From Nesterenkonia sphaerica (lineage in GTDB: Bacteria; Actinomycetota; Actinomycetes; Actinomycetales; Micrococcaceae), in contig NZ_VAWA01000003.1 of the NCBI RefSeq assembly GCF_005771565.1, forward strand, positions 186,001-250,000: 64,000 bases of DNA. Reading direction: 5' to 3'. This document shows, one piece after another, positions 1 to 64,000 of the stretch (position 1 is its first letter; the number at the start of each line of letters is the position of its first letter). A program made the position numbers and the translations under genes. The notes under the pieces are model-generated. The model worked only from the letters and a program-made list of their open reading frames with translations. It had not been told where the DNA came from and ran no database searches.

Positions 1-2292
1 CGAACATTTCTGGCCGGCGTGACCGAAGGCCGAGTTGACCAAATCGGCCACCGCCAGGTCCCGGTCCGCTGCGGGAGTGATGATCATGGCATCCTTGCCG
101 GAGGTTTCGGCATTGATATTCAGCTCCGGCTTCCAGGAGCGGAACATCGCGGCGGTCTCCGAGGCTCCGGTGAGGATGATGCGGTCCACCCCCTGATGAG
201 AAATGAGCTTCCGGCCCGTCTCTCGCTCATCCGGATAGATGCCGTGGAGCACCTCGCGAGGCACCCCAGCCTCCCATAGGCACTCCAGAATCGCCATGGA
301 ACACTGCGGTGTGGGGTTGGAGGGCTTATGGATGACCGCCGCACCGGCAGCAAGCGCAGCGACAGTTCCGCCGGTGGGGATCGCCAGCGGAAAGTTCCAC
401 GGTGGGGTGATCATCACCAGCCGGTCCGGAGTGAACTCCGCATGCTTGACCGTTTCCAGAGCTAGCGCCGAATGGGCGTAGTAGCGCATGAAGTCGATGG
501 CTTCCGAGATTTCCGGGTCGGATTGGGCCACCGCCTTGCCGACCTCAGCGGCAGCCACCGAGGCTAGGTGCCCGCGGCGTGCGGACATGATATCGGCCGC
601 TCGGTAGAGCACCGCGGCCCGCTCTGCGGCGGGCCGTCCCGCCCACTGCTCGGCAGCTGAGCGCATCCGGGCCACCAGCGGGTCGACGTCCTCGGCACTG
701 AGCTGCTGGGGCTTGGACTGTTCCGTCAGCCACGAGGCCGTGGCGCGGTGAACCACCTGTTCGGCCCAGCGCTGGTTCGCCTCCAGCGCGGGGTTGGTGT
801 CGGGTTCGTTGACGAAGGCGGGGATTCCGTCGCTGTAGTCACCGGGAGCTTGGTCCGCTTCGGTCAGCCGGTCCTGGGTATGGGCTGGGCCGGGGGCGGC
901 GTCGTCGCTGTCAAGAATCTCAGCCAGTGTCTGTACGGAGGCGCGGAAGCGCGCCTCCTCGCGCTGGAAGACCTCTGATCCGGGAGAGAACTCAAAGATG
1001 CCTGACATGAAGTTCTCGCTCGCGGCGTTCTCCTCCAAACGGCGGACCAGGTAGGAGATCGCGACGTCGAATTCCGCTGGCCGCACGGCCGGAACGTACA
1101 GCAGAAGTTGGCCGACGTCTTCGCTGATCGGACCCTGCTGCTCGGCGGCCATGCCCTGCAGCATCTCGAACTCCAGGCGCTGGGAGACTCCGCGCTGGAC
1201 ACCGAGCAGGTGGGCGAAGGCGATGTCAAAGAGATTGTGCCCGGCCACTCCCAGACGCACCCCGCGCATCCGATCGGCGGTGAGCAGCCAGTGCAGCACC
1301 CGCTTGTAGTTGGCGTCGGTGGCCTCTTTGGATTCACACGTGGCCACCGGCCAGTCGTGGATATCCGCATGGACGCGCTCCATGGCCAGATTCGCGCCTT
1401 TGACCAACCGGATCTTGATGCCCGCCCCTTGGGCATCGGCGCGTGCGTTCGCGAACTCCGTCAGCTCCTGCACCGCCGCCAGCGCGTCGGGCAAATAGGC
1501 CTGAATGACAATGCCGGCTTCGTAGGACTTCATCTCCGGTTGTGAGAGCAGCCGCTTGAACACGGCAATGGTCAGCCGCAGGTCCCGGTACTCCTCCATA
1601 TCGAGGTTGATGAACTTGGAGCCTGCGGGGGCTTCAGCGGCTTCTTTGTACAGCGGGATGAGGCGTTCGACCACATAGTTCACGGTGTCCTCGAACCCCC
1701 ACATGGAGATCTGCGAGGCGATGGAGGAGACCTTGATGGACACGTAGTCCACATCGTCGCGGCGCAGCATCCGGTAGGTGTCGTCGAGGTGCTTGGCCGC
1801 TTCGTCCTCACCGAGAACCGCTTCCCCGAGTAGGTTGATGTTGAGCCGGTTGCCTTGTTTCTTGATCTGTTTCACCGCCTGCCCGAACTGCTTGTCACGG
1901 GCGTCGACCACCATATGCCCCACCATGGAACGCATCCGCTTCCGCGCGGCGGGGACCACCGCATGGGGAAGCAGCTGACCCAGCGTGGACCCGGCGTGGA
2001 TCTGCGCGCGGTCCAGTCGGCTCAGCGTGTCCGGAGCCAACGACCCCAACTCACCCAGCGCTTGTGCCGCTGCTTTGGGGTCCTCGGTGCGGATGACGCG
2101 GTCGACGAATCCGACCGTGAAGTCCAGGCCGGTGGGATGCGAGAGCACCGCCGAAAGCAGCTGGGCGGATTTGTGCGGCTTGGCTCCGGAAGCTTCGGTC
2201 TTATGCATCCACTGGCGCACCTTCGCCGCGGCAGCATCCGACAGTTCGCGCAGTTCCTCGCGCACGGGACGTGTCTGAACCTGCTCTGCCAT
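1..2292 (-). CDS. putA: Bifunctional proline dehydrogenase / L-glutamate-gamma-semialdehyde dehydrogenase, 3' part beyond left edge
   Basis: Oxidises proline to P5C with FAD and then to glutamate with NAD+. 764 codons are visible. The N-terminal half is a PRODH barrel; a KGANLAMERVHADIHDWP stretch lies near residue 300. The ALDH half begins near residue 510, has the ITPPWNFPLAIPTGG cofactor-binding motif near 627 and ETSGKDA near 720. The window edge falls just after the catalytic Cys in AGQKCS (residue 763). There is no N-terminal ribbon-helix-helix domain, so this is the two-function form and not the autoregulated three-function form. The start is fixed by AAGGAG six bases upstream of the ATG. 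A dual-HTH regulator is divergent, with a 13-bp palindrome between them. Confidence 0.95.
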   Translation of the reverse strand, partial: MAEQVQTRPVREELRELSDAAAAKVRQWMHKTEASGAKPHKSAQLLSAVLSHPTGLDFTVGFVDRVIRTEDPKAAAQALGELGSLAPDTLSRLDRAQIHAGSTLGQLLPHAVVPAARKRMRSMVGHMVVDARDKQFGQAVKQIKKQGNRLNINLLGEAVLGEDEAAKHLDDTYRMLRRDDVDYVSIKVSSIASQISMWGFEDTVNYVVERLIPLYKEAAEAPAGSKFINLDMEEYRDLRLTIAVFKRLLSQPEMKSYEAGIVIQAYLPDALAAVQELTEFANARADAQGAGIKIRLVKGANLAMERVHADIHDWPVATCESKEATDANYKRVLHWLLTADRMRGVRLGVAGHNLFDIAFAHLLGVQRGVSQRLEFEMLQGMAAEQQGPISEDVGQLLLYVPAVRPAEFDVAISYLVRRLEENAASENFMSGIFEFSPGSEVFQREEARFRASVQTLAEILDSDDAAPGPAHTQDRLTEADQAPGDYSDGIPAFVNEPDTNPALEANQRWAEQVVHRATASWLTEQSKPQQLSAEDVDPLVARMRSAAEQWAGRPAAERAAVLYRAADIMSARRGHLASVAAAEVGKAVAQSDPEISEAIDFMRYYAHSALALETVKHAEFTPDRLVMITPPWNFPLAIPTGGTVAALAAGAAVIHKPSNPTPQCSMAILECLWEAGVPREVLHGIYPDERETGRKLISHQGVDRIILTGASETAAMFRSWKPELNINAETSGKDAMIITPAADRDLAVADLVNSAFGHAGQKCS

Positions 2293-2385
2293 GGTTTGCT
2301 CCTTCGCTGGTCACCGGGGGGCTTGCCTTCCAGTGTGTGAGCTTGGGTCAGGTGAGCGGAAGAGTACGACGCCGCCCCCTCTTCT

Positions 2386-2398
2386 TTTTGAGTCAAAA
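2386..2398. promoter_or_regulatory. Perfect palindrome TTTTGA-G-TCAAAA between putA and its divergent regulator
   Basis: Six-base arms with a single central base, in the 114-bp divergent gap and 8 bases before the regulator's first ATG. The AT-rich palindrome stands out in GC-rich DNA and is well placed to be the operator for the neighbouring regulator. Its role is inferred from position only. Confidence 0.45.
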
Positions 2399-2406
2399 GT
2401 GCTTCA

Positions 2407-3816
2407 ATGGTGCCTATGACACCGCCTCCGCGGGGCCGCCCCCGCATGCAGGAGACCGCTGATGACATCGTGGCCAGCGTGTTGGCCACCGCCGGGCCCC
2501 GAGTGGGCACCCCCGCCTACTCCACGCGCAGCCTCGCGGAGTTGACGGGACTGAGTCAAAGCCTGACCTCACGGGCTGTGGCCCGAATCCGCCATCCCGC
2601 CACACTCGGTGGTCCAGCAGAACCGGTCGCTGACTGCGTTCATGACGCGACATCGCCGGAAGCGGGGCCGCTGCAGTTGGTGGAGTTTCTGGTGGAGTTC
2701 CCCCAGATCAGGCTTCGTTTCGCCCCCGTGGAGACCCCCAGCGCGGCTCGTCGCCGGCTCTTTGAGCGGCGCGCGGCGGCAGTGATGGCAGCGTTGTGGG
2801 TCTCTGGGGCCGCCGCCTGGACCACAGAACGGACCACCGAGTCCCAGCCCGCCTCCGAGATGCCCTGTGGTGGGGTGGCGCGTTGGGTCCCGGGTCAGGT
2901 GCCGTGGGAGAGTTTCTTGGCGCGAGTGGCGCACCTGCTCAGTGCCTGCGAACCCTCGTCATCCGCTCTCCCTGCGGAGCTGCTGCACCAGCTCGCTGCG
3001 CGGGCCGGCCGGGGGCTGCACGGTGTCCGATGGGTGCGCGGGGAGGGGTCGACGGAAACTTCTGTGACTTCTGACTCAAATCGGCTCACGGTGGCCGAAT
3101 TTCCCTCACCGGGGCGTTCCGAGCGCAGCAGGTGGCTGCCGCGGGTGGAGCTCTCTGCGACCGAGCAAATCGCGGTGGCGCTGCGCAAGGAGATGACTGA
3201 CTCCGGGTTCACCCCCGGGGACCGGATCAGCGTTTCGGCGATGTCACAACGGCTGGGCCTGGATCCGGCCACTATTCGGACGGGTATGCGCCAACTCGCC
3301 GATGACGGACTGCTGACTTTCAGTGAACGAGGTTTCCGGATTCCACAACTCACCGGTGCTGATGTCATTGACCTCTATGCCTCCAGGCTGCACGTGGGGA
3401 TGGTGATACTGCGCGCCTGCGCAGGCCAACCCAAGCATCGGCTCCTGCCGGCACGTCTGGCTCTGGGTGCCCTGGAGGCGGTGGCAAGACAAGGCACAAG
3501 GATGGACGCCGGCGAGGCAGATCTGCGCTTTCAACAAGAGCTGGCCGAGGCCTCCGGACTGACCCAGTCCGCTCGGAGTTTCCACGCTCTCACCCTGCGG
3601 GTACGCATGTTCATTTCAGTGCTCCAGCTGGACTACTCCCCCGCAGCTGAGCGGCTGATCAGCGATGACCGGCGCATTCTCGCCGCGCTGCTGGCCGGCC
3701 GGGCGCAGGAGGCGGTTCGGGTCTGGCGGCTGAAGCAGGACAATGCGGTGCGGCACATGTCAGCGTTGGCACCCGAGGCTTTCGACGCCGCCCAATGGGA
3801 CCGTCTCTCACACTGA
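2407..3816 (+). CDS. GntR/FCD-like transcriptional regulator with an extra N-terminal HTH
   Basis: 469 aa. The C-terminal half is a FadR-type GntR protein: a winged helix at about 245-315 (GFTPGDRISVSAMSQRLGLD, then DDGLLTFSERGFRIPQ) followed by an all-helical FCD-like ligand domain to about 455. The N-terminus carries a second helix-turn-helix (residues 15-60, including STRSLAELTGLSQSLTSRAV), joined by a variable segment of about 180 residues. It is divergent from putA, so control of proline use is the simplest inference. An alternative ATG lies at 2416; neither has a clear Shine-Dalgarno sequence. The ligand is unknown. Confidence 0.75.
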   Translation: MVPMTPPPRGRPRMQETADDIVASVLATAGPRVGTPAYSTRSLAELTGLSQSLTSRAVARIRHPATLGGPAEPVADCVHDATSPEAGPLQLVEFLVEFPQIRLRFAPVETPSAARRRLFERRAAAVMAALWVSGAAAWTTERTTESQPASEMPCGGVARWVPGQVPWESFLARVAHLLSACEPSSSALPAELLHQLAARAGRGLHGVRWVRGEGSTETSVTSDSNRLTVAEFPSPGRSERSRWLPRVELSATEQIAVALRKEMTDSGFTPGDRISVSAMSQRLGLDPATIRTGMRQLADDGLLTFSERGFRIPQLTGADVIDLYASRLHVGMVILRACAGQPKHRLLPARLALGALEAVARQGTRMDAGEADLRFQQELAEASGLTQSARSFHALTLRVRMFISVLQLDYSPAAERLISDDRRILAALLAGRAQEAVRVWRLKQDNAVRHMSALAPEAFDAAQWDRLSH

Positions 3817-3863
3817 GGGAAGCTCTGCCGGGCGGGGGGCTTCACCGGGAGGGAACAAGTAGA

Positions 3864-4496
3864 TTGTGCATAGTGACGACTTTCCTGCCGATCATCCTGT
3901 TCTTCATCGCCGGTGCTGGCACACCGGGGCCGAATAACACCATCGCCATGGCCGCTGGGGCCAACTATGGACTCAGACGGACTGTGCCCTGCATTGCAGG
4001 CGTCAACGTGGGATTTCCCGCGATGCTGATCCTGGTGGGTGGTGGATTGGGCGGGGTCCTGGCGCAGTGGCCCTGGGTGTTGGACGTTCTGCGACCGGTC
4101 GGGGCGCTGTACCTCTTGTGGCTGGCATGGCACATTGCGACTGCACCGACAGATGTCAGTGCCCGCGGCCGGGGACGACCGCCAAGCTTTACCCAGATGG
4201 CGCTGTTTCAGTTCGTCAACCCCAAAGCGTGGACCCTGGTGGTGGCGGCGGTGTCCACCTACACCGGCTTCTGGAACTCCTTTTTCGCAGAAGTCCTCGT
4301 CATCGCCGGCCTCGCGCTGGTGTTCAGCACCCCGTGCACCGTGGCGTGGGCGCTGCTGGGGGTGGGGGCGGGCCGGGTCATTTCCCGCCCAGCTCACATG
4401 AGAGCCTTCAACATTGTGATGGCGCTACTGCTGGTGGCCTCGCTCATCCCCGCGTTTCGGGAGATATGGGACTCAGCTCAACCGCTGCTCAGCTGA
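3864..4496 (+). CDS. LysE/RhtB family amino-acid exporter
   Basis: Inner-membrane exporter of amino acids or related metabolites, about 210 aa with six hydrophobic segments. The family signature GTPGPNNTIAMAAGANYG lies close to the N-terminus and FQFVNPKAW in the middle. I chose the TTG at 3864 because GGGAGGGAA ends eight bases before it; a GTG at 3873 is possible. It follows the GntR-type regulator in the same direction with a 47-base gap, so they may be co-transcribed. It overlaps the end of the convergent Nudix gene by 8 bp. The substrate cannot be read from the sequence. Confidence 0.85.
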   Translation: MCIVTTFLPIILFFIAGAGTPGPNNTIAMAAGANYGLRRTVPCIAGVNVGFPAMLILVGGGLGGVLAQWPWVLDVLRPVGALYLLWLAWHIATAPTDVSARGRGRPPSFTQMALFQFVNPKAWTLVVAAVSTYTGFWNSFFAEVLVIAGLALVFSTPCTVAWALLGVGAGRVISRPAHMRAFNIVMALLLVASLIPAFREIWDSAQPLLS

Positions 4497-4926
4497 TCAC
4501 CCCGGCCATCCGGCGGGCCGTATCCACCAGCGAAACGCGGTCCAGACGGTCTATCTCCGAAGGAGTGAACCAGGCGACGTCGTTGGTGGAGCCGTCGGTC
4601 TCAACAGTGAGCTCGCCGCCAGTGATGTGTGCGCGGTAGACAATCCGCAAGTTCTGCAGCGCGATGCCGCGACGGCCGGACGATGGGGTCCGGCGTTCCC
4701 CCGGGATCACCAAATTATCAATGCCCAGCAGCTCAGCCACCTCCACTTGATATCCGGATTCCTCGAATACCTCGCGGACCACCGCGTCAGCAGGGTCCTC
4801 TCCAGGGTCGATGCCGCCGCCGGGCACCGTCCAGCCCGACCCGAACCCCTGCTCCATCCAGTGCGGCAGCAGCATGCGGTTGTCACTGTCGGTGATGACG
4901 GCGTAGGCGGAGATTCGGATGTCCAT
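4489..4926 (-). CDS. Nudix hydrolase
   Basis: 145 aa. It contains a full Nudix box, GX5EX7REVFEESGY, within GGGIDPGEDPADAVVREVFE. This binds the divalent metal used to hydrolyse a nucleoside diphosphate linked to another group. The start at 4926 gives the compact domain MDIRISAYAVITD; longer upstream reading would run into the preceding gene. The gene begins 13 bases after the EamA transporter stop, so the two are probably one transcript. The substrate is not predictable; such small actinobacterial Nudix proteins act on oxidised nucleotides, NDP-sugars or dinucleotides. Confidence 0.88.
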   Translation of the reverse strand: MDIRISAYAVITDSDNRMLLPHWMEQGFGSGWTVPGGGIDPGEDPADAVVREVFEESGYQVEVAELLGIDNLVIPGERRTPSSGRRGIALQNLRIVYRAHITGGELTVETDGSTNDVAWFTPSEIDRLDRVSLVDTARRMAGVIS

Positions 4927-4939
4927 GGCAGTGACGGTA

Positions 4940-5863
4940 TCAGCGGATAGCGGCTTCCGGCGCAGGTCCCCTGCGGCGCCCTCTGCGCAGCCGCAGACCG
5001 GGGGCAGCACCAGCCGCCGAACGGGGCCCGGGGAGAGTGAGCCCATTGCTGAGCACCACCAGGACAATGCCCGCCCACGCAATGACCGGCAGCTGCTCAC
5101 TCAGCAGCAGCATCCCAATAGTGGCAGCGAAGAGCGGGTGCAGGGACATGCCCACACCGAAGATCAACGGGCTCACCTGGCGCAGCACCACCAGGTCCAG
5201 GGCATAGGGGACGGCAGTGGCCAGCAGTCCAGCGGCACATGCCAAGAGATACGCCTGCCAGGGCGGCTGTGCGTGCCCTATGACCAGCACCAGCACCGGA
5301 ATCATTCCGAGTGAGGAAAGCACTGTGGCGGCTGCTGTGCCCTGGACACCGGGGACCCTGGTGCCGACGACCCGATTGGTGAGGATATAGCCGGCCCAGC
5401 ACCCCGCGGCGATCAGAGCTACCCCGATGCCGAAGAAGTCTGTGGTGGGACTGGGCCGGGTGAGCAGAATGACCCCGATCAGCGCCACGACCACCCCCAG
5501 CAAATCCCTGCCTCTGCGTGAGGACCAGACTGCCACCGCCAACGGACCCAGGAACTCAATGGTGACTGCTGTGCCGAGGCCCACGCGGTCCAATGCGGTG
5601 TACAGCGCAGCGTTCATCGCCGCGAAGAAGAACGCCAGCAGCGCCACCGGCTTCCACTGAGCCGCCGTGAATCGCCGCAGTGCGGGCCGGGCAACCGAGC
5701 ACAACACCAGGGCGGCGGCCATCTGACGGATCGCCACCACGCCCAAGGGGCCGAGGGTCCCGAAGGCGAGGGAACCGACTGCCGCGCCAGTTTGGGTGCT
5801 CAGCGCGCTGGTGGCGATCACAGCGAAGCCCCGGCCTGGCCGCCCTTGTATCCAGTCGCGCAT
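4940..5863 (-). CDS. EamA/DMT-superfamily transporter, RhtA-like
   Basis: 307 aa with about ten hydrophobic helices arranged as two EamA repeats. Recognisable stretches are FGTLGPLGVVAIRQM and VGLGTAVTIEFLGPLAVA in repeat 1, and PYALDLVVLRQVSPLIFGVGMSL in repeat 2. These resemble the RhtA threonine/homoserine exporter branch. The C-terminus is a short Arg/Pro/Ala-rich tail. It is divergent from a LysR regulator 36 bases away, a common arrangement in which the regulator controls the exporter. The substrate is inferred only. Confidence 0.85.
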   Translation of the reverse strand: MRDWIQGRPGRGFAVIATSALSTQTGAAVGSLAFGTLGPLGVVAIRQMAAALVLCSVARPALRRFTAAQWKPVALLAFFFAAMNAALYTALDRVGLGTAVTIEFLGPLAVAVWSSRRGRDLLGVVVALIGVILLTRPSPTTDFFGIGVALIAAGCWAGYILTNRVVGTRVPGVQGTAAATVLSSLGMIPVLVLVIGHAQPPWQAYLLACAAGLLATAVPYALDLVVLRQVSPLIFGVGMSLHPLFAATIGMLLLSEQLPVIAWAGIVLVVLSNGLTLPGPRSAAGAAPGLRLRRGRRRGPAPEAAIR

Positions 5864-5898
5864 AAAGGCATTCTGCGCCGCTTCGCTGGGAGTAAGAA

Positions 5899-6801
5899 AT
5901 GCAGACCACGACGCTCATATACGCTAAGTGCATGAAATGGGAACTGCGCCATATCCAGTGCTTGGTCGCCATCTCAGAAGCTGGGACCATCACCGACGCC
6001 GCACTAGAACTGGGCATTTCACAGCCGCAGGTCTCGCGCGTCCTGCGCACTCTGGAAGCCAGTTGGGGGGTGCAACTCGTGGTCCGCAGCTCGCGGCGCA
6101 CCACTCTGACCTCTGAGGGCCGGCTGGCGGTCGAGCGGGGTCGGCACCTGCTGGCTTTTGCGGATTCCATCGAGTCGGCGGTTCGTGGAGACCATATGAT
6201 GCGCTTGGGGTATATAGCGTCCGCCGCCGGACGGCACACTCCTGCTCTGCAGCGGAAGTGGCGGGAAGTGGAGCCGGACGTTGACTTGAGACTGATTCAC
6301 GCCCAGGGCGCACTCGGGGGCATGGCGGAGGGACTGACCGATGCGGCTGTGCTGCGCAGGGCACCGGATCCCACCACGTATCAGAGCACCGTCGTAGGTA
6401 CGGAACAGCTGGTGACCGCGTGCGCCGACAACGACCTCTGGGGCAGACGGCGGAGTGTGAAGCTCAAAGAGTTCGCCGGCCGCCCCCTGGTGGTCAACTC
6501 TCGCTCGGATCTGGACCTCAATCTGTGGCCCGGCGGGTTCGGTCCATTGCGGGCATTCGACGTCGAGGGCATGGACCAGTGGCTGGACGCGATCGCTGCC
6601 GGGCGCGGCGTCGGCGTAGCCACCCGCGCCACCGCCGAGCAGCACCGCCCCATAGGAGTTCGCTATGCGCCCATCAACGATGCGCCTCGGGCGGAGGTGC
6701 GGCTGTGCTGGCCGCGGGGTCATAGTCTCAGGGGGCTGCACTCACTGGAGGGAATCCTGCGGGATCTGTACTCCTCACCACCACGTGGCTTGGCAGGCTG
6801 A
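5899..6801 (+). CDS. LysR-family transcriptional regulator
   Basis: 300 aa. The N-terminal LysR winged helix is clear: LRHIQCLVAISEAGTITDAA, then LGISQPQVSRVLRTLEASWG. It is followed by a periplasmic-binding-protein-like effector domain that is somewhat short. A GGGAG six bases upstream supports the ATG at 5899; a second ATG at 5932 would fit the usual length of the family better. It is divergent from the RhtA-like exporter and is the obvious candidate to control it. The inducer is unknown. Confidence 0.85.
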   Translation: MQTTTLIYAKCMKWELRHIQCLVAISEAGTITDAALELGISQPQVSRVLRTLEASWGVQLVVRSSRRTTLTSEGRLAVERGRHLLAFADSIESAVRGDHMMRLGYIASAAGRHTPALQRKWREVEPDVDLRLIHAQGALGGMAEGLTDAAVLRRAPDPTTYQSTVVGTEQLVTACADNDLWGRRRSVKLKEFAGRPLVVNSRSDLDLNLWPGGFGPLRAFDVEGMDQWLDAIAAGRGVGVATRATAEQHRPIGVRYAPINDAPRAEVRLCWPRGHSLRGLHSLEGILRDLYSSPPRGLAG

Positions 6802-7001
6802 TGGGCTCAACGCTGGAGCCGTACCTGAGGGGCTCCCGCTTCATTCCACCGAAAGAGCGCTAAGTGCCACAGCCCCGGTCGGCGCCGGCTGGGGTCGATC
6901 ACGCCGTGTGAGCCTATGGCCTCAAGTCGCCCGATAGAACGTCCCTGAGACGGCGCAGAAGTACTGCCCGTGGGGCCTCACCTCGGGTGGTGTCGTCGTC
7001 A

Positions 7002-7020
7002 TCCCGGTAGATTACCGGGA
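7002..7020 (-). terminator. Hairpin at the 3' end of the DMT transporter gene
   Basis: TCCCGGTA and TACCGGGA form a perfect 8-bp stem with a 3-nt loop that overlaps the stop codon of the gene ending at 7012. There is no U-run after it, as is common for actinobacterial terminator-like hairpins. The LysR gene converges from the other side, leaving 6802-7001 with no gene and no other signal that I can see. Confidence 0.5.
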
Positions 7021-7899
7021 GTGACGCTGGGCCGCAGCGGTCCACCAGGCGCCGGCGATAATCGTGGCACAGCCCAGCAGCTGCCCGGCACTGGGGGCGT
7101 CTTGAAAGAGCAGGAACCCCAGCACGATGGCGAAGATTGGGCTGGTCAGCATCAGGGTGCTGGTAAGTATCTCGTTGAGACCGGTCATCGCGATGTTGAA
7201 GCACAGGTACACCACGACCTGACCGATGAATGCCAGCGCCACAAGCCAGGCCCACTCCGAGACTTGGGCCGGGACATCGAACCGTCCGGAGCCCACGGCC
7301 CCGGTGCCTGCAGTCAGCCCCGAGGCCAGACAGACGATGGCCAGCACGGTGAAGGGCGCCGGGCGCAAAGTTGGCGGGGCGCTGCGGCGGATGATTGCTA
7401 AGTACGTCGCATAGCCGGCTCCGGCGATCAGGCCTGCGGCCACCCCGAATAGGTTCAGCTCCGTTTGACTGAAAGCTCCTGCAGTCAGGGCGACTCCGGC
7501 GACCATCAGCGGCACAATGACCGCCAGCTGCTTCATGGGCCGCACACCTTCAATCAGCCACGCGATCAGCGGCAGGAAGACAATTTGGAGGTTGATCAGC
7601 ACTGTTGCCAGTCCCGGTCCGATCAGACCGATGGCGGTGTTGTAAAAGCTGTAGTCCACGCCGATGGCCACCCCACCCACCACTGCTCCGATGACGGTGG
7701 CGCGCGGCAACGCCTGCCGGTAGTCCACACGGCGCATCTCCCAGATCACCAACGGCAGCAGCATCGGTACCGCCAGCAGGCACCGGAAGGCCGCCACCGT
7801 CATCGGCTCCGCGTCCAGGTTGAAGATGATGGAGGCTGAACCGGCCATCGCCAGACTCCCCACAAGCATCAGCACGACACCGTGCGCAGGAGTAATCAC
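7012..7899 (-). CDS. EamA/DMT-superfamily transporter
   Basis: 295 aa with ten hydrophobic segments, in two repeats (GVVLMLVGSLAMAGSASIIF opens the first). The GTG start at 7899 overlaps the TGA of the upstream P-type-ATPase-like gene as GTGA, so the two are translationally coupled. Reading further upstream would run through the preceding gene in another frame. The transported compound is unknown; coupling to a metal-locus gene is suggestive but DMT proteins rarely carry metals. A hairpin closes the gene at 7002-7020. Confidence 0.85.
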   Translation of the reverse strand: MITPAHGVVLMLVGSLAMAGSASIIFNLDAEPMTVAAFRCLLAVPMLLPLVIWEMRRVDYRQALPRATVIGAVVGGVAIGVDYSFYNTAIGLIGPGLATVLINLQIVFLPLIAWLIEGVRPMKQLAVIVPLMVAGVALTAGAFSQTELNLFGVAAGLIAGAGYATYLAIIRRSAPPTLRPAPFTVLAIVCLASGLTAGTGAVGSGRFDVPAQVSEWAWLVALAFIGQVVVYLCFNIAMTGLNEILTSTLMLTSPIFAIVLGFLLFQDAPSAGQLLGCATIIAGAWWTAAAQRHSR

Positions 7900-9662
7900 T
7901 CGGTCAGTGTAGGCCGACGGGGACCGGCCATCTGACACCGTCCCAGGCGGGAAGAGCGCGCGACTACACCGAATCCTGCCAGCACCATCACTGCCGACGC
8001 CGCGCTGGGGTTGAGCAGTCCGAAAGCAGCCAGAGGTGTGGCTGCAGCGTAGTACGTCCACGTGAGGAAGATGCTGGTGCGGACCGTGCGCAGGGTGCGG
8101 TGGCACAGCAGCACGGCATCAGCTGCAGAGCGCAGGTCACCTCGAGCCACAGTGATACCAGCACCCACTGGATCCGCTGTGGTGCCGCCTCCGGGATCCA
8201 CGCCTCGGCCGATCGCAAGGTCAGCCTGGACCAGCGCGGCAGCATCTTCGACGCAGTCACCTATGACCGCCACCGCCCGGCCCTGAGCCTGGAGCGTCTT
8301 GACGAGGGCCACCTTTTCCTGCGGCGGGGCGTCAGCCACCACGGTGCCAATGCCGACCGCTGCCGCCGCCCGACGAGCGGCACCTTCGTTGTCACCGGTC
8401 AGCAGCAGCGGCTCCACACCTAGTCTCGTCAGCACCTCGAGGGCCTCAGTCGAGGACTCCTGCACCGTGTCGGACAAGATGAGGACGCCGGAGAACGCCC
8501 CGTCGATGGCTACCAGGACAGTCGTGCTGCCGTGATTCTGTGCTTCTGTCAGCAGGTCTCGGACGGCATCGGGAAGGTCCACACCGCATGCCGTCATGAA
8601 GCGTTGACGCCCGACGATGACCCGGTGACCCTCGACGTCCCCGGAGACCCCCATGCCGTGGTGCTGCCGGACGTTCTGCGGCTGCGGCAGGCGGCCGCTG
8701 TGGGAGCCGAAAGCCTCTTGTGCGGCGGCCACAATTGCCCGTCCAATCGGGTGCTCAGAGCCCGTCTCGAGACTCCCGGCCAAGCGGAGCAGAGACGGTT
8801 CGGCGTCTTGATCACCCCCGTGCCGGGCGGAAAGCAGCGCGGTGAGCTGCATGTGCCCGGTCGTCACGGTACCGGTCTTGGACATCACCACAGTGTCAAT
8901 CCTTGTGGCCGCTGTCAGCACTGCCGGATGTCTGATCCGGATTCCCTGCTGCGCACTTCGCCGAGCTCCGGCAAGCAGAGCAGTCGCGACGCCCAGCGCC
9001 AACACACCAGGACAGGCCACGACCAGCACAGCGACGGCTGCTGTGATCGCCGCCTGATGTGTGGCGCCGAAGGTAAGCCACAGGCCCGCAGTCAGGGTGC
9101 TCACCAGCAACATCGAGGGCACGAAGGCCCCGCAGGGATGATGACGCGGCGCAAAGTCGTCCTGTGATGCAACCCGAGGTGATGCGGCGGATGGGGGCTC
9201 AGATTTCGCTGTGGGCCACCCCACCTCACCCGGCGGGACCCCCGCCCGGTTTCCGAGATAGCGGCCCAACAGCACCACAGTGGTCACTACCGCCGCCACC
9301 TCGAAGTAGGCCCGGTCGGTACCACCCGCATCGGCCGCCGTCCACCACGGATGGGCGAGGGGTAGCCACGGCTGTCGCGCTGCGGGATCGCGGAGATCAC
9401 CCAAGATAAGTGCGTGCAGGGACAAGCCCAGAACCGCCACGGTGGTCGCAGAAGCGAGGGTGTCCGTGGTGACCCTACCCCGCCGGGCACTCTGTGCCGC
9501 ACCTGAATGAACCGGCCACCCGGCCCCGAATACCACAGTGAGACTCAGGGCGAGAGACACCCAGGCCCAGTAGTCCAACTGACTGGCTGGCACCACCGCC
9601 CAGATGACTACCGGAGCGGTGAGCAGGCCGGAAATGACCAGTCTCCTGCGGCCTGTTACCAC
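7896..9662 (-). CDS. P1B-type (heavy-metal) ATPase-like protein lacking catalytic residues; apparent pseudoenzyme
   Basis: 588 aa, one intact frame with about eight membrane helices. The fold is that of a CPx-ATPase, but key parts are altered. The phosphorylation motif DKTGT is SKTGT (Ser261). The membrane CPC/CPx motif reads ACPGVLALG (Cys217-Pro-Gly). GDGxND reads GDCVED (469-473). The actuator domain with its TGE loop, normally over 100 residues between helices 4 and 5, is replaced by about 42 residues (138-179). The N-domain SEHPIG (His304) and TGDN remain. ATP-driven transport by the normal cycle should be impossible. It is coupled to the EamA gene and lies 169 bp after the AztD-like gene. 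The GTG start has no strong Shine-Dalgarno sequence. Confidence 0.85.
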   Translation of the reverse strand: MVTGRRRLVISGLLTAPVVIWAVVPASQLDYWAWVSLALSLTVVFGAGWPVHSGAAQSARRGRVTTDTLASATTVAVLGLSLHALILGDLRDPAARQPWLPLAHPWWTAADAGGTDRAYFEVAAVVTTVVLLGRYLGNRAGVPPGEVGWPTAKSEPPSAASPRVASQDDFAPRHHPCGAFVPSMLLVSTLTAGLWLTFGATHQAAITAAVAVLVVACPGVLALGVATALLAGARRSAQQGIRIRHPAVLTAATRIDTVVMSKTGTVTTGHMQLTALLSARHGGDQDAEPSLLRLAGSLETGSEHPIGRAIVAAAQEAFGSHSGRLPQPQNVRQHHGMGVSGDVEGHRVIVGRQRFMTACGVDLPDAVRDLLTEAQNHGSTTVLVAIDGAFSGVLILSDTVQESSTEALEVLTRLGVEPLLLTGDNEGAARRAAAAVGIGTVVADAPPQEKVALVKTLQAQGRAVAVIGDCVEDAAALVQADLAIGRGVDPGGGTTADPVGAGITVARGDLRSAADAVLLCHRTLRTVRTSIFLTWTYYAAATPLAAFGLLNPSAASAVMVLAGFGVVARSSRLGRCQMAGPRRPTLTE

Positions 9663-9712
9663 GTGACCAGAGCCCAGGTCCCCGCAGCGGGACTCAGAGA
9701 CGGCGCCGACCT

Positions 9713-9733
9713 CGGGACCCCCGCAGGGTCCCG
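9713..9733. terminator. 8-bp perfect hairpin between aztD-like and ATPase-like genes
   Basis: CGGGACCC and GGGTCCCG pair perfectly around a 5-nt loop in the 169-bp gap between two genes on the minus strand. There is no U-run. It could attenuate or partly terminate the aztD transcript, or stabilise its 3' end after processing. Confidence 0.4.
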
Positions 9734-9831
9734 CCTCTCAGCGGTATCCCTGCACTGCACCGTGTGTATGTGGGTTCCCTTCACCGTTTCCACAACACAG
9801 CAACGCCGGGAGGTCTTCCCGCAAGGGTCCC

Positions 9832-11319
9832 TCAGTGATCGTGATGCTCATCATCGTCGTGATGATCGTCGTGGCCGTGCTCGTCGTGGCCGTGCTCCTC
9901 ATTGTCATGTCCATGATCATGCTCATCGTCGTGCCCGTGATCGTCATGATCGTGGTCCTCGTGGCCGTGGTCCTCATGATCCCCGTCGTACTCCTCCGAG
10001 ACACCTTCGATGGGCCGACCGTCGACGACCACGAAGTCATTCGGCACGAAGTCCAGATCACCGCTGACGATCACTTCCCCCTCGGTGAGATCCACAATAT
10101 GGATCTGCCGAGCTTCAGGGTCGGTGACATAGACGAGATCCCCACTGGCACCAATAGTGGGGCTCGGCACTTCAGAGCCCTCCGCCTGAGTCCACTCCTC
10201 GACGACCTGCAGATGTTCGAGATGTTCCCCACTGTCCGCATCGATGATGTGCAGTTGACCGTCGTCGGTCAGCACCAGTGCCTCGCCGTCGGGCCCGCGC
10301 TGCAGGTTCCGCGCCTCGTAGGACACGTCCACGCTGGTGGTAGTGATTTCACCGGAGGAAGTGTTGACCAACGCCACCTCGGTCATCGGCCCGTCCTCCG
10401 CTGTGCGGTAGTCACCCAGGAAGACAGGGGACTCCTCGGACCCCACCAAGTGGCCAATGCCCGATCGTTCCTCCCCGGTTTCGATTTTCTCAAAGTCGTC
10501 ACCGGTCCAGACCAGCACGCCGTCCTCGCATCCGAGGACAAGTACGCCTTCTGGCCCGGATGCCTGACCTTCAATGCCAGGGCAGTCTTGGCTGCGAGCC
10601 CTCTCCTCGCCGTCAGCATCGACCACGCGCGCATCCGTGTCGGCCCCTGACGCGTGCACCCGGGAACCGTCATCAAGGACTACAGCGAGGCCTTCGTCAG
10701 TCCCCTCTGACTCGGCGGATTCGGTCTCCAGCTCCGTCTCTGCGTCAAGGTCCTCCAGCTGGAACCAGTGGTACTCGCCGGACCCGTCGAAGAACACGGT
10801 GCCCATGCGGCCATGTGAGGACATATGGGCAGCTGACTCCCCCTCTATGCTCGTATCTGTCAGCACCGGGTCAGTAGTGAAGTAGTCATTATGGTCACCG
10901 TGCGGAGCCCCCCAGGTCCCCACATCAAGGAGTCGGAAACTCTGCTCCTCTGCGATGAACGCGTGCCGTCCGTCGCCAGCCTCGCTCACCCGCGCTGAGG
11001 CTTCCACCGCGAAGTTGCCCAGGAGCTCAGTGCTGACACCATCGAGCACTGCGACCCCACCGTCGTGGGTCACTACCAGCCGCGGCTCCGGCCCGCCCAC
11101 CTGGCGGGTTTCACGGTCGGAGGGCTCCACCGGTTCGGTCTCTTCGAGTTCCTCCGTCTCCTCATCCTCATTCTCGGTACCCTCTTCGCCACCACCGTCA
11201 TCCGCGCCTGTGGCTTCCGCGTCAGCATCATCGGGTTGGTCCGCATCATCGGTGGTGTCGCCGCATGCGGAGAGCACGAGGGACGAAAGCAGCGCAAGGG
11301 ACAGTAGAGACCTCTTCAT
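9832..11319 (-). CDS. aztD: AztD-like zinc metallochaperone lipoprotein with a long His/Asp C-terminal tail
   Basis: About 495 aa. A lipoprotein signal (KRSLLSLALLSSLVLSACGD, lipobox LSAC) is followed by an acidic linker, then a beta-propeller-like domain with AztD-family stretches: LVVTHDGGVAVLDG, GTWGAPHGDHNDYF, CPGIEG, VLGCEDGVLVW and YVTDPEARQIHIVDL. AztD proteins bind extracytoplasmic zinc and hand it to the AztC binding protein of a zinc ABC importer; no aztABC genes lie nearby. The last 51 residues contain 19 His, mostly as DH and GH pairs, an evident metal sponge. An ATG at 11325 is an equally possible start. The gene precedes the inactive P-type ATPase relative on the same strand. 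Confidence 0.82.
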   Translation of the reverse strand: MKRSLLSLALLSSLVLSACGDTTDDADQPDDADAEATGADDGGGEEGTENEDEETEELEETEPVEPSDRETRQVGGPEPRLVVTHDGGVAVLDGVSTELLGNFAVEASARVSEAGDGRHAFIAEEQSFRLLDVGTWGAPHGDHNDYFTTDPVLTDTSIEGESAAHMSSHGRMGTVFFDGSGEYHWFQLEDLDAETELETESAESEGTDEGLAVVLDDGSRVHASGADTDARVVDADGEERARSQDCPGIEGQASGPEGVLVLGCEDGVLVWTGDDFEKIETGEERSGIGHLVGSEESPVFLGDYRTAEDGPMTEVALVNTSSGEITTTSVDVSYEARNLQRGPDGEALVLTDDGQLHIIDADSGEHLEHLQVVEEWTQAEGSEVPSPTIGASGDLVYVTDPEARQIHIVDLTEGEVIVSGDLDFVPNDFVVVDGRPIEGVSEEYDGDHEDHGHEDHDHDDHGHDDEHDHGHDNEEHGHDEHGHDDHHDDDEHHDH

Positions 11320-11324
11320 GTTCA

Positions 11325-11339
11325 TGTGAATTATTATCA
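11325..11339 (-). promoter_or_regulatory. AT-rich imperfect palindrome at the aztD-like start, possible Zur-type operator
   Basis: TGTGAATTATTATCA on the plus strand (TGATAATAATTCACA on the coding strand): two 7-base arms matching at five positions around one central base. It resembles the AT-rich TGA-N9-TCA style of Fur/Zur-family boxes and overlaps the gene start. If it is an operator, the mRNA would be leaderless or nearly so, which fits the absence of a Shine-Dalgarno sequence. The remaining gap up to 11513 shows nothing else clear. Confidence 0.3.
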
Positions 11340-11513
11340 ACAACTGGCAAGAACAACTGCAAATCGTTCGCAACATTGGGGCGTCCTCACAGAAAAAGCC
11401 GATGCCCCGGGCGGTACCAGGTCTTCGCGTGAGAAATCGGACATCCTGGGTTCACATCCTCGACAAAGGGCGGTAACCACCTTGTTCTACGCTGATCCGC
11501 GAGGAGGTCGAGA

Positions 11514-11837
11514 ATGACGGGGCTTACCGAGGACGCCTGGGGTGAGGAGCACTATCTATGTCTCCGCACCTCCGGCGGTACGGTGGAGATCATTGGCAAT
11601 GTGGTTCACCTTCCCGGCGCGCAGCCGGTGCAGCTGGCTGCCGGGCCGATGTCAGTGATGCGCGCGCTGGTCAAGGCCCGCGGCGCAGTCATCTCACGCG
11701 AGTCCCTGCTGGGGGTGCTTCCAGAGTGTGGGTCCGTCCACGGTCTTGAAATGTGGATCTCCAGACTGCGCCAGGCGCTGCCGGACCCCTGCGCGGTCCA
11801 GACCGTGGTCAAACGAGGCTATCGGCTGGCCCTGTGA
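11514..11837 (+). CDS. Stand-alone winged-helix DNA-binding protein (OmpR/PhoB C-terminal fold)
   Basis: 107 aa and almost only a Trans_reg_C winged helix: PMSVMRALVKARGAVISRES, LEMWISRLRQALPD and the closing QTVVKRGYRLAL. That closing strand is typical of the winged helix fused to the C-terminus of actinobacterial uroporphyrinogen-III-synthase-like proteins, but here no enzyme domain precedes it. GAGGAGG seven bases before the ATG supports a real, separately translated gene. It is divergent from the AztD-like gene and could regulate the metal locus; this is positional inference. It ends 3 bases from the convergent trmB. Confidence 0.7.
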   Translation: MTGLTEDAWGEEHYLCLRTSGGTVEIIGNVVHLPGAQPVQLAAGPMSVMRALVKARGAVISRESLLGVLPECGSVHGLEMWISRLRQALPDPCAVQTVVKRGYRLAL

Positions 11838-11840
11838 CCG

Positions 11841-12671
11841 TCAGGGTTGACGGACGAAGCTGAGGTCAAAGATCATCCGGCCGGCCTCCAGGGCCTTCTG
11901 CTCAAAGTCCGTCACCACTCGTGCCTCGAATCTCGGCGCCCAACCGCCTGCAGAATCCAACGCCTGCTCCAATGGCAGAGGGTGCGTCTCTTTTCCCAGG
12001 CTCGCGGCGTCAAGGTCACCGCTGCGGACTTTGGTCAAGGGGGACTCCTCTCCCGCCCGCTGACCGGCATGGGGGTTGCGGAATGCCGGGGAGGCACTTA
12101 TGACGTCGCGCATCTGCACCGCATAATCTGACCAATCGGTGGCCAGGCGCCACACTCCGGTCGGGGCGATGACCCGGGCGGCCTTCTCCGCAAAGCTCGG
12201 TTGAATCAGCCGCCGCTTCTTATGCTTCGCCTTGTGCCACGGGTCGGGAAAGAAGACCCAGAGTTCGGAGAGCAGCCCCGGCGGAAGCAGCTTGTCCACG
12301 ACCTCCACAGCGTCCAGACAGGCGACCCGCACATTGGTCAGGCCCTCCCGGCGGATACGGGCTGCCAGTTGGGCAGCGCCGGGGCGGTAGACCTCCACGG
12401 CCAGGAAGTCCGTCTCTGGGTTAGCCGCGGCGGCCGCTGCCACCGCCTCTCCGGAGCCGGAGCCGATCTCAAGGATCAATGGGACGGTGCGGCCGTACTC
12501 GGCGCGCCAGTCCACCCGGTACCCTTCTGCCACCGCGGTGTCCCGCTCTCCGTGCGGGATGTCCAGGAGCTCCTGGCCCAGCGCTGCATCCCAGGCCCGC
12601 TGATAGCTGGGTTTGAGACGGTTGCTGCGGCGCACAAAAGATAAGGTTCTGCGGAAATGCTTCTCAGCCAT
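11841..12671 (-). CDS. trmB: tRNA (guanine-N7-)-methyltransferase
   Basis: 276 aa. Methylates G46 in the tRNA variable loop using SAM. The SAM-binding loop LEIGSGSGEAVAAAA and the family signature FFPDPWHKAKHKKRRLIQ are both present, followed by LATDWSDYA. The N-terminal basic segment (FRRTLSFVRRSNRLK) is usual for actinobacterial TrmB. It lies 11 bases after the start of the PBP gene's downstream end and is probably independently expressed housekeeping. Confidence 0.93.
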   Translation of the reverse strand: MAEKHFRRTLSFVRRSNRLKPSYQRAWDAALGQELLDIPHGERDTAVAEGYRVDWRAEYGRTVPLILEIGSGSGEAVAAAAAANPETDFLAVEVYRPGAAQLAARIRREGLTNVRVACLDAVEVVDKLLPPGLLSELWVFFPDPWHKAKHKKRRLIQPSFAEKAARVIAPTGVWRLATDWSDYAVQMRDVISASPAFRNPHAGQRAGEESPLTKVRSGDLDAASLGKETHPLPLEQALDSAGGWAPRFEARVVTDFEQKALEAGRMIFDLSFVRQP

Positions 12672-12682
12672 AGGGAGTGAGT

Positions 12683-14608
12683 CTAGCTGTCCTGATCGGC
12701 AAGGATCTCACGTGCTCCCACCAGGAACTCACGCATCAGCGGCCCGTTGGTCGAGGACCCCCACTCCCCCTCCTCCAGGAAGACCGCGACGGCGAGGTCA
12801 CCCTGGGAGCCGATCACCCAGGTGTGCGAATACGAGTCATCGCCAGAGCCTGCCTCAGCAGTGCCGGTCTTGGCGTAGACGGTGGGGCCAGGGATCGGGT
12901 CCAGATCACGCAACGTGCCGTATTGCACGGTGCCGCGCATCAGTTCGCGCAGCTGCTCACCCTCTCGCTCGCTGAGACCGTTCCCGTCAGGCTCGTCCTC
13001 CCGCTCCACCAACCAGGGATGCACCGTCCGGCCGTCCGCAATGGACGCAGCGGCTGCGGCCATCCCCAGCGTCGAGGTCTCCACGGTTCCCTGACCGAAG
13101 AGATTGGCCGCATGGAGGTTCAGGTCAGCATCTTCGGGAACCCGAGCCTTGATGGCCGGCACGCCGATGCCGACGTCGTTGTCCATGCCTAAGTCACGGG
13201 CTGCCTCCACGAGCTCTGCGGAGCTGACTCGATTCCACGCCCCAGCGAAGGTGGTGTTGCAGGAGACGGCCACTGCCGTGTTGAACGGGATGTGCCCTAC
13301 ATACTGGTCTTGGAAGCCAGCCACGTTCCGGAACTGCTGGCCGTGGACGGTGACCGAGTTGGGACACGGCACACTCGAGGTGGGGCTCATCCCGTCCCGC
13401 AGCATGGCCAAGGCGGAGACCATTTTGAATGTGGAGCCAGGGGCAAACGTGGACTCAATAGCAGTATTGACCTGCGGCGCATCAGGGTTGTGAGTGGCCG
13501 AGGCGATGATCGCCCCGGTCGAGGGACGGATGGCCACCAGGGCGGTGGTCACATCCTGCGCGTCGGCGATCTCCTGAGCCAGGTCCTGCACTCTGGGAAG
13601 CAGGCCAGTCTGGACGTCATCTCCTGGCTGGGGATCCACCGAGTAGCGCACAGAGGGGCCAACGGTAATGTTGACGCCGGGGCTGCCGCGCAAGGTCGAG
13701 TCATGGACCGACTGAATTCCGGAGACTCCCACGGTGTCCCCGACCCGCAGGGTGGGGTCAGCTTCCAGGTGTTCTGCGGTGACGTCACCGACTCGGCCCA
13801 GCAGCTGGGGGGCGAAGTCCGAGCTCTCCGCCAGCGGCATTTCGTCGTAGACCAGGTGCACCCCGGGCAGGTCCTCCACGTCGGCTGCAGTGACATGCCC
13901 ACCCTCGGTGCGCACCACAATGGCTTCGACGAACGCCTCCTCGCCGTAGGCGCGGACCTTCTCCGTATAGCTTGCGGCGTCGATCCCGATCACATCAGCC
14001 AGCTCCTGGGCGGCCTCCGTTTGGCTCTCTTCGGAGTCCAGCTGCGACTTGTCCAGGCCGATCCGCACCACTGAACGGTTGTAGACCATGGCGCGCCCGG
14101 TACCGTCCATAATCCGTCCGCGGTCTGCCCCGGTGGTGGATAGGCTCACCGTCTCGTGGCCGGCATAGTCAGGAAGGATCAGCTCGGTCTCGCCCTCCAG
14201 AAGCCAGGTGTCCGAATCCTGGTCATAGACGTAGTCCGCATGGGTGGAGTACTCCCATTTCTCACCGTCGACGCCGATTTCCTCGAGATCCCAGCTGTGA
14301 TCAAAGGTCACTTCAGCTGTCGGGGGGCGGACGGAATCTTCGGCCGGCTCCTGCACCTGAGTCTGGGCCACCCGAACTTCGGGAGTGAGCTCGGTGAAGG
14401 GTTCATGCAGGTTCTCCGCCGCAGTAGCGAGAGTGGAGGCCTGACCAGACCTGAAGTGCACCTCGGAGAAGTCTCCGCTGGAGAGGGCCGCGGCCAAAGT
14501 CTCCGCCGCCTCGGCGATTTCTGCGCGCTCGTCCTCACCCCCGCAGGAGCTCAGCAGGGTCAGCACCGCGCCGCCAGCGACGACACCTGCCCACCTCCAC
14601 ATTTTCAC
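12683..14608 (-). CDS. Penicillin-binding transpeptidase lipoprotein with MecA-like N-terminal domain
   Basis: 641 aa. Cross-links peptidoglycan on the outer face of the membrane. The N-terminus is a lipoprotein signal (VLTLLSSCGG), then an NTF2-like MecA_N domain (about 30-150), a PBP dimerisation domain (about 160-320) and a transpeptidase domain. The active-site motifs are complete: S392-TFK, S449-CN and K580-TG. The start could also be the ATG at 14602, three bases after AGGTG. Class B, PBP2a-like enzymes of this shape are common in Micrococcales and do not by themselves imply beta-lactam resistance. Confidence 0.9.
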   Translation of the reverse strand: MKMWRWAGVVAGGAVLTLLSSCGGEDERAEIAEAAETLAAALSSGDFSEVHFRSGQASTLATAAENLHEPFTELTPEVRVAQTQVQEPAEDSVRPPTAEVTFDHSWDLEEIGVDGEKWEYSTHADYVYDQDSDTWLLEGETELILPDYAGHETVSLSTTGADRGRIMDGTGRAMVYNRSVVRIGLDKSQLDSEESQTEAAQELADVIGIDAASYTEKVRAYGEEAFVEAIVVRTEGGHVTAADVEDLPGVHLVYDEMPLAESSDFAPQLLGRVGDVTAEHLEADPTLRVGDTVGVSGIQSVHDSTLRGSPGVNITVGPSVRYSVDPQPGDDVQTGLLPRVQDLAQEIADAQDVTTALVAIRPSTGAIIASATHNPDAPQVNTAIESTFAPGSTFKMVSALAMLRDGMSPTSSVPCPNSVTVHGQQFRNVAGFQDQYVGHIPFNTAVAVSCNTTFAGAWNRVSSAELVEAARDLGMDNDVGIGVPAIKARVPEDADLNLHAANLFGQGTVETSTLGMAAAAASIADGRTVHPWLVEREDEPDGNGLSEREGEQLRELMRGTVQYGTLRDLDPIPGPTVYAKTGTAEAGSGDDSYSHTWVIGSQGDLAVAVFLEEGEWGSSTNGPLMREFLVGAREILADQDS

Positions 14609-14659
14609 CTGGCAATTCTACGGGGCGGAGATTTGTCTCCGGCGGACGCGCGCGGAAGA

Positions 14660-15145
14660 TTACCTGGCGGAGCGCCAGACAATGAGTTCCCGGCCGATCG
14701 GGCGCGGCCGCTGACCGCGAGCCACTGTGACGACCTCACCCCGGGACCCGACGGCGAAGACCCGTGAGCCCCCGGAGTCCCGGTGGGCTTTGCGCAAAGT
14801 ATGGCGGAGATCACTGACCTGCTCTTCGAGCTCCTCGACCCGGTTCTGCAATGCAATGATCCGGCGGATCCCTTCCAGCGAGACACCCTCCTGGCTCAGC
14901 TGTTGGATCTGCCGCAGCTGCTCGATGTCGTACGGGGAATAACGGCGATGTCTGCCCCCCTGGCGTCGCGGAGTCACCAGTCCGAGACGATCGTACTGGC
15001 GAAGAGTCTGCGGATGCATGTCTGCCAGCTCAGCCGCCACGGAAATGACAAAGAGTGGATCATGGCGGTGGGTCGCAGCCAACATCCTGGGGTCCTCACC
15101 GTATTCCGCGACGTTCTCCCGAATGCGCACTTTGGCGTATGACAC
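14660..15145 (-). CDS. hspR: HspR, MerR-family heat-shock repressor
   Basis: 161 aa. Represses the dnaK operon by binding HAIR sites, with DnaK as co-repressor. The MerR helix-turn-helix (VISVAAELADMHPQTLRQYD, then GLVTPRRQGGRHRRYS) is followed by a coiled coil (IIALQNRVEELEEQVSDLRH). GGGAGG lies seven bases before the GTG at 15145; a GTG at 15154 is too close to it. It is the last gene of dnaK-grpE-dnaJ-hspR, 22 bases after dnaJ, giving feedback through the HAIR array upstream of dnaK. Confidence 0.93.
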   Translation of the reverse strand: MSYAKVRIRENVAEYGEDPRMLAATHRHDPLFVISVAAELADMHPQTLRQYDRLGLVTPRRQGGRHRRYSPYDIEQLRQIQQLSQEGVSLEGIRRIIALQNRVEELEEQVSDLRHTLRKAHRDSGGSRVFAVGSRGEVVTVARGQRPRPIGRELIVWRSAR

Positions 15146-15167
15146 GTCTTCCACCTCCCTTCACCAC

Positions 15168-16127
15168 TTACAACGCGGCCTGAGCCTCCAGGCCTTCCCG
15201 GGGGTTCACCCCGTTGGTTGCCGCAGCGTAGGCGCGCACTGCTGCCTCGGCCTCTTCATTAAGCTCTTGCGGGACGACCACTTCAAGAACCACGCGCATG
15301 TCCCCAGAGCTGTTCTTCCGGCGGATCCCCTGACCCTTCAGGCGCAGCGTCTTACCTGTGCTGGAGCCGGCAGGGATGCGGATCTTCACCTTCTCGCCAT
15401 GAATGGTGGGCACTTCCGCTGTGGCGCCCAGGACCGCCTCGTCGAAACTGATGGGCAGCCGGATCCGGATATGGTCTCCGTCCCTTTCGAAGAAGGGGTG
15501 GTCCTGTACGGAGACTTCCACCAGCAAGTCTCCGGCACCGCCGGGTCCCTGCTGACCTTTGCCCTTGACTCGGACCTTCTGACCTTCCCGAATGCCTGCG
15601 GGAATGCGCACGTCGATCACATTGCCTGATGCCTCGCGCAGCCCCACCGTGGTGCCGCGTACGGCCCCCTTGAAGGAGATGGTGGTCTTGGCCGTCCGGT
15701 CACCACCTTTGGGGGGCGAGCCGGCGAAGCGCCCGCCGAAACGCTCGCCCATTCCGCCGAAGATGTCCTCGAAACCGCCGCCGAACCGGCCTCCTGCTGT
15801 GCCGGGCGCGCCACCCTGCCCAAACAGACCGCCGAAGATGTCCTCAAATCCGCCGCCGTCGCCGCCGGGGCTGCCTGAGAAGCGGGCGCCGGAACCCATG
15901 GCGCGGATGGCGTCGTACTGCTGCCGCTCCTCCGGGTCAGAGAGGACCGAATGCGCTTCCGAGATGTCCTTGAACCGTTGCTCGGCGGACGGGTCATCCG
16001 GGTTCTTGTCCGGGTGGTGCTGGCGGGCCAGCTTGCGGTAGGCCTTCTTGATCTCCTCCGCAGTGGCGTCTCGGGAGACGCCGAGGATGCTGTAGAAATC
16101 TTTGTTGATCCAGTCTTGTGAAGCCAT
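15168..16127 (-). CDS. dnaJ: DnaJ-type co-chaperone without zinc fingers
   Basis: 319 aa. Stimulates DnaK ATP hydrolysis and delivers substrates. The J domain (residues about 9-75) has the HPD motif in RKLARQHHPDKNPDD; a Gly/Phe-rich linker with FEDIFGG repeats spans about 85-145, followed by two C-terminal beta domains. The four CxxCxGxG zinc-finger repeats of classical DnaJ are absent, so it is the type-B (CbpA-like) form even though it sits in the dnaK operon. It begins 50 bases after grpE. Confidence 0.93.
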   Translation of the reverse strand: MASQDWINKDFYSILGVSRDATAEEIKKAYRKLARQHHPDKNPDDPSAEQRFKDISEAHSVLSDPEERQQYDAIRAMGSGARFSGSPGGDGGGFEDIFGGLFGQGGAPGTAGGRFGGGFEDIFGGMGERFGGRFAGSPPKGGDRTAKTTISFKGAVRGTTVGLREASGNVIDVRIPAGIREGQKVRVKGKGQQGPGGAGDLLVEVSVQDHPFFERDGDHIRIRLPISFDEAVLGATAEVPTIHGEKVKIRIPAGSSTGKTLRLKGQGIRRKNSSGDMRVVLEVVVPQELNEEAEAAVRAYAAATNGVNPREGLEAQAAL

Positions 16128-16177
16128 AGTTCAGTGCGACCCCTGTCTCAGGTCGGCGTCTCCCTCCTCTCCTGTAC

Positions 16178-17005
16178 TTATTCCGGGCCTGCGGACACGA
16201 TGACCTGGGCGGCACGGAGCAGCCGGTCATTGAATCGGTAGCCGGTCCTGACCACGATCGCGATCTGGTCGGCCTCGATTTCTGGATGGGGCTGCTGCAT
16301 GATCGCCTCGTGCTCGTTGGGATCGAACTGCTCCCCCACCTCGCCCACCGGAGTGAGACCCTGCTGGGTGAGGATCTGCTCCAGGCGCCCGGCGATGCCG
16401 GCGAGAGGACCATCCTCGAGGTCGCCCGCCTGGCGGGCTGCGGCGATATCGTCGAGCACCGGCATCAGCTCAGAGATGAGCTGGCCTTTCACCCGCTCCT
16501 TCTCCAGCGAGCGGTCGCGCTCCACGCGGCGCCGGTAGTTGACGTACTCGGCCTGCACGCGCCGGAGATCGTCCTCCAGCTCCGCCTCGCGGTCGTACCC
16601 GGAGTCCTCGAGCGCCTGCTCAGCAGCCTGGATCCGTTCTTCCGGCTCGGTCTCGCCACCGCCGATCGCCTCGTCCCAGGAGACTTCGCGCAGCTCCGGA
16701 TCCTCCAGCACCTCGGCATGCTCCTCAAGCTGCGGTTCGTGATCACTGTCCTCGCCGGCCGGCTCCTCATGCGCGTGCGGCGCTTCCTCGAACGCCCCAT
16801 CCGGCGCATCGGCAAGGATCCGTTCGGCCTCCGCGAGCGGATCGGCCGAAGGGTCTGCCGCAGCAGCTTCGCGATCCTCCACGGTGGCTTCGCCCTCTGC
16901 GGACCGACGGGGTTCACCGGTCTCCGGGTCGAATCGGCGCTTGTCGGTGAAGCGAAACGGCTCCTCCGGTTCGCTTGCTTCAGAGTTGTACTTGTCCTTG
17001 GCCAT
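16178..17005 (-). CDS. grpE: GrpE nucleotide exchange factor
   Basis: 275 aa, longer than usual because of a very acidic Glu/Ala-rich N-terminal region of about 120 residues. The GrpE dimer coiled coil follows (VQAEYVNYRRRVERDR; LISELMPVLDDIAAARQAGD) and then the beta-wing head (FDPNEHEAIMQQPHPEIEAD). It releases ADP from DnaK. AAGGAG nine bases before the ATG overlaps the dnaK stop codon, so translation is likely coupled. Confidence 0.95.
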   Translation of the reverse strand: MAKDKYNSEASEPEEPFRFTDKRRFDPETGEPRRSAEGEATVEDREAAAADPSADPLAEAERILADAPDGAFEEAPHAHEEPAGEDSDHEPQLEEHAEVLEDPELREVSWDEAIGGGETEPEERIQAAEQALEDSGYDREAELEDDLRRVQAEYVNYRRRVERDRSLEKERVKGQLISELMPVLDDIAAARQAGDLEDGPLAGIAGRLEQILTQQGLTPVGEVGEQFDPNEHEAIMQQPHPEIEADQIAIVVRTGYRFNDRLLRAAQVIVSAGPE

Positions 17006-17018
17006 CGACTAGGACTCC

Positions 17019-18884
17019 TTACTTCTTCTCGGCGTCGTCGTCCTCGTCCACGACCTCGGCGTCGACGATGTCCTCGTCCTCCCCGCCGGTCTCGCCGGCG
17101 GGTGCCTGCTCGGCACCGGGGGTGGACTCGGCACCCTGAGCATAGAGGGCTTCGCCGATCTTCACCTGGGAAGCCTGCAGCTTCTCGAAGGCGGCGTTGA
17201 CCTCATCCTCGTTGTCGGTCTTCTCCAAGGCCTGCTTGAGGGCGTCCACGTCAGCCTGGACTTCGTTCTTCACGTCCTCCGGCAGCTTCTCGGCATTCTC
17301 TTTGAGCAGCTTGTCCACCGAGTAGGCCGATGCCTCAGCAGCGTTCCGGCGCTCCGCCGCCTCTCGGCGCTTCTTGTCCTCTTCTGCGTGCTTCTCCGCA
17401 TCGGCGACCATCCGGTCGATGTCTTCCTTCTCCAGGGATGTGCCCCCGGTGATGGTCATCGACTGCTCCTTATCGGTGCCCTTGTCCTTGGCGGAGACGT
17501 GGACAATTCCGTTGGCGTCGATGTCAAAGGTGACTTCGATCTGCGGCATGCCGCGCGGGGCCGGGGCAATCCCAGTCAGCTCGAACGTTCCCAGCGGCTT
17601 GTTGTCACGGGTGAACTCGCGCTCGCCCTGGAAGACCTGAATGGCCACTGAGGGCTGGTTGTCCTCAGCGGTGGAGAACACTTCAGACTTCTTGGTGGGG
17701 ATAGCGGTATTGCGCTCGATGAGCTTGGTCATCACCCCGCCCTTGGTCTCGATGCCCAGCGACAGCGGAGTAACGTCGATCAGCAGCACGTCCTTGCGCT
17801 CACCAGCCAGCACACCTGCCTGGAGGGCGGCGCCGACGGCGACAACCTCATCAGGGTTGACCGACTTATTGGCTTCTTTCCCGGAGAGCTGCTTGACCAG
17901 TTCCGCCACGGCAGGCATCCGGGTGGAGCCGCCGACCAGGATCACGTGGTCAATCTCCGAGATCTGAATTCCGGCTTCCCGGATGACGTCGTTGAACGGC
18001 TTCTTCGTCCGCTCGAGCAGGTCGGAGGTCAGGTCCTCGAACTTCGCCCGGGAGAGGGTCTCGTTCACGTGGACCGGGGAGCCGTCGTGCTGTGTGGCGT
18101 AGGGGATGTTGATGTTCGCGGTGGAGGTGGAGGAGAGCTCCTTCTTGGCCCGCTCAGCCTCTTCCTTCAGACGGGGAACGGCGATCTTGTCCTTGGACAG
18201 GTCAACGCCTTCCTTCTGCTTGACCTGGGCGACCAGCCAGTCGATGATGCGCTGGTCCCAGTCGTCGCCGCCGAGCCGGTTGTCGCCGGCAGTGGAGCGC
18301 ACCTGGATGGTGGAGAAGTCATCCTCGTCTTTGCCGACTTCCAGCAGCGAGACGTCGAAGGTGCCGCCACCGAGGTCGAACACCAGAATCTGCTCGTCTT
18401 CTTTGCCTTTCTCCAGCCCGTAGGCCAAAGCTGCTGCGGTGGGCTCGTTGACAATACGGGAGACCTTCAGGCCAGCGATCTCCCCGGCCTCCTTGGTCGC
18501 CTGCCGCTCAGCATCGTTGAAGTAGGCAGGAACGGTGATGACCGCTTCTGCGACGTCCTCGCCCAGGTAGGACTCGGCGTCGTGCTTGAGCTTCATGAGG
18601 ATGCGGGCAGAGATTTCCTGCGCGGTGTACTTCTTACCGTCAACCTCAGTCTCCCAGTCGGTGCCCATGTGGCGCTTCACGGAGGCGATGGTCCGGTCCG
18701 GGTTTGACACCGCTTGGCGGCGCGCGACCTCACCGACGAGCACTTCGCCGGACTTGGAGAATGCCACCACCGACGGTGTGGTGCGTGCGCCTTCAGCGTT
18801 GGCGATCACCGTGGGCTCTCCGCCTTCGAGGACAGTGACAACTGAGTTGGTGGTTCCGAGGTCGATTCCGACTGCGCGGGCCAT
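17019..18884 (-). CDS. dnaK: Hsp70 chaperone DnaK
   Basis: 621 aa from [20 protein letters not shown]. The ATPase domain runs to about residue 365 ([29 protein letters not shown]), then the linker [19 protein letters not shown], the substrate-binding domain and a helical lid. The C-terminus is acidic. The ATG at 18884 has AAAGGAG eight bases upstream; the longer frame reads back into the operator region and is not used. It heads the operon with grpE, dnaJ and hspR under HAIR control. Confidence 0.97.
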
Positions 18885-18932
18885 GTCGGGGCTCCTTTCA
18901 TCAGGGCGTTGTGTCAAGCAGGTGGTCTCGCT

Positions 18933-19006
18933 GTTGAGCGAGTTCGACTCAAGTCTGGAACTTGAGCTGACCCTTGTCAAACTGACTTGAGTCCACTGCG
19001 CTCAAC
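18933..19006 (-). promoter_or_regulatory. HAIR (HspR) operator array upstream of dnaK
   Basis: The HAIR consensus is CTTGAGT-N7-ACTCAAG. Site A is GTTGAGC-N7-ACTCAAG (18933-18953). Site B is CTTGAGT-N7-GCTCAAC (18986-19006). Between them CTTGAGC (18961) and the weak half TGTCAAA (18975) continue the alternating pattern at the same 14-base step. TTGACA-like -35 elements overlap the array on the minus strand. HspR bound here should block dnaK transcription. Confidence 0.9.
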
Positions 19007-19069
19007 TTTGCTTCATGCCAACGACGGCGCCCCCGCCTCTATTCCCACCCAGTCGCACTCCCCCAAGGT

Positions 19070-19117
19070 GCGGCCGTTACCACCTGCGGCCGTTACCACC
19101 TGAGACCGTTACCGCCA
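19070..19117. repeat. 16-bp tandem repeat, three copies
   Basis: GCGGCCGTTACCACCT occurs twice head to tail (19070-19085 and 19086-19101), followed by a diverged third copy GAGACCGTTACCGCCA. It lies between the dnaK promoter and the gabD terminator region, in non-coding DNA. Function unknown. Confidence 0.75.
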
Positions 19118-19121
19118 GAGC

Positions 19122-19182
19122 GCGTCTCGGGATGTGGGGAATGGAGCCGATATGACGCCGAGTTTCCCACATCCAGAGACGC
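19122..19182. terminator. 20-bp inverted repeat between gabD and the dnaK promoter
   Basis: Arms 19122-19141 and 19163-19182 match at 18 of 20 positions around a 21-nt spacer, giving a very stable stem. It lies 34 bases past the gabD stop and upstream of dnaK, so it may end gabD transcription and insulate dnaK. There is no U-run, so a rho-independent mechanism is not assured. Confidence 0.55.
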
Positions 19183-19216
19183 TGTGCCGCGGCACCGGCT
19201 GCGGGCCCTGGGGCCG

Positions 19217-20689
19217 CTACATGGCGATGCCGATGTACTTCGTCTCGAGGAACTCATCGATCCCGGTGTCGCCACCTTCACGGCCCAGGCCCGACTCCTT
19301 CACGCCACCGAAGGGGGCGGCGGGGTTCGAGACGACACCCTGGTTGAGCCCCACCATGCCGGACTCGATACCTTCAGCCACCCGCAGCGCCCGGGTCAGG
19401 TCATTGGTGTAGACGTAGTTCACCAGCCCGTACTCGGTGTCATTGACGAGCTCGAGCACTTCGGCTTCGGTGTCGAACGGTGTCAGCGGGGCGACGGGGC
19501 CGAAGATTTCCTCAGTCCACATCCGCGCCTGCCGGGGCACGTTGCGAAGCACAGTCGGCGGGTAGAAGAACCCCTCACCGGCAGCAGGCTCACCTCCGAC
19601 CACTACGTCGGCCCCGGCGCCCACGGCATCGTCGACCAGCTCTTTGACCTTATCCCGTTGGGAGGCGTCCACCATGGGCCCGACCTGCACACCGTCATCC
19701 ACACCGCGTCCGACCTTCAGCTCCGCCATACGCTGGGCGAGCTTCTCGGAGAACTCCTGGAGAACGCTGCGGTGGACGAAGATCCGGTTCGCCGCAGTGC
19801 AAGCCTCCCCTGAATTGCGCATCTTGGCCTGCATGGCACCGTCGACTGCTTTGTCCAGATCCGCGTCCTCAAACACGACGAACGCGGCATTGCCGCCCAA
19901 CTCCATGGAGGTCCGCAGCACCTTGTCGGCGCACTGCTCCAGCAGCTTCTTGCCCACTGGAGTGGACCCGGTGAAGGATAGCTTCCGGGCGATGCCGGAG
20001 CGGATCAGCGGCTCCATGACTTTGCCTGAAGTGGAGGTGACCAGAATGTTGACGACCCCCTCAGGCGCCCCGGCGTCCTCAAGGATTTTCGCCAAGGCCA
20101 GCATGGACAACGGCGTCAGCTCTGCGGGCTTCAGGACCGAGGTGCATCCGGCGGCTATAGCGGGACCGATCTTGCGGGTGCCCATCGCCAGGGGAAAGTT
20201 CCACGGAGTGATCAGCAGGGAGGGGCCCACCGGCTCTTTACGGATGAGAAACCGGGCGTTGCCGGCGGGGGCATCCTGATAGCCGCCGCTTATCCGGGTG
20301 GCCTCTTCGGCAAAGTGGCGGAAAAACTCCGCAGCGTAGACCACCTCTCCGGCCGCATCGGTCAGCGGTTTGCCCATCTCCAGGGTCATCAGCAGCGCAA
20401 GGTCATCTTTGCGCTCGTGCATCAGCTCGAAAGCTCGCATGAGGATATTGGCCCGTTGACGCGGCGGCATCGCGGCGAAATCCCCTTGGGCCGCCTGGGC
20501 TGCCTTCAGTGCGTCCCAGCCGTCCTCTGGGGAGGCGTTGGCCACGGTGCACAGCACCTTCCCGGTAGAGGGGTCATGAACCTCAAGGACACGGCCGTCG
20601 CGGGCATCGCGCCACTGGCCGTTGATGTAGAGCTGCTTCGGCGCGGCATCGATGACTTGAGTTTCGCGCTCCTGGGACACTGGCGACAT
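19217..20689 (-). CDS. gabD: Succinate-semialdehyde dehydrogenase
   Basis: 490 aa aldehyde dehydrogenase of the SSADH type. Oxidises succinate semialdehyde to succinate in GABA catabolism. Motifs: the cofactor-binding TPWNFPLAMGTRKIG, FTGSTPVGKKLL, the general base in ELGGNAAFVVF and the catalytic Cys in GEACTAANR. GGGAGGAAG six bases before the ATG at 20689 settles the start over an upstream ATG at 20710. It is divergent from gabT over an 86-bp gap holding a GntR-type palindrome. Confidence 0.92.
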   Translation of the reverse strand: MSPVSQERETQVIDAAPKQLYINGQWRDARDGRVLEVHDPSTGKVLCTVANASPEDGWDALKAAQAAQGDFAAMPPRQRANILMRAFELMHERKDDLALLMTLEMGKPLTDAAGEVVYAAEFFRHFAEEATRISGGYQDAPAGNARFLIRKEPVGPSLLITPWNFPLAMGTRKIGPAIAAGCTSVLKPAELTPLSMLALAKILEDAGAPEGVVNILVTSTSGKVMEPLIRSGIARKLSFTGSTPVGKKLLEQCADKVLRTSMELGGNAAFVVFEDADLDKAVDGAMQAKMRNSGEACTAANRIFVHRSVLQEFSEKLAQRMAELKVGRGVDDGVQVGPMVDASQRDKVKELVDDAVGAGADVVVGGEPAAGEGFFYPPTVLRNVPRQARMWTEEIFGPVAPLTPFDTEAEVLELVNDTEYGLVNYVYTNDLTRALRVAEGIESGMVGLNQGVVSNPAAPFGGVKESGLGREGGDTGIDEFLETKYIGIAM

Positions 20690-20745
20690 GGCACTTCCTC
20701 CCTGTGACATTGCGGGCTTTGATAGGTAGCCTAGTCCAGGATAAA

Positions 20746-20759
20746 GATTGTCAACAATC
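20746..20759. promoter_or_regulatory. GntR-type palindrome GATTGT-CA-ACAATC in the gabD/gabT gap
   Basis: Perfect 6-bp arms with a 2-base centre, matching the nTTGT-NN-ACAAn pattern of FadR-subfamily GntR operators. It lies between the two divergent GABA genes and could control both. The same 12-base core recurs at 37165. Confidence 0.6.
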
Positions 20760-20775
20760 CGAAATGGAGTACCCC

Positions 20776-22053
20776 GTGGCGCACCTCTCCCCGCAGCTGA
20801 AGCAGGCAACACCCGTGGTGGCGACCCACGGGGAAGGCGTCTACCTCTACGACGAATCCGGTAACCGCCATCTGGACTTCACCGCCGGCATCGGTGTCAC
20901 CAGCACCGGGCACTGCCACCCGAAGGTGGTCGAGGCCGCGCAGCGTCAGGTGGGCCAGCTCATCCACGGGCAGTACACCACGATCATGCATCAGCCGCTG
21001 CAGCAGCTCACCGCGAAGCTCGGCGAAGTCCTCCCGGCCGGCCTGGAGTCCCTATTCTTTGCAAATTCAGGCTCCGAAGCGGCTGAGGCGGCGCTGCGCC
21101 TGGCACGCCAGGCGACGGGGCGGCCCAACATCGTGGTCTTTCAAGGGGGGTTCCACGGCCGCACCGTAGCGGCTGCGTCAATGACAACTTCCGGCACCAA
21201 ATTCAAAGCCGGGTTCTCACCGTTGATGTCCGGCGTCGTCGTCTCTGCCTTCCCTAATCCCTCGACGTACCGGAACTTGGGCTGGGATCTGGACCAGGTG
21301 ACGGATTTCGCGCTGCAGCAGCTGGACCTGGTGCTGCAGACCCAGTCCAGCCCGGCCGATACTGCCGCTTTCCTGGTGGAGCCGGTGCTCGGTGAGGGTG
21401 GGTACGTCCCAGGAAATGAACGGTTCTTTGCCGGGCTTCGTGAACGCGCTGACAAGCACGGCATCCTGCTGGTGGTCGACGAGGTGCAGACCGGCTTCGG
21501 CCGGACCGGGAAGTTCTGGGGGATGGACCACTTCCGCGGAGCGGAGAACCCGCTGACCCCGGACATTCAGATGTTAGCCAAAGGCATCGCCTCCGGATTC
21601 CCCATCTCCGGCATCGCAGCCCGCACCGAGGTGATGGAAGAAGCTTGGCCGGGCTCCCAGGGAGGGACATACGGTGCCAATGCTGTGGCGTGTGCCGCCG
21701 CGCTGGCGACCCTCGACGTGATCGCCGAAGAGGACCTTGTGGCGAACGCCGACGCTCGAGGAGAGCAGCTGCGGGAGGCATTGCGCAGGATTGCGGCCGA
21801 CTACCCGCAGATCGTCGATGTGCGGGGGCTGGGCCTGATGGTCGGTGTGGAGCTGGCAGACGCCGATGGGCGCCCGGACACCGCCACCGCCGCTGCCCTG
21901 CAGCAGGCAGCCGCCCAGCGAGGCCTGTTGCTGCTGACCTGCGGACCCTGGACTGAGGTGGTGCGGTTCATTCCTGCACTGGTGGTGACGGAGCAGCAGG
22001 TCGACGACGCCGCAGAGATCTTTGCCGACGCCGTGGCTTCTGTTCTGGGCTGA
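20776..22053 (+). CDS. gabT: 4-aminobutyrate aminotransferase (class III)
   Basis: 425 aa PLP enzyme that moves the GABA amino group to 2-oxoglutarate, producing the substrate of the adjacent GabD. Class III features: FANSGSEAAEAALRLARQAT (phosphate-binding), FHGRTVAAASMT, the aspartate in VVDEVQTGFGRTGKF and the PLP lysine in MLAKGIASGFPISG. The GTG at 20776 has GGAG six bases upstream; an ATG at 20764 is an alternative without a ribosome-binding site. The direct pairing with gabD supports GABA over other omega-amino acids. Confidence 0.88.
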   Translation: MAHLSPQLKQATPVVATHGEGVYLYDESGNRHLDFTAGIGVTSTGHCHPKVVEAAQRQVGQLIHGQYTTIMHQPLQQLTAKLGEVLPAGLESLFFANSGSEAAEAALRLARQATGRPNIVVFQGGFHGRTVAAASMTTSGTKFKAGFSPLMSGVVVSAFPNPSTYRNLGWDLDQVTDFALQQLDLVLQTQSSPADTAAFLVEPVLGEGGYVPGNERFFAGLRERADKHGILLVVDEVQTGFGRTGKFWGMDHFRGAENPLTPDIQMLAKGIASGFPISGIAARTEVMEEAWPGSQGGTYGANAVACAAALATLDVIAEEDLVANADARGEQLREALRRIAADYPQIVDVRGLGLMVGVELADADGRPDTATAAALQQAAAQRGLLLLTCGPWTEVVRFIPALVVTEQQVDDAAEIFADAVASVLG

Positions 22054-22062
22054 GCCCAGCTG

Positions 22063-22854
22063 TCACCAGATGCGGTGAGTGAGCTTGGGGTATTTCTGAG
22101 AGATGTGGTCGCCGGAGGACTTTCGGGTCAGCCGGCGCTTCACCCACGGGTAGAGGTAGTCCTTGGTCCAGACAGCTTCGGCCAGGACCCGCTCCGGCAA
22201 TGAGGAGACCGGCGGGTCCTGCAGCTCCGGATCGTCGATCTCATCATTCTCCCCAAGCACCCGGAGCACAGCCTTCGCCATCAGAATGTGCCCCTCAATG
22301 CTCAAGTGCATCCGGTCCGGATCCCAGTACCGCCAGTCCTGGAACTCCTTCATATGCCAGAAGTCCACCAAGTCCAGGTTCAGGTCATCCACAAACTTGC
22401 GCACGTATTCGTTGTAGATCGCAGTCCTGCCACGGGTGGCCCGGAACATCGGCGCCTTGCCTGAATCGAAGCCGGTGAACACCACCACGCGGGCCCCGGA
22501 CTCGACAAGCTTCTCCAGCGCCCACCGGTAGCGTTCCATGATGCCGTCGAGGTTCACAGCCGGGCGCAGGATGTCATTGCCACCGGCGTAAATGGTCACC
22601 AAGGTGGGGTGCAGCGCCAGCGCCGCATCGAGCTGCTCATCCAGGACCTGCTGAAGCTTCTTGCCTCGGATGGCCAGATTGGCATAACCCCACGAATCGT
22701 CATTCTCAATCAGCTGGGCGGCCACCCGGTCGGCCCAGCCGCGCACCCCGTTGGGGCTGGACGGGTCGATGTCACCGACCCCTTCGGTGAACGAGTCCCC
22801 CACAGCGACGTACCGCTTCGTGAACGGTCCGTCGAGCTCATCATGTGCTGCCAT
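22063..22854 (-). CDS. SGNH/GDSL-family hydrolase
   Basis: 263 aa with no signal peptide, so probably cytoplasmic. Block I is VAVGDSFTEGVGD (nucleophile Ser), block III IYAGGNDIL, and block V DRMHLSIEGH (catalytic Asp and His). The family hydrolyses esters; the natural substrate is unknown. AGGAGG ten bases before the ATG at 22854 marks the start. It converges with gabT, 9 bases apart. Confidence 0.88.
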   Translation of the reverse strand: MAAHDELDGPFTKRYVAVGDSFTEGVGDIDPSSPNGVRGWADRVAAQLIENDDSWGYANLAIRGKKLQQVLDEQLDAALALHPTLVTIYAGGNDILRPAVNLDGIMERYRWALEKLVESGARVVVFTGFDSGKAPMFRATRGRTAIYNEYVRKFVDDLNLDLVDFWHMKEFQDWRYWDPDRMHLSIEGHILMAKAVLRVLGENDEIDDPELQDPPVSSLPERVLAEAVWTKDYLYPWVKRRLTRKSSGDHISQKYPKLTHRIW

Positions 22855-22935
22855 GACCCCGTATCCTCCTGCACGTCGACATCTTTGCCACTGTACCGCG
22901 CGTGCGGGACCCACCTGTAGCTGAGCGCTGGGCGG

Positions 22936-24054
22936 CTACAGCGGGTTGGTCCCGGGGGGCTTCTCCTCGGCCGCCAAAGGGCCCGGCGCCGTCGCCGCAC
23001 CGAAGGGCGAGCCGCCGAGTTTCTCCCGGCCGTGCGGAGAGACCCAGTCCTGCAACTCTGGGCCCAGCGGCACGATCTGGGTGGGGTTCACGTCCTCATG
23101 CACCACGTAGTAGTGCTCTTTGATCTGGTCGAAGTCCACCGTGTCGCCGAAGCCCGGGGTTTGGAACAGATCCCGGGCATAGGCCCACAGGTGGGTGAAC
23201 TCGGTGAGCTTGTTGCGGTTGCACTTGAAGTGACCGTGGTACACCGGGTCGAACCTCACCAGGGTGGTGAAGAGCCGAACGTCCGCCTCGGTGATGTGAT
23301 CACCCATGAGGTACCGGCTGCGACCCAGCCGCTCCTCGGCCCAGTCCAGCGCATCGAACAGCCGCCGATAGGCTTCCTCATAGGCAGACTGGGATCCGGC
23401 GAACCCAGTCCGGTAGACCCCGTTGTTGATCTCCGTGAAGATTTTCTTAATGACCGGCAGCATCTCCTCGACCAGGTCTTCGGGCACCAGATTGGGCGCT
23501 CCGGGACGGTGAAAGCTGCGCCATTGGGTGGAGAAGTCGAATGTCAGCTGCGGATAGTTATTGGTGACCACCTGCCCCGAGGGCACGTCGACCAGGGCCG
23601 GCACGGTGATCCCGCGAGGATAGTCGGGGAAGCGCGCGAAGTAGTTCTCCTGGAGCCGCTCAGTGCCCAGCACCGGATCACGTCCCTCTGGACTCAGATC
23701 AAACGTCCAGGAGCGCGCATCGTGCACCGGTCCAGGGGTCGCCAGGGATATGGCGTCCTCCAGACCCAACAGCCGCCGGACAATGATGGACCGGTGCGCC
23801 CAGGGACACGCCCGTGCGGCCACCAGCCGGTAGCGGCCGGATTCCACAGGCCAGGCCTGCGCGCCATCGGTCAGCCCGGCAATGCGTGGATCACCGATGG
23901 TCGAGGACTCTTCCGGCGCAGCGCTCTGCACCGCCGCGACGTCCGCAACCACCCGGTCCTCAATGTAGTTGGTATCCCGGGTGAACTCCCCGCCGGTGAC
24001 GTACGCACCCTTGGTGGAGTACTCGGACTCGGCGGTCTTGTGCGGATCACTCAT
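22936..24054 (-). CDS. Xi-class glutathione transferase-like protein (hydroquinone reductase family)
   Basis: 372 aa, related to YqjG/ECM4. The thioredoxin-like N-domain has the catalytic Cys in ARACPWAHRSIIVRRL, followed by NNYPQLTFDF and an all-helical C-domain (YLMGDHITEADVRLFTTLVRFD, then CNRNKLTEFTHLWAYARDLF). The family reduces thiol-conjugated quinones. Actinobacteria generally use mycothiol, so S-mycothiolyl-hydroquinones are the likely in vivo substrates (inference). The start at 24054 avoids overlap with the divergent MBL gene. Confidence 0.88.
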   Translation of the reverse strand: MSDPHKTAESEYSTKGAYVTGGEFTRDTNYIEDRVVADVAAVQSAAPEESSTIGDPRIAGLTDGAQAWPVESGRYRLVAARACPWAHRSIIVRRLLGLEDAISLATPGPVHDARSWTFDLSPEGRDPVLGTERLQENYFARFPDYPRGITVPALVDVPSGQVVTNNYPQLTFDFSTQWRSFHRPGAPNLVPEDLVEEMLPVIKKIFTEINNGVYRTGFAGSQSAYEEAYRRLFDALDWAEERLGRSRYLMGDHITEADVRLFTTLVRFDPVYHGHFKCNRNKLTEFTHLWAYARDLFQTPGFGDTVDFDQIKEHYYVVHEDVNPTQIVPLGPELQDWVSPHGREKLGGSPFGAATAPGPLAAEEKPPGTNPL

Positions 24055-24127
24055 GGTCTGCTCTCTTCCGTCGTGGAACCACGTCGCGACCAGCGTAGCG
24101 CCCGTGGCCGGGCATAGGGTGGAGAAC

Positions 24128-24910
24128 ATGACGACGCCGACGCCGTTACCTGCCTCAGTCCAAGTGGTCACCTGCGACAACCCCTCCCCGATGACGTTGG
24201 AGGGCACCCACACCTACCTTGTCGGGGATCCAGCCGCAGACAGCGTCGTCGTGGTGGATCCTGGGCCGGAGGGCCACCCGGAGCATGTGCGCAGGATCAT
24301 GCAGGTCGCCGCGGGCCGGGCTGTAGCGGAGATCCTGGTCACTCACCGGCACAGCGACCACCTGGGTGCGGCCAAACTGCTGTCCTCGGTGACCGGTGCT
24401 GAGGTGCGCGGCATGGACCCTGGAGTCTGCCTGTCCGGGGGTGAGGGCACTGTACTGCCCCTTCGGGACCGCGAGCAGATCACCAGCAGCGGCACGCCGC
24501 TCACTGTTCTGCACACCCCGGGGCATACCTCGGATTCGGTGTGCTTCTGGCTGCCCGAGGCTGAGGCGATGCTGACCGGGGACACGTTGCTGGGTCGTGG
24601 AACCACCATGCTGGACTACCCCGATGGGACGCTGACCGACTACTTAGATTCCCTGCAGCGGCTGGCCGGCTACGACACCACGATGCTGCTGCCGGCCCAC
24701 GGCCCGGCGCATCGGCGCTTGGGCCCGGTCGTGCAGGCGTATCAGAACCACCGGTTGGAGCGGCTGGATCAGGCACGGGCGCTGTTGGAGGAGCACGGAG
24801 CGCTCAGCGCCAAACAGCTGGGGCAGTTGATGTACAGGGACCGGACAGGCCTGAATCCCAGCGTTATCACCCGGATCGCCGCCGCCCAGTTGGACCACCT
24901 CGGCCAGTAG
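24128..24910 (+). CDS. MBL-fold metallo-hydrolase, LACTB2-like
   Basis: 260 aa. The metallo-beta-lactamase motif THRHSDHLG binds two metals; the later ligands are in LHTPGHTSDS, MLTGDTLLGRG and LLPAHGP. A C-terminal winged-helix-like segment (ARALLEEHGALSAKQLGQLM) matches the LACTB2/RNase-like subgroup. GGTGGAG just before the ATG fixes the start. The substrate is uncertain: an RNA or a thioester are both possible in this group. It ends 2 bases from the convergent gene. Confidence 0.88.
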   Translation: MTTPTPLPASVQVVTCDNPSPMTLEGTHTYLVGDPAADSVVVVDPGPEGHPEHVRRIMQVAAGRAVAEILVTHRHSDHLGAAKLLSSVTGAEVRGMDPGVCLSGGEGTVLPLRDREQITSSGTPLTVLHTPGHTSDSVCFWLPEAEAMLTGDTLLGRGTTMLDYPDGTLTDYLDSLQRLAGYDTTMLLPAHGPAHRRLGPVVQAYQNHRLERLDQARALLEEHGALSAKQLGQLMYRDRTGLNPSVITRIAAAQLDHLGQ

Positions 24911-24912
24911 AG

Positions 24913-25335
24913 TCAGAAGGGCCGGCTGATGTAAGGGTGCTCGTACCAGCGGATCTCGTGGACCTCGATTCCTTCCGCATTGAGCTCATCCACCAGTGCC
25001 ATGGCGGCCTTCCGGAGCCGCTCGAAGGCATCCGGGACCGCCTGCCCCACTGGACCCCCTGCGAAGAACCACACGCGCAGCACCCGGCGGCCGAAGCTGT
25101 CCGTCTCGGCAGCATATCTGACCGCCAGCTGCCCGTCCGTGACCCCCGCCATGGGGACCCCGTCAACGTCTTCCCGGAAGAAATCCATGAACCCGGTGAG
25201 CTCTTCGACCACGCGTTCCACGGCACTGACATCGGCAGCCACGACCCGGGCCTCTAGCGGTGCCCATTGGTCTGGTCGCAGCCGCGGTCCGCCAAAGAGG
25301 TCCGGTCCCCATTCGCCCCGTCTGCTCCATCGCAT
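24913..25335 (-). CDS. Conserved-looking hypothetical protein, 140 aa
   Basis: I do not recognise the family. It is a soluble protein without signal or membrane segment: an N-terminal WGPDLFGGPRLRPDQWAPLE stretch, a mixed alpha/beta middle and the C-terminal EVHEIRWYEHPYISRPF. AAGGAG with good spacing before the ATG and codon use like its neighbours argue that it is expressed. It converges with the MBL gene, so context gives no function. Confidence 0.7.
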   Translation of the reverse strand: MRWSRRGEWGPDLFGGPRLRPDQWAPLEARVVAADVSAVERVVEELTGFMDFFREDVDGVPMAGVTDGQLAVRYAAETDSFGRRVLRVWFFAGGPVGQAVPDAFERLRKAAMALVDELNAEGIEVHEIRWYEHPYISRPF

Positions 25336-25424
25336 GATGTCTCCTTAGGTCGTGCCATATTCGTCTGAACCTGGGCTGAGTGTTTTGGTCACCGCCGGTA
25401 GTTCTTCCCCTCTACGATATTCCT

Positions 25425-26249
25425 ATGGGAACCCACACCGCAGTAATTACCGGCTCCACCGCAGGACTGGGGGCGGCCTTCGCGCGTCAACTGGCCGCAC
25501 AGGGCTATGATTTGGTGCTGGCTGCCCGAACCGAGCAGCGGCTGGAAGTCCAGTCGGAATCGTTAGAAGCCCAATACGGGATTCGCGCCGAGACACTGGT
25601 CACTGACCTCATCACTGACGACGGAGTGGGCGCGGTCCAGGAAAGGCTCGTTGACCCCGCCTATCCGGTCCACCTGCTGATCAACAACGCTGGCCACGGC
25701 CTGGCCGGAAACTTTCTGGAGACTGACCTGCAGGATGAACGCGACCTGCTGCGCCTGCACGTGCAGACTCCCATGGAGCTGTGCCATACGGCGGCCCGCG
25801 CAATGGCTGCGCAGCGTGCCGGAAGAATCATCAACGTCGCCTCGGTGGCCGGCTTCGCAGCCACCGGGACGTATTCGGCCGCCAAGGCCTGGGTGGTGAA
25901 CTTCTCCAAAGCTCTGCACTCGCAGCTGAAACCGGAGGGAATCACCGTGACGGCACTGTGCCCGGGGTTGGTGCGCACCGAGTTCCACGAACGTTCCGGC
26001 ATCAGCATCAGCGGGGGCAAGAAATGGATGTGGCTCGACGCAGAAGATGTGGTGCGTGAAGGCCTGACTGCCAATGCGCAGGGCGCCTCGGTGTGCATTC
26101 CTTCAGCTCAATACCGCGCGCTCTCGGCAGGACTGCGGTTCATACCCAGTCCCGTAGTGCAGTGGGCTGCCGACCGGCGGGTGAATCTTCCGGGTCCCGA
26201 GCTGGAAAATGAGACCGCCGGAGACCCAGAGGCGCACCCCCGGTCCTGA
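25425..26249 (+). CDS. Short-chain dehydrogenase/reductase
   Basis: 274 aa classical SDR. The NAD(P)-binding TGSTAGLG is at 9-16, NNAG near 87-90, and the catalytic Ser and Y150-SAAK154 follow. The C-terminus carries an Arg/His/Pro-rich tail. AARTEQ after beta-2 suggests NADP preference. The start at 25425 is the first Met giving a normal N-terminus. The substrate is unknown. Confidence 0.87.
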   Translation: MGTHTAVITGSTAGLGAAFARQLAAQGYDLVLAARTEQRLEVQSESLEAQYGIRAETLVTDLITDDGVGAVQERLVDPAYPVHLLINNAGHGLAGNFLETDLQDERDLLRLHVQTPMELCHTAARAMAAQRAGRIINVASVAGFAATGTYSAAKAWVVNFSKALHSQLKPEGITVTALCPGLVRTEFHERSGISISGGKKWMWLDAEDVVREGLTANAQGASVCIPSAQYRALSAGLRFIPSPVVQWAADRRVNLPGPELENETAGDPEAHPRS

Positions 26250-26294
26250 CGCCCTGGAGTGCGGCGAAGGGGTTTCCGAGGCCTGCTCCGGCTC

Positions 26295-27077
26295 TCAGAC
26301 CAGGACGTCGATGATCAGGCGGGGTCCCTCTGGGTGCTCCCAAACGGAGATCCGGTACTCACGGACCGTATCGAGGCCGATGTAGTAGCTGGCCGAACCG
26401 TGATGGACGAACGTGGTGACGATTTCTGAGAAGACGGTGCCAGCGGGATCGATGGGTTCGGACACCTGAAGCTGACCTTCTTCCTGACTGGCGTTGGCAG
26501 GCTCGAGTCCCACCACCCCGACGTAGAGGATCGCCTCGGAGGTCATCTCCAGGGGAAAGCCCGATCCGGGCTCCACAGCTTCGTCGACGTATTCGGCGGA
26601 CCATCCGGGCGCGCCCGCCCCCGCGTGGTCGAACACGATCCGGTGATACCCCTCGTGGACACCGACCCGGACCTGCTCCAGCAGCAGCTGCGAGCCCTCA
26701 GGGACCTCCGTCAGCAGGTCGGGGAATCCCTCTGATTGGAGGGGGTCAGCAGAGAATTCGGTCACATCAAGCACCTCGTTATCCGGGGCTGGGGCGGGCT
26801 CACCCTCGTGCTCGTCAGATTCGGAAGACGCCTCAGGCAACGCCTCTGGCTCGTCCTCCACGGTCGATGCCTGATCCTTGGAAGCAGTGGTGAGGGGCTC
26901 GTGGGTCGGTTCATCCAGCGGCGGCGGCTCTTCTGTCCCCTCCGACTGCTGTTCCTGCTGTGGCAGGTCCTCCCCATTTGCGGTGCAGCCGGCCACAGCT
27001 AGGCACGCCGTCAATGCTGCCGCCATGGCGGCAGATCGCGCGGTCCTGAGCGGTACGTCTTTCACAGGTCGGTCCAT
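26295..27077 (-). CDS. Lipoprotein with AMIN-like domain
   Basis: 260 aa. A lipoprotein signal (AAALTACLAVAGCT, lipobox AVAGC) is followed by an acidic Glu/Pro/Ser linker of about 90 residues and a C-terminal domain (LLLEQVRVGVHEGYHRIVFD, YIGLDTVREYRISVWEH, PRLIIDVLV) that resembles the actinobacterial AMIN-like fold. Such domains are thought to bind cell-wall polymers. An in-frame GTG at 27065 is another possible start. It is probably monocistronic. Confidence 0.75.
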   Translation of the reverse strand: MDRPVKDVPLRTARSAAMAAALTACLAVAGCTANGEDLPQQEQQSEGTEEPPPLDEPTHEPLTTASKDQASTVEDEPEALPEASSESDEHEGEPAPAPDNEVLDVTEFSADPLQSEGFPDLLTEVPEGSQLLLEQVRVGVHEGYHRIVFDHAGAGAPGWSAEYVDEAVEPGSGFPLEMTSEAILYVGVVGLEPANASQEEGQLQVSEPIDPAGTVFSEIVTTFVHHGSASYYIGLDTVREYRISVWEHPEGPRLIIDVLV

Positions 27078-27187
27078 TCATGTGGCTGACATAGGTCCGC
27101 CTGCCTACGGTACTGGCGCCTCCGCCGAGGTGACAGCCAGATCAACCTCTGTAGCCACATTGAAACCTAAGTGTTGCAGGGTTGTTA

Positions 27188-28585
27188 TCACTCGCTCTGT
27201 CGGTCTTTGCGCTCACGGTAGGCGTCCTCGCCGGGACCGGAGAACTCACGGTTCCTCTCCACTGCGGCCATAGACCCGGTGAACAACCCTTCCTCCGCGG
27301 GGAACTGCGTCGAAGGACCGGAGGGGGCATGTTCAGCACCCGGCTCACTGGTGCTGCGCCCTGTTTGGTGGTCGGTATGCTCCGGTTCGGCGGACACAAC
27401 GTTCATCTGACCGGTGGCGACTGTCTCCGGCCGCCCGGCCAACGCTTCCTCATTGGTCATGAGCATTCGCTGGGTCAGCACTGCATAGGGGTGTTCGGTG
27501 CGGAGGAAGTTCACGAGATCTTCGCGGATCAGGCAACGCAAATCCCACAGCTCCCCGGAGTTGCGTGCGGAGACGACCACCCGCGCCTGCACGTGCCCTC
27601 CGGTGGCTTCAGTGATCTGCAGATTCGAGGTCTGGCCGTCCCAGAGGTCAGTGGTCAGCAACAGGCGTTTCAACCGTCCTCGGAGCGCGTCCGCGGGCAC
27701 TCTCCAATCGACGTCGAACTCCACCACTCCCAACAGCTCGGTGCCGACCCGGGTCCAATTCTCGAACGGTGTGGCCACAAAGTGGGCGCTGGGGTAGATG
27801 AACCTCCGTCCGTCCCACGACTTGATCACCACTGTGGACAACGTGATTTCTTCCACCGTGCCGAAGTTCTCCTCAATGACTACGACGTCGCCCACGCGGA
27901 TCGAATCGGTGAACGCCAGTTGAATGCCCGCGAAGAGATTCGACAGTGTCGACTGCATCGCCAGGCCCGCCACCACGGAGACCAGACCTGCCGAGGCCAG
28001 AAGACCGGCACCCAGCCCACGAACGTTCTCATTGAGCAGCAGCACCGCAGCGACGGCCACGGTGATGATGACCGCAGCGAGGATCCTGCCAATCAGATCC
28101 ACTTGAGTCTGGACTCGGCGGCCGCGGCGGTCTTCCACCCCAGGTTCACCCTGACCGATGTACTTGGATAGGATCACGGCTTCCACGATCTTCACCACTC
28201 GCAGCGCCCACCAGGCGACGGAGACGATCACCGCCACATTGAGCAGCACAAACGCCGGGCCCTGCCACCACAGATCCGTGTCCACCGCATACCGCACACT
28301 CAGCGCCGTGCCAGCCAACAGGACGATGCAGAACCCGGGTACTCGGGTGCGGTTGATGGCGCGACGCACCACTGACTTTCGACGGAAGATCTGCTTCAGA
28401 AGAGTGGATACCACCATGACGATGACCAACCCGGCAATCGCCGAAAAGCCCACCCCGAGCAGCACCCCCATGTAGGGGCCCGCAGCCGAGACCATCGTCT
28501 CGAACTCTTCCGGAATGTGGTCGTCGACGTCTGAGGTGATATTGGCAGCGGAGCCGACCGGTGCCTGCAACAGGGAGCTCATCAT
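27188..28585 (-). CDS. Small-conductance mechanosensitive channel, MscS family
   Basis: 465 aa from the ATG at 28585. Three to five hydrophobic segments lead to the pore helix and MscS domain: GAGLLASAGLVSVVAGLAMQ, STLSNLFAGIQLAFTDSIRVGDVV and FIYPSAHFVATPFENWTR, then a cytoplasmic beta/alpha domain. The last 90 residues form a disordered hydrophilic tail. It releases solutes on hypo-osmotic shock. Starts at 28582 or 28654 are possible; the latter has GGAGG only two bases upstream. Divergent from hisD. Confidence 0.87.
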   Translation of the reverse strand: MMSSLLQAPVGSAANITSDVDDHIPEEFETMVSAAGPYMGVLLGVGFSAIAGLVIVMVVSTLLKQIFRRKSVVRRAINRTRVPGFCIVLLAGTALSVRYAVDTDLWWQGPAFVLLNVAVIVSVAWWALRVVKIVEAVILSKYIGQGEPGVEDRRGRRVQTQVDLIGRILAAVIITVAVAAVLLLNENVRGLGAGLLASAGLVSVVAGLAMQSTLSNLFAGIQLAFTDSIRVGDVVVIEENFGTVEEITLSTVVIKSWDGRRFIYPSAHFVATPFENWTRVGTELLGVVEFDVDWRVPADALRGRLKRLLLTTDLWDGQTSNLQITEATGGHVQARVVVSARNSGELWDLRCLIREDLVNFLRTEHPYAVLTQRMLMTNEEALAGRPETVATGQMNVVSAEPEHTDHQTGRSTSEPGAEHAPSGPSTQFPAEEGLFTGSMAAVERNREFSGPGEDAYRERKDRQSE

Positions 28586-28678
28586 GGCCGAAATTGTGAC
28601 ACGCTCAGTTGCGCGGCGGCCAACCGTCAAGGTGCGAGGTTCGTCATGTGTCATCACCTCCACCCCGAAAGGGGAAGA

Positions 28679-29995
28679 ATGGTCTCCATGCTGAATACCA
28701 CTGATCTGCGGGGCCGCGCACTCAATATCGCTGAAGCTCTCCCGCGAGCTGAACAGGACATCACTGCGACTCTCGACAAGGTCACACCTATTCTGGAGCA
28801 GGTGCGCACCGGGGGAACGGAGGCGTTGCTCGATCTCTCTGAGAAATTTGACGGGGTGCGTCCCGAGGCCCTTCGTGTGCCCAACGAAGTCTTGGAGCGG
28901 TCTTTGGCGGAGCTGGACCCCGCCGTGCGCCGCGCGTTGGACGCCCTGGTCGTCCGCGCCCGCGAAGTTCACACCGCCCAGCTCCCGGCGGCGTCGTTGG
29001 TGTCACCAGGACCGGACGCACGCGTGACCAACCGCTGGGTGCCGGTTGAACGCGTGGGGCTCTACGTACCTGGCGGCCAGGCCGTCTACCCTTCCTCCGT
29101 GGTGATGAACGTGATCCCGGCCCAAGTGGCGGGAGTGACCCAACTGGCCATCGCCTCCCCTCCCCAGCGGGACTTCGGCGGCTGGCCACACCCCACGGTC
29201 CTTGCCGCGGCACACCTGCTGGGTGTGGATGAGGTGTATGCCGTCGGCGGTGCCCAAGCGGTGGGCATGTTCGCCTATGGTGCCGCCGACGGCGCCGGAG
29301 AGGCAACGGTCGCACCGGTCTCCTTGATCACCGGTCCGGGCAACGTCTACGTCGCCACCGCCAAACGCGCTGTCCAGGGCACAGTGGGGATCGATTCCGA
29401 GGCCGGACCGACCGAAATTATGGTGGTGGCTGACAGCACAGCCTCCGCTCACTTCATCGCTGCGGATCTGGTCTCCCAGGCCGAGCACGACGAACTGGCT
29501 GCTGCGGTGCTCGTCACCGACTCCCCCGAGCTGGCCCAACGCGTGTCCTCTCAGGTCACCGACCAGGCCGCCGCGGCCAAACACTCTGAGCGCATCCAGA
29601 AATCCCTCAGCGGACGGCAGTCAGCGATCCTGCTGGTGGATTCAATGGACGTCGCAGTGCAGGTAGCCAACGCCTACGGTGCAGAACACCTACAGATCAT
29701 GACCAGCGACGACGACGCACTCGCCGACCGAATTCACAACGCGGGGGCAGTGTTCTTGGGGGCCTACACACCAGTCTCTTTGGGCGACTACTGCGCAGGG
29801 TCAAACCACGTGCTGCCCACCGGCGGAGCCTCACGCTACTCCTCCGGTCTGAACGTCACCAGCTTCATGCGCTCTCAGCAGGTGATCCGCTACGGCCGTG
29901 ATGGGCTCGCGCAGGTGGCCGAGCACGTCACCGCGCTGGCTGAGGCCGAGCACCTGCCCGCACACGGTCAAGCGGTGCGGGCAAGGTATGCCTAG
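28679..29995 (+). CDS. hisD: Histidinol dehydrogenase
   Basis: 438 aa. Catalyses the last two steps of histidine synthesis, L-histidinol to L-histidine, with NAD+ and zinc. Signatures: ERVGLYVPGGQAVYPSSVVM, GVDEVYAVGGAQAVGMFAYG, ITGPGNVYVATAKR, EAGPTEIMVVAD, AEHDELAAAVLVT, and the substrate/zinc ligands in GDYCAGSNHVLPTGG and AEH near the end. AAAGGGG lies four bases before the ATG at 28679; a second ATG at 28688 would give MLNTTDLRG. No other his genes are adjacent. The stop shares a palindromic CTAG with the convergent gene. Confidence 0.94.
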   Translation: MVSMLNTTDLRGRALNIAEALPRAEQDITATLDKVTPILEQVRTGGTEALLDLSEKFDGVRPEALRVPNEVLERSLAELDPAVRRALDALVVRAREVHTAQLPAASLVSPGPDARVTNRWVPVERVGLYVPGGQAVYPSSVVMNVIPAQVAGVTQLAIASPPQRDFGGWPHPTVLAAAHLLGVDEVYAVGGAQAVGMFAYGAADGAGEATVAPVSLITGPGNVYVATAKRAVQGTVGIDSEAGPTEIMVVADSTASAHFIAADLVSQAEHDELAAAVLVTDSPELAQRVSSQVTDQAAAAKHSERIQKSLSGRQSAILLVDSMDVAVQVANAYGAEHLQIMTSDDDALADRIHNAGAVFLGAYTPVSLGDYCAGSNHVLPTGGASRYSSGLNVTSFMRSQQVIRYGRDGLAQVAEHVTALAEAEHLPAHGQAVRARYA

Positions 29996-31842
29996 ACGCT
30001 CATCACATAGGCGGTGTTGACCCACCCCACTGCACCATCGTGCTCGACCTGAACCCAGGAACCACGCCGTTCTCCGGTGCGCAGCACCTCACCGCGCGGG
30101 ATCTGGGCCAGTTTGTCTGCGCTGGAGCTGGGCTCCTCACGGAGCGGCACGGAGTATGTCGCACGCCATTGTCCGGCGGAAGTGGTTGCCGAGCTCGTCT
30201 GCGTGACCGCGTGGATGTTGAAGTAGGAGTTACCCCACCCTCCGGGGTTACCGGAGAGCCCCAGGCGCTGGGAGCACGCTGGCCAGGCGCCCCAGCCCTG
30301 GCGCTGCCACAGCTGGTAGGCACGTTCAATCTGCTCCTGTTTGGAGGCCTGGTGAGGCAGTCCGCTGCCGCCGACCCACCGCCAGGAACTCTCTGAGAAC
30401 TGGAGTCCGCCGAAGTAGCCGTTTCCGGTGTTGATGGACCAGTTGCCGGAGGACTCACACTGCGCCAGGCGGTCCCACGCCGAACTGTAGGGACCGTGGG
30501 CACTCTGCGCGTGCTGTCCGCTGGTGGGGCCTGTCCTGCCCGAGGTGCTCCCCGATCCCGACCCAGTGGAGCCCGACGTCGAGGAGCTGCTGGAGGTGGA
30601 GGAACCACTCGAAGCGGTGGACGAGCCACTCGAGGAGGAGCTGGGTGCAGAACGCACATCCAGGAAGTCCTCCCAGACCCACCCAGTGCTCCCACCAACA
30701 CGCACCTGATACCAGCCACTACGAGAACCCAACACCTCCACCGAAGTCCCCGCCGAAAGCATCCGAATCACCCCATGAGACGTCCCCGGACCCGAGCGCA
30801 TATTCACCCCCGCCGTCACCCGAGCACTACCCGAAGACGACGACGACGAACTACCCGACGACGATGACGACGACGAACCCGAAGACGAGGAACCAGACGA
30901 CGAGGAACCAGACGACGAAGACGACGAGCTGGCAGAAGTCAAGAAACTCGACGACACCCACAACGTGCGCCCATTCCGCTGAAAACTCGACCACCCATTC
31001 TGCGTCCCGGTCACATTCACCGCAGTCCCCGGAGGCAACACACTCACCACACCATGATTCGTCCCCGGACCACTACGCGCATTCAAATGCACCCCAGCCC
31101 TGACCTGCATCGCCGAAGACGAAGACGACGAACTACCCGACGAGGACGACCCCGAGGCGGGACCAGTGCCGCTGGAACCGGAAGAGTCACACACACTAGG
31201 GAGAAACACACGGGCCGCTGCTGCCCGCATATCCACCCCGCGCGCTGCCAGGAAAACCTGCGGATCCAAGGCAGTCCCGGAGAGCCAGCCCCCTTCCCAG
31301 ATCTCCAAATGCAGATGTGGTGCGGAGCTGATCCCGGAGCTCCCTACCAGGCCGATCACCTGACCGGCTCGCACCGAGTCCCCCACACGAACGTGCGAGG
31401 TGCCGTTCCACACGTGCAGGTAGCGGGAGTCGTAGGTCTTGCCGCCAATGTTGTGCCGGATCATCACGTGGCCGGCACGGCTCGATGTACCGTCCTGAGT
31501 GCTGACTACCGTCCCGGCTGCAATCGCGCGAAATGGGGTACCGTCCGGCGCAACCAGATCCTGGCCCAGGTGGTATGCAGAAGCACCCGGCGTCGAGCTG
31601 CACCGCGGTCCGTAAGGGCTGCTGAACGTAAAAGTGCCGGTCAGCGGCTGAACGAACTGTCCCACGTGGTTCGAAGCCGGGATCATTATCCCGTTGGACA
31701 ACGCGGATCCTTGTCCCGCAGAGCCCGACAGCGGCTGCAGCTGCGGGGTCATGGGTGCCGCGTCAGCAACGGCGGCGGTGAACGGCAGCGTTAAGCCGGC
31801 GGCTAGAGCCCCGACTGCAGCCGCGGGAAGTTTTTTCGGCAC
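29992..31842 (-). CDS. Secreted cell-wall enzyme: M23 endopeptidase, SH3b, SH3b, Rpf lysozyme-like domain, SH3b
   Basis: 616 aa. A Sec signal peptide (about 1-29) precedes an M23/LytM peptidase (about 75-205) with all zinc ligands (YHLGQD, APHLHLEIWEGG). Two bacterial SH3 domains follow (GVHLNARSGPGTNHGVVSVL and GVNMRSGPGTSHGVIRML), separated by long poly-Ser linkers, then an Rpf domain with its catalytic Glu (WDRLAQCESSGNWSINTG) and a final SH3b (YSVPLREEPSSSADKLAQ). It should cut both peptide and glycan bonds of peptidoglycan and bind the wall. GAGG eight bases before the GTG supports the start. A long leader lies upstream. Confidence 0.9.
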   Translation of the reverse strand: MPKKLPAAAVGALAAGLTLPFTAAVADAAPMTPQLQPLSGSAGQGSALSNGIMIPASNHVGQFVQPLTGTFTFSSPYGPRCSSTPGASAYHLGQDLVAPDGTPFRAIAAGTVVSTQDGTSSRAGHVMIRHNIGGKTYDSRYLHVWNGTSHVRVGDSVRAGQVIGLVGSSGISSAPHLHLEIWEGGWLSGTALDPQVFLAARGVDMRAAAARVFLPSVCDSSGSSGTGPASGSSSSGSSSSSSSAMQVRAGVHLNARSGPGTNHGVVSVLPPGTAVNVTGTQNGWSSFQRNGRTLWVSSSFLTSASSSSSSSGSSSSGSSSSGSSSSSSSGSSSSSSSGSARVTAGVNMRSGPGTSHGVIRMLSAGTSVEVLGSRSGWYQVRVGGSTGWVWEDFLDVRSAPSSSSSGSSTASSGSSTSSSSSTSGSTGSGSGSTSGRTGPTSGQHAQSAHGPYSSAWDRLAQCESSGNWSINTGNGYFGGLQFSESSWRWVGGSGLPHQASKQEQIERAYQLWQRQGWGAWPACSQRLGLSGNPGGWGNSYFNIHAVTQTSSATTSAGQWRATYSVPLREEPSSSADKLAQIPRGEVLRTGERRGSWVQVEHDGAVGWVNTAYVMSV

Positions 31843-32333
31843 GGGTCAATCCTCACTTGTCGAATGCCACGACTCCTGTGCACGTCACCTGGGCGGTGAC
31901 GCGAATGAAGTGTCCGGGGCCGCCCACAAGTGGGGAAGCAAGCGATGGGAACTCAGAGCGAATCCCCCGGTCAGCTCGCGTCCAGGTTAACAAGTTGGTC
32001 ACAGGCCACGGCAGAGCGGCATTCGACCAGAGGTTGAAGCTCTCTGGACACTGGTGACACTGGCACTGAGGGCGTGGCGAGCCGAAAGGCCGAGGAAGAG
32101 ATCAGGGGGCAGCCGAGCATCGACGGCGAAATGCCACTACCGCAGGACACACTCCGAACACTGCGCTGCCCCCTGAGCCACTTACTCTGTCAATAATTCT
32201 CGCGTGCGCCGCCACGCCATCGCCGATGACGCCGGATTGTGACCAGACCGTTACCGACCGGCTTCCAAAAACTCATAGGAAACGTCCAGGCGTTATGGGG
32301 CATTCCGTTAAGAATGATGCGTAATTTAGACAG
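31843..32333. other. 491-bp non-coding region upstream of the Rpf-type gene
   Basis: No convincing gene. Structures seen: CCAGAG/CTCTGG stem (coding-strand sense of the Rpf-type gene, about 32029-32049), a GCC-GAAA-GGC tetraloop hairpin on the plus strand (32081-32090), and a 12-bp perfect inverted repeat (32102-32176). It is long enough for a regulatory leader of the M23/Rpf gene or for a small RNA gene; the core sequences of the c-di-AMP riboswitch that precedes many rpf genes were not found. Confidence 0.5.
32102..32176. repeat. 12-bp perfect inverted repeat closing a 75-nt fold
   Basis: TCAGGGGGCAGC (32102-32113) pairs with GCTGCCCCCTGA (32165-32176) around 51 nt, which contain a smaller GGC/GCC hairpin. 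It lies in the non-coding region between the Rpf-type gene and the RNA element at 32334, and belongs to neither by sequence. Confidence 0.6.
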
Positions 32334-32420
32334 TGCCTCTTCAAGGTGCGAGTGATTCAGGCTCCCCGGCTGGCCATCTATGCGTCCCCCTCACGCGGCC
32401 ACCCGGGGAGCTTTCTCGTG
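32334..32420 (+). ncRNA. Structured RNA element, copy 1 (leader or small RNA)
   Basis: An 87-nt segment nearly identical to 33296-33380. A -10-like TAATTT (32322-32327) ends six bases before the conserved region. The 5' part GTGCGAGTGATTCA is unpaired; then GCTCCCCGG-C-TGGCC (from 32361) pairs with GGCCACCCGGGGAGC (to 32411), 14 of 15 pairs, topped by a GCGT-CCCCCTC-ACGC hairpin and followed by CTTTCTCGTG. It is either an attenuator-like leader for the S4 gene 14 bases downstream or an independent small RNA ending at the hairpin. Confidence 0.7.
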
Positions 32421-32434
32421 TTTACACTGGTGCC

Positions 32435-32821
32435 ATGTCTGATGGACACACCTCACCAGTGCGGGTCGATGCCTGGCTGTGGTCAGTCCGGATGTTCAAG
32501 ACGCGTTCGGCGGCGACAAGCGCCTGCCGCGCCGGAAAGATCAAGATTGCAGGTGACCCCGTCAAGCCGTCGACGAAGATCAGTCCCGGCGTCCGGATCA
32601 CCATCAGCAGACCCGGTTTCGTGGTCATTCTCGAAGTCCTCCACACCTATGCCAAGCGTGTGGGCGCCCCGTTGGCACAGAAGGCCTACCGCGACCTCTC
32701 GCCCGAGCAGATTAAGCCCCGTGACGTGGGTCTGCCCACCCGCGAGCGTGGTACCGGCCGCCCCACCAAGCGGGAGCGACGCCAGCTGGAAATTCTGCGC
32801 GGCTACACCAAGAACGAGTGA
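32435..32821 (+). CDS. RNA-binding S4-domain protein, Hsp15/HslR family
   Basis: 128 aa. The S4 domain fills the N-terminal half (VRVDAWLWSVRMFKTRSAAT, ACRAGKIKIAGDPVKPSTKI), followed by a basic tail rich in Arg and Lys. Hsp15 binds 50S subunits carrying stalled nascent chains; this is the likely role by family. The ATG is 14 bases after the structured RNA element, with no strong Shine-Dalgarno sequence, which fits control by that element. A longer reading would start inside the RNA element and is not credible. Confidence 0.85.
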   Translation: MSDGHTSPVRVDAWLWSVRMFKTRSAATSACRAGKIKIAGDPVKPSTKISPGVRITISRPGFVVILEVLHTYAKRVGAPLAQKAYRDLSPEQIKPRDVGLPTRERGTGRPTKRERRQLEILRGYTKNE

Positions 32822-32836
32822 CGTTACGCTAGTCGC

Positions 32837-33184
32837 ATGACACAACGCGTAGATCTCGGCCCAGCTGACCAGCTTCCTGAACGTCAGGTGATGCAGGTTC
32901 CGGCCAAGCAGGCCGGAACCGACCTAGACATTGCCGTCGTCCACGCTGAAGACGGCGGCTTCTACGCCGTGGACGACGAATGCTCGCACGAAGCCGTGGC
33001 CCTCTCCGAGGGCTTTGTGGAGGATGAGACCTTGGAGTGCCCCATGCATGGGGCTGTCTTCTGCTTACGCACCGGCGCCCCCGAGACGCCACCGGCATTC
33101 GAGCCTGTGAAGACTCATTTGGTCACCGTCGAGGACGGGCACCTGATTCTGCATCCCGGCGTTCCGCATCCCGACGCTGACTAA
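32837..33184 (+). CDS. Rieske-type [2Fe-2S] ferredoxin, NirD-like
   Basis: 115 aa. Both halves of the Rieske cluster motif are present: C49-x-H51 (ECSHEA) and C68-x-x-H71 (CPMHGAVF). The fold is a small electron-transfer ferredoxin like NirD or the ferredoxin component of aromatic dioxygenases. No dioxygenase or nitrite reductase gene is nearby, so its partner is unknown. It lies 15 bases after the S4 gene and is probably co-transcribed with it. Confidence 0.87.
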   Translation: MTQRVDLGPADQLPERQVMQVPAKQAGTDLDIAVVHAEDGGFYAVDDECSHEAVALSEGFVEDETLECPMHGAVFCLRTGAPETPPAFEPVKTHLVTVEDGHLILHPGVPHPDAD

Positions 33185-33295
33185 GCCACCCCAACTCCAT
33201 AGCTCCCCCCACCCAGTAGCTCTACCGGCCAAAGTCACAGACAACGTTCAGCCAAAACCGGGTGGTCCTTCAAGGTAGAACCCTATATTGATAAC

Positions 33296-33380
33296 TGCCT
33301 CATCAAGGTGCGAGTGATTCAAGCTCCCCGGTTGGCCATTATGCGTCCCCTCACGCGGTCAGCCGGGGAGCTTTCTCGTG
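33296..33380 (+). ncRNA. Structured RNA element, copy 2
   Basis: 85 nt, nearly identical to the element at 32334. TATATT (33284-33289) ends six bases before the conserved region, exactly as in copy 1. AAGCTCCCCGGTTGGCC (from 33321) pairs with GGTCAGCCGGGGAGCTT (to 33373) in 17 continuous pairs, two of them G-U. The apical hairpin is GCGT-CCCCTC-ACGC. Differences from copy 1 fall mostly in the stem and preserve pairing. The HAD gene begins 65 bases downstream. The rest of 33185-33445 shows nothing else. Confidence 0.7.
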
Positions 33381-33445
33381 CTGAGCTTCCCTATCCAATG
33401 ACCTTTTCGGGACCCCTTCCGCCTCGGCGGCCTAGGATAGAGGGC

Positions 33446-34258
33446 ATGAGTGCTGAGAACATTGAATGCTGGTTGACTGACATGGACGGGGTTCTCGTAC
33501 GCGAACACGAGGCCCTGCCGGGCGCGGCCGAGCTTCTGGAGCAGTGGCGTCGTCGGGATCTGCCCTATGTGGTCCTGACCAACAACTCCATTTTCACCGC
33601 TCGGGACCTCTCGGCCCGCCTGCGGCATTCAGGTCTCGTCGTCCCGGAAGATCGGATCTGGACCTCAGCGCTAGCCACAGCCACGTTCCTGGCCCAGCAG
33701 ACAGATGCCGATCACGGCAGGGGAAGCGCCTACGTGGTGGGTGAAGCCGGTCTCACCACCGCGCTGCACGAGGCCGGGTTCATCATGACGGAGACAGCTC
33801 CCGACTACGTCGTGGTCGGCGAGACCCGCAACTACAGCTTCGAGGCCATCACCAAGGCCGTGCGTCTGATCAATGATGGTGCGCGGTTCATTGTGACCAA
33901 CCCGGACGCGACGGGCCCCAGCCCCGAAGGGGTTCTCCCTGCCACCGGGGCGATCGCCGCGCTGATCACCAAGGCCACCGGTTCCGATCCGTACGTGGTC
34001 GGCAAACCCAATCCGATGATGTTCCGCTCGGCGTTGAACCACCTAGGGGCTCACTCCATGCAGACGGCAATGATCGGAGACCGCATGGACACCGACATTG
34101 TCGCCGGGATGGAAGCTGGTATGCACACGATTCTGGTCATGTCCGGCGTGTCATCCCAAGCCAGCATTTCCCAGTACCCGTTCCGGCCGCACCGCATCAT
34201 TGACGGTGTCTATGAGCTGCTGGACGAGCCGCTGAACGGCGACCCCCCGGACGCCTGA
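33446..34258 (+). CDS. HAD-IIA family hydrolase (NagD-like phosphatase)
   Basis: 270 aa. The HAD nucleophile motif is D12-M-D14-GVLV; LTNNSIFT is motif II; a C2 cap follows (TTALHEAGFIMTETAPDYVVV), then KPNPMMF and IGDRMDTDIVAGMEAGM as motifs III and IV. The family dephosphorylates nucleotides and sugar phosphates; some actinobacterial members act on glycerol phosphate. AGAGGG just before the ATG sets the start. The 3' end overlaps the convergent FAD/Fe-S gene by 49 bp. Confidence 0.9.
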   Translation: MSAENIECWLTDMDGVLVREHEALPGAAELLEQWRRRDLPYVVLTNNSIFTARDLSARLRHSGLVVPEDRIWTSALATATFLAQQTDADHGRGSAYVVGEAGLTTALHEAGFIMTETAPDYVVVGETRNYSFEAITKAVRLINDGARFIVTNPDATGPSPEGVLPATGAIAALITKATGSDPYVVGKPNPMMFRSALNHLGAHSMQTAMIGDRMDTDIVAGMEAGMHTILVMSGVSSQASISQYPFRPHRIIDGVYELLDEPLNGDPPDA

Positions 34259-37146
34259 GCCAGCAACTCTGCCAGGTGGATGGCAGGCACGTCGGCCAAG
34301 TCCTCCAGTTGAATCCGGCAGGACATCCCGTCAGCCAAAACGATCCGCCGCTGAGCGCTGGCCCGCCCTCTTTCCTGGTCCCGCACCGCGGGTAACAGGT
34401 TGGACTCGGCCACCGCCACGGAGACCTCGTAGTGGCCTTTCTCGACCCCGAAGTTTCCAGCAAGCCCGCAACACCCGGGGACTTTCGTCACCGTGGCACC
34501 GGCCATGTGCAGCAGCGCCTGATCCACGTCCCATCCGATGATGGACGATTGGTGGCAGTGCGGTTGGGCGACCACATCCACTCCGGTGAGATCGGGAAGC
34601 TCTATACGGCCCTCGTCGACGAACCGGTTCACCACCTCCGCAAATGTCAGGACACCATCAGCCACCGTGCGTGCCTGCTGGTCGGAGCAGAGCTCTACAG
34701 CGTCAGAGCGCAACGTCGCCAGGCAGCTGGGCTCCAATCCGATGACCGGCACTCCCGAGGCCACGTAGGGCTCCAGCGCAGAGACTGCCCGGGCAATAAG
34801 CCGCTTGGCCTGATCCAGCTGACCGGTGCTGATCCACGGCAGCCCGCAGCAGCCCTGCGGCTCAATGACCCGCACATCGAGGCCCTGGCTCCGGAGGAAC
34901 TCCAGCGCTGCGAGGCCGGACTGCGGGAAAAAGTGATTGGTGAATGAATCAGCCCACACCCACACATCCGGCTGCCCCGAGGCCGGTTGACTCGCCTTGG
35001 CAGCGCGCCGGAACGTGGTGCGGGCGAACTTCGGCACACTGCGCCGCTGGTCGATGCCGGCCACCCACTTGGCCAAGGCTGCGATCGGCGGGACTTTCAG
35101 CGACACGTTCGCCAGCGGCGCCAGGGGGCTGACAAGCTTCGCCCAAAACGGCAGCCTGCCCAGAATGTAGTGACTGCGCGGGCGCAGCCGCCGTTTGGGT
35201 TGACCTTTGTGGTCCCGGTCATAAGTCTGATACAGGGACTCGGCCTTATAGGCGGCCATGTCCACTCCGGCCGGGCAGTCGCTGGCACACCCTTTGCATG
35301 ACAGACAGAGGTCCAGAGCCTCATGCACCGCAGGATCGGTCAACCCCTTGACGAGAGTCCCGTCCATCGCTTCTTGCAGGATGCGAGCGCGTCCGCGCGT
35401 GGAGTCCTTCTCCTCCCGGGTGGCCACATAGGAGGGGCACATCACGCCGCTGGTCTTCGGAGCCACACAGCGACCCACCCCGGAGCAACGATGGGCCGCA
35501 GCGGCGAAGTCCCCTGCGTCATGCGTCATGAGCATTCCCGGCCACGGGAGGTCCTGCTTCGGCTGAGTGGGTTTCAGATGCGAGGTTTGCGAGGCGACGG
35601 AGCCGCCGTCGGGGGAAGCGATGATTCCTGGGTTCAGCAGGTTGCGCGGATCACAGATCTCTTTTACCTGCGCGAAGAGAGCCATCGATGTCTGGTCGTA
35701 CATCTTTGGCAGCAGTTCGGAGCGGACCCGTCCATCACCGTGCTCTCCGGACAAAGACCCCCCGTAGGCAGCCAACCGCTCAGCACATGCGGCGAGGAAT
35801 TCTTTGAAGACCCCGGTACTGGCTGGGTCGCCGTGGGTGAAGGGAAAGTCGATGCGGCAGTGAATGCACCCGTCACCGAAGTGGCCGTACGGGTAACCCT
35901 GCAGGCCGAACTCCACCATGAGGGCCTCGAACTCGCGCATCCATCGTCCCAGATGCTCCGGCGGCACCGCCGCGTCCTCCCAGCCCGAGTGTGCGGGGGT
36001 CGGCAGGCTGATTCCGGCAAGCCCTGCACCGTTCTCCCGGATCCTCCACAGGGCCGCAGCCTCGGCGGCGTCCTCGATCAATCGGTGACCCACCGCGCCC
36101 GAGGAAGACTGCACCTGGCTGAGGATCTCCAGCGCCTGGGCACCTGCGGTCTCCACGAACAGCCACGACTCCCCCTTCGGAAGGGTGGGCACCCGCCGGC
36201 CAGCGCCGCGCACCAGCGCTACAAGTCTGGAATCCATGCCCTCACACGCGATGAGCTCGCCGGCGCCGGCAGCCAGGATCGCTGGCACCGCGTCGGCGGC
36301 CTCAGCCACTGAGGGGAAGCCGAGAACCATCAGCCGCCGGCCCGGGTCGTCTCGCACCAGTGAGACGGTGGCGCCCAGAATCGTTCCCAGAGTCCCCTCG
36401 GTCCCGGCAAAGAAGCGCTCAACGCGTCCTCGGTTCTCCGGCAGCAGGTGCTCAAGGCTGTAACCGGAGACTTGTCGATCGAATTGGCCGAAGCTGGTGC
36501 GAATATGACCCAAGTTCTGTTCAGCAAGCTGCCGCAGTTTCGCCGCGGTCGAGCCCTGCTCGGAACTCCGCGCCGCACCGGATGCCAGGCGCGCTGTCTC
36601 CCCGTTGCCGAACAGCACCTCGATGGCTTCGATATTGTCAGCGGTGCGGCCGTAGCCCAGAGCCCGCGAACCGCAGGCATTATTGCCGATCATTCCCCCG
36701 ATGGTGCAGCGGGAATGGGTCGAAGGGTCGGGGCCGAATCGCAGTCCGTGCGGAGCGGCGGCGCGCTGCAGGTCCGCGTGCACCACGCCTGGCTCGACCC
36801 GTGCGGTCCGGGACTCTGGGTCAATGTCGATGATCTGTTTCAGGTCGCGAGTGTCAAGGACGATCCCCTCCCCGACCGCGTTGCCCGCAATGGACGTTCC
36901 CGCCCCCCGCAGCGTCAGCGGTACGCCCAATTCGCTCGAGACTTCGTGGGCAGCATGCAGCTCCTCCACATGCTGCGGCCGGGCCACCACCTGCGGCACC
37001 ACACGGTAGAGGCTGGCGTCGGCGGAGTACATGCCCCGGGCCAGGGCTGAACCGTCTACACGGGAGACGCCAGCTCGCCGAAGCGCGGCAATGAGCTCCG
37101 CCGAATCTCCTGTGGCGGCGGTGGCGGAATCAGCGGTGATCGTCAC
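34210..37146 (-). CDS. FAD-binding and (Fe-S)-binding 2-hydroxyacid dehydrogenase (D-lactate/glycolate oxidase type)
   Basis: 978 aa single-chain fusion. Order: FAD-binding PCMH domain (LTLRGAGTSIAGNAVGEGIV, GGMIGNNACGS), FAD-linked oxidase C-terminal domain (YGHFGDGCIHCRIDFPF, SLSGEHGDGR), two 4Fe-4S motifs (CSGVGRC...VMCPSY and CLSCKGCASDCPAGVD) and two CCG repeats (PQGCCGLPWISTG; GCCGLAGNFGVEKGHYEVS). It should oxidise D-lactate or a related 2-hydroxyacid and pass electrons to the membrane. GGGGAGG lies nine bases before the GTG at 37146; a GTG at 37152 is closer to it. A GntR-type palindrome sits just upstream. It starts 21 bases after pabB. Confidence 0.9.
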   Translation of the reverse strand: MTITADSATAATGDSAELIAALRRAGVSRVDGSALARGMYSADASLYRVVPQVVARPQHVEELHAAHEVSSELGVPLTLRGAGTSIAGNAVGEGIVLDTRDLKQIIDIDPESRTARVEPGVVHADLQRAAAPHGLRFGPDPSTHSRCTIGGMIGNNACGSRALGYGRTADNIEAIEVLFGNGETARLASGAARSSEQGSTAAKLRQLAEQNLGHIRTSFGQFDRQVSGYSLEHLLPENRGRVERFFAGTEGTLGTILGATVSLVRDDPGRRLMVLGFPSVAEAADAVPAILAAGAGELIACEGMDSRLVALVRGAGRRVPTLPKGESWLFVETAGAQALEILSQVQSSSGAVGHRLIEDAAEAAALWRIRENGAGLAGISLPTPAHSGWEDAAVPPEHLGRWMREFEALMVEFGLQGYPYGHFGDGCIHCRIDFPFTHGDPASTGVFKEFLAACAERLAAYGGSLSGEHGDGRVRSELLPKMYDQTSMALFAQVKEICDPRNLLNPGIIASPDGGSVASQTSHLKPTQPKQDLPWPGMLMTHDAGDFAAAAHRCSGVGRCVAPKTSGVMCPSYVATREEKDSTRGRARILQEAMDGTLVKGLTDPAVHEALDLCLSCKGCASDCPAGVDMAAYKAESLYQTYDRDHKGQPKRRLRPRSHYILGRLPFWAKLVSPLAPLANVSLKVPPIAALAKWVAGIDQRRSVPKFARTTFRRAAKASQPASGQPDVWVWADSFTNHFFPQSGLAALEFLRSQGLDVRVIEPQGCCGLPWISTGQLDQAKRLIARAVSALEPYVASGVPVIGLEPSCLATLRSDAVELCSDQQARTVADGVLTFAEVVNRFVDEGRIELPDLTGVDVVAQPHCHQSSIIGWDVDQALLHMAGATVTKVPGCCGLAGNFGVEKGHYEVSVAVAESNLLPAVRDQERGRASAQRRIVLADGMSCRIQLEDLADVPAIHLAELLAQASGGSPFSGSSSSS

Positions 37147-37162
37147 GTCCACGAGCCTCCCC

Positions 37163-37176
37163 TGTTGTCAACAATC
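37163..37176. promoter_or_regulatory. GntR-type palindrome TTGT-CA-ACAA before the FAD/Fe-S dehydrogenase
   Basis: Core at 37165-37174. It shares the 12 bases TTGTCAACAATC with the gabD/gabT site. It overlaps the pabB stop codon and lies about 20 bases before the dehydrogenase start, the usual place for an LldR-like operator of lactate genes. No lldR-like gene is present here. Confidence 0.5.
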
Positions 37177-38595
37177 TGCAATCCGGGTATGAGTGGCACT
37201 GTACCTGGAGGCACGAGCCTGCGGAAACTCTTCTCCCAGGGCGCCGAGGACTCCGCGCGACTTCGTGATGATCTCCTCCCACTCCGCCGCAGGCTGGGAA
37301 TCCGCGGTGATCGCCCCGCCCAGACCCAGGTGGAAGCCCCATTGATCCTTCTCCAGGCCCACCGAGTCAGATGTGAGCACTGCGGTGCGAATCAACACCG
37401 ACAGGTCACAGGCCCCGGTGGCGCTGAACCATCCAGCCACTCCGGAATAGGCCCCACGCGGGGCAGACTCCAGCTCCGCAAGGATGTTGATGGTGGAGGC
37501 TTTCGGCGCACCGGTCATGGAACCCGGCGGGAACGCATCTGCCAGGGCACGAGCGCGCTTGACCTGTGGGTCCAGGGTGGCACTGATGGTGGAGACCATC
37601 TGGTGGACCGTCGGGTAGCTTTCCACTGCGCAGAGCCGCTCAGTGCGCAGCGTCCCAGGCACGGCATGGACGGAGAGATCGTTACGAACCAGATCGGCAA
37701 TCATGACGTTCTCTGCTCGGTCCTTGGGGTGGGACTGGAGATCACGCAGCGCCTTGTCGTCCTCCTCAGGGGTCGCCCCGCGCGGACGAGTGCCCTTAAT
37801 GGGTTCGGACCGGATTCTTCCCGCCGCGGTGATGGAAGCAAAGCGCTCCGGGGAGGTCGACAGCACAGCCGTCGCCTTCCGCCCGGGCAAGGCGGGAAAG
37901 TGCAGGAATTGGGTGAAGGGAGCACGGTTGCGCTGCCGGAGGGTGCGATAGGCCTCCCAGGCGCTACCCTGCAGCTGGCCCTCGACAGCGGTGGTGAGAC
38001 AGACCTCGTAGGAGTTGCCTTCCCGGATCTCCGCCTGGGCGGCACCGATCTTGGCCACGTACGCCTCCCGGGAGTCCCGCACCCGCAGGTTCCGCAGCTG
38101 GACCTGCTCAGGTGCTCCCCGGGAGTGGGGCAGTGCGGTCACAGCCCGGCGGACTGCATCCTGCCAGTCTGGGTCTGCACCGGCGGACTGAATCTCGGCG
38201 GTGCCGAGGTGGTGGTCGACGACGACTGCCCGGGTGACAGCGAAGAGCCGGGCCTGCCCCTCATAACCGATCCACCCGACCCACCCGAGCTGAAAAGGGC
38301 TCGGAGAGCCGGTGGCGTCGGCCCGGGCGCCCTGATGCGGCCAGTTCTGCTCCAGCCACTTGAACCCCCCCGAGTCGAGGTCAGCGCTCTGATCCGCCGG
38401 TGAGGAAAATGCCAGGATGCTGTACCTGCTGCGGTTCGGGGCAGGGGTGCGCGCGTGGTCGCTGCTGTCGAGGAACGCAGCGCTGACCTGTGCGCCCTCA
38501 CGCTGCCACAGGGCGCCGAACAGCTCAGCGGCCGCGTCTTCTGCTGCCGGGAACGGCACGGTGGGCCAGCACACGCTTGACGACATATCCCTCAT
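37168..38595 (-). CDS. pabB: Aminodeoxychorismate synthase component I
   Basis: 475 aa. Makes 4-amino-4-deoxychorismate for folate. The chorismate-binding domain has SEPIKGTRPRG, DRAENVMIADLVRNDL and GSMTGAPK. The Lys of PIKG is the PabB mark; anthranilate synthase TrpE has PIAG there. The N-terminal domain is short and divergent. Starts at 38595 or 38586 are both possible. pabC, the next pathway enzyme, is 5 kb away on the other strand; no pabA is in the window. Confidence 0.9.
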   Translation of the reverse strand: MRDMSSSVCWPTVPFPAAEDAAAELFGALWQREGAQVSAAFLDSSDHARTPAPNRSRYSILAFSSPADQSADLDSGGFKWLEQNWPHQGARADATGSPSPFQLGWVGWIGYEGQARLFAVTRAVVVDHHLGTAEIQSAGADPDWQDAVRRAVTALPHSRGAPEQVQLRNLRVRDSREAYVAKIGAAQAEIREGNSYEVCLTTAVEGQLQGSAWEAYRTLRQRNRAPFTQFLHFPALPGRKATAVLSTSPERFASITAAGRIRSEPIKGTRPRGATPEEDDKALRDLQSHPKDRAENVMIADLVRNDLSVHAVPGTLRTERLCAVESYPTVHQMVSTISATLDPQVKRARALADAFPPGSMTGAPKASTINILAELESAPRGAYSGVAGWFSATGACDLSVLIRTAVLTSDSVGLEKDQWGFHLGLGGAITADSQPAAEWEEIITKSRGVLGALGEEFPQARASRYSATHTRIADC

Positions 38596-38688
38596 CCTAT
38601 GAGCCGTACGATAGTGCCCACGGCTGCCACGTGGGTGGCCCAATATGATGGCGCTGTTGCCCACCGACTTCCGAAGGACCTGTGATTC

Positions 38689-41436
38689 ATGGCTTCGATG
38701 CTCTACCGACTCGGCTCGATTGCCGCTCGTCGGGCCAAGACTGTCATCGCTGCCTGGTTCATCATGCTGCTGGCAGCAGTCGCAGCGTTCGCGGGGTTCG
38801 GCGGACAGCTCACTGATCAGATCAGCGTGCCCGATCTGGAGACCTCACAGGTGGCCGACCGCCTGGCCGAGGAAGTGCCGGAGTTGGCGGGTGGCTCGGC
38901 GCACACGGTCTTCCGCACCTCTGAGGAGGAACCGTTCACCCAGGAACAGATCGAGTTGGTCGAGCAGCTCCTCAGTGAGGTGGAACAGCACGACGCCGTC
39001 CACTCCACGGTCAGCCCATTCGCCGCCGAGGCAGAACTGGCCCAGGGCCGAGAGGAGCTGGAGCAGTCCAGGGAACAGTTGGAGGATCTCCCTGAGGACT
39101 TCAACCTCGCCGAAGCGCGCCAGGAGGTCGAGGACGGGCGCGCAGAGCTGGAGGAGGCCGCAGGTGAAGCGGAAGCCGGCTGGGAGGAGCTGGAGGGCAG
39201 GCTCTCAGATGCAGGGATGAGCCTGGGGGAACTCTCTGAGCTGAGGGCGCAGACCGATGAGGGCCTCGCGGCTTTAGAGGCGGCAGACGAAGAGCTGGAC
39301 GAGCAGGTGCAGGAGGCCCTGGCTGGCGGGTACTGGCCAGCGGTGGAAGACGACCTCAACAGCGCGCGGGCTGACATCGTGGCCGAGCGCGAGGAACTCG
39401 AAACGGCCGCAGCTCGTGTGGAGCAGGCTGAGCAGAGTGTTGCGGAGCTCGAGGCCGCTGATACTGAACTTGCGGAGGGCCGGGAGGAGCTCGAGGCCGC
39501 CGAGGCCGAGCTTGACCTGCTGGAGGAGAGCCTCGAAGGCGACGATCCGGCTGTGGCCGTGGAGCGCGGCGAGCGCGCATTGGAGCTCGCCGAAGGTGCC
39601 GGCATGGTCTCCGACGATGAGACCACTGCGGTGGCAATGATCACCTTCGAGGTTCCCCTGGAAGACGTCGGGACCGAGGATTTGGAAGCAATCTCAGCAG
39701 AGCTGCTGGCCGCCGATGTTCCCGGTGTGGAGGTCCTGCCCTCCGGTGACCTGAATATGGAGCTGCCCCACCTGTTCTCCGTGGCGGAGGCGATCGGGCT
39801 CATGATCGCCGCAGCCGTGCTGGTCGTCATGCTCGGCACATTCGTCGGCGCCGGTCTGCCGCTGCTGAACGCGGTGGTCGGAGTCGGCATTGGGGTGGCC
39901 GGGGCTCTGTCCCTGTCGGCGGTGGTGGAAATGATGTCCATCACCCCCATCCTGGGCCTCATGCTGGGCCTCGCGGTCGGCATTGACTACTCCCTGTTCA
40001 TCATCCACCGTCACCGCCGGCAGATGAAGGAGGGCATGCCACTGCATGAGTCCATCGCATTGGCCTCCGGCACCGCCGGCAACGCTGTCGTCTTCGCCGG
40101 CGCCACGGTGGTGATCGCCCTGCTGGCGCTCAACGTCTCCGGGCTGCCGTTCCTCGCCATGATGGGCACCGTTGCCGCAGCGTGCGTGGCGATCGCGGTG
40201 CTCATCGCTGTGACGATGACCCCGGCACTGCTGAGTCTGGTGGGGCCCCGGATTCTGCGCCGCCGGGAACGGCGCTACATCGGCATGACGGAGCCCCAGC
40301 AGATCACCACACCGCTGCCCACCGGGAAAGCGCTGCTCATGGCTGGTGGCGCGGTGGCGCTGCTGGCCTTACTGGCGGTCCCTACGCTGTCTCTGCGACT
40401 GGGCCTGCCTGATGCGAGCACCGATCCTGAGGACTCGACCAGCTACCAGGCCTACGCCGCTACTGCCGAGGCCTTCGGCCCGGGCGTCAACGGCCCGCTG
40501 GTGGTGGTCGCCGACCTGCCCGAGGATCTGTCCGCCCAGGAGTCGGAGGACCTTCAGCTGGAGCTGGGAGAAGAACTGCGCGAGCACCGGCACATCGACG
40601 CCGCTGTGCCCGCCGGAGGCAATGAGGACCAGACCCTGGCGGTCTACCAGGTCATCCCGCAACATGGCCCTGCCTCCGAGGAGGTCGAGGAGCTGGTGCA
40701 CCAGTTCCGTGCCGGTGACGTGCTTTCCGGGGAGATCGCAGATCAGACCGAGCTGTCGGTGGCGGGGATTACCGCCGCCAATGTTGACATGTCAGGCCAT
40801 ATTGCAGATGCCATGCCGCTGTATCTGGGTCTGGTGGTGGGTTTGTCACTGGTGCTGATGGTGATGGTGTTCCGCTCTCTGCTGCTGCCCCTGATTGCCA
40901 CCGTCGGTTTCGTCGGCTCCGTCGCGGCGGCCCTCGGCACAGTGGTGGCCGTCTTCCAGTGGGGGTGGTTCTCTGATCTGTTCGGGATCTCCCAGCCGGG
41001 TCCAGTGCTGACTTTCCTGCCGGTCATCGTGATAGGCGTACTCTTTGGCCTGGCGATGGACTATCAGCTGTTCACAGCCTCCGGGATGCGTGAAGCCTAC
41101 GTTCATGGCTCCGCCCCGCGTCTGGCCGTCCGGCAGGGCCTCAACGCCGGCCGGTCTGTGGTGATTGCCGCGGCCCTGATTATGACCAGCGTCTTCGCAG
41201 GTTTCATCTTCACCCCTGACCCGATGGTCGCCTCCATCGGGTTGGGCCTGGCAGTCGGGGTGCTGCTGGATGCCTTCGTGGTGCGCCTGCTCCTTGTGCC
41301 CGCCCTGCTGCACCTGTGCGGGCCGGCGTCATGGTGGCTGCCGAAGTGGTTGGACGCCATCCTGCCGAATGTCGATGTGGAAGGGGCCCAGCTCCAGCGT
41401 GACCCTCAGGCGTCGTCGTCCAGCCGGTCTGCGTAG
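38689..41436 (+). CDS. MMPL/RND-family transporter with coiled-coil insertion
   Basis: 915 aa. Twelve predicted helices in the 1+5 / 1+5 MMPL pattern (TVIAAWFIMLLAAVAAFAGF; GLMLGLAVGIDYSLFIIHRH with the family Asp-Tyr; GVLFGLAMDYQLFTASGMRE). The first extracytoplasmic domain holds a Glu/Ala/Leu-rich coiled coil of nearly 190 residues (about 110-300), unlike compact mycobacterial MMPL loops. The family exports lipids or cell-wall precursors; the substrate is unknown. The C-terminal codons overlap the convergent lipoprotein gene by 31 bp. Confidence 0.88.
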   Translation: MASMLYRLGSIAARRAKTVIAAWFIMLLAAVAAFAGFGGQLTDQISVPDLETSQVADRLAEEVPELAGGSAHTVFRTSEEEPFTQEQIELVEQLLSEVEQHDAVHSTVSPFAAEAELAQGREELEQSREQLEDLPEDFNLAEARQEVEDGRAELEEAAGEAEAGWEELEGRLSDAGMSLGELSELRAQTDEGLAALEAADEELDEQVQEALAGGYWPAVEDDLNSARADIVAEREELETAAARVEQAEQSVAELEAADTELAEGREELEAAEAELDLLEESLEGDDPAVAVERGERALELAEGAGMVSDDETTAVAMITFEVPLEDVGTEDLEAISAELLAADVPGVEVLPSGDLNMELPHLFSVAEAIGLMIAAAVLVVMLGTFVGAGLPLLNAVVGVGIGVAGALSLSAVVEMMSITPILGLMLGLAVGIDYSLFIIHRHRRQMKEGMPLHESIALASGTAGNAVVFAGATVVIALLALNVSGLPFLAMMGTVAAACVAIAVLIAVTMTPALLSLVGPRILRRRERRYIGMTEPQQITTPLPTGKALLMAGGAVALLALLAVPTLSLRLGLPDASTDPEDSTSYQAYAATAEAFGPGVNGPLVVVADLPEDLSAQESEDLQLELGEELREHRHIDAAVPAGGNEDQTLAVYQVIPQHGPASEEVEELVHQFRAGDVLSGEIADQTELSVAGITAANVDMSGHIADAMPLYLGLVVGLSLVLMVMVFRSLLLPLIATVGFVGSVAAALGTVVAVFQWGWFSDLFGISQPGPVLTFLPVIVIGVLFGLAMDYQLFTASGMREAYVHGSAPRLAVRQGLNAGRSVVIAAALIMTSVFAGFIFTPDPMVASIGLGLAVGVLLDAFVVRLLLVPALLHLCGPASWWLPKWLDAILPNVDVEGAQLQRDPQASSSSRSA

Positions 41437-42299
41437 TCGGCCAGCTTATGCGCCTGGACTGCGGCCAGGTCAGCGAAATCTTCCTCGTCCAAGCCCACCG
41501 CAGAGAGCATCACAAGATTGTCGCCGAAGTCCAAGGTCATCGAATGGCGAACCGCGGCCGGTGAGTCGATAGGTTCGCCATTGCGGTGAATCACCATGGA
41601 GATGCCCTCGGCAGGAAGTCCTGCGCTGTCATCGACGCTGAACGGCTCAATCTCCACTTCCTCCGTCCCGGAGGCCAACTGCCCGCCCGTGCAGTTCTCG
41701 TGCACGTAGTGCCACACGCTGGAGGTGTCCACCTCACGGTCATAGCTGAGCACCCACACATATATCTGGGGCTGGTACTCCTGGTCGGAGCCCTCTACTG
41801 CCGGCAAGGTGTAAGCGTGCGCCAACCCGCTGCGCGGGTCCTCACCGACGAGGTCAACGTTGATCCGGTCCATCACGGCTGAACATTCGGTCTCATCGAA
41901 GGAGTCCTGGTAGTGGGTGTACTCCACGGCGATGCTCTCCTGGAAGTAGGAGAGGTCCTCGTAGGTGGAGTGACCCTGCGGAGAGACCGGCAGGTCGGCA
42001 GAGCTGAGCAAGACCTCGAGCTTCTCCTGCTCACTCAGAGCACCGGGGCGGTGCACCTCCGCGTTGCCTTCAGGCGACGCTGCGGAACCTTCAGGCTCTC
42101 GATCCGGCTCGCCAGGCTCCGTGGCCCCCTCGGCGGAGCCCGGCGTACCCTGGGACTGCGGCTCCGCCTGATCCTGCTGATCCTGGTCTGAGGCGCCGCA
42201 CGCGGCGAGGAACCCCATCGCGGAGACGGCGACCACTGACACTGCCACCCGGGACCTGGACCGGGTTCGTGAGGGCAGCGGAGGCAAAAGCACGCGCAT
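41406..42299 (-). CDS. Putative lipoprotein of unknown function
   Basis: 297 aa. A basic N-terminus and hydrophobic signal end in a lipobox (GFLAACGA). An acidic Pro/Glu/Gly linker (about 40-85) leads to a C-terminal domain with two Cys that may form a disulfide (DETECSAVMDRI; HENCTGGQL). I do not recognise the family; the layout resembles many actinobacterial surface lipoproteins. The tail-to-tail overlap with the MMPL gene may be coincidental. Confidence 0.75.
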   Translation of the reverse strand: MRVLLPPLPSRTRSRSRVAVSVVAVSAMGFLAACGASDQDQQDQAEPQSQGTPGSAEGATEPGEPDREPEGSAASPEGNAEVHRPGALSEQEKLEVLLSSADLPVSPQGHSTYEDLSYFQESIAVEYTHYQDSFDETECSAVMDRINVDLVGEDPRSGLAHAYTLPAVEGSDQEYQPQIYVWVLSYDREVDTSSVWHYVHENCTGGQLASGTEEVEIEPFSVDDSAGLPAEGISMVIHRNGEPIDSPAAVRHSMTLDFGDNLVMLSAVGLDEEDFADLAAVQAHKLADYADRLDDDA

Positions 42300-42341
42300 A
42301 AGGATAGATGAATTTCCTTGGATTTTGCAGTCTGGTTTCTG

Positions 42342-43850
42342 TCACTGCAGCGCGGAGGTGAGTCGGAACACGTTGTCCAGGTACCGTGTGCGCCACGGCC
42401 TCGCTGCCCATTGCTCCAGGTCAAGCTCCTCCGAGACGCTGCGGTACTGCTCAAAGATGTCAGCCAGCTCGGAGACCTTGACGTCGTCGACGATCATGAT
42501 GGTGACTTCCAGGTTCAGCGAAAAGGACCTCATGTCCATATTGGATGACCCCAGTACCGCTACAGTGTCATCGACAATCATGAACTTGGAGTGCATGACA
42601 TAAGGCTCGGGGTACCGGAAGATCCGCACCCCTGCCTCCAAGAGCGCCAAATAGTAGGACTGCTGCGCATGTTGGACTGTGAACTGGTCGGCCTTGCGGG
42701 TCACCAGCACAATGACCTCCACATCCCGGTGCGCGGCGTTAGTCACCGCATACAGCAGAGAATCATCGGGCACCAGGTACGGAGTGCAGATGATCAGCCG
42801 GTGGGTGGCTTGATAAATGAGGTCGTTGAAGAGCCGCAGGTTGTTCTCCTCCGGGAAGCCGGGCCCGGAGGGCACCACCTGGACCAGTGAACCCCCTGCA
42901 GCCTCCTCGTCCTCATGCAGGTCAACCAGCAGCTGGGTGCCCAGATTCTCGTTCGTTTCGGCGTACCAGTCCGAGGCGAAGACGATGTCCAACCCCGTCA
43001 CCACAGGTCCGGTGACCTTCGCGTTGATTTCGATCCAGCTCCTGCCCATACGCTGCGCGGAGCGGCGCTGGTAGTCGGGTGCTATCAGGTTCGCCGACCC
43101 GGTGAAAGCGACCCGCGAGTCGATGACGACGATCTTACGGTGGTTGCGCAAGTCCAGGCGGGAAAATCGCCGGCGCAGCGGCTGCACCGGCAGCATTCGC
43201 CGCCACTGGAAGTCCGGCCACCGCCGGGACGCGTCCTCCAAGCGCAGCCGCAGCCTGCGGTAGCCCCGGACCCGCATAGTGCCCAAGTGGTCAAAGAGGA
43301 ACCTGACCGTGACCCCTCGGGCAGCCGCCCGTTCCATGGCGTCGAGCACGGGCCCGGCATAGTCCGGGTCCTCCCCGACGATATAGAACATGACGTGCAC
43401 GTATTCTTCGGCACCGTCAATCTCCGCGGCCAACCGGATAAAGAAATCGTGATAGTCGGAGATCAGAGTGATGTGGTTGCCCTCTTGAATGGGGAACGCC
43501 CCCAGGTTCCGGTTCAGGATAGCCGTGGCGCCGAGCTGCTCATCGTAGTCGCGGAGCTGATCGGAGAGGTCCATATGGCTGGTGGCCTCCAGCAGCGCCT
43601 CATTGATCGCCCCCTGCCGCTGACGGCGGCGCGCGGAAAGCTTGTTCCGCCCGATGAGCAGGAACAGTGGCAGGGCAATGAGCGGCACAAAGAAGATGGC
43701 CAGCAGCCAAGCCATCGCGGTGTTGGGCCGACGCTGATCCGGAATGATACCTATCGCGGCGACCCGGATGCCGACCTCAATGACCACCACAATGATCACG
43801 ATCCAGACCGGCAGACCCTCGATGCCCAGCCCGCTCAGCGGCCACAGCAT
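42342..43850 (-). CDS. cls: Cardiolipin synthase, phospholipase D family
   Basis: 502 aa. Two N-terminal membrane helices (VWIVIIVVVIEVGIRVAAIG; AMAWLLAIFFVPLIALPLFL) precede two PLD domains with HKD motifs: NHRKIVVID...TGSANL and MHSKFMIVDD...LGSSNMD. It condenses phosphatidylglycerol into cardiolipin or uses a CDP-DAG variant. GGGGG seven bases before the ATG at 43850 fits. It is divergent from pabC, 57 bases away. Confidence 0.92.
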   Translation of the reverse strand: MLWPLSGLGIEGLPVWIVIIVVVIEVGIRVAAIGIIPDQRRPNTAMAWLLAIFFVPLIALPLFLLIGRNKLSARRRQRQGAINEALLEATSHMDLSDQLRDYDEQLGATAILNRNLGAFPIQEGNHITLISDYHDFFIRLAAEIDGAEEYVHVMFYIVGEDPDYAGPVLDAMERAAARGVTVRFLFDHLGTMRVRGYRRLRLRLEDASRRWPDFQWRRMLPVQPLRRRFSRLDLRNHRKIVVIDSRVAFTGSANLIAPDYQRRSAQRMGRSWIEINAKVTGPVVTGLDIVFASDWYAETNENLGTQLLVDLHEDEEAAGGSLVQVVPSGPGFPEENNLRLFNDLIYQATHRLIICTPYLVPDDSLLYAVTNAAHRDVEVIVLVTRKADQFTVQHAQQSYYLALLEAGVRIFRYPEPYVMHSKFMIVDDTVAVLGSSNMDMRSFSLNLEVTIMIVDDVKVSELADIFEQYRSVSEELDLEQWAARPWRTRYLDNVFRLTSALQ

Positions 43851-43907
43851 ACGGCACCCCCGATCCTGTCCATCCACCCAATCCTATGCCGGGTATAAGC
43901 TGATCCT

Positions 43908-44840
43908 ATGGCTGAGCGCTTTGATGAAGATGCCCTGCACGCGGTCGGTGTGCGTATTGACGCTGAACATCCTGAGGGAATCATCTTCGACCCGCACCAG
44001 CCGCAGCTACGGGTCACTGACCTCAGCGCGGTCCGCGGTGACGGCATTTTCGAAACCATGCTTGCCGTGGAGGGCCATGTGCGGAAGTTCACCGCGCACC
44101 TGCAGCGGCTGCAGCGCTCAGCGCAGATCACCGAAATTCCGCTCCCCCCTGACTCGTCCTGGCGGGCGGCAGTGGACCTGGGCCTGGACGAGTTCCGCAC
44201 CCGCGGCGGCCTGCCCGACGAGCTCGCGGTGCGCATCACCGCCTCCCGGGGGGTCGACGGCGAGCCGGCCAGTGACGACCCCGCATTCTCCGGCACATAC
44301 TGGGTGCTGCTCACTCCGGTCTCTTCCAAAGTCAAGGATTCGCGGGGACGTCCCATCAGCGTGACCCTGCTGGACCGAGGATATGATTCCACAGCTCCGC
44401 AGCGCGCTCCTTGGCTGCTGCTGGGGGCCAAGACCCTCAGCTACGCGGTGAATATGGCAGCGCTGCGCTGGGCGGCGGCCCACGGGCACGACGACGTCGT
44501 CTTCACCTCCTCCGACGACCTCGTCCTGGAGGGCCCCGTCTCCTCGCTGCTGCTGGGCCACCGCACCGCCGATGGCCAGGTACACCTGAAGACGCCGAGC
44601 GCAGAAGCCGGGATCCTGCCCGGCACCACCCAAGCGACAATCTTCCGCGCCGCCGAGCAGGCCGGGTGGCAAACCTCATCGGGGCCGGTCACCGTAGCCG
44701 AGCTCCACGCGGCAGAATTCCTCTGGCTGACCGGCTCCGTCAAACTCGTCTCTCCCATCGCCCGGATCGACGATCACGAGGTCAGAGTCGATGCGGAACT
44801 GACCAACTCGCTGCTGGACTTCCTCTCGCAAGAAGGCTGA
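43908..44840 (+). CDS. pabC: Aminodeoxychorismate lyase (class IV PLP enzyme)
   Basis: 310 aa fold-type IV aminotransferase-like enzyme; converts aminodeoxychorismate to 4-aminobenzoate and pyruvate. The PLP lysine lies in LLGAKTLSYAVNMAALRWA; other signatures are RGDGIFETM and LEGPVSSLLLG and AGILPGTTQATIF. A branched-chain or D-amino acid transaminase is possible for this fold, but the presence of pabB in the window favours PabC. Confidence 0.82.
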   Translation: MAERFDEDALHAVGVRIDAEHPEGIIFDPHQPQLRVTDLSAVRGDGIFETMLAVEGHVRKFTAHLQRLQRSAQITEIPLPPDSSWRAAVDLGLDEFRTRGGLPDELAVRITASRGVDGEPASDDPAFSGTYWVLLTPVSSKVKDSRGRPISVTLLDRGYDSTAPQRAPWLLLGAKTLSYAVNMAALRWAAAHGHDDVVFTSSDDLVLEGPVSSLLLGHRTADGQVHLKTPSAEAGILPGTTQATIFRAAEQAGWQTSSGPVTVAELHAAEFLWLTGSVKLVSPIARIDDHEVRVDAELTNSLLDFLSQEG

Positions 44841-44898
44841 CCGCCCAGCTGGCCCCGGTCGGTGGTAAGCTGACGTGCCATAACTGAATACAGCAACC

Positions 44899-45010
44899 CG
44901 TCCGACAGGGGAGCGTCCGCAGCAGAGCCGGTGCCGGCTCCAGACGCTGAGAGTGGGCTGACGGCCCAGACCCTTGAACCTGCCCAGGCTAGAACCTGCG
45001 AAGGAAGTCG
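44899..45010 (+). promoter_or_regulatory. TPP riboswitch (thi-box)
   Basis: The conserved cores are all present in order: CAGGGGAGCGTCC, GCTGAGAGTGGG, GACCCTTGAACCTG and CTAGAACCTGCGAAGGAAGT. CGAC and GTCG form the closing P1 helix. The ribosome-binding site AAGGAAG of the next gene is part of the aptamer's 3' core, so thiamine pyrophosphate should block translation initiation of the transporter. Confidence 0.95.
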
Positions 45011-45012
45011 TT

Positions 45013-45657
45013 GTGAAAACATCTGCCTCTGCACCCGTGCGTCAACGCTGGACCGTCAGCGACATTGTGGTGGCCTCCACTCTTGCCGTCGCCTCCGGAG
45101 TCATCTTCTGGGGGTGGAACGTCTCCTACCACGCGGTCAGCACCCTCTTCATCGCCTACCCGCCCACCGCCTCCTTGGTGGGGGGAATGTGGCTCTTCCC
45201 GGCGGTGCTGGGCGCGCTCATCATCCGCAAACCCGGTGCGGCGATCTATTGTGAAATGGTCGCAGCAGCCGTCTCCGCCCTGCTCGGCTCGCAGTGGGGG
45301 CTGAGTGTGCTGCTCTACGGTTTTCTGCAGGGGCTGGGAGCGGAGCTGATCCTGCTGCTGTTCCTGTACCGCCGCTTCAGCCTCGGTGTTGCTGTGCTCG
45401 CTGGCGCCTCAGCGGGACTGGCCGGAGGGATCACCGGGAACTGGATTGCCAATTATTATCAGTACGACGCCGTGGGCACACTGACCCACATTGCCGGTTT
45501 CTCACTCTCCGGGGCAGTGATCGCCGGGGTTCTGCCGTGGCTGGCCACACGAGGTCTGGCCGCCACTGGGGTCCTGGCGCCGCTGAAGTCCAGAAAGGCT
45601 CACCGCGAGCCCGCCTTCGGCCGTGCAGACCGCGCCGCTGTTGTCCACGCCCCATAG
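45013..45657 (+). CDS. ykoE: ECF transporter S component for thiamine precursor (YkoE-like)
   Basis: 214 aa with about six hydrophobic helices (TLAVASGVIFWGWNVSYHAV, FIAYPPTASLVGGMWLFPAV, GLSVLLYGFLQGLGAELILL). The family binds hydroxymethylpyrimidine or thiamine. The GTG start at 45013 is five bases after AAGGAAG inside the riboswitch. The next gene encodes the energising module one base after the stop. Confidence 0.9.
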   Translation: MKTSASAPVRQRWTVSDIVVASTLAVASGVIFWGWNVSYHAVSTLFIAYPPTASLVGGMWLFPAVLGALIIRKPGAAIYCEMVAAAVSALLGSQWGLSVLLYGFLQGLGAELILLLFLYRRFSLGVAVLAGASAGLAGGITGNWIANYYQYDAVGTLTHIAGFSLSGAVIAGVLPWLATRGLAATGVLAPLKSRKAHREPAFGRADRAAVVHAP

Positions 45658-45658
45658 T

Positions 45659-48058
45659 ATGAGCACGACCACCCCCGAAGACTCCCGCACTCCGGGCCGG
45701 ACGGTCGGTGCCGGTGTCCGGGTCACTGCCACCGGCCTGAGCTACCGGCACGCCGACCGCCCCCAACCTGCCTTCGCCGGACTGAATGTGGACATCGCGG
45801 CCGGGGAGAAAGTGCTGTTGGCTGGCGCCTCGGGGGCAGGAAAGTCCACTCTGCTGCACGCTATCGCTGGTGTGCTGCAGGACGACGACGCCGCCACCAC
45901 CGGAGAACTCCAGCTGGATGGGCTCTCCCCGCAGCAGGCCCGCGGGCGCGCCGGGCTGATGCAGCAGGACCCGGAATCCCAGGTCGTGCTCTCCCGCGTC
46001 GGCGACGATGTGGCATTTGCCTGCGAGAACCTTGCGGTGCCCGCGGCAGAGATTCCACTCCGCTGCGAAGAAGCGCTCGAGGCGGTAGGGCTGGGGTACC
46101 TGAACCTGGATCACCCCACCGCCGCGCTCTCCGGCGGACAGAAGCAGCGCCTGGCGCTGGCCGGAATCCTGGCCATGCGTCCCGGGTTACTCCTGCTCGA
46201 TGAGCCCACGGCCCATCTGGACCCCGAGGGCGCCGTACAGGTCCGGGACTCGGTGATCGCCGCAGCCCAGGCGACCGGTGCCACACTGATCGTGGTCGAA
46301 CACCACCTGGAGACCTGGCTGGACGAGGTCGACACGCTGATCGTGCTGGAACCCGGTGGTGGGATACGGCACCGTGTCCCCGCCGGGACCCTGCATCACG
46401 ACCGCGCCCTGCGTACCGAGCTGCGCCAGGCAGGACTGTGGATACCGCACGATGATGTGTTGGGTGCGCTTCCGACATGGGTGCCACCGAAGCCAGGTCC
46501 AGAGACTGCCGCCGCAGCCGGTGAGCCGCTGCTGACCGGGAAGGCACTCTCAGTCAGCCGCGTCAGTCCCGCTAAGTCCTGGCGCAAGGGCCCTAAGCCC
46601 CAGCCGGCGCTCACCGGAATCGACATCACCCTCACCAGCGGGGTCGCCACTGGGATCACCGGGCCCAACGGTGCGGGGAAGTCCACCCTCCTGCTGAGCA
46701 TGGGCGGGCTGCTGGCACCGCACTCCGGGGAGATCACTGCCAGCTCGCGGGTGAAAGGAGACCACGGGGCGCACCTCGCAGACGCCCCGCATGCGTGGCA
46801 TTCAGCCGATCTGACCTCCCGCATCGGCACCGTCTTTCAAGAGCCGGAACACCAGTTCGTGCGGCACACTGTCGGTGACGAGCTGCGGCTCTCTGCGGAG
46901 CGGGCGCGGATGCCTGGGAGCCATGAGCCGCTGTTCACGGAGCAGGAGGTGGACCAGCGGGTGGATCAGCTGCTGCACCGGCTGCATCTGTGTGAGCTCG
47001 CTGAAGCGAATCCGTTCACACTCTCCGGGGGCGAAAAACGCCGGCTCTCCGTTGGCACGGCCCTGGCGGCCGGACCTGAGGTACTGATGCTGGACGAACC
47101 CACATTCGGTCAGGATGCGCACACGTTCGCTGACTTGGTCGGGCTGCTGCGCGACCATTTGGACCACGGCGGCACAGTAGTAGCGGTTACGCACGACCAG
47201 CACTTCCTGCATGCACTGCATGCTCAGACCTTCCCGGTGACTGGTGCCGCCTCCCTCCGTCCGGCCTCTGGGCGGGCCAGCTCGGCCAGCAGCACTCCCC
47301 TCCTCTCTTCAGTGCGCGACACCTCCTGGTTGGGCCGGCGGGGACCCCTGGGGAAGCTCCTCGCACTGAGCTTCATCACCCTGGCACTGATTTCAACCAT
47401 CGACCCGGTCTCGGCCGCGGTTGTCGCAGCAGCCAGCTTTGCGCTGCTGCCACTGGCGAACATCCGCCTGGGCACGTTTCTGAAGCGGATATGGATCTTT
47501 GCCGCTGCTGCGGTCATGGCAGCCTGGGGTGCGGCGATCGCGGCAGAAGAGTCAGGCCGCGTGCTGCTGGATCTAGGGGTGACCACCATCTCAGAGGGGT
47601 CTCTAGAGCTGGGGTTGTCCCTCGGTGCGCGCAGCTTCGCGATCGTGTTGCCCAGTGTGCTGATCTTCTCCACAACCGACCCCACCGACCTGGCTGATTC
47701 CCTAGCCCAGCAGCTGAAGCTCCCAGCCCGGTTCGTACTGGGAGCACTGGCGGGGATGCGCCTGCTGGGGCTGATGACCGCGCACTGGACCACCATCGGA
47801 CATGCGCGGCGGGCGCGGGGTGTGGGCACCCGTTTCCATTCCCAGGCGTTCGGACTGTTGGTCCAGGCGATCCGGATAGCTACCCGGCTGGCAGTGACCA
47901 TGGAATCGCGCGGTTTCGGTGCCGGGGAGCGCACCTGGTCACGTGCGGCACGCCTCACGCCAGCTGACGGCCTCGTCATCTCCGGCGGTGTCGCCATCGC
48001 AGCGTCGGCGACCGCGCTGGCGGTGATCGCGGGGACGTGGAGCCTAGTGTGGATGTAG
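45659..48058 (+). CDS. ECF transporter energising module: two ATPase domains fused to the T component
   Basis: 799 aa. ATPase 1 (about 20-270) has Walker A GASGAGKST, signature LSGGQKQRLALAG and Walker B LLLLDEPTAHLD. ATPase 2 (about 300-530) has GPNGAGKST, LSGGEKRRLSVG and VLMLDEPTFGQD. The membrane T domain (about 555-799) has EcfT features (LGALAGMRLLGLMTAHWTTI and the coupling ARRARGVGTRFHS). The usual arrangement is YkoD (A-A) plus a separate YkoC (T); here they are one chain. Together with YkoE it forms the whole importer, under the TPP riboswitch. Confidence 0.92.
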   Translation: MSTTTPEDSRTPGRTVGAGVRVTATGLSYRHADRPQPAFAGLNVDIAAGEKVLLAGASGAGKSTLLHAIAGVLQDDDAATTGELQLDGLSPQQARGRAGLMQQDPESQVVLSRVGDDVAFACENLAVPAAEIPLRCEEALEAVGLGYLNLDHPTAALSGGQKQRLALAGILAMRPGLLLLDEPTAHLDPEGAVQVRDSVIAAAQATGATLIVVEHHLETWLDEVDTLIVLEPGGGIRHRVPAGTLHHDRALRTELRQAGLWIPHDDVLGALPTWVPPKPGPETAAAAGEPLLTGKALSVSRVSPAKSWRKGPKPQPALTGIDITLTSGVATGITGPNGAGKSTLLLSMGGLLAPHSGEITASSRVKGDHGAHLADAPHAWHSADLTSRIGTVFQEPEHQFVRHTVGDELRLSAERARMPGSHEPLFTEQEVDQRVDQLLHRLHLCELAEANPFTLSGGEKRRLSVGTALAAGPEVLMLDEPTFGQDAHTFADLVGLLRDHLDHGGTVVAVTHDQHFLHALHAQTFPVTGAASLRPASGRASSASSTPLLSSVRDTSWLGRRGPLGKLLALSFITLALISTIDPVSAAVVAAASFALLPLANIRLGTFLKRIWIFAAAAVMAAWGAAIAAEESGRVLLDLGVTTISEGSLELGLSLGARSFAIVLPSVLIFSTTDPTDLADSLAQQLKLPARFVLGALAGMRLLGLMTAHWTTIGHARRARGVGTRFHSQAFGLLVQAIRIATRLAVTMESRGFGAGERTWSRAARLTPADGLVISGGVAIAASATALAVIAGTWSLVWM

Positions 48059-48076
48059 CGGGTGTGGATGTAGCGG
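48047..48076 (+). repeat. 15-bp tandem duplication at a stop codon
   Basis: GTGTGGATGTAGCGG occurs twice in a row. The first copy contains the TAG that ends the ECF fusion gene; the second supplies another in-frame TAG 15 bases later. It looks like a recent slippage duplication. Confidence 0.8.
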
Positions 48077-48078
48077 GC

Positions 48079-48900
48079 TCATAGGCCCAGATCCTCACGG
48101 GCGTTCGCCAACACCGGCAGCACCTGCCGGGCTTGTTCCACCGTCTCGGCGTCTATCTCAGCGACCAGCAGTTCGGGGGCTTCCCCGGCCGAGGCCAACA
48201 CTTCTCCCGTCGGGGAGACAATCAGGGAATGCCCCACTCCAGTGGGTGCGCCCTCTGGCGCCTCGACGCCTGCGGCCGCAGGCAGACCCTGACCGCAGGC
48301 GATCACGTACTGGGTGGAGTCCAGCGCTCGCGCCACAGCAAGGGTCTTCCACTGCGCGGCTTTGCCGGGCCCAGGCGCCCAGGACGCGGGCAGAATAGTC
48401 GCGTGAGTTCCGTGGGTAGCGTGTGAGCGGAACAGCTGCGGAAACCGGATGTCGTAACAGGTGGCAAGCCCGAAGCTCAATCCCCCCGCGCGGAAACGCA
48501 CCTCCTGCTGGCCTGGCTCGACGGTCCTTGATTCCTGAAAGCCGAAGGCGTCATACAGGTGGAGTTTGTCATAGCTGGCGAACACCGAGGGTCCGGTCAC
48601 CAGGAGGGTGTTTTTCACCCGCGGGCGTTCCTGACCAGCTGGCGACTCCCCCGGGGTGAACATGCCAACTACCACGGTGATGCCGTAGCGGAGGCCGATG
48701 CGCTGCACCTGCTGGGCCCAGGGACCGGTGACCTCTTCGGCGATGGGCCGCAGCGGGTAGCCGAAGGCTCGCTGGGTCGCCTCCGGGAAGACCACCAGCT
48801 CCGCCCCGGCCGCTGCGGCCTCAGCAGTCCAGGTCTCGACCAGCCGCAGATTCTCCTCGGGGTCCTCTCCGGTGACGATCTGTGCGAGCGCGATTCTCAT
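48079..48900 (-). CDS. Carbon-nitrogen hydrolase (nitrilase superfamily)
   Basis: 273 aa. The catalytic Glu (VVFPEATQRAFGYPL), Lys (YDKLHLYDAFGF) and Cys (FGLATCYDIRFPQLF) of the superfamily are all present. It belongs to the Nit/omega-amidase-like group that repairs deaminated glutathione or hydrolyses small amides; the substrate here is uncertain. It lies 86 bases after the end of the sugar-acid operon on the same strand, but unrelated chemistry suggests a separate unit. Confidence 0.88.
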   Translation of the reverse strand: MRIALAQIVTGEDPEENLRLVETWTAEAAAAGAELVVFPEATQRAFGYPLRPIAEEVTGPWAQQVQRIGLRYGITVVVGMFTPGESPAGQERPRVKNTLLVTGPSVFASYDKLHLYDAFGFQESRTVEPGQQEVRFRAGGLSFGLATCYDIRFPQLFRSHATHGTHATILPASWAPGPGKAAQWKTLAVARALDSTQYVIACGQGLPAAAGVEAPEGAPTGVGHSLIVSPTGEVLASAGEAPELLVAEIDAETVEQARQVLPVLANAREDLGL

Positions 48901-48986
48901 AGGTTAACTGTAGGGGTTCTACCGGGCTCGCCCCTCCATGGCTCAGGGTCTCCGCTGCGGTGCGCGATTGTTTGGCGTGTGCCGTC

Positions 48987-49601
48987 TCAGCCAAGACTGA
49001 GCTGGTCAGCCAGGAGCTGAAGCTGCTCAGGATCTTCCAGGGCCGAACCGACGGCGACCACCTTGACTCCGGCGTCGAGAAAAGACTTGGCATTGTGTCC
49101 GTTTATGCCGCCGGTGCCCACGAAATTCACGCCGGGGAATGGTCCCTTCATCAGGGAAAACCATTGGGGTCCCAACCAGCTGGCGGGGAAAGCCTTAAGC
49201 CAGGTCAAGCCCAGGGATGAGGCACGTTGCACCTCGGTGGGTGTGGAGACTCCCGGGAGAAACGGCAGCGACTGATCAGCCGCGTTCTGAATAAGTGATT
49301 CGTCGAAACCGGGCGAAACCAGGTACTTCGCCCCGAGCTCGCGCGCCAGGCTGACTTGCTCCGGCCGGACTATGGTTCCTGCCCCCACCGATTTGTGCCT
49401 CTCGGCTGCCAGTCTGGCTACTTCGCGAAGGGCGTCCGCATCGTCGTCAGTTTGAAGTGGTAGTTCAACCGACTGGATGCCAAGCGCCCAGGAAGCCGTC
49501 GCCAGTTCTACAGACCGTTCAGTTCCCATACCCCGCAGGATCGTCATCACCCGGGTGCCGCGGAAGGCTTCATCAAACCACGTATTGGTCACTGTCGTCA
49601 T
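48987..49601 (-). CDS. 2-keto-3-deoxy-6-phosphogluconate aldolase family protein
   Basis: 204 aa. Splits KDPG into pyruvate and glyceraldehyde 3-phosphate. KDPG-aldolase motifs: VMTILRG, SVELPLQT (catalytic Glu), GAGTIV, LVSPGFD, FLPGVSTPTE, LKAFPAS (Schiff-base Lys) and GTGGINGHN. The ATG overlaps the upstream kinase stop as ATGA, and AAGGAG is suitably placed. It is the last gene of the operon. The earlier in-frame region upstream lies inside the kinase gene and is not coding in this frame. Confidence 0.9.
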   Translation of the reverse strand: MTTVTNTWFDEAFRGTRVMTILRGMGTERSVELATASWALGIQSVELPLQTDDDADALREVARLAAERHKSVGAGTIVRPEQVSLARELGAKYLVSPGFDESLIQNAADQSLPFLPGVSTPTEVQRASSLGLTWLKAFPASWLGPQWFSLMKGPFPGVNFVGTGGINGHNAKSFLDAGVKVVAVGSALEDPEQLQLLADQLSLG

Positions 49602-50500
49602 GGGGTTGCTCCTTCTGAGGTGAAGTCTTTGGTGGTCTGCAAGGTCAGAGACGCGCGCTGATGGCCTGCGCGGAGCCGGTCTGCAGGGGCGGCGCCGGCC
49701 AGGTATCGGTCCAGATATCCGGCGGCGAACGCGTCTCCCGCGCCCACGATTTCGACAACGTCGGTGGGGATCGCCGGTTGGAAGAAATATCCCTGAGCGG
49801 TGAACTCGGAGGCACCGATAGCCCCGTCCTTGACTACCAGAACGGGTACGTGGGGGAACACATCTCGCACATCTTGCGCGGTACTCGTATTCCAGAGCCG
49901 CTCGGCCTCGTCTAAGCCAACGAGCAGGATATCCGCCCTCTCGGCAAAACTCTTCAACACCCCAGGTGCGGCTCCTTCCTGCCACAGCAACGGTCGATGG
50001 TTCACATCGAAGCTCACCGGAAGCCCTGCCCTGGCTGACCGAGTCATGAGCACATCCACGAATTCCACCGCAGTGGGGGACAGAGCTGGTGTTATTCCGG
50101 AAAGATGAACCAGCCCTACACCTTCGAGCCGAATATCTTCAGCGTCCTTGCCGCACAAGGCCGAGGCTGCCGACCCGGCCCGGTAGTAGAGGACCCCATG
50201 TCCCGGATCCTTGAAGTAGACCCCTGTCGCCCTCAAGGGGTCGAAGACGACGTCATCGAGAATGACGCCGCGAGCGCTGACCTGGTCAGCAACCCTGCGA
50301 CCGAGCTCATCGTCACCCAGCCTGCTGAACCATCTGGCCGGACGCCCCAGGGCGGCCAGATGGGCAGCCACGTTCGACTCCGCTCCGCCGACGTCCAGAT
50401 GAAATGCTTCGGCTGATCTGAGCCTTTCGACGCTACGGGGCGTCACTAACGCCATTGTCTCGCCCGCGCACAGCACAGTAGAGAGTGATTGAGTGGTCAT
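49598..50500 (-). CDS. kdgK: 2-keto-3-deoxygluconate kinase (PfkB family)
   Basis: 300 aa ribokinase-like. GGAESNVAAHLAALG at the N-terminus and the C-terminal PfkB signature DVVEIVGAGDAFAAGYL with the catalytic Asp are clear. It phosphorylates KDG to KDPG, the substrate of the overlapping aldolase gene, and this pairing is the main reason for the specific name. AAGGAG lies just before the ATG at 50500. Confidence 0.87.
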   Translation of the reverse strand: MTTQSLSTVLCAGETMALVTPRSVERLRSAEAFHLDVGGAESNVAAHLAALGRPARWFSRLGDDELGRRVADQVSARGVILDDVVFDPLRATGVYFKDPGHGVLYYRAGSAASALCGKDAEDIRLEGVGLVHLSGITPALSPTAVEFVDVLMTRSARAGLPVSFDVNHRPLLWQEGAAPGVLKSFAERADILLVGLDEAERLWNTSTAQDVRDVFPHVPVLVVKDGAIGASEFTAQGYFFQPAIPTDVVEIVGAGDAFAAGYLDRYLAGAAPADRLRAGHQRASLTLQTTKDFTSEGATP

Positions 50501-50586
50501 AGTCTCCTTCGTTTCGGGCATCAATCCATTACCTCCGCACCGGTCAGCCGTGCTTGTCCCTGAGCTTTGCCGGACGCTGAACAGGC

Positions 50587-51615
50587 TCAGTTGTCGAACC
50601 GCACCAGGACCTTGCCCGGCGTGGGGTCGCCCCCAGCGAGTTCAGCGAAGGCAGCGGGGGCCTCGTCCAGAGTGACCGTCCGGCTGATGAGTTCCGGAAT
50701 TTCTGGAGGCTGCGTGGCCACGTAGTCCGCCGCATCGATAAAGTCCCCCACCGGGTATGTGAAACTGCCCACGAGGGCACGCTCGTCTGTACTGATCCGA
50801 TAGGCATCCAGGTCCAGCCGCGGGGAGCCCATCCCCACCAAACACACGCTTCCCCCTCGGACTGTGGCGTGGAGCGATTCGCGGACAGTGCTGGTGAGTC
50901 CCACAGCGTCAATGGTCAGATCGACTTCACCGCCGTGTTCGACCAACACCTCGGCGAGGGAACGCTCGCGAACATCCAACACAGTAGCGCCCAGCCGGCG
51001 GCACAGTTCACGACGGTCCGCGTCGATTTCGCTGAGGTAGATTGTGGACACTTTGTGCATTTTCAGCGCCAGCACCGTTGACTGACCGATTGGTCCACCA
51101 CCGACCACCAAGGCTCGAGTCACGTCTGGGTGCAGCACCCGCCGCACCGCGTGCACTGCGACGGCAAGGGGCTCGACGAGCGCCCCGTGTTCGATGGGCA
51201 AACTCCTCGGCAAGGGCACGATATTGCGGGCGGGGACAACAAGATACTCGGCAAAGGCCGCCTGGATCTCGGGGGTGACACCGATGACCGTCCGGTTCGG
51301 GGAGTGTTGCTCCCGGCCTGCGTAGGCTCCCAGCTCGTGCGTAGGCAAGACGACGGGATTGAACGTCACCGGTTGGCCGACCTGGAGTTCCCACGCTTCG
51401 GTTCCCTCCCCCAGCGCAGCGATTACCCCGGACGCTTCGTGCCCCATGATCTGGCCCGGGAACCTGCGGCCATTCTCACCGGTGTACCCGTGAATATCCG
51501 ATCCACAGATTCCGGTAGCAACGATTCTTATGAGGACTTCACCGGTACCGGGGTGGGGAGTTGGCCGCTGCTGAACCTCCATAGAGGCGATTTCGTTCAT
51601 GACGAGTGCGCGCAT
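50587..51615 (-). CDS. Zinc-type medium-chain alcohol/polyol dehydrogenase
   Basis: 342 aa. The catalytic zinc ligands are in GICGSDIHGY (Cys37) and GHEASGVIA, the NAD-binding loop is VVGGGPIGQSTVL. The four-cysteine structural zinc loop usual after residue 90 is replaced by a Cys-free stretch (VVLPTHELGAYAGREQHSPN). Relatives oxidise sugar acids such as L-idonate or L-galactonate, or threonine and sorbitol. In this operon it probably oxidises a hexonate on the way to KDG. Confidence 0.85.
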   Translation of the reverse strand: MRALVMNEIASMEVQQRPTPHPGTGEVLIRIVATGICGSDIHGYTGENGRRFPGQIMGHEASGVIAALGEGTEAWELQVGQPVTFNPVVLPTHELGAYAGREQHSPNRTVIGVTPEIQAAFAEYLVVPARNIVPLPRSLPIEHGALVEPLAVAVHAVRRVLHPDVTRALVVGGGPIGQSTVLALKMHKVSTIYLSEIDADRRELCRRLGATVLDVRERSLAEVLVEHGGEVDLTIDAVGLTSTVRESLHATVRGGSVCLVGMGSPRLDLDAYRISTDERALVGSFTYPVGDFIDAADYVATQPPEIPELISRTVTLDEAPAAFAELAGGDPTPGKVLVRFDN

Positions 51616-51685
51616 CGGTTTCCCTTTCTCAGTATCGGTGGCCGACCGGGGATACCCAGTGGCGTGCGGCGAATCCTGGCAACTC

Positions 51686-52714
51686 TCAAGAATGCACCTC
51701 GGTCTCGTCTCGTTCCCATGCCTCTGGATTCAGCAGGTGCTTCGGTCGCCTACCCTGTGCCACGTCAATGACCGCTTCGAAGACACTCTTTGTGACATCT
51801 TCTGCGAAGTCGGCTGTCCAACAGAGGGAGTGCGGTGTCAGCACGACGTTCTTCATTCCTAACAGCGGATCCCCCGGGTCCACCGGTTCGGGATCAAAAA
51901 CGTCAAGCGCGGCGCCTGCGATCGTCTCGTCCTGGAGCGCGTTGCGCAGAGCCGCCTGGTCAACCAAACCACCCCGACCGATATTGATCAGAAAGGAGGT
52001 TGGTTTCATCCTGGACAAGAATTTTGCATCCACCATGTGCCGGGAGTCTGCGGTCAACGCCGCGGTCAATACTAGGAAATCAGACCGCTCGGCCAATTCT
52101 CCCGGGGACACAAGTGGGACTCCGAGCCGGTCGGCCTCAGCGTTACGTCCTGAACGGTTGGTTCCTATGACGTTGAGCCCCAACGGTTGTGCGAGTTCCG
52201 CCAATTCTGCGCCGACATTGCCAAATCCCAGGATCCCTAGGGTCTGGTCACGGACTCCCCGTCCACGGAAGCCGCCACGCTCACGCCACCGGCCCTCAAC
52301 TGTGATCCGGTGCTTGTTCAGGAGGTTGTGACTGAGTGCCAACAACAGGGTCAGACCCGCGAGGGCCAGTGGCCGGCGAATGGCCTCCGGCGTGTTAGTC
52401 GCCACCACGCCGTATGCGGTGCACGCATCCAGGTCAATTGACTCATGGCCTGCACCGAATCTGGCGATATGCCGAAGGTCAGGGCACGCCCGAAGTTCGG
52501 TTTCCCGGAAGGGTGCGTGGCTGAACGAGATGACCGATCCTACCGTGCCCACCTCATCAAGATATGTGGGCTCCTGGGGCCTCGGAAGGATAACCGGCTC
52601 CAGTCCAGCCGCAGTGAGTCGTTCAAGCCCAAGATTTCCATGAAGCCACGTGCCATCCGGCGCAAATCCATCCCCGGTCAGACCCACCCGCTGTTCAATC
52701 GGATTCGCCCTCAT
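51686..52714 (-). CDS. D-isomer-specific 2-hydroxyacid dehydrogenase
   Basis: 342 aa. NAD-binding LGILGFGNVGAELAELA, the substrate Arg in INIGRGGLVDQAAL, Glu in DVFDPEPVDPGDPL and the catalytic His in LTPHSLCW are visible. In sugar-acid pathways these enzymes interconvert 2-keto and 2-hydroxy acids. GGAGG five bases before the ATG at 52714. The start lies one base after the tctA stop, so it is transcribed and probably translated with the transporter. Confidence 0.88.
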   Translation of the reverse strand: MRANPIEQRVGLTGDGFAPDGTWLHGNLGLERLTAAGLEPVILPRPQEPTYLDEVGTVGSVISFSHAPFRETELRACPDLRHIARFGAGHESIDLDACTAYGVVATNTPEAIRRPLALAGLTLLLALSHNLLNKHRITVEGRWRERGGFRGRGVRDQTLGILGFGNVGAELAELAQPLGLNVIGTNRSGRNAEADRLGVPLVSPGELAERSDFLVLTAALTADSRHMVDAKFLSRMKPTSFLINIGRGGLVDQAALRNALQDETIAGAALDVFDPEPVDPGDPLLGMKNVVLTPHSLCWTADFAEDVTKSVFEAVIDVAQGRRPKHLLNPEAWERDETEVHS

Positions 52715-52715
52715 C

Positions 52716-54251
52716 TCAACCTCCAGACCTCGTGCTGTTATTGGCGTTCTTCCGCTGACGTGCTCTCCGAATAACCTTCTGCAGCCCGGGCGCGAATAAG
52801 AGAAGCACGACAAGCACGATCAGCACCGCGGATATAGGCCGTGTGAAGAACAAGGTGAGATCCCAATTGGTCGCCATCACGCTCCGCATGAAATTCTGCT
52901 CGACGAGCGGCCCAAGCACGATGCCCAGCACGACAGGAGCCAGGGGGACCCGCGCTCTCTCCAAACCGAATCCGAGGATTCCCATGCCAAGCATGATCAG
53001 GATTTCGACGTGACTGTTGTTGATCGCGAACGCGCCCACGATCGCGATTCCTACAATGCAGGCCATCAGTGCCGGCCGCGGCACCCGAAGCACGTAGGAG
53101 CTGCTTCGAATGAGCAAGTAACCAAGGGGTAGGAGCAGCAGATTCGCAATAATAAATATGATGTAAATGGAGTACAGCGTGTCAGTCTGCGTCGTGAAGA
53201 GGTCGGGCCCGGGAGTAATACCCTTGACCAGCAGTACCCCTATCAGGATCGCTGTAATGGTGTCGCCGGGAATTCCGAACGCCAAGGTCGGAACATACGC
53301 CCCGCCAAGGCCCGCGTTGTTAGCGCTCGACGCACCAATAATGGGCTCTACATGGCCCTTGCCCCGACCGAATTGATGGGATCGCTTGGAGGTGTTCTTC
53401 GTCACCGCGTAGGAGATCCAGGCGGCAATGTCTGAGCCGGCGCCAGGCAGGACTCCCACGGAGCCACCCACTGCAGCTCCGGAAGCTACACGGTTTTTGT
53501 ACCGCCAAATGTTTGAAAAAACGTCCTTGACTACGCCCTGTTTCCCTCGCAGCGTCTGGGCGCCCATGTTCGGCGTAGGCGGTGCCAGTACATTGCGCAG
53601 TACTTCGGAAAGGCCAAACAAGCCGATCATCGCCGGAATGAAGTCGATTCCGCGGTACAGTTCGCCGCTGCCGAACGTGAAGCGAGGGTAGCCCATTGTC
53701 ACGTCCAAGCCCACAGTGGACAGCAGCAGTCCGATCATCAGGGCAATCGCGCCCTTCAGTTGTGAACCGCGGGAGATGATGACTGCGGCTGTGAGGCCCA
53801 GTACCGCCACCCAGAAGTATTCAAAGGACGTAAACTGCAGCGCGAATGCCCCGACTATCGGTGCGAGGAAGATCAGGACGACGGCTCCGAAAAGTCCTCC
53901 GAGTACGGAGCCCACCAATGAGACGCCCAACGCCAATTGGCCTTTGCCCGAGCGTGTGAGCCGATACGCATCCTCGGTGTATGCGGCACTTGAGGGTGTT
54001 CCGGGCATCCTCAGCAGTGCGCTCGGAACGTCCCCGGCAAAGATCGCCATCGCGGACATCGTGATGATTGCCGCAACAGCCGGGACAGGGTCGAGGAAGA
54101 ACGTGAAGGGAATGAGCAGGGCTGCGGCCAGGGTCGCGGTCATTCCTGGAAGTGCGCCCAGGAACAGGCCGAACACCCCGGCGAGCACCATCACCATAAT
54201 GGTTTCCGGTGTCGCGACCATCTCCAGGCCCGCTGACAGATCTTGGATCAT
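52716..54251 (-). CDS. tctA: Tripartite tricarboxylate transporter, large permease TctA
   Basis: 511 aa with about twelve helices. The TctA repeats are evident (GVFGLFLGALPGMTATLAAA; GVLPGAGSDIAAWISYAVTK; GTPSSAAYTEDAYRLTRSGK; AFGIPGDTITAILIG). It works with the small permease TctB and the binding protein TctC to import carboxylates by secondary transport. It begins 4 bases after tctB. The downstream genes suggest a sugar-acid substrate and not citrate. Confidence 0.94.
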   Translation of the reverse strand: MIQDLSAGLEMVATPETIMVMVLAGVFGLFLGALPGMTATLAAALLIPFTFFLDPVPAVAAIITMSAMAIFAGDVPSALLRMPGTPSSAAYTEDAYRLTRSGKGQLALGVSLVGSVLGGLFGAVVLIFLAPIVGAFALQFTSFEYFWVAVLGLTAAVIISRGSQLKGAIALMIGLLLSTVGLDVTMGYPRFTFGSGELYRGIDFIPAMIGLFGLSEVLRNVLAPPTPNMGAQTLRGKQGVVKDVFSNIWRYKNRVASGAAVGGSVGVLPGAGSDIAAWISYAVTKNTSKRSHQFGRGKGHVEPIIGASSANNAGLGGAYVPTLAFGIPGDTITAILIGVLLVKGITPGPDLFTTQTDTLYSIYIIFIIANLLLLPLGYLLIRSSSYVLRVPRPALMACIVGIAIVGAFAINNSHVEILIMLGMGILGFGLERARVPLAPVVLGIVLGPLVEQNFMRSVMATNWDLTLFFTRPISAVLIVLVVLLLFAPGLQKVIRRARQRKNANNSTRSGG

Positions 54252-54255
54252 CGCG

Positions 54256-54867
54256 CTAGAAGAGAGGTCCGTCGGGCAGTTGCACCAGCAGCAAGCGTTC
54301 AAAGACCATGTAGAGCGTCAAGGTGGCCCCCGCTGCAATGGTCACTGCGAAGAGCTTTCTGCTGCCAAGTGTCAACAGTATGACCAGCAGCGCAACGAAC
54401 ATTGTGATGAGGAATCCCAGTGTCTCTGCAGCCAAGACATAGAACAGGATCGCCCCCAAGACCACAAGCACATGGGTCCACCGCGACTTTGGCGTCGCCT
54501 CCATCTCGCGGCCAGCCGCCGCCGAACTGTCTTCATCCTCGCCGCCCAGCTCGGCGGGGGTCACTGCCCCCTCCGACGGAGGCGTACTGGGCGCCGTTCC
54601 TGAGCTGGAGTGGGTTGCCTGACGTTTCTTGAACAGAGAAGTAGCCACGAGGAGTATGCCGAAGAGCGCTGAGAATCCGCCGATCATGCCTGGAAATAAC
54701 CCGGGACCGGGCCGGCCGGTACCCAATGTCGGCATGGGCAGAGAGGCCACAATGACGACTACGCCGCCAGCAATCGCACCGATCCCGACTACCAGGTTGC
54801 TCAGCAGGCCTTCGGGGGCCGCAGCAGGCGTCGGCTCTGCCGTGGGCTGATGGTCGTCGTTTCTCAC
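54256..54867 (-). CDS. tctB: Tripartite tricarboxylate transporter, small permease TctB
   Basis: 203 aa. Four hydrophobic helices in two pairs (LVVGIGAIAGGVVVIVASLP, GPGLFPGMIGGFSALFGILL, WTHVLVVLGAILFYVLAAET, LFAVTIAAGATLTLYMVFER) separated by an acidic cytoplasmic loop of about 50 residues that is longer than usual. The GTG start overlaps the tctC stop as GTGA. Confidence 0.9.
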   Translation of the reverse strand: MRNDDHQPTAEPTPAAAPEGLLSNLVVGIGAIAGGVVVIVASLPMPTLGTGRPGPGLFPGMIGGFSALFGILLVATSLFKKRQATHSSSGTAPSTPPSEGAVTPAELGGEDEDSSAAAGREMEATPKSRWTHVLVVLGAILFYVLAAETLGFLITMFVALLVILLTLGSRKLFAVTIAAGATLTLYMVFERLLLVQLPDGPLF

Positions 54868-55928
54868 TCGGCCAGTCCTGCCTCCTCCATCAGGACGCCT
54901 TTCTCTTCGTCGTCCTCAAGCATGAGTGCGGTGAATTCCTCCGAATCGGCGTACGCCACACCGAGTCCGCTGTCGGCCATGAACTCCGCGTACTCTTCCG
55001 AGTTGACGACATTTTCTATGTGGCACTCGAGTTCCGCGACAACGTCCTCGTCCATATCAGCTGGTCCAGCGATGCCGCGCCACACGCCCACACCTGCGTC
55101 AAGCCCGGTCTCTTCCTCAAGGGTCGGCACGTCAGGGAAATTCGGGTCACTCTCGGTCCCCATCACAGCCAGTGGCCGTACGTCACCGGACTCGATCATT
55201 GTTAAGTTCTCTCCGAGCGAGGAGGTCGTGACATCAACGCCGCCGGCGACCAGCTCTTGTAACGCAGGTGCGGCCCCGTCAGAGGGCACGAAGTTCACCG
55301 CGTCGGGTTCCAGGCCTGCTTCCAGCAACATGTCAATCAGGGCCAGGTGCCAGATTCCGCCTTGACCCGTCCCTGATCCGACGACGTCGCCTGGATTGGC
55401 TTCGATGTAGTCCAGCAGCTCCTGAGCGGTCTCCCACTCGGCGTCGTCGGCGACAGTGATCCCCGCTGGATCCTCATTGATCTGCGCGATCCCGGTGAGA
55501 TCCTCGGAGGTGAGCTCCGTCAGACCCTGCCAGTGCATCATGCCGATCTCGACAGTCACCAGACCAATGGTCTGGCCGTCGGGCGAAGCATCGGCCATAG
55601 CCTGATGCCCTACGACTCCGCTCCCCCCGTCCCGGTTGACGACATTGACTTGGGTTCCCAGTTCATTGGAGAGCTGGTCGGCCACTAACCGGGCCACGCT
55701 GTCGGTGCCACCGCCGGCGGCCCAGGGCACGATTATTTCGACCGGACCGCTGGGATAGTCAGGAGCGAAGTCACAGCCATTTGCGTCTTCGCCTCCGGCC
55801 TCGGCGTCCCCACCGCCGTTACAGGCGGTCAGGAATAAACCTGCCGCGCTCACAGCCGCCAGCAACGTCTTGGACCGGCTGGAGGTGGATGTGCTGGGTG
55901 TACGCGAGTGCATTGCAGTGGCCGACAT
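54864..55928 (-). CDS. tctC: Tripartite tricarboxylate transporter, substrate-binding lipoprotein TctC
   Basis: 354 aa. A lipoprotein signal (AAGLFLTACNG) anchors the Bug/TctC binding protein: YPSGPVEIIVPWAAGGGTDS is the classic opening, followed by NRDGGSGVVG, the ligand loop GSGTGQGGIW and VRPLAVMGTESDP. GGGGAGAG six bases before the ATG at 55928 sets the start. It is the first gene of the seven-gene operon, divergent from a LysR regulator. Confidence 0.93.
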   Translation of the reverse strand: MSATAMHSRTPSTSTSSRSKTLLAAVSAAGLFLTACNGGGDAEAGGEDANGCDFAPDYPSGPVEIIVPWAAGGGTDSVARLVADQLSNELGTQVNVVNRDGGSGVVGHQAMADASPDGQTIGLVTVEIGMMHWQGLTELTSEDLTGIAQINEDPAGITVADDAEWETAQELLDYIEANPGDVVGSGTGQGGIWHLALIDMLLEAGLEPDAVNFVPSDGAAPALQELVAGGVDVTTSSLGENLTMIESGDVRPLAVMGTESDPNFPDVPTLEEETGLDAGVGVWRGIAGPADMDEDVVAELECHIENVVNSEEYAEFMADSGLGVAYADSEEFTALMLEDDEEKGVLMEEAGLAE

Positions 55929-56052
55929 CGAAACTCTCCCCTTGGTAAGTGTGTCCCAGATCACGAGTACTTCCAGACTGCGAGGGCACCAAGGTCAAGT
56001 CAATACTTCTTTAAGTGCATTCATCGACTACCTATATCCTGAAAGTCAGATA

Positions 56053-57015
56053 ATGGTGATTCTGCATCGCGGATGGAGTGACGTGCGCTGGATTGACCAG
56101 AACGATTGGCTGAAGACTTTCGTCGCGGTGGCTGATCATGGCAGTTTTGTCCGCGCGAGCGCGGCCATTCACCGCTCACAGTCCCGAGTGAGCGCACATA
56201 TCGCGGCACTGGAACAAGCCCTGGGTGCCACACTGTTCGACCGTCGGCACCGCCCCGTGCAGCTGACCGACGCCGGTGAAGCCTTATTGCCGTTCGCCCG
56301 GGAGATCCTCGCTACTGTGGAGCAAGCTGTGACGGAAGTCGACTCGCTCTCCGGGGTGCGGCGCGGCAGAGTAGCCCTCGGAGCACACCCCAGCATCAGC
56401 GCTGGTTTCCTGCCCCATGTCTTGAGTGGCCTCGTCGCGGACTATCCGCAGGTGCAGGTGGAGCTCTCAGAGCACACCACGGTGGGTCTTGGGGAGTCCC
56501 TGGGCAACGGCAGCTTGCATCTTGCAGTTCGATCAGTATCGTCCGCACCGCCGACTGAATCATTGACGAATGAAGTCCTGTGGCGTGAGCCATACTGTGC
56601 AGTTGTTCCTGCGGGGCACCCTCTGACCACACACACGCCACCGTTGACCCCCCAGGCCCTAGTGGATAAGCAGCTTATCCTCATCGGGCGGCCCGGCCAA
56701 GGTGTGGACCCTGACACCCAAGCAGTGGTTCAAAGGTGGGGGCTGCCCGGGCTGCATCCCAGCTGGCAGACTGAGCAGCCGCAGACTTTGGCGAACCTGG
56801 TCAAGGTAGGCCTCGGCGTCGGTGTCATCAATGCCTTCGCGATGGAAGTCGTGGACGCATCCGGGCTTGCGGTCATCCAGGTTGGGGAAATAGCTGATGG
56901 TCGAGTCGTCGGCCTGTCTTACGATCCTGACAGGTACATGTCCTCCGCCAGTCAGGCTGTACGGCATGCGATCCTCAGTGCCCCCCGCCCAGCCAGCACG
57001 TATCCTCCCACGTGA
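56053..57015 (+). CDS. LysR-family regulator of the sugar-acid operon
   Basis: 320 aa. LysR helix-turn-helix (WLKTFVAVADHGSFVRASAA, IHRSQSRVSAHIAALEQALG) and a full effector domain. It is divergent from tctC with about 125 bp between them, the classic layout for a LysR activator of a transport/catabolic operon. An ACTT-CTTT-AAGT palindrome at 56005-56016 could be part of its binding site. A GTG at 56080 is an alternative start. The gap after it (57016-57173) shows nothing clear. Confidence 0.87.
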   Translation: MVILHRGWSDVRWIDQNDWLKTFVAVADHGSFVRASAAIHRSQSRVSAHIAALEQALGATLFDRRHRPVQLTDAGEALLPFAREILATVEQAVTEVDSLSGVRRGRVALGAHPSISAGFLPHVLSGLVADYPQVQVELSEHTTVGLGESLGNGSLHLAVRSVSSAPPTESLTNEVLWREPYCAVVPAGHPLTTHTPPLTPQALVDKQLILIGRPGQGVDPDTQAVVQRWGLPGLHPSWQTEQPQTLANLVKVGLGVGVINAFAMEVVDASGLAVIQVGEIADGRVVGLSYDPDRYMSSASQAVRHAILSAPRPASTYPPT

Positions 57016-57173
57016 TCGCCTCCGCGGCGCCTCAGCGCCCGAATGTTCTTGAGCCTCTGGAATGGGGCTACTGACTCCATCGTCATGACGGCCGATGGCT
57101 AGTCTCTCTTCGGCCGACTCCGCTAGTGTGGGGAGAGCTTTCCCGTTTCTGCCTCACCTCAAGGAGTTGCACC

Positions 57174-57446
57174 ATGGACAAAATGATGGAAAAGGGCCTG
57201 ACTGTTGCGATTTCGCTGGGCGCCGGTTTCGTGGCTTCCAAGGTATTCGACTTTGCCTGGGAGCAGGTCACCGGTGAGAAGCCACCCAAGAATGAGGAGA
57301 TCGACGCCGTAGACATTAAACGAGCCCTGGTCTTCGGGATCACGTCAGCGGCTGTCAGCGCCGCAGTGCAGGTGCTCTCCCAGCGTGGTGCACACGCAGG
57401 GGTGCGCAAGCTCAGCAAGTCCTACGGGTCAAAGTCCGAGGTCTGA
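57174..57446 (+). CDS. DUF4235 family membrane protein
   Basis: 90 aa. Two hydrophobic segments (TVAISLGAGFVASKVFDFAW and ALVFGITSAAVSAAVQVL) linked by a charged turn containing GEKPPKNEE, as in the actinobacterial DUF4235 family. Function unknown. AAGGAG seven bases before the ATG is strong. It converges on the small protein gene at 57456. Confidence 0.87.
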   Translation: MDKMMEKGLTVAISLGAGFVASKVFDFAWEQVTGEKPPKNEEIDAVDIKRALVFGITSAAVSAAVQVLSQRGAHAGVRKLSKSYGSKSEV

Positions 57447-57455
57447 GGTCCGAAG

Positions 57456-57626
57456 TCAGGGCGACTTTTTCCCATCCCGGCCTATCAGATAGGCCAGACT
57501 GATGCCGGAGAGTACGGCCCCGCCGAAGGCAAAGGCGGCAGCCACGGCGGGATCCCCGGCGATCGCGATGATACCGGCCACGGTCGCGAGAATGGCGATG
57601 ACGCCGAATGCCAGTTTCAGAATCAT
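57456..57626 (-). CDS. Small two-helix membrane protein at the end of the mrp operon
   Basis: 56 aa, read directly from the sequence. Two hydrophobic helices (MILKLAFGVIAILATVAGII; AAAFAFGGAVLSGISLAYLI) are followed by a charged GRDGKKSP tail. It begins 9 bases after the mrpG stop, in the arrangement TAA-GGTGGAGGC-ATG, with a strong ribosome-binding site, so it is probably the last gene of the antiporter operon. I do not recognise a family. A 17-bp near-perfect palindrome (57479-57495) is inside the coding region. Confidence 0.7.
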   Translation of the reverse strand: MILKLAFGVIAILATVAGIIAIAGDPAVAAAFAFGGAVLSGISLAYLIGRDGKKSP

Positions 57627-57635
57627 GCCTCCACC

Positions 57636-58022
57636 TTAGTCGTCTTTGACTTCCCGGCGCACCCCGCGCTGGCGGGAGAGCCGGTCCACTGCGGTGGCCA
57701 GTTCGTCCTCCGCCAGCAGGTCAGCTCGCATATGCTTGGTCCGGTAGCCTGCCCGCCCCACCACGTGGGCGCTTACCGGGGCGGTGAGAATCATCAGGCC
57801 CCAGGCCAGCAGTGCGATGACCACCCAGGGCCAGGAGCGCCACATGAGCGCGGCTGCGAGCACCAGCATCAGCAGCCCCAGCACCTGCGGCTTGGTGGCC
57901 GCATGCATCCGGGAATGCAGATCTGGGAACCGGACCAGGCCGAGACCGGCGGCCAGAGACATCAGCCCCCCGATCACCATGAACAGTGCAGCAATGCCGT
58001 CCAGTATGGAATCGATTGTCAT
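57636..58022 (-). CDS. mrpG: Na+/H+ antiporter subunit MrpG
   Basis: 128 aa. Three helices (LFMVIGGLMSLAAGLGLVRF, VLGLLMLVLAAALM, WVVIALLAWGLMILTAPVSA) with the family RFPDLHSRMHAATKPQ signature. Small subunit of the multi-protein cation/proton antiporter. The ATG overlaps the mrpF stop (ATGA). Confidence 0.93.
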   Translation of the reverse strand: MTIDSILDGIAALFMVIGGLMSLAAGLGLVRFPDLHSRMHAATKPQVLGLLMLVLAAALMWRSWPWVVIALLAWGLMILTAPVSAHVVGRAGYRTKHMRADLLAEDELATAVDRLSRQRGVRREVKDD

Positions 58023-58561
58023 CGGGGGTCTCCTGGTTCGGGACGCTCTTCGGCTCCGGGGTCAGAGTCCTTGTCCGGCTGCACTTCCGCAGGGCGGTCT
58101 CTTTTCCTTGACGGCACAAATCCCGAACGTGCCAGTGCGGCAAACCAGGAGGTGGACTCATCGTTGATGAGCGTGCCTCCATGGGGCTGGGCCCCGGCGC
58201 CTAATGGTGATTCGGGGGTCTCCGGTTCGGAAGCCGGTGCGCCCGCGAGCGTTTCGGCCTCCACTTGCGCGCGGCGGGCGCGATCCTGCGCGTCCGGCTG
58301 CCGGACTGCCACGTAACGGGCGATCGCGACCGCACCGAGGAAACCGATCACTGCGGTGACCAGCACGAACAGGATGTAGTCCGTGGACCCGTGGTAGGCC
58401 ATTTCCACCAGCATCACAGAGCCGACGATGATCAAGATGACGTCGACGCTGATCACTCGGTCCAGCACCGAGGGCCCCTTGTAGACCCGGTACACCGCAC
58501 AGAGCACCCCTAGGGCCAGCAGGAACTGGGTGAGCCAATAGGCTGTGTCAAGCAGAGTCAC
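58019..58561 (-). CDS. mrpF: Na+/H+ antiporter subunit MrpF with long C-terminal tail
   Basis: 180 aa. The first 90 residues are a normal MrpF (AYWLTQFLLALGVLCAVYRV, GPSVLDRVISVDVILIIVGS, DYILFVLVTAVIGFLGAVAI); the other 90 form a hydrophilic, Pro/Glu/Asp/Arg-rich cytoplasmic tail that is unusual for the family. GTG start overlaps the mrpE stop as GTGA. Confidence 0.92.
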   Translation of the reverse strand: MTLLDTAYWLTQFLLALGVLCAVYRVYKGPSVLDRVISVDVILIIVGSVMLVEMAYHGSTDYILFVLVTAVIGFLGAVAIARYVAVRQPDAQDRARRAQVEAETLAGAPASEPETPESPLGAGAQPHGGTLINDESTSWFAALARSGFVPSRKRDRPAEVQPDKDSDPGAEERPEPGDPR

Positions 58562-59190
58562 CGTGCCTCCTGAGTGTCCGGAGTGTCCTTGGGTGCGGTA
58601 ACGGGGGTGTCGCGTTGGGCTTTGGAGAGTCCGGCCACGCGGCCCAGCCGAGCCTCGGCGCGCACCACTGCCAGGTCGGACCGACTCCCCAGCGTCCGAA
58701 TCAGCAGCGCCTCAGTCCGGAGGGCGTCCTGGCGGATCTTCTCCGCCGCGTGGTCATCTGTGACGTTCAGCGCGTGGAGATACAAGGTGGCGGTGGTGCG
58801 GTCCACATCAAGTACCAAGGACCCGGGCACCAGCGCCAAGGCATGGCCGGTGAGCGTGATCAGGAAGTCGTCATGGCTGCGCAATTGGATCGCGATCACG
58901 GAGTTCCGGATCCGCGGACCCTTCACCACCGCCAACCAGGACACCTGAAAGCTCGCCAGCACCATCTTGGTCATGAAGCGCAACAGGAAGAGCAGCCCCC
59001 AGAAGGGGTTGACCCGGCCGGTGCCCCGGAGGGGAGGCAGGTAGAACACGCGCACGATGATGGTGCCGTAGACCACGCCGATCAGGAAGGTTCCTACGTC
59101 GAAGCTCTGCCACAGCGCCATCCAGAAAAGACCGAGGAAGAGGATCAGCGGCAGCTCCACCAGCAGCGGAGTCTTGGGCCGGCGCATCAT
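58558..59190 (-). CDS. mrpE: Na+/H+ antiporter subunit MrpE
   Basis: 210 aa. Two to three N-terminal helices (LPLILFLGLFWMALW; FDVGTFLIGVVYGTIIVRVF) and a cytoplasmic domain with the MrpE motif TLTGHALALVPGSLVLDVD. The C-terminus has about 30 extra polar residues. The ATG overlaps the mrpD stop as ATGA. Confidence 0.93.
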   Translation of the reverse strand: MMRRPKTPLLVELPLILFLGLFWMALWQSFDVGTFLIGVVYGTIIVRVFYLPPLRGTGRVNPFWGLLFLLRFMTKMVLASFQVSWLAVVKGPRIRNSVIAIQLRSHDDFLITLTGHALALVPGSLVLDVDRTTATLYLHALNVTDDHAAEKIRQDALRTEALLIRTLGSRSDLAVVRAEARLGRVAGLSKAQRDTPVTAPKDTPDTQEAR

Positions 59191-60938
59191 TCATCTCCTC
59201 CCTCAGGCTCCGCCTGCTCCTCCACCTCAACGGTGGCTGAGCCGCGCTCATCGATCTCCACCTCTGGCTGCAGTGAGGTGCGCACCGGAGCGAACTCGGC
59301 CGCCCCGCCGTCGTTGGGCTCCAGATCAACCACATAACCGGTGGTGAAGTCCACCAGTTCCTCCCGCACACCGTCGACCCGTTCCTGTCCCAGCACCGCC
59401 TCCAGGTAGGGGGTGCGTTCGTACATGTCCTGCGCCGCGGCCCGGGAGAAGTTCATCAGCGGCCCTGCGAAGACGGTGAAGGCCAGGGACATCGTGACCA
59501 GCATCGCGGTGGGGGCCACCATGGATGCCGGAAGCAGGCGCTTGTTCGCCGCCCGCGCGTGGACCAGCGACTTCTGCAGCATGATCCGTTCTGGGTCCTC
59601 CACGTCCTCGGCTCGGCGCCAGAAGCCCCGCGCCCAGATCCGGGAGACCGCCAGCAGCGTCAGCAGAGATGTCAGCACCGAGGCGGCCACCAGTGTCCAG
59701 GTGATCCATGTGTTCTCCGCGATGCCGCCCTGCATGATGCCGAGCTTGCCGACGAAGCCGGAGAAAGGTGGAATGCCGGCCAGGTTCATCGCCGGGATGA
59801 AGAACAGCAGGGCAAGCACTGGGGAGATGCGCGCCAGGCCGCCCAGCCGGTCCACGTTGGCGGTTCCGGCACGCCGCTCGATGAGCCCGGTGACCAGGAA
59901 CAGTGTGGTTTGGATGGTGATGTGATGGGCCACGTAGTAGATAGTCGCCGCCATCCCAATGACGCTGCTCAGCGCCAGGCCGAACACCAGATACCCAATG
60001 TGGCTGATCAGCGTGAACGAGAGCATGCGTTTGATGTCAGCCTGCGCCAAGGCCCCTAGGATGCCAACGAGCATGGTCAGTCCGGCCACGATCATCAGCA
60101 CGGTGTTGATCCGCTCCCCCGGGAAGAGCAGCGTCTCGGTGCGGATCATGGCGTAGATGCCCACCTTGGTCAGCAGTCCTGCGAAGACGGCGGTCACCGG
60201 GGCGGGAGCGGTGGGGTAGGAGTCCGGGAGCCAGAACGCCAGGGGGAACACGGCAGCTTTGATGCCGAAAGCCACCAACAGCATGACATGGAGCATCAGC
60301 TGCGTGCCGCGGTCCAATTCACTGAGCTTCAGCGCCAGGTCAGCGAGGTTCACCGTGCCGGCGGCGGCGTACATCAGGCCAATGGTGATCAGGAACAGCA
60401 TGGAGGACAGGATGGAGACCACTACGTAGGTCACACCCGCTCGGATGCGCGCCTCCCCGCCGCCGAGGGTCAGCAGCACGTAGGAGGCGGTGAGGAAGAT
60501 TTCGAACCCGACGTAGAGGTTGAACAGGTCTCCGGCCAGAAACGCGTTGGAAACCCCGGCCACCAGGATCAGATAGGTCGGATAGAAGATCGAGACGGGG
60601 CCGGCGTCGTTCTTCTCCTCCGCAGCGCCCTGGCCCACTGCGTAGAGCAGCACCGCCAGTGTGATGAATGAGGAGACCACCAGCATCAGTGCCGCGAACC
60701 GGTCGATCACCATGGAGATCCCGAACGGGGCCGGCCATCCGGCCAGCTGCACGGCGTGTGCGCCGCCATGCCAGACTTCGGCAAGCAGCACCAGCTCGAG
60801 CAAGACGGTGAGGATGAGCGCCCCGATGGTGATCGCCTTCTGGGTGGCCTGGTTGCGGTAGAACGCGAAGGCGAATGCGGCCCCGAAGAACGGGATCAGC
60901 ACCGCCAGGGGGACGAAATCAACCACCTCGAACTGCAT
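59187..60938 (-). CDS. mrpD: Na+/H+ antiporter subunit MrpD
   Basis: 583 aa, complex-I NuoM/N-like with about fourteen helices. Conserved proton-path Glu and Lys regions are visible: FNLYVGFEIFLTASYVLLTL, GIKAAVFPLAFWLPDSYPTA, FAGLLTKVGIYAMIRTETLL and FFIPAMNLAGIPPFSGFVGK. An acidic cytoplasmic tail of about 60 residues follows the last helix. TGATG overlap with mrpC. Confidence 0.95.
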   Translation of the reverse strand: MQFEVVDFVPLAVLIPFFGAAFAFAFYRNQATQKAITIGALILTVLLELVLLAEVWHGGAHAVQLAGWPAPFGISMVIDRFAALMLVVSSFITLAVLLYAVGQGAAEEKNDAGPVSIFYPTYLILVAGVSNAFLAGDLFNLYVGFEIFLTASYVLLTLGGGEARIRAGVTYVVVSILSSMLFLITIGLMYAAAGTVNLADLALKLSELDRGTQLMLHVMLLVAFGIKAAVFPLAFWLPDSYPTAPAPVTAVFAGLLTKVGIYAMIRTETLLFPGERINTVLMIVAGLTMLVGILGALAQADIKRMLSFTLISHIGYLVFGLALSSVIGMAATIYYVAHHITIQTTLFLVTGLIERRAGTANVDRLGGLARISPVLALLFFIPAMNLAGIPPFSGFVGKLGIMQGGIAENTWITWTLVAASVLTSLLTLLAVSRIWARGFWRRAEDVEDPERIMLQKSLVHARAANKRLLPASMVAPTAMLVTMSLAFTVFAGPLMNFSRAAAQDMYERTPYLEAVLGQERVDGVREELVDFTTGYVVDLEPNDGGAAEFAPVRTSLQPEVEIDERGSATVEVEEQAEPEGGDE

Positions 60939-61462
60939 CAGCTCTCACCTGCCCCTCGGGAGCCTTCGGTGAGTGCCGTCGCGGCGTCGTCGCGGGGCTC
61001 TGCCGGGCTCACTGAGCGGACCGTGCCGGTGGCCGGGTCCACCGCGTCAATGAATTCCGAAGTCTCGGTGCCGACGTCGGCGTCCTCCTCCGGGTCGTGA
61101 GCGCCGATGGTGGCGGCTACTCGCCTGTCCTCCTCATCATCGGTGACCTCATCCTGGCGGCCGAGCACCCAGGAACGGTAAATCAGCGCCAACAACAGCG
61201 CCACCATGGCGAAGGCGATCACGATGGCCGTCAGCAGCAACGCCTGGGGCAGGGGATCCAGATAGTCGCCTGCTTCCATCCCGTCGCGCACAATGGGGGG
61301 TTCCCCAGCCCGGCCGGAGGTCTGCAGGATCAACAGATTCACCCCGTTGGAGATCAGGATGATTCCCAGCAGCACACGGGTCAGCGAACGTTCCAGCAAC
61401 AGGTAGATGCCCACGGCCAGCATCGCGCCCATGACCACCAGCAGGGTGAGATTAATGGTCAC
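60938..61462 (-). CDS. mrpC: Na+/H+ antiporter subunit MrpC with acidic tail
   Basis: 174 aa. NuoK-like three-helix core (LLVVMGAMLAVGIYLLLERS, VLLGIILISNGVNLLILQTS, ALLLTAIVIAFAMVALLLAL) followed by about 65 acidic residues absent from typical MrpC proteins of about 115 aa. GTG start overlaps the mrpA stop as GTGA. Confidence 0.93.
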   Translation of the reverse strand: MTINLTLLVVMGAMLAVGIYLLLERSLTRVLLGIILISNGVNLLILQTSGRAGEPPIVRDGMEAGDYLDPLPQALLLTAIVIAFAMVALLLALIYRSWVLGRQDEVTDDEEDRRVAATIGAHDPEEDADVGTETSEFIDAVDPATGTVRSVSPAEPRDDAATALTEGSRGAGES

Positions 61463-64000
61463 CTGGCCACCCCCAACGAGGTCTGGGAATGGATACTGTG
61501 GCCGCCGGCTGAATCGCGCCGGTGTTCCTGTTCGCTGCGGACGTCGATCTCGGAGCCCAGACTGCGCAGCACATCCACGATCAGGCCGATGACCACCAGG
61601 TAGACCCCCACGTCAAACAGGACGGAGGAGACCAGGTGGTGTTCGCCCAAGACTGGCAGCTGGAGGTCCACCACAAAGCTCTGGAAGGCCTGCCCGCCGA
61701 AGATCAGCGGCACCACTCCGGTGAAGCACGCCACGGCCAGCCCCCACCCCATCAGTGCTCCAGCGGAAAAGGGTATGGCCGCTTCCAGCTCGTACCGTCC
61801 CCCGGCCAGGTACCGCAGCACGAACGCCAGCCCGGCCAGCAGCCCGCCGGCGAAACCTCCGCCAGGGGTGTTGTGCCCGGCCAGCAGCAGGTAGACCGAG
61901 ATCAGGATGATCGCGTGGAACATCAGCCGGGTGACCACTTCAAAGATGATGGACCGATGCTCCGGGGCCAGGGTCCTGCCGGCCACCAGCCAGGCTTCAC
62001 GGGCCACGGTGGCGAAGCTTCGGGCGACCTGCACCTCCTTGGCCTGCCGGGGGGAGAGCGCTTTGTCGGAGAGCACCCTCCCCACCGAGCCGGTGGGCAC
62101 CTCATGGAGCTGGCGGCGCTGGACGTCGCGGCGCTTGACGAAGATTAGGCTCGCCACGCCTGTGGCGGCTGCGGCCAGCACACTGATCTCCCCGAAAGTG
62201 TCCCAGACCCGGATGTCGACCAGGGTGACGTTGACGATATTCGCCCCGTGGCCGACGTCGTAGCTCATCCACGGGTACTCCACGCTCACCGGTTCCGCCA
62301 CCCTGCGGTCCATAGCGATGGCTGCCGCGATCATGACGATCAGCCCGAACCCGGCCCCCAGCAGCGCCCGGCCGAACCTGAACCGGGTGGGGTTCTGCGT
62401 CCAGATCCCGGCCGGGAGGGTTCGCAGTGCCAGCACGAAGACCACCAGAATAATGGACTCCACCAGCAGCAGCGTCAGGGCCAGATCCGGTGCTCCCTGC
62501 AATGCGAACTGTCCAGCAATGCCCCAGCCGCACAGACTGACCGTCAGCACTGCGATGAATCGCTTCGGCGCCCAGACCGCACCGAGCCCGCCGGCAATGA
62601 TCAGCACCCCCAGCACCACCTGCATGGGGCCCTCGGCCAGTATGAAGTGCCCAGGGATGGTGTGCCCGGTGAACGCGATCACTCCGGCAGGCACACCGGT
62701 GGCGACGGCCATAATGATGAACAGGTACCAGCCCAGTGATCCCCGCTGAGTCTTGGAGGTCACCCAGGCGGCGAAGTCGTCCAGGTGGCGGATGCTGACC
62801 CGGTAAAGCCGCTCGGCGTCGAGCGCCTCCGGAAGCGCGTGCAGTGCACGGCCGTTGCGTCCGCGCCGCCAGAACAGCCCCAGACCCAGTGCCCAGGTCA
62901 GCGCGGAGAGCCCCAGCACAGGGGTCAGACCGTGCCACAGCGCTAAGTAGGTGGGCTCGACGGCGGGGTCAACCGGTTCGAAGAGGGCGGCGAAGGGTTC
63001 CATCAGCTGCTGGAGAGGCTGCGGCGCCACGGCGAAAAGCACAGTGGCGGCTGCCAGCAGTGCGGGTGCCGCGAGGAAGACGGCGTCGGGGTGGTGATGA
63101 AATTGAGTCTGCGGAAGGGCAGTGCCGGCTGCCGGGTGACCCGCCGGGTGGCGTTTGGCGGCGAAAGCACCCCAGAGGAATCTGGCGGAGTACGCCACGG
63201 TGAGAGCGGAGGCCAGCACGACGCCGCCGAGCACCACCCAGCCCCAGGTGCCGTTGACCTCCGCGTACCCGTAGAAGGACTCGAAGACCACCTCTTTTGC
63301 GACGAATCCGAACAGCGGAGGCAGTCCGGCCATCGAGGCCACGGCCACGGCTGAGATGATCAGCAGGGGCCTTTGGGCTGCGCCGATTCCGGACAGGACA
63401 CGCAGATCGCGGGTTCCGGTGTTGTGGTCGATGATCCCAACGACCATGAACAGCGCTGCCTTGAACAGCCCGTGCGCCAGCAGCATCGCCAGACCCGCCA
63501 ATGCCGCGTCCTCGGTGCCGAGGCCGTTGACCATCATGAGGAACCCCAGCTGGGAGACGGTGCCGTAGGCGAGGATGAGTTTGATGTCGGTCTGGCGCAA
63601 GGCCCGGTACGCGCCGATGAGCATGGTCAGCAGTCCCAGCCCGAGCACCAGCGGCAGCCAGAACGCGGTGTCGTAGAACCCTGGGGCGAAGCGTGCGACC
63701 AGGTAGATACCGGCCTTCACCATCGCGGCGGCGTGGAGATAGGCCGAGACAGGGGTCGGTGCGGCCATGGCCGCAGGGAGCCAGAAGTGGAACGGCACCA
63801 GGGCTGACTTCGAGATCGCCCCGATCAGGATCAACGCCAGTGCGATGTCAACTGCCGTACCGTTGAGCTCCGCGGCGGAGGCCAGGATGTCGGAGAGCCG
63901 GTAAGAGCCGGCGAGCTCCCCGAGCCACAAGAGCCCCACCAGCATGATCAGGCCCCCGAAGGTCGTCACCACCAGCGCTTGGATGGCGGACCGGCGGGCG
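61459..64000 (-). CDS. mrpA: Na+/H+ antiporter subunit MrpA (with MrpB-type C-terminus), 5' end beyond right edge
   Basis: At least 847 codons are visible and the frame stays open to the window edge. The NuoL-like part has FHFWLPAAMAAPTPVSAYLH, HAAAMVKAGIYLVARF and AYGTVSQLGFLMMVNG. The C-terminal MrpB-like part begins near HRSIIFEVVTRLMFHAIILI, with GHNTPGGGFAGGLLAGLAF. It is the large proton-conducting subunit and heads the A-C-D-E-F-G operon. Roughly 120-150 N-terminal residues should lie outside. Confidence 0.93.
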   Translation of the reverse strand, partial: ARRSAIQALVVTTFGGLIMLVGLLWLGELAGSYRLSDILASAAELNGTAVDIALALILIGAISKSALVPFHFWLPAAMAAPTPVSAYLHAAAMVKAGIYLVARFAPGFYDTAFWLPLVLGLGLLTMLIGAYRALRQTDIKLILAYGTVSQLGFLMMVNGLGTEDAALAGLAMLLAHGLFKAALFMVVGIIDHNTGTRDLRVLSGIGAAQRPLLIISAVAVASMAGLPPLFGFVAKEVVFESFYGYAEVNGTWGWVVLGGVVLASALTVAYSARFLWGAFAAKRHPAGHPAAGTALPQTQFHHHPDAVFLAAPALLAAATVLFAVAPQPLQQLMEPFAALFEPVDPAVEPTYLALWHGLTPVLGLSALTWALGLGLFWRRGRNGRALHALPEALDAERLYRVSIRHLDDFAAWVTSKTQRGSLGWYLFIIMAVATGVPAGVIAFTGHTIPGHFILAEGPMQVVLGVLIIAGGLGAVWAPKRFIAVLTVSLCGWGIAGQFALQGAPDLALTLLLVESIILVVFVLALRTLPAGIWTQNPTRFRFGRALLGAGFGLIVMIAAAIAMDRRVAEPVSVEYPWMSYDVGHGANIVNVTLVDIRVWDTFGEISVLAAAATGVASLIFVKRRDVQRRQLHEVPTGSVGRVLSDKALSPRQAKEVQVARSFATVAREAWLVAGRTLAPEHRSIIFEVVTRLMFHAIILISVYLLLAGHNTPGGGFAGGLLAGLAFVLRYLAGGRYELEAAIPFSAGALMGWGLAVACFTGVVPLIFGGQAFQSFVVDLQLPVLGEHHLVSSVLFDVGVYLVVIGLIVDVLRSLGSEIDVRSEQEHRRDSAGGHSIHSQTSLGVAR

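Follow-up and report, generated by a model that had tools for sequence, protein, structure and literature searches.

The window considered here, a continuous stretch of 64,000 nucleotides from Nesterenkonia sphaerica, contains two copies of a structured element. Judged by their sequence, they are probably stand-alone genes for sibling small RNAs of about 85 nt, co-activated by a regulator of the OmpR type and acting in trans. The preliminary description took the copies for attenuator leaders or small RNAs. Its proposal of a structured RNA family placed behind a -10 sequence stands, while the leader option fails on the promoters of the following genes, discussed below. The features of both copies and of their neighbours are as follows.

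32276..32312, + strand: operator of copy 1, with boxes in an 11-bp register (TAG at 32276, CAG at 32287, a degenerate box at 32298, TAAG at 32309)
32322..32327, + strand: -10 hexamer of copy 1, TAATTT, from direct reading and the promoter comparison
32335..32356, + strand: conserved 5' core of copy 1, GCCUCUUCAAGGUGCGAGUGAU, beginning at the probable RNA start
32335-32338/32344-32347, + strand: mini-hairpin of copy 1
32359..32413, + strand: GC-rich hairpin of copy 1, followed by a U-containing tail (folding, covariation, shuffle control)
32386-32392, + strand: C-rich loop of copy 1, CCCCCUC
32423..32428, + strand: putative -10, TACACT, of a leaderless promoter belonging to the S4 gene itself (direct reading)
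32435..32821, + strand: neighbouring gene of an S4-domain protein, outside the RNA (Pfam PF01479, E 7e-9)
33238..33275, + strand: operator of copy 2 (CAG at 33238, CAG at 33249, a degenerate box at 33260, CAAGG at 33271)
33284..33289, + strand: -10 hexamer of copy 2, TATATT (direct reading, promoter comparison)
33297..33318, + strand: conserved 5' core of copy 2, GCCUCAUCAAGGUGCGAGUGAU, beginning at the probable RNA start
33297-33300/33306-33309, + strand: mini-hairpin of copy 2
33321..33373, + strand: GC-rich hairpin of copy 2, with the tail UUCUCG (folding, covariation, shuffle control)
33347-33352, + strand: C-rich loop of copy 2, CCCCUC
33433..33438, + strand: putative -10, TAGGAT, of a leaderless promoter belonging to the HAD gene itself (direct reading)
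33446..34258, + strand: neighbouring gene of a HAD-family hydrolase, with its ATG at 33446 (Pfam PF13344, PF13242)

When copy 2 is compared with its own genome by blastn, the two copies, at 32334-32420 and 33296-33382, align over 87 nt with 92% identity (E 4e-28), in agreement with the near-identity first described. A conserved 25-mer occurs twice in the window and in none of 100 shuffles. A third copy was not found by blastn in the 2.79-Mb genome of the organism, the next matches having E values of 0.23 or worse. The folding z-scores of the two elements are -3.75 and -6.18, and none of 200 shuffles was equally stable. Direct reading of the sequence bears out most of what had been reported from it: the hexamers TAATTT and TATATT at 32322-32327 and 33284-33289, the stems, the C-rich loop closed by GCGU and ACGC, the UUUCUCG tail, and the stem differences in which a C-C mismatch becomes a U-G pair and a G-C pair becomes a G-U pair. 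Transcription had been placed at the first base of the conserved region. The start just after the -10 holds, but it is likely to lie one base later, at G32335 and G33297, 7 nt after the -10; this placement follows from the comparison with related promoters, in which the spacing between the -10 and the core is 7 nt in 75 of 104 cases, 6 nt in 27 and 8 nt in two. For both copies, pairing is predicted between the GCGAG of the core and the 3' tail, so that GCGAG may not be free.

In 104 of 105 non-redundant promoters, 6-8 nt separate the end of a TANNNT hexamer from the core, and it is this near-fixed distance that argues for a promoter belonging to the elements themselves. No conserved -35 hexamer was found among the 104 promoters. 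Upstream of the -10, the trinucleotide CAG occurs at positions -46, -35, -24 and -13 in 80, 80, 17 and 20 of the 104 promoters, respectively, against a mean of 5.0 per position; 62 of the 104 have CAA or CAG at -13. The spacing between these four positions, at which CAG is most frequent, is exactly 11 bp, about one helical turn; the -24 box is weak, and the last CAG or CAAG box is located 8-9 nt before the -10. Two things were missed in the preliminary description: these operator boxes phased at 11 bp, and the fact that the most conserved part of the element is the 5' segment of 22 nt and not the hairpin.

A model of the promoter only, R1, was built without any transcribed base. In the genome of N. 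sphaerica it matches copy 1 at 32270-32333 (E 4e-7) and copy 2 at 33232-33296 (E 1e-7); beyond these two there is a site inside an open reading frame, presumably glmS, at E 0.06 and one more at E 1.9. When 24 genomes from 13 genera were searched with R1, matches were obtained in 23 of them, with 64 sites at E<=0.05. The core stands just downstream at all 30 of these loci that were read, from 12 genera, as the exact 12-mer in 27 and as a one-base variant in three, and within the genus it adjoins 82 of the 85 R1 sites at E<=1e-3. Twelve R1 sites of the genus were read; five have the core and seven have no recognisable core. The core-less sites stand before a catalase gene in G015 and G016 and a glycosyltransferase gene in G018; two weak ones are in G017, and two unexplained ones in G022 and G029. 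From its matches, the promoter seems to serve little besides these RNAs, plus a few other genes such as that of catalase.

Several of the core-less sites can be described further. The 11-bp-phased operator precedes a long (HPII-type) catalase gene in G016 (L402, 201-383) and G015 (L181/L193); the catalase of G015 was recognised by reading, and Pfam was run on those of G016 and Citricoccus. In Citricoccus an RNA copy is located at 5281, about 100 nt after the catalase gene (L112, 2849-5182), and no operator was found before this adjoining catalase gene. In the genome G017 the gene of a BCCT osmolyte transporter has upstream of it a -10-like sequence and a weak site resembling the operator (E 0.046; L186/L192). 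The same genome has CTCCCAG boxes 22 bp apart (L191, 2872-3660; E 0.027), immediately past a pair of genes for a histidine kinase and an OmpR response regulator.

The search for homologues brought out an RNA family with compensatory changes in the stem. Its 145 loci reduce to 142 distinct elements, of which L004 was dropped as a coding false match, and 141 were kept. The near-invariant 5' end of 22 nt, RCCUCAUCAAGGUGCGAGUGAU, opens with a small hairpin, ACCU/AGGU. Across the 141 elements there is hardly any variation within the core RCCUC[A/U]UNAAGGUGCGAGUGAU, whose positions 10-21 are fixed at 99% or more, while the downstream hairpin drifts. The stem of the mini-hairpin is kept in the variants CCUU-AAGG and CCUC-GAGG and with varied loop lengths. 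In some Citricoccus and Micrococcus copies (L050, L051, L056-L060) the 15-nt core segment AAGGUGCGAGUGAUG (AAGGTGCGAGTGATG) is duplicated head to tail.

Matches by blastn were obtained in 29 of 30 genomes of the genus (its own included), in 73 of 149 genomes of the family and in 23 of 32 genera; G017 is the one genus genome among the 30 in which neither blastn nor the 12-mer detected an RNA copy. The exact core 12-mer GGTGCGAGTGAT is present in 221 of 245 Micrococcaceae genomes, compared with 31 of 245 for a reversed control pattern. If single matches are counted, 31 of 32 genera have it, and many genomes hold several matches, up to nine with duplicated cores counted twice. The genus g6 is at the control level, with one match each in three of 17 genomes, and the 12-mer was found in none of the three genomes of g13; a fair reading is therefore that the RNA family occupies about 30 of the 32 genera of Micrococcaceae. 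A longer core with one mismatch allowed was found in 13 of 396 genomes of the order, all 13 of them Micrococcaceae, and the control gave none. The exact 21-mer is present in 51 stretches of a collection of 84,980 species, whose titles read 'Micrococcaceae bacterium', Nesterenkonia, Micrococcus, Citricoccus, Arthrobacter, Auritidibacter, Garicola or Zhihengliuella; all of these genera belong to the Micrococcaceae.

Outside the Micrococcaceae none of the matches found was convincing. Two of 297 genomes of the order gave weak model matches (E 0.0025 and 0.008). These were taken as chance matches, as L207 has no core and L210 has only GGTGCGAGTGACC. Viral contigs and phages did not match the element. 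Core matches are present in unannotated stretches of two Citricoccus plasmids, and some copies of the element are in tandem or on plasmids beside other genes.

The hairpin downstream of the core is GC-rich and terminator-like, and its loop usually contains 4-7 C across the family. Covariation was assessed on an alignment of 55 sequences out of 66 elements that had been selected for C-rich loops. Its 12 consensus pairs have 95.3% paired cells, with 38 double-change cells against 6.4 in shuffles, and the signal is destroyed when the pairing partners are slid. Among these sequences the 5' mini-stem varies only between A-U and G-U. Within the 70 nt that follow the core, 125 of the 141 elements have a hairpin of 8 bp or more that begins no farther than 8 nt from the core, compared with 68-81 in six dinucleotide-shuffled sets; in 94 of the 141 the loop of this near hairpin has four consecutive C, compared with 4-11. 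A stretch of 100 nt holds a hairpin of at least 8 bp with at least four C in the loop in 112 of the 141 elements. The remaining 29 have no such hairpin, and therefore the C-rich loop cannot be the whole function. Some copies consist of the core and a plain terminator. The U tract after the hairpin is weak, with a mean of 3.0 U in 9 nt (131 measured). With regard to a terminator of their own, the hairpin is maintained and the next genes are separately promoted, but the U tract is weak. A small open reading frame from the conserved GTG was rejected by inspection, as the hairpins differ by indels and compensatory changes.

It is important to consider the genes that follow the elements. The S4 and HAD neighbours named in the preliminary description were recovered by Pfam, as was the Rieske gene, and the elements might be attenuator leaders of the S4 protein and HAD hydrolase genes. 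The hairpin of copy 1 is terminator-like, and about 20 nt separate its end from the S4 gene, which has the same orientation; the order of element and S4 gene is kept for 23 elements. However, TACACT stands 6 nt before the ATG of the S4 gene and TAGGAT stands 7 nt before the ATG of the HAD gene, so that both genes are probably leaderless. A downstream gene within 900 nt was identified, by tblastn with ten neighbour proteins, for 70 of the 141 elements (71 had no identified downstream gene): 27 are on the same strand, 23 of them S4 and four HAD, and 43 face the element. In all 27 same-strand genes, the two in the window included, an in-frame start is preceded at 5-8 nt by TANNNT; one of the HAD genes follows two elements in this count. 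The 23 S4 genes behind elements all have it. In the first check of S4 genes 9 of 11 S4-like open reading frames passed; L034 passes with a wider search, and L106 has no core in the 260 nt searched. The elements are very probably not leaders, because the S4 and HAD genes have -10 sequences of their own and many downstream genes face the elements; the copies in tandem, and those on plasmids beside other genes, also argue against it. The attenuator reading was rejected on this account and is given very little probability.

In another explanation the 5' core is the working part and is bound by a protein (an RNA chaperone, a ribonuclease or a regulator), the hairpin is a mere terminator, and the RNAs are decoys or scaffolds. 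In its favour, the core is conserved far more than the hairpin, some copies have just the core and a plain terminator, and AAGGUGCGAGUGAUG is duplicated in tandem in some others. However, C-rich loops in 94 of 141 near hairpins, a frequency far above the shuffles, would be needless in a mere terminator, and we consider this explanation rather unlikely, although it is the most serious of the alternatives. The core could also be a Shine-Dalgarno mimic which titrates the 16S rRNA tail, since AAGG and GUGAU are both found within AAGGAGGUGAU by direct reading. With the 16S rRNA tail, however, 1230 of 2000 shuffles gave a duplex energy at least as strong, and this possibility can hardly be maintained.

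Among known RNAs the closest kind is 6C (RF01066), also a small actinobacterial RNA with C-rich hairpin loops, which in M. tuberculosis reportedly binds mRNAs through these loops. A C-rich hairpin loop as in 6C (at least 8 bp and at least four C) is found in 112 of 141 elements, and 6C itself is present in two genera of Micrococcaceae. That the elements are divergent members of the 6C family is nevertheless extremely improbable. The RF01066 model gave no match around the window elements at E values up to 10 or in 18 related loci at E<=1, and the present RNAs have another 5' sequence, many siblings and a phased operator of their own. The 6C RNA was found in seven of 100 genomes of the family, in two of the 32 genera sampled, g6 and g11 (L061-L067); none of these seven loci has the core, and three genomes of g11 hold both RNAs. 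The genus g6 has 6C without the core RNA, and g11 has both.

Rfam 15 gave no match at gathering score in the whole 64-kb window; in the preliminary description, too, the element could not be matched to a named family. Around the elements three Rfam matches were obtained at E<=10, all far below their gathering scores. Of 60 loci then collected, 18 were scanned against Rfam at E<=1; one of the 18 shows a weak similarity of the hairpin to the F6 sRNA of mycobacteria (RF01791; 29.8 bits, E 0.24), but the score is below the gathering score of 46. The presence of several similar copies, sometimes in tandem, and in some cases of C-rich loops is a likeness to other multi-copy or C-rich sRNAs, such as the meningococcal sibling sRNAs, the NsiR1 tandem array and sX13 of Xanthomonas. 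These belong to other phyla and have no known sequence relation to the present family, and unlike them the Micrococcaceae RNAs share one invariant 5' end throughout the family and have an operator phased at 11 bp. In the open-licence literature, three papers contain the core 12-mer or its complement, none of them on a Micrococcaceae RNA to judge by the titles, and no description of the RNA family was found with the motif or with Micrococcus and Arthrobacter sRNAs. Four sRNAs are reported for A. oxidans in one article (PMC6696678). By the comparison with Rfam and the open-licence literature, the elements look like a previously unlisted RNA family.

The arrangement of the operator gives some indication of the regulator. 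In SARP promoters, according to PMC10936776, direct repeats are spaced by 11 or 22 bp and the final one lies 8 bp from the -10, and the operators described here resemble these SARP (AfsR)/PhoB-type promoters in having 11-bp direct repeats that end at this distance. They differ in their CAG/CAAG boxes, in the lack of a BTAD-domain SARP in this genome and in driving almost only small RNAs. Such a repeat architecture is typical of PhoB-like regulators too. A SARP was rejected as the regulator: no BTAD/SARP protein is present in the genome of N. sphaerica (no PF03704 match), and 109 of 240 genomes of the family have one. The genome has 10 Trans_reg_C matches. No orthogroup of the OmpR family was both present in eight RNA-positive genomes and absent from six RNA-negative ones; this co-occurrence test is crude (107 of 115 Trans_reg_C matches in 14 genomes, reciprocal-best-hit groups at 45% identity or more, frames chosen by motif) and would miss a regulator kept in RNA-negative genomes. 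The window itself has, at 11622-11828 on the + strand, a weak stand-alone Trans_reg_C domain (E 8e-8) in an open frame of 113 residues, with possible relatives in G016 and G017 as frames of 108-134 residues.

For the sibling small RNAs we propose the following mechanism. An activator with a DNA-binding domain of the OmpR/PhoB type would bind the boxes next to RNA polymerase and would activate all copies at once, perhaps as part of a stress response. The operator sites at the catalase and osmolyte-transporter genes, which are few and in the case of the transporter weak, suggest such a link to stress. The sibling RNAs would act in trans, the exposed C-rich loop pairing with G-rich ribosome-binding sites; by analogy with other RNAs that have C-rich loops, these sites are probably what the loop acts on. 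The constancy of the linker GYGAGUGAU demands some further function: the invariant 5' segment could offer another seed for pairing, or be the handle by which an RNA-binding protein takes hold of the RNA. A more specific version is put forward only tentatively. It supposes a signalling system with hardly any output other than small RNA, in which one OmpR-type regulator, acting at an operator phased at 11 bp and lacking a -35, would control a redundant set of sibling RNAs and a few protein genes in most Micrococcaceae, and the 5' segment would tag all the RNAs for an RNA-binding partner.

Small-RNA regulation in Actinobacteria is poorly known, and the phylum is not known to have Hfq. If the proposed interpretation is true, a family of small RNAs without a match in Rfam would span most of an environmentally common bacterial family and would be tied to a single transcriptional switch. 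The invariant 5' tag and the dedicated operator would then be handles for finding the regulator and any RNA chaperone.
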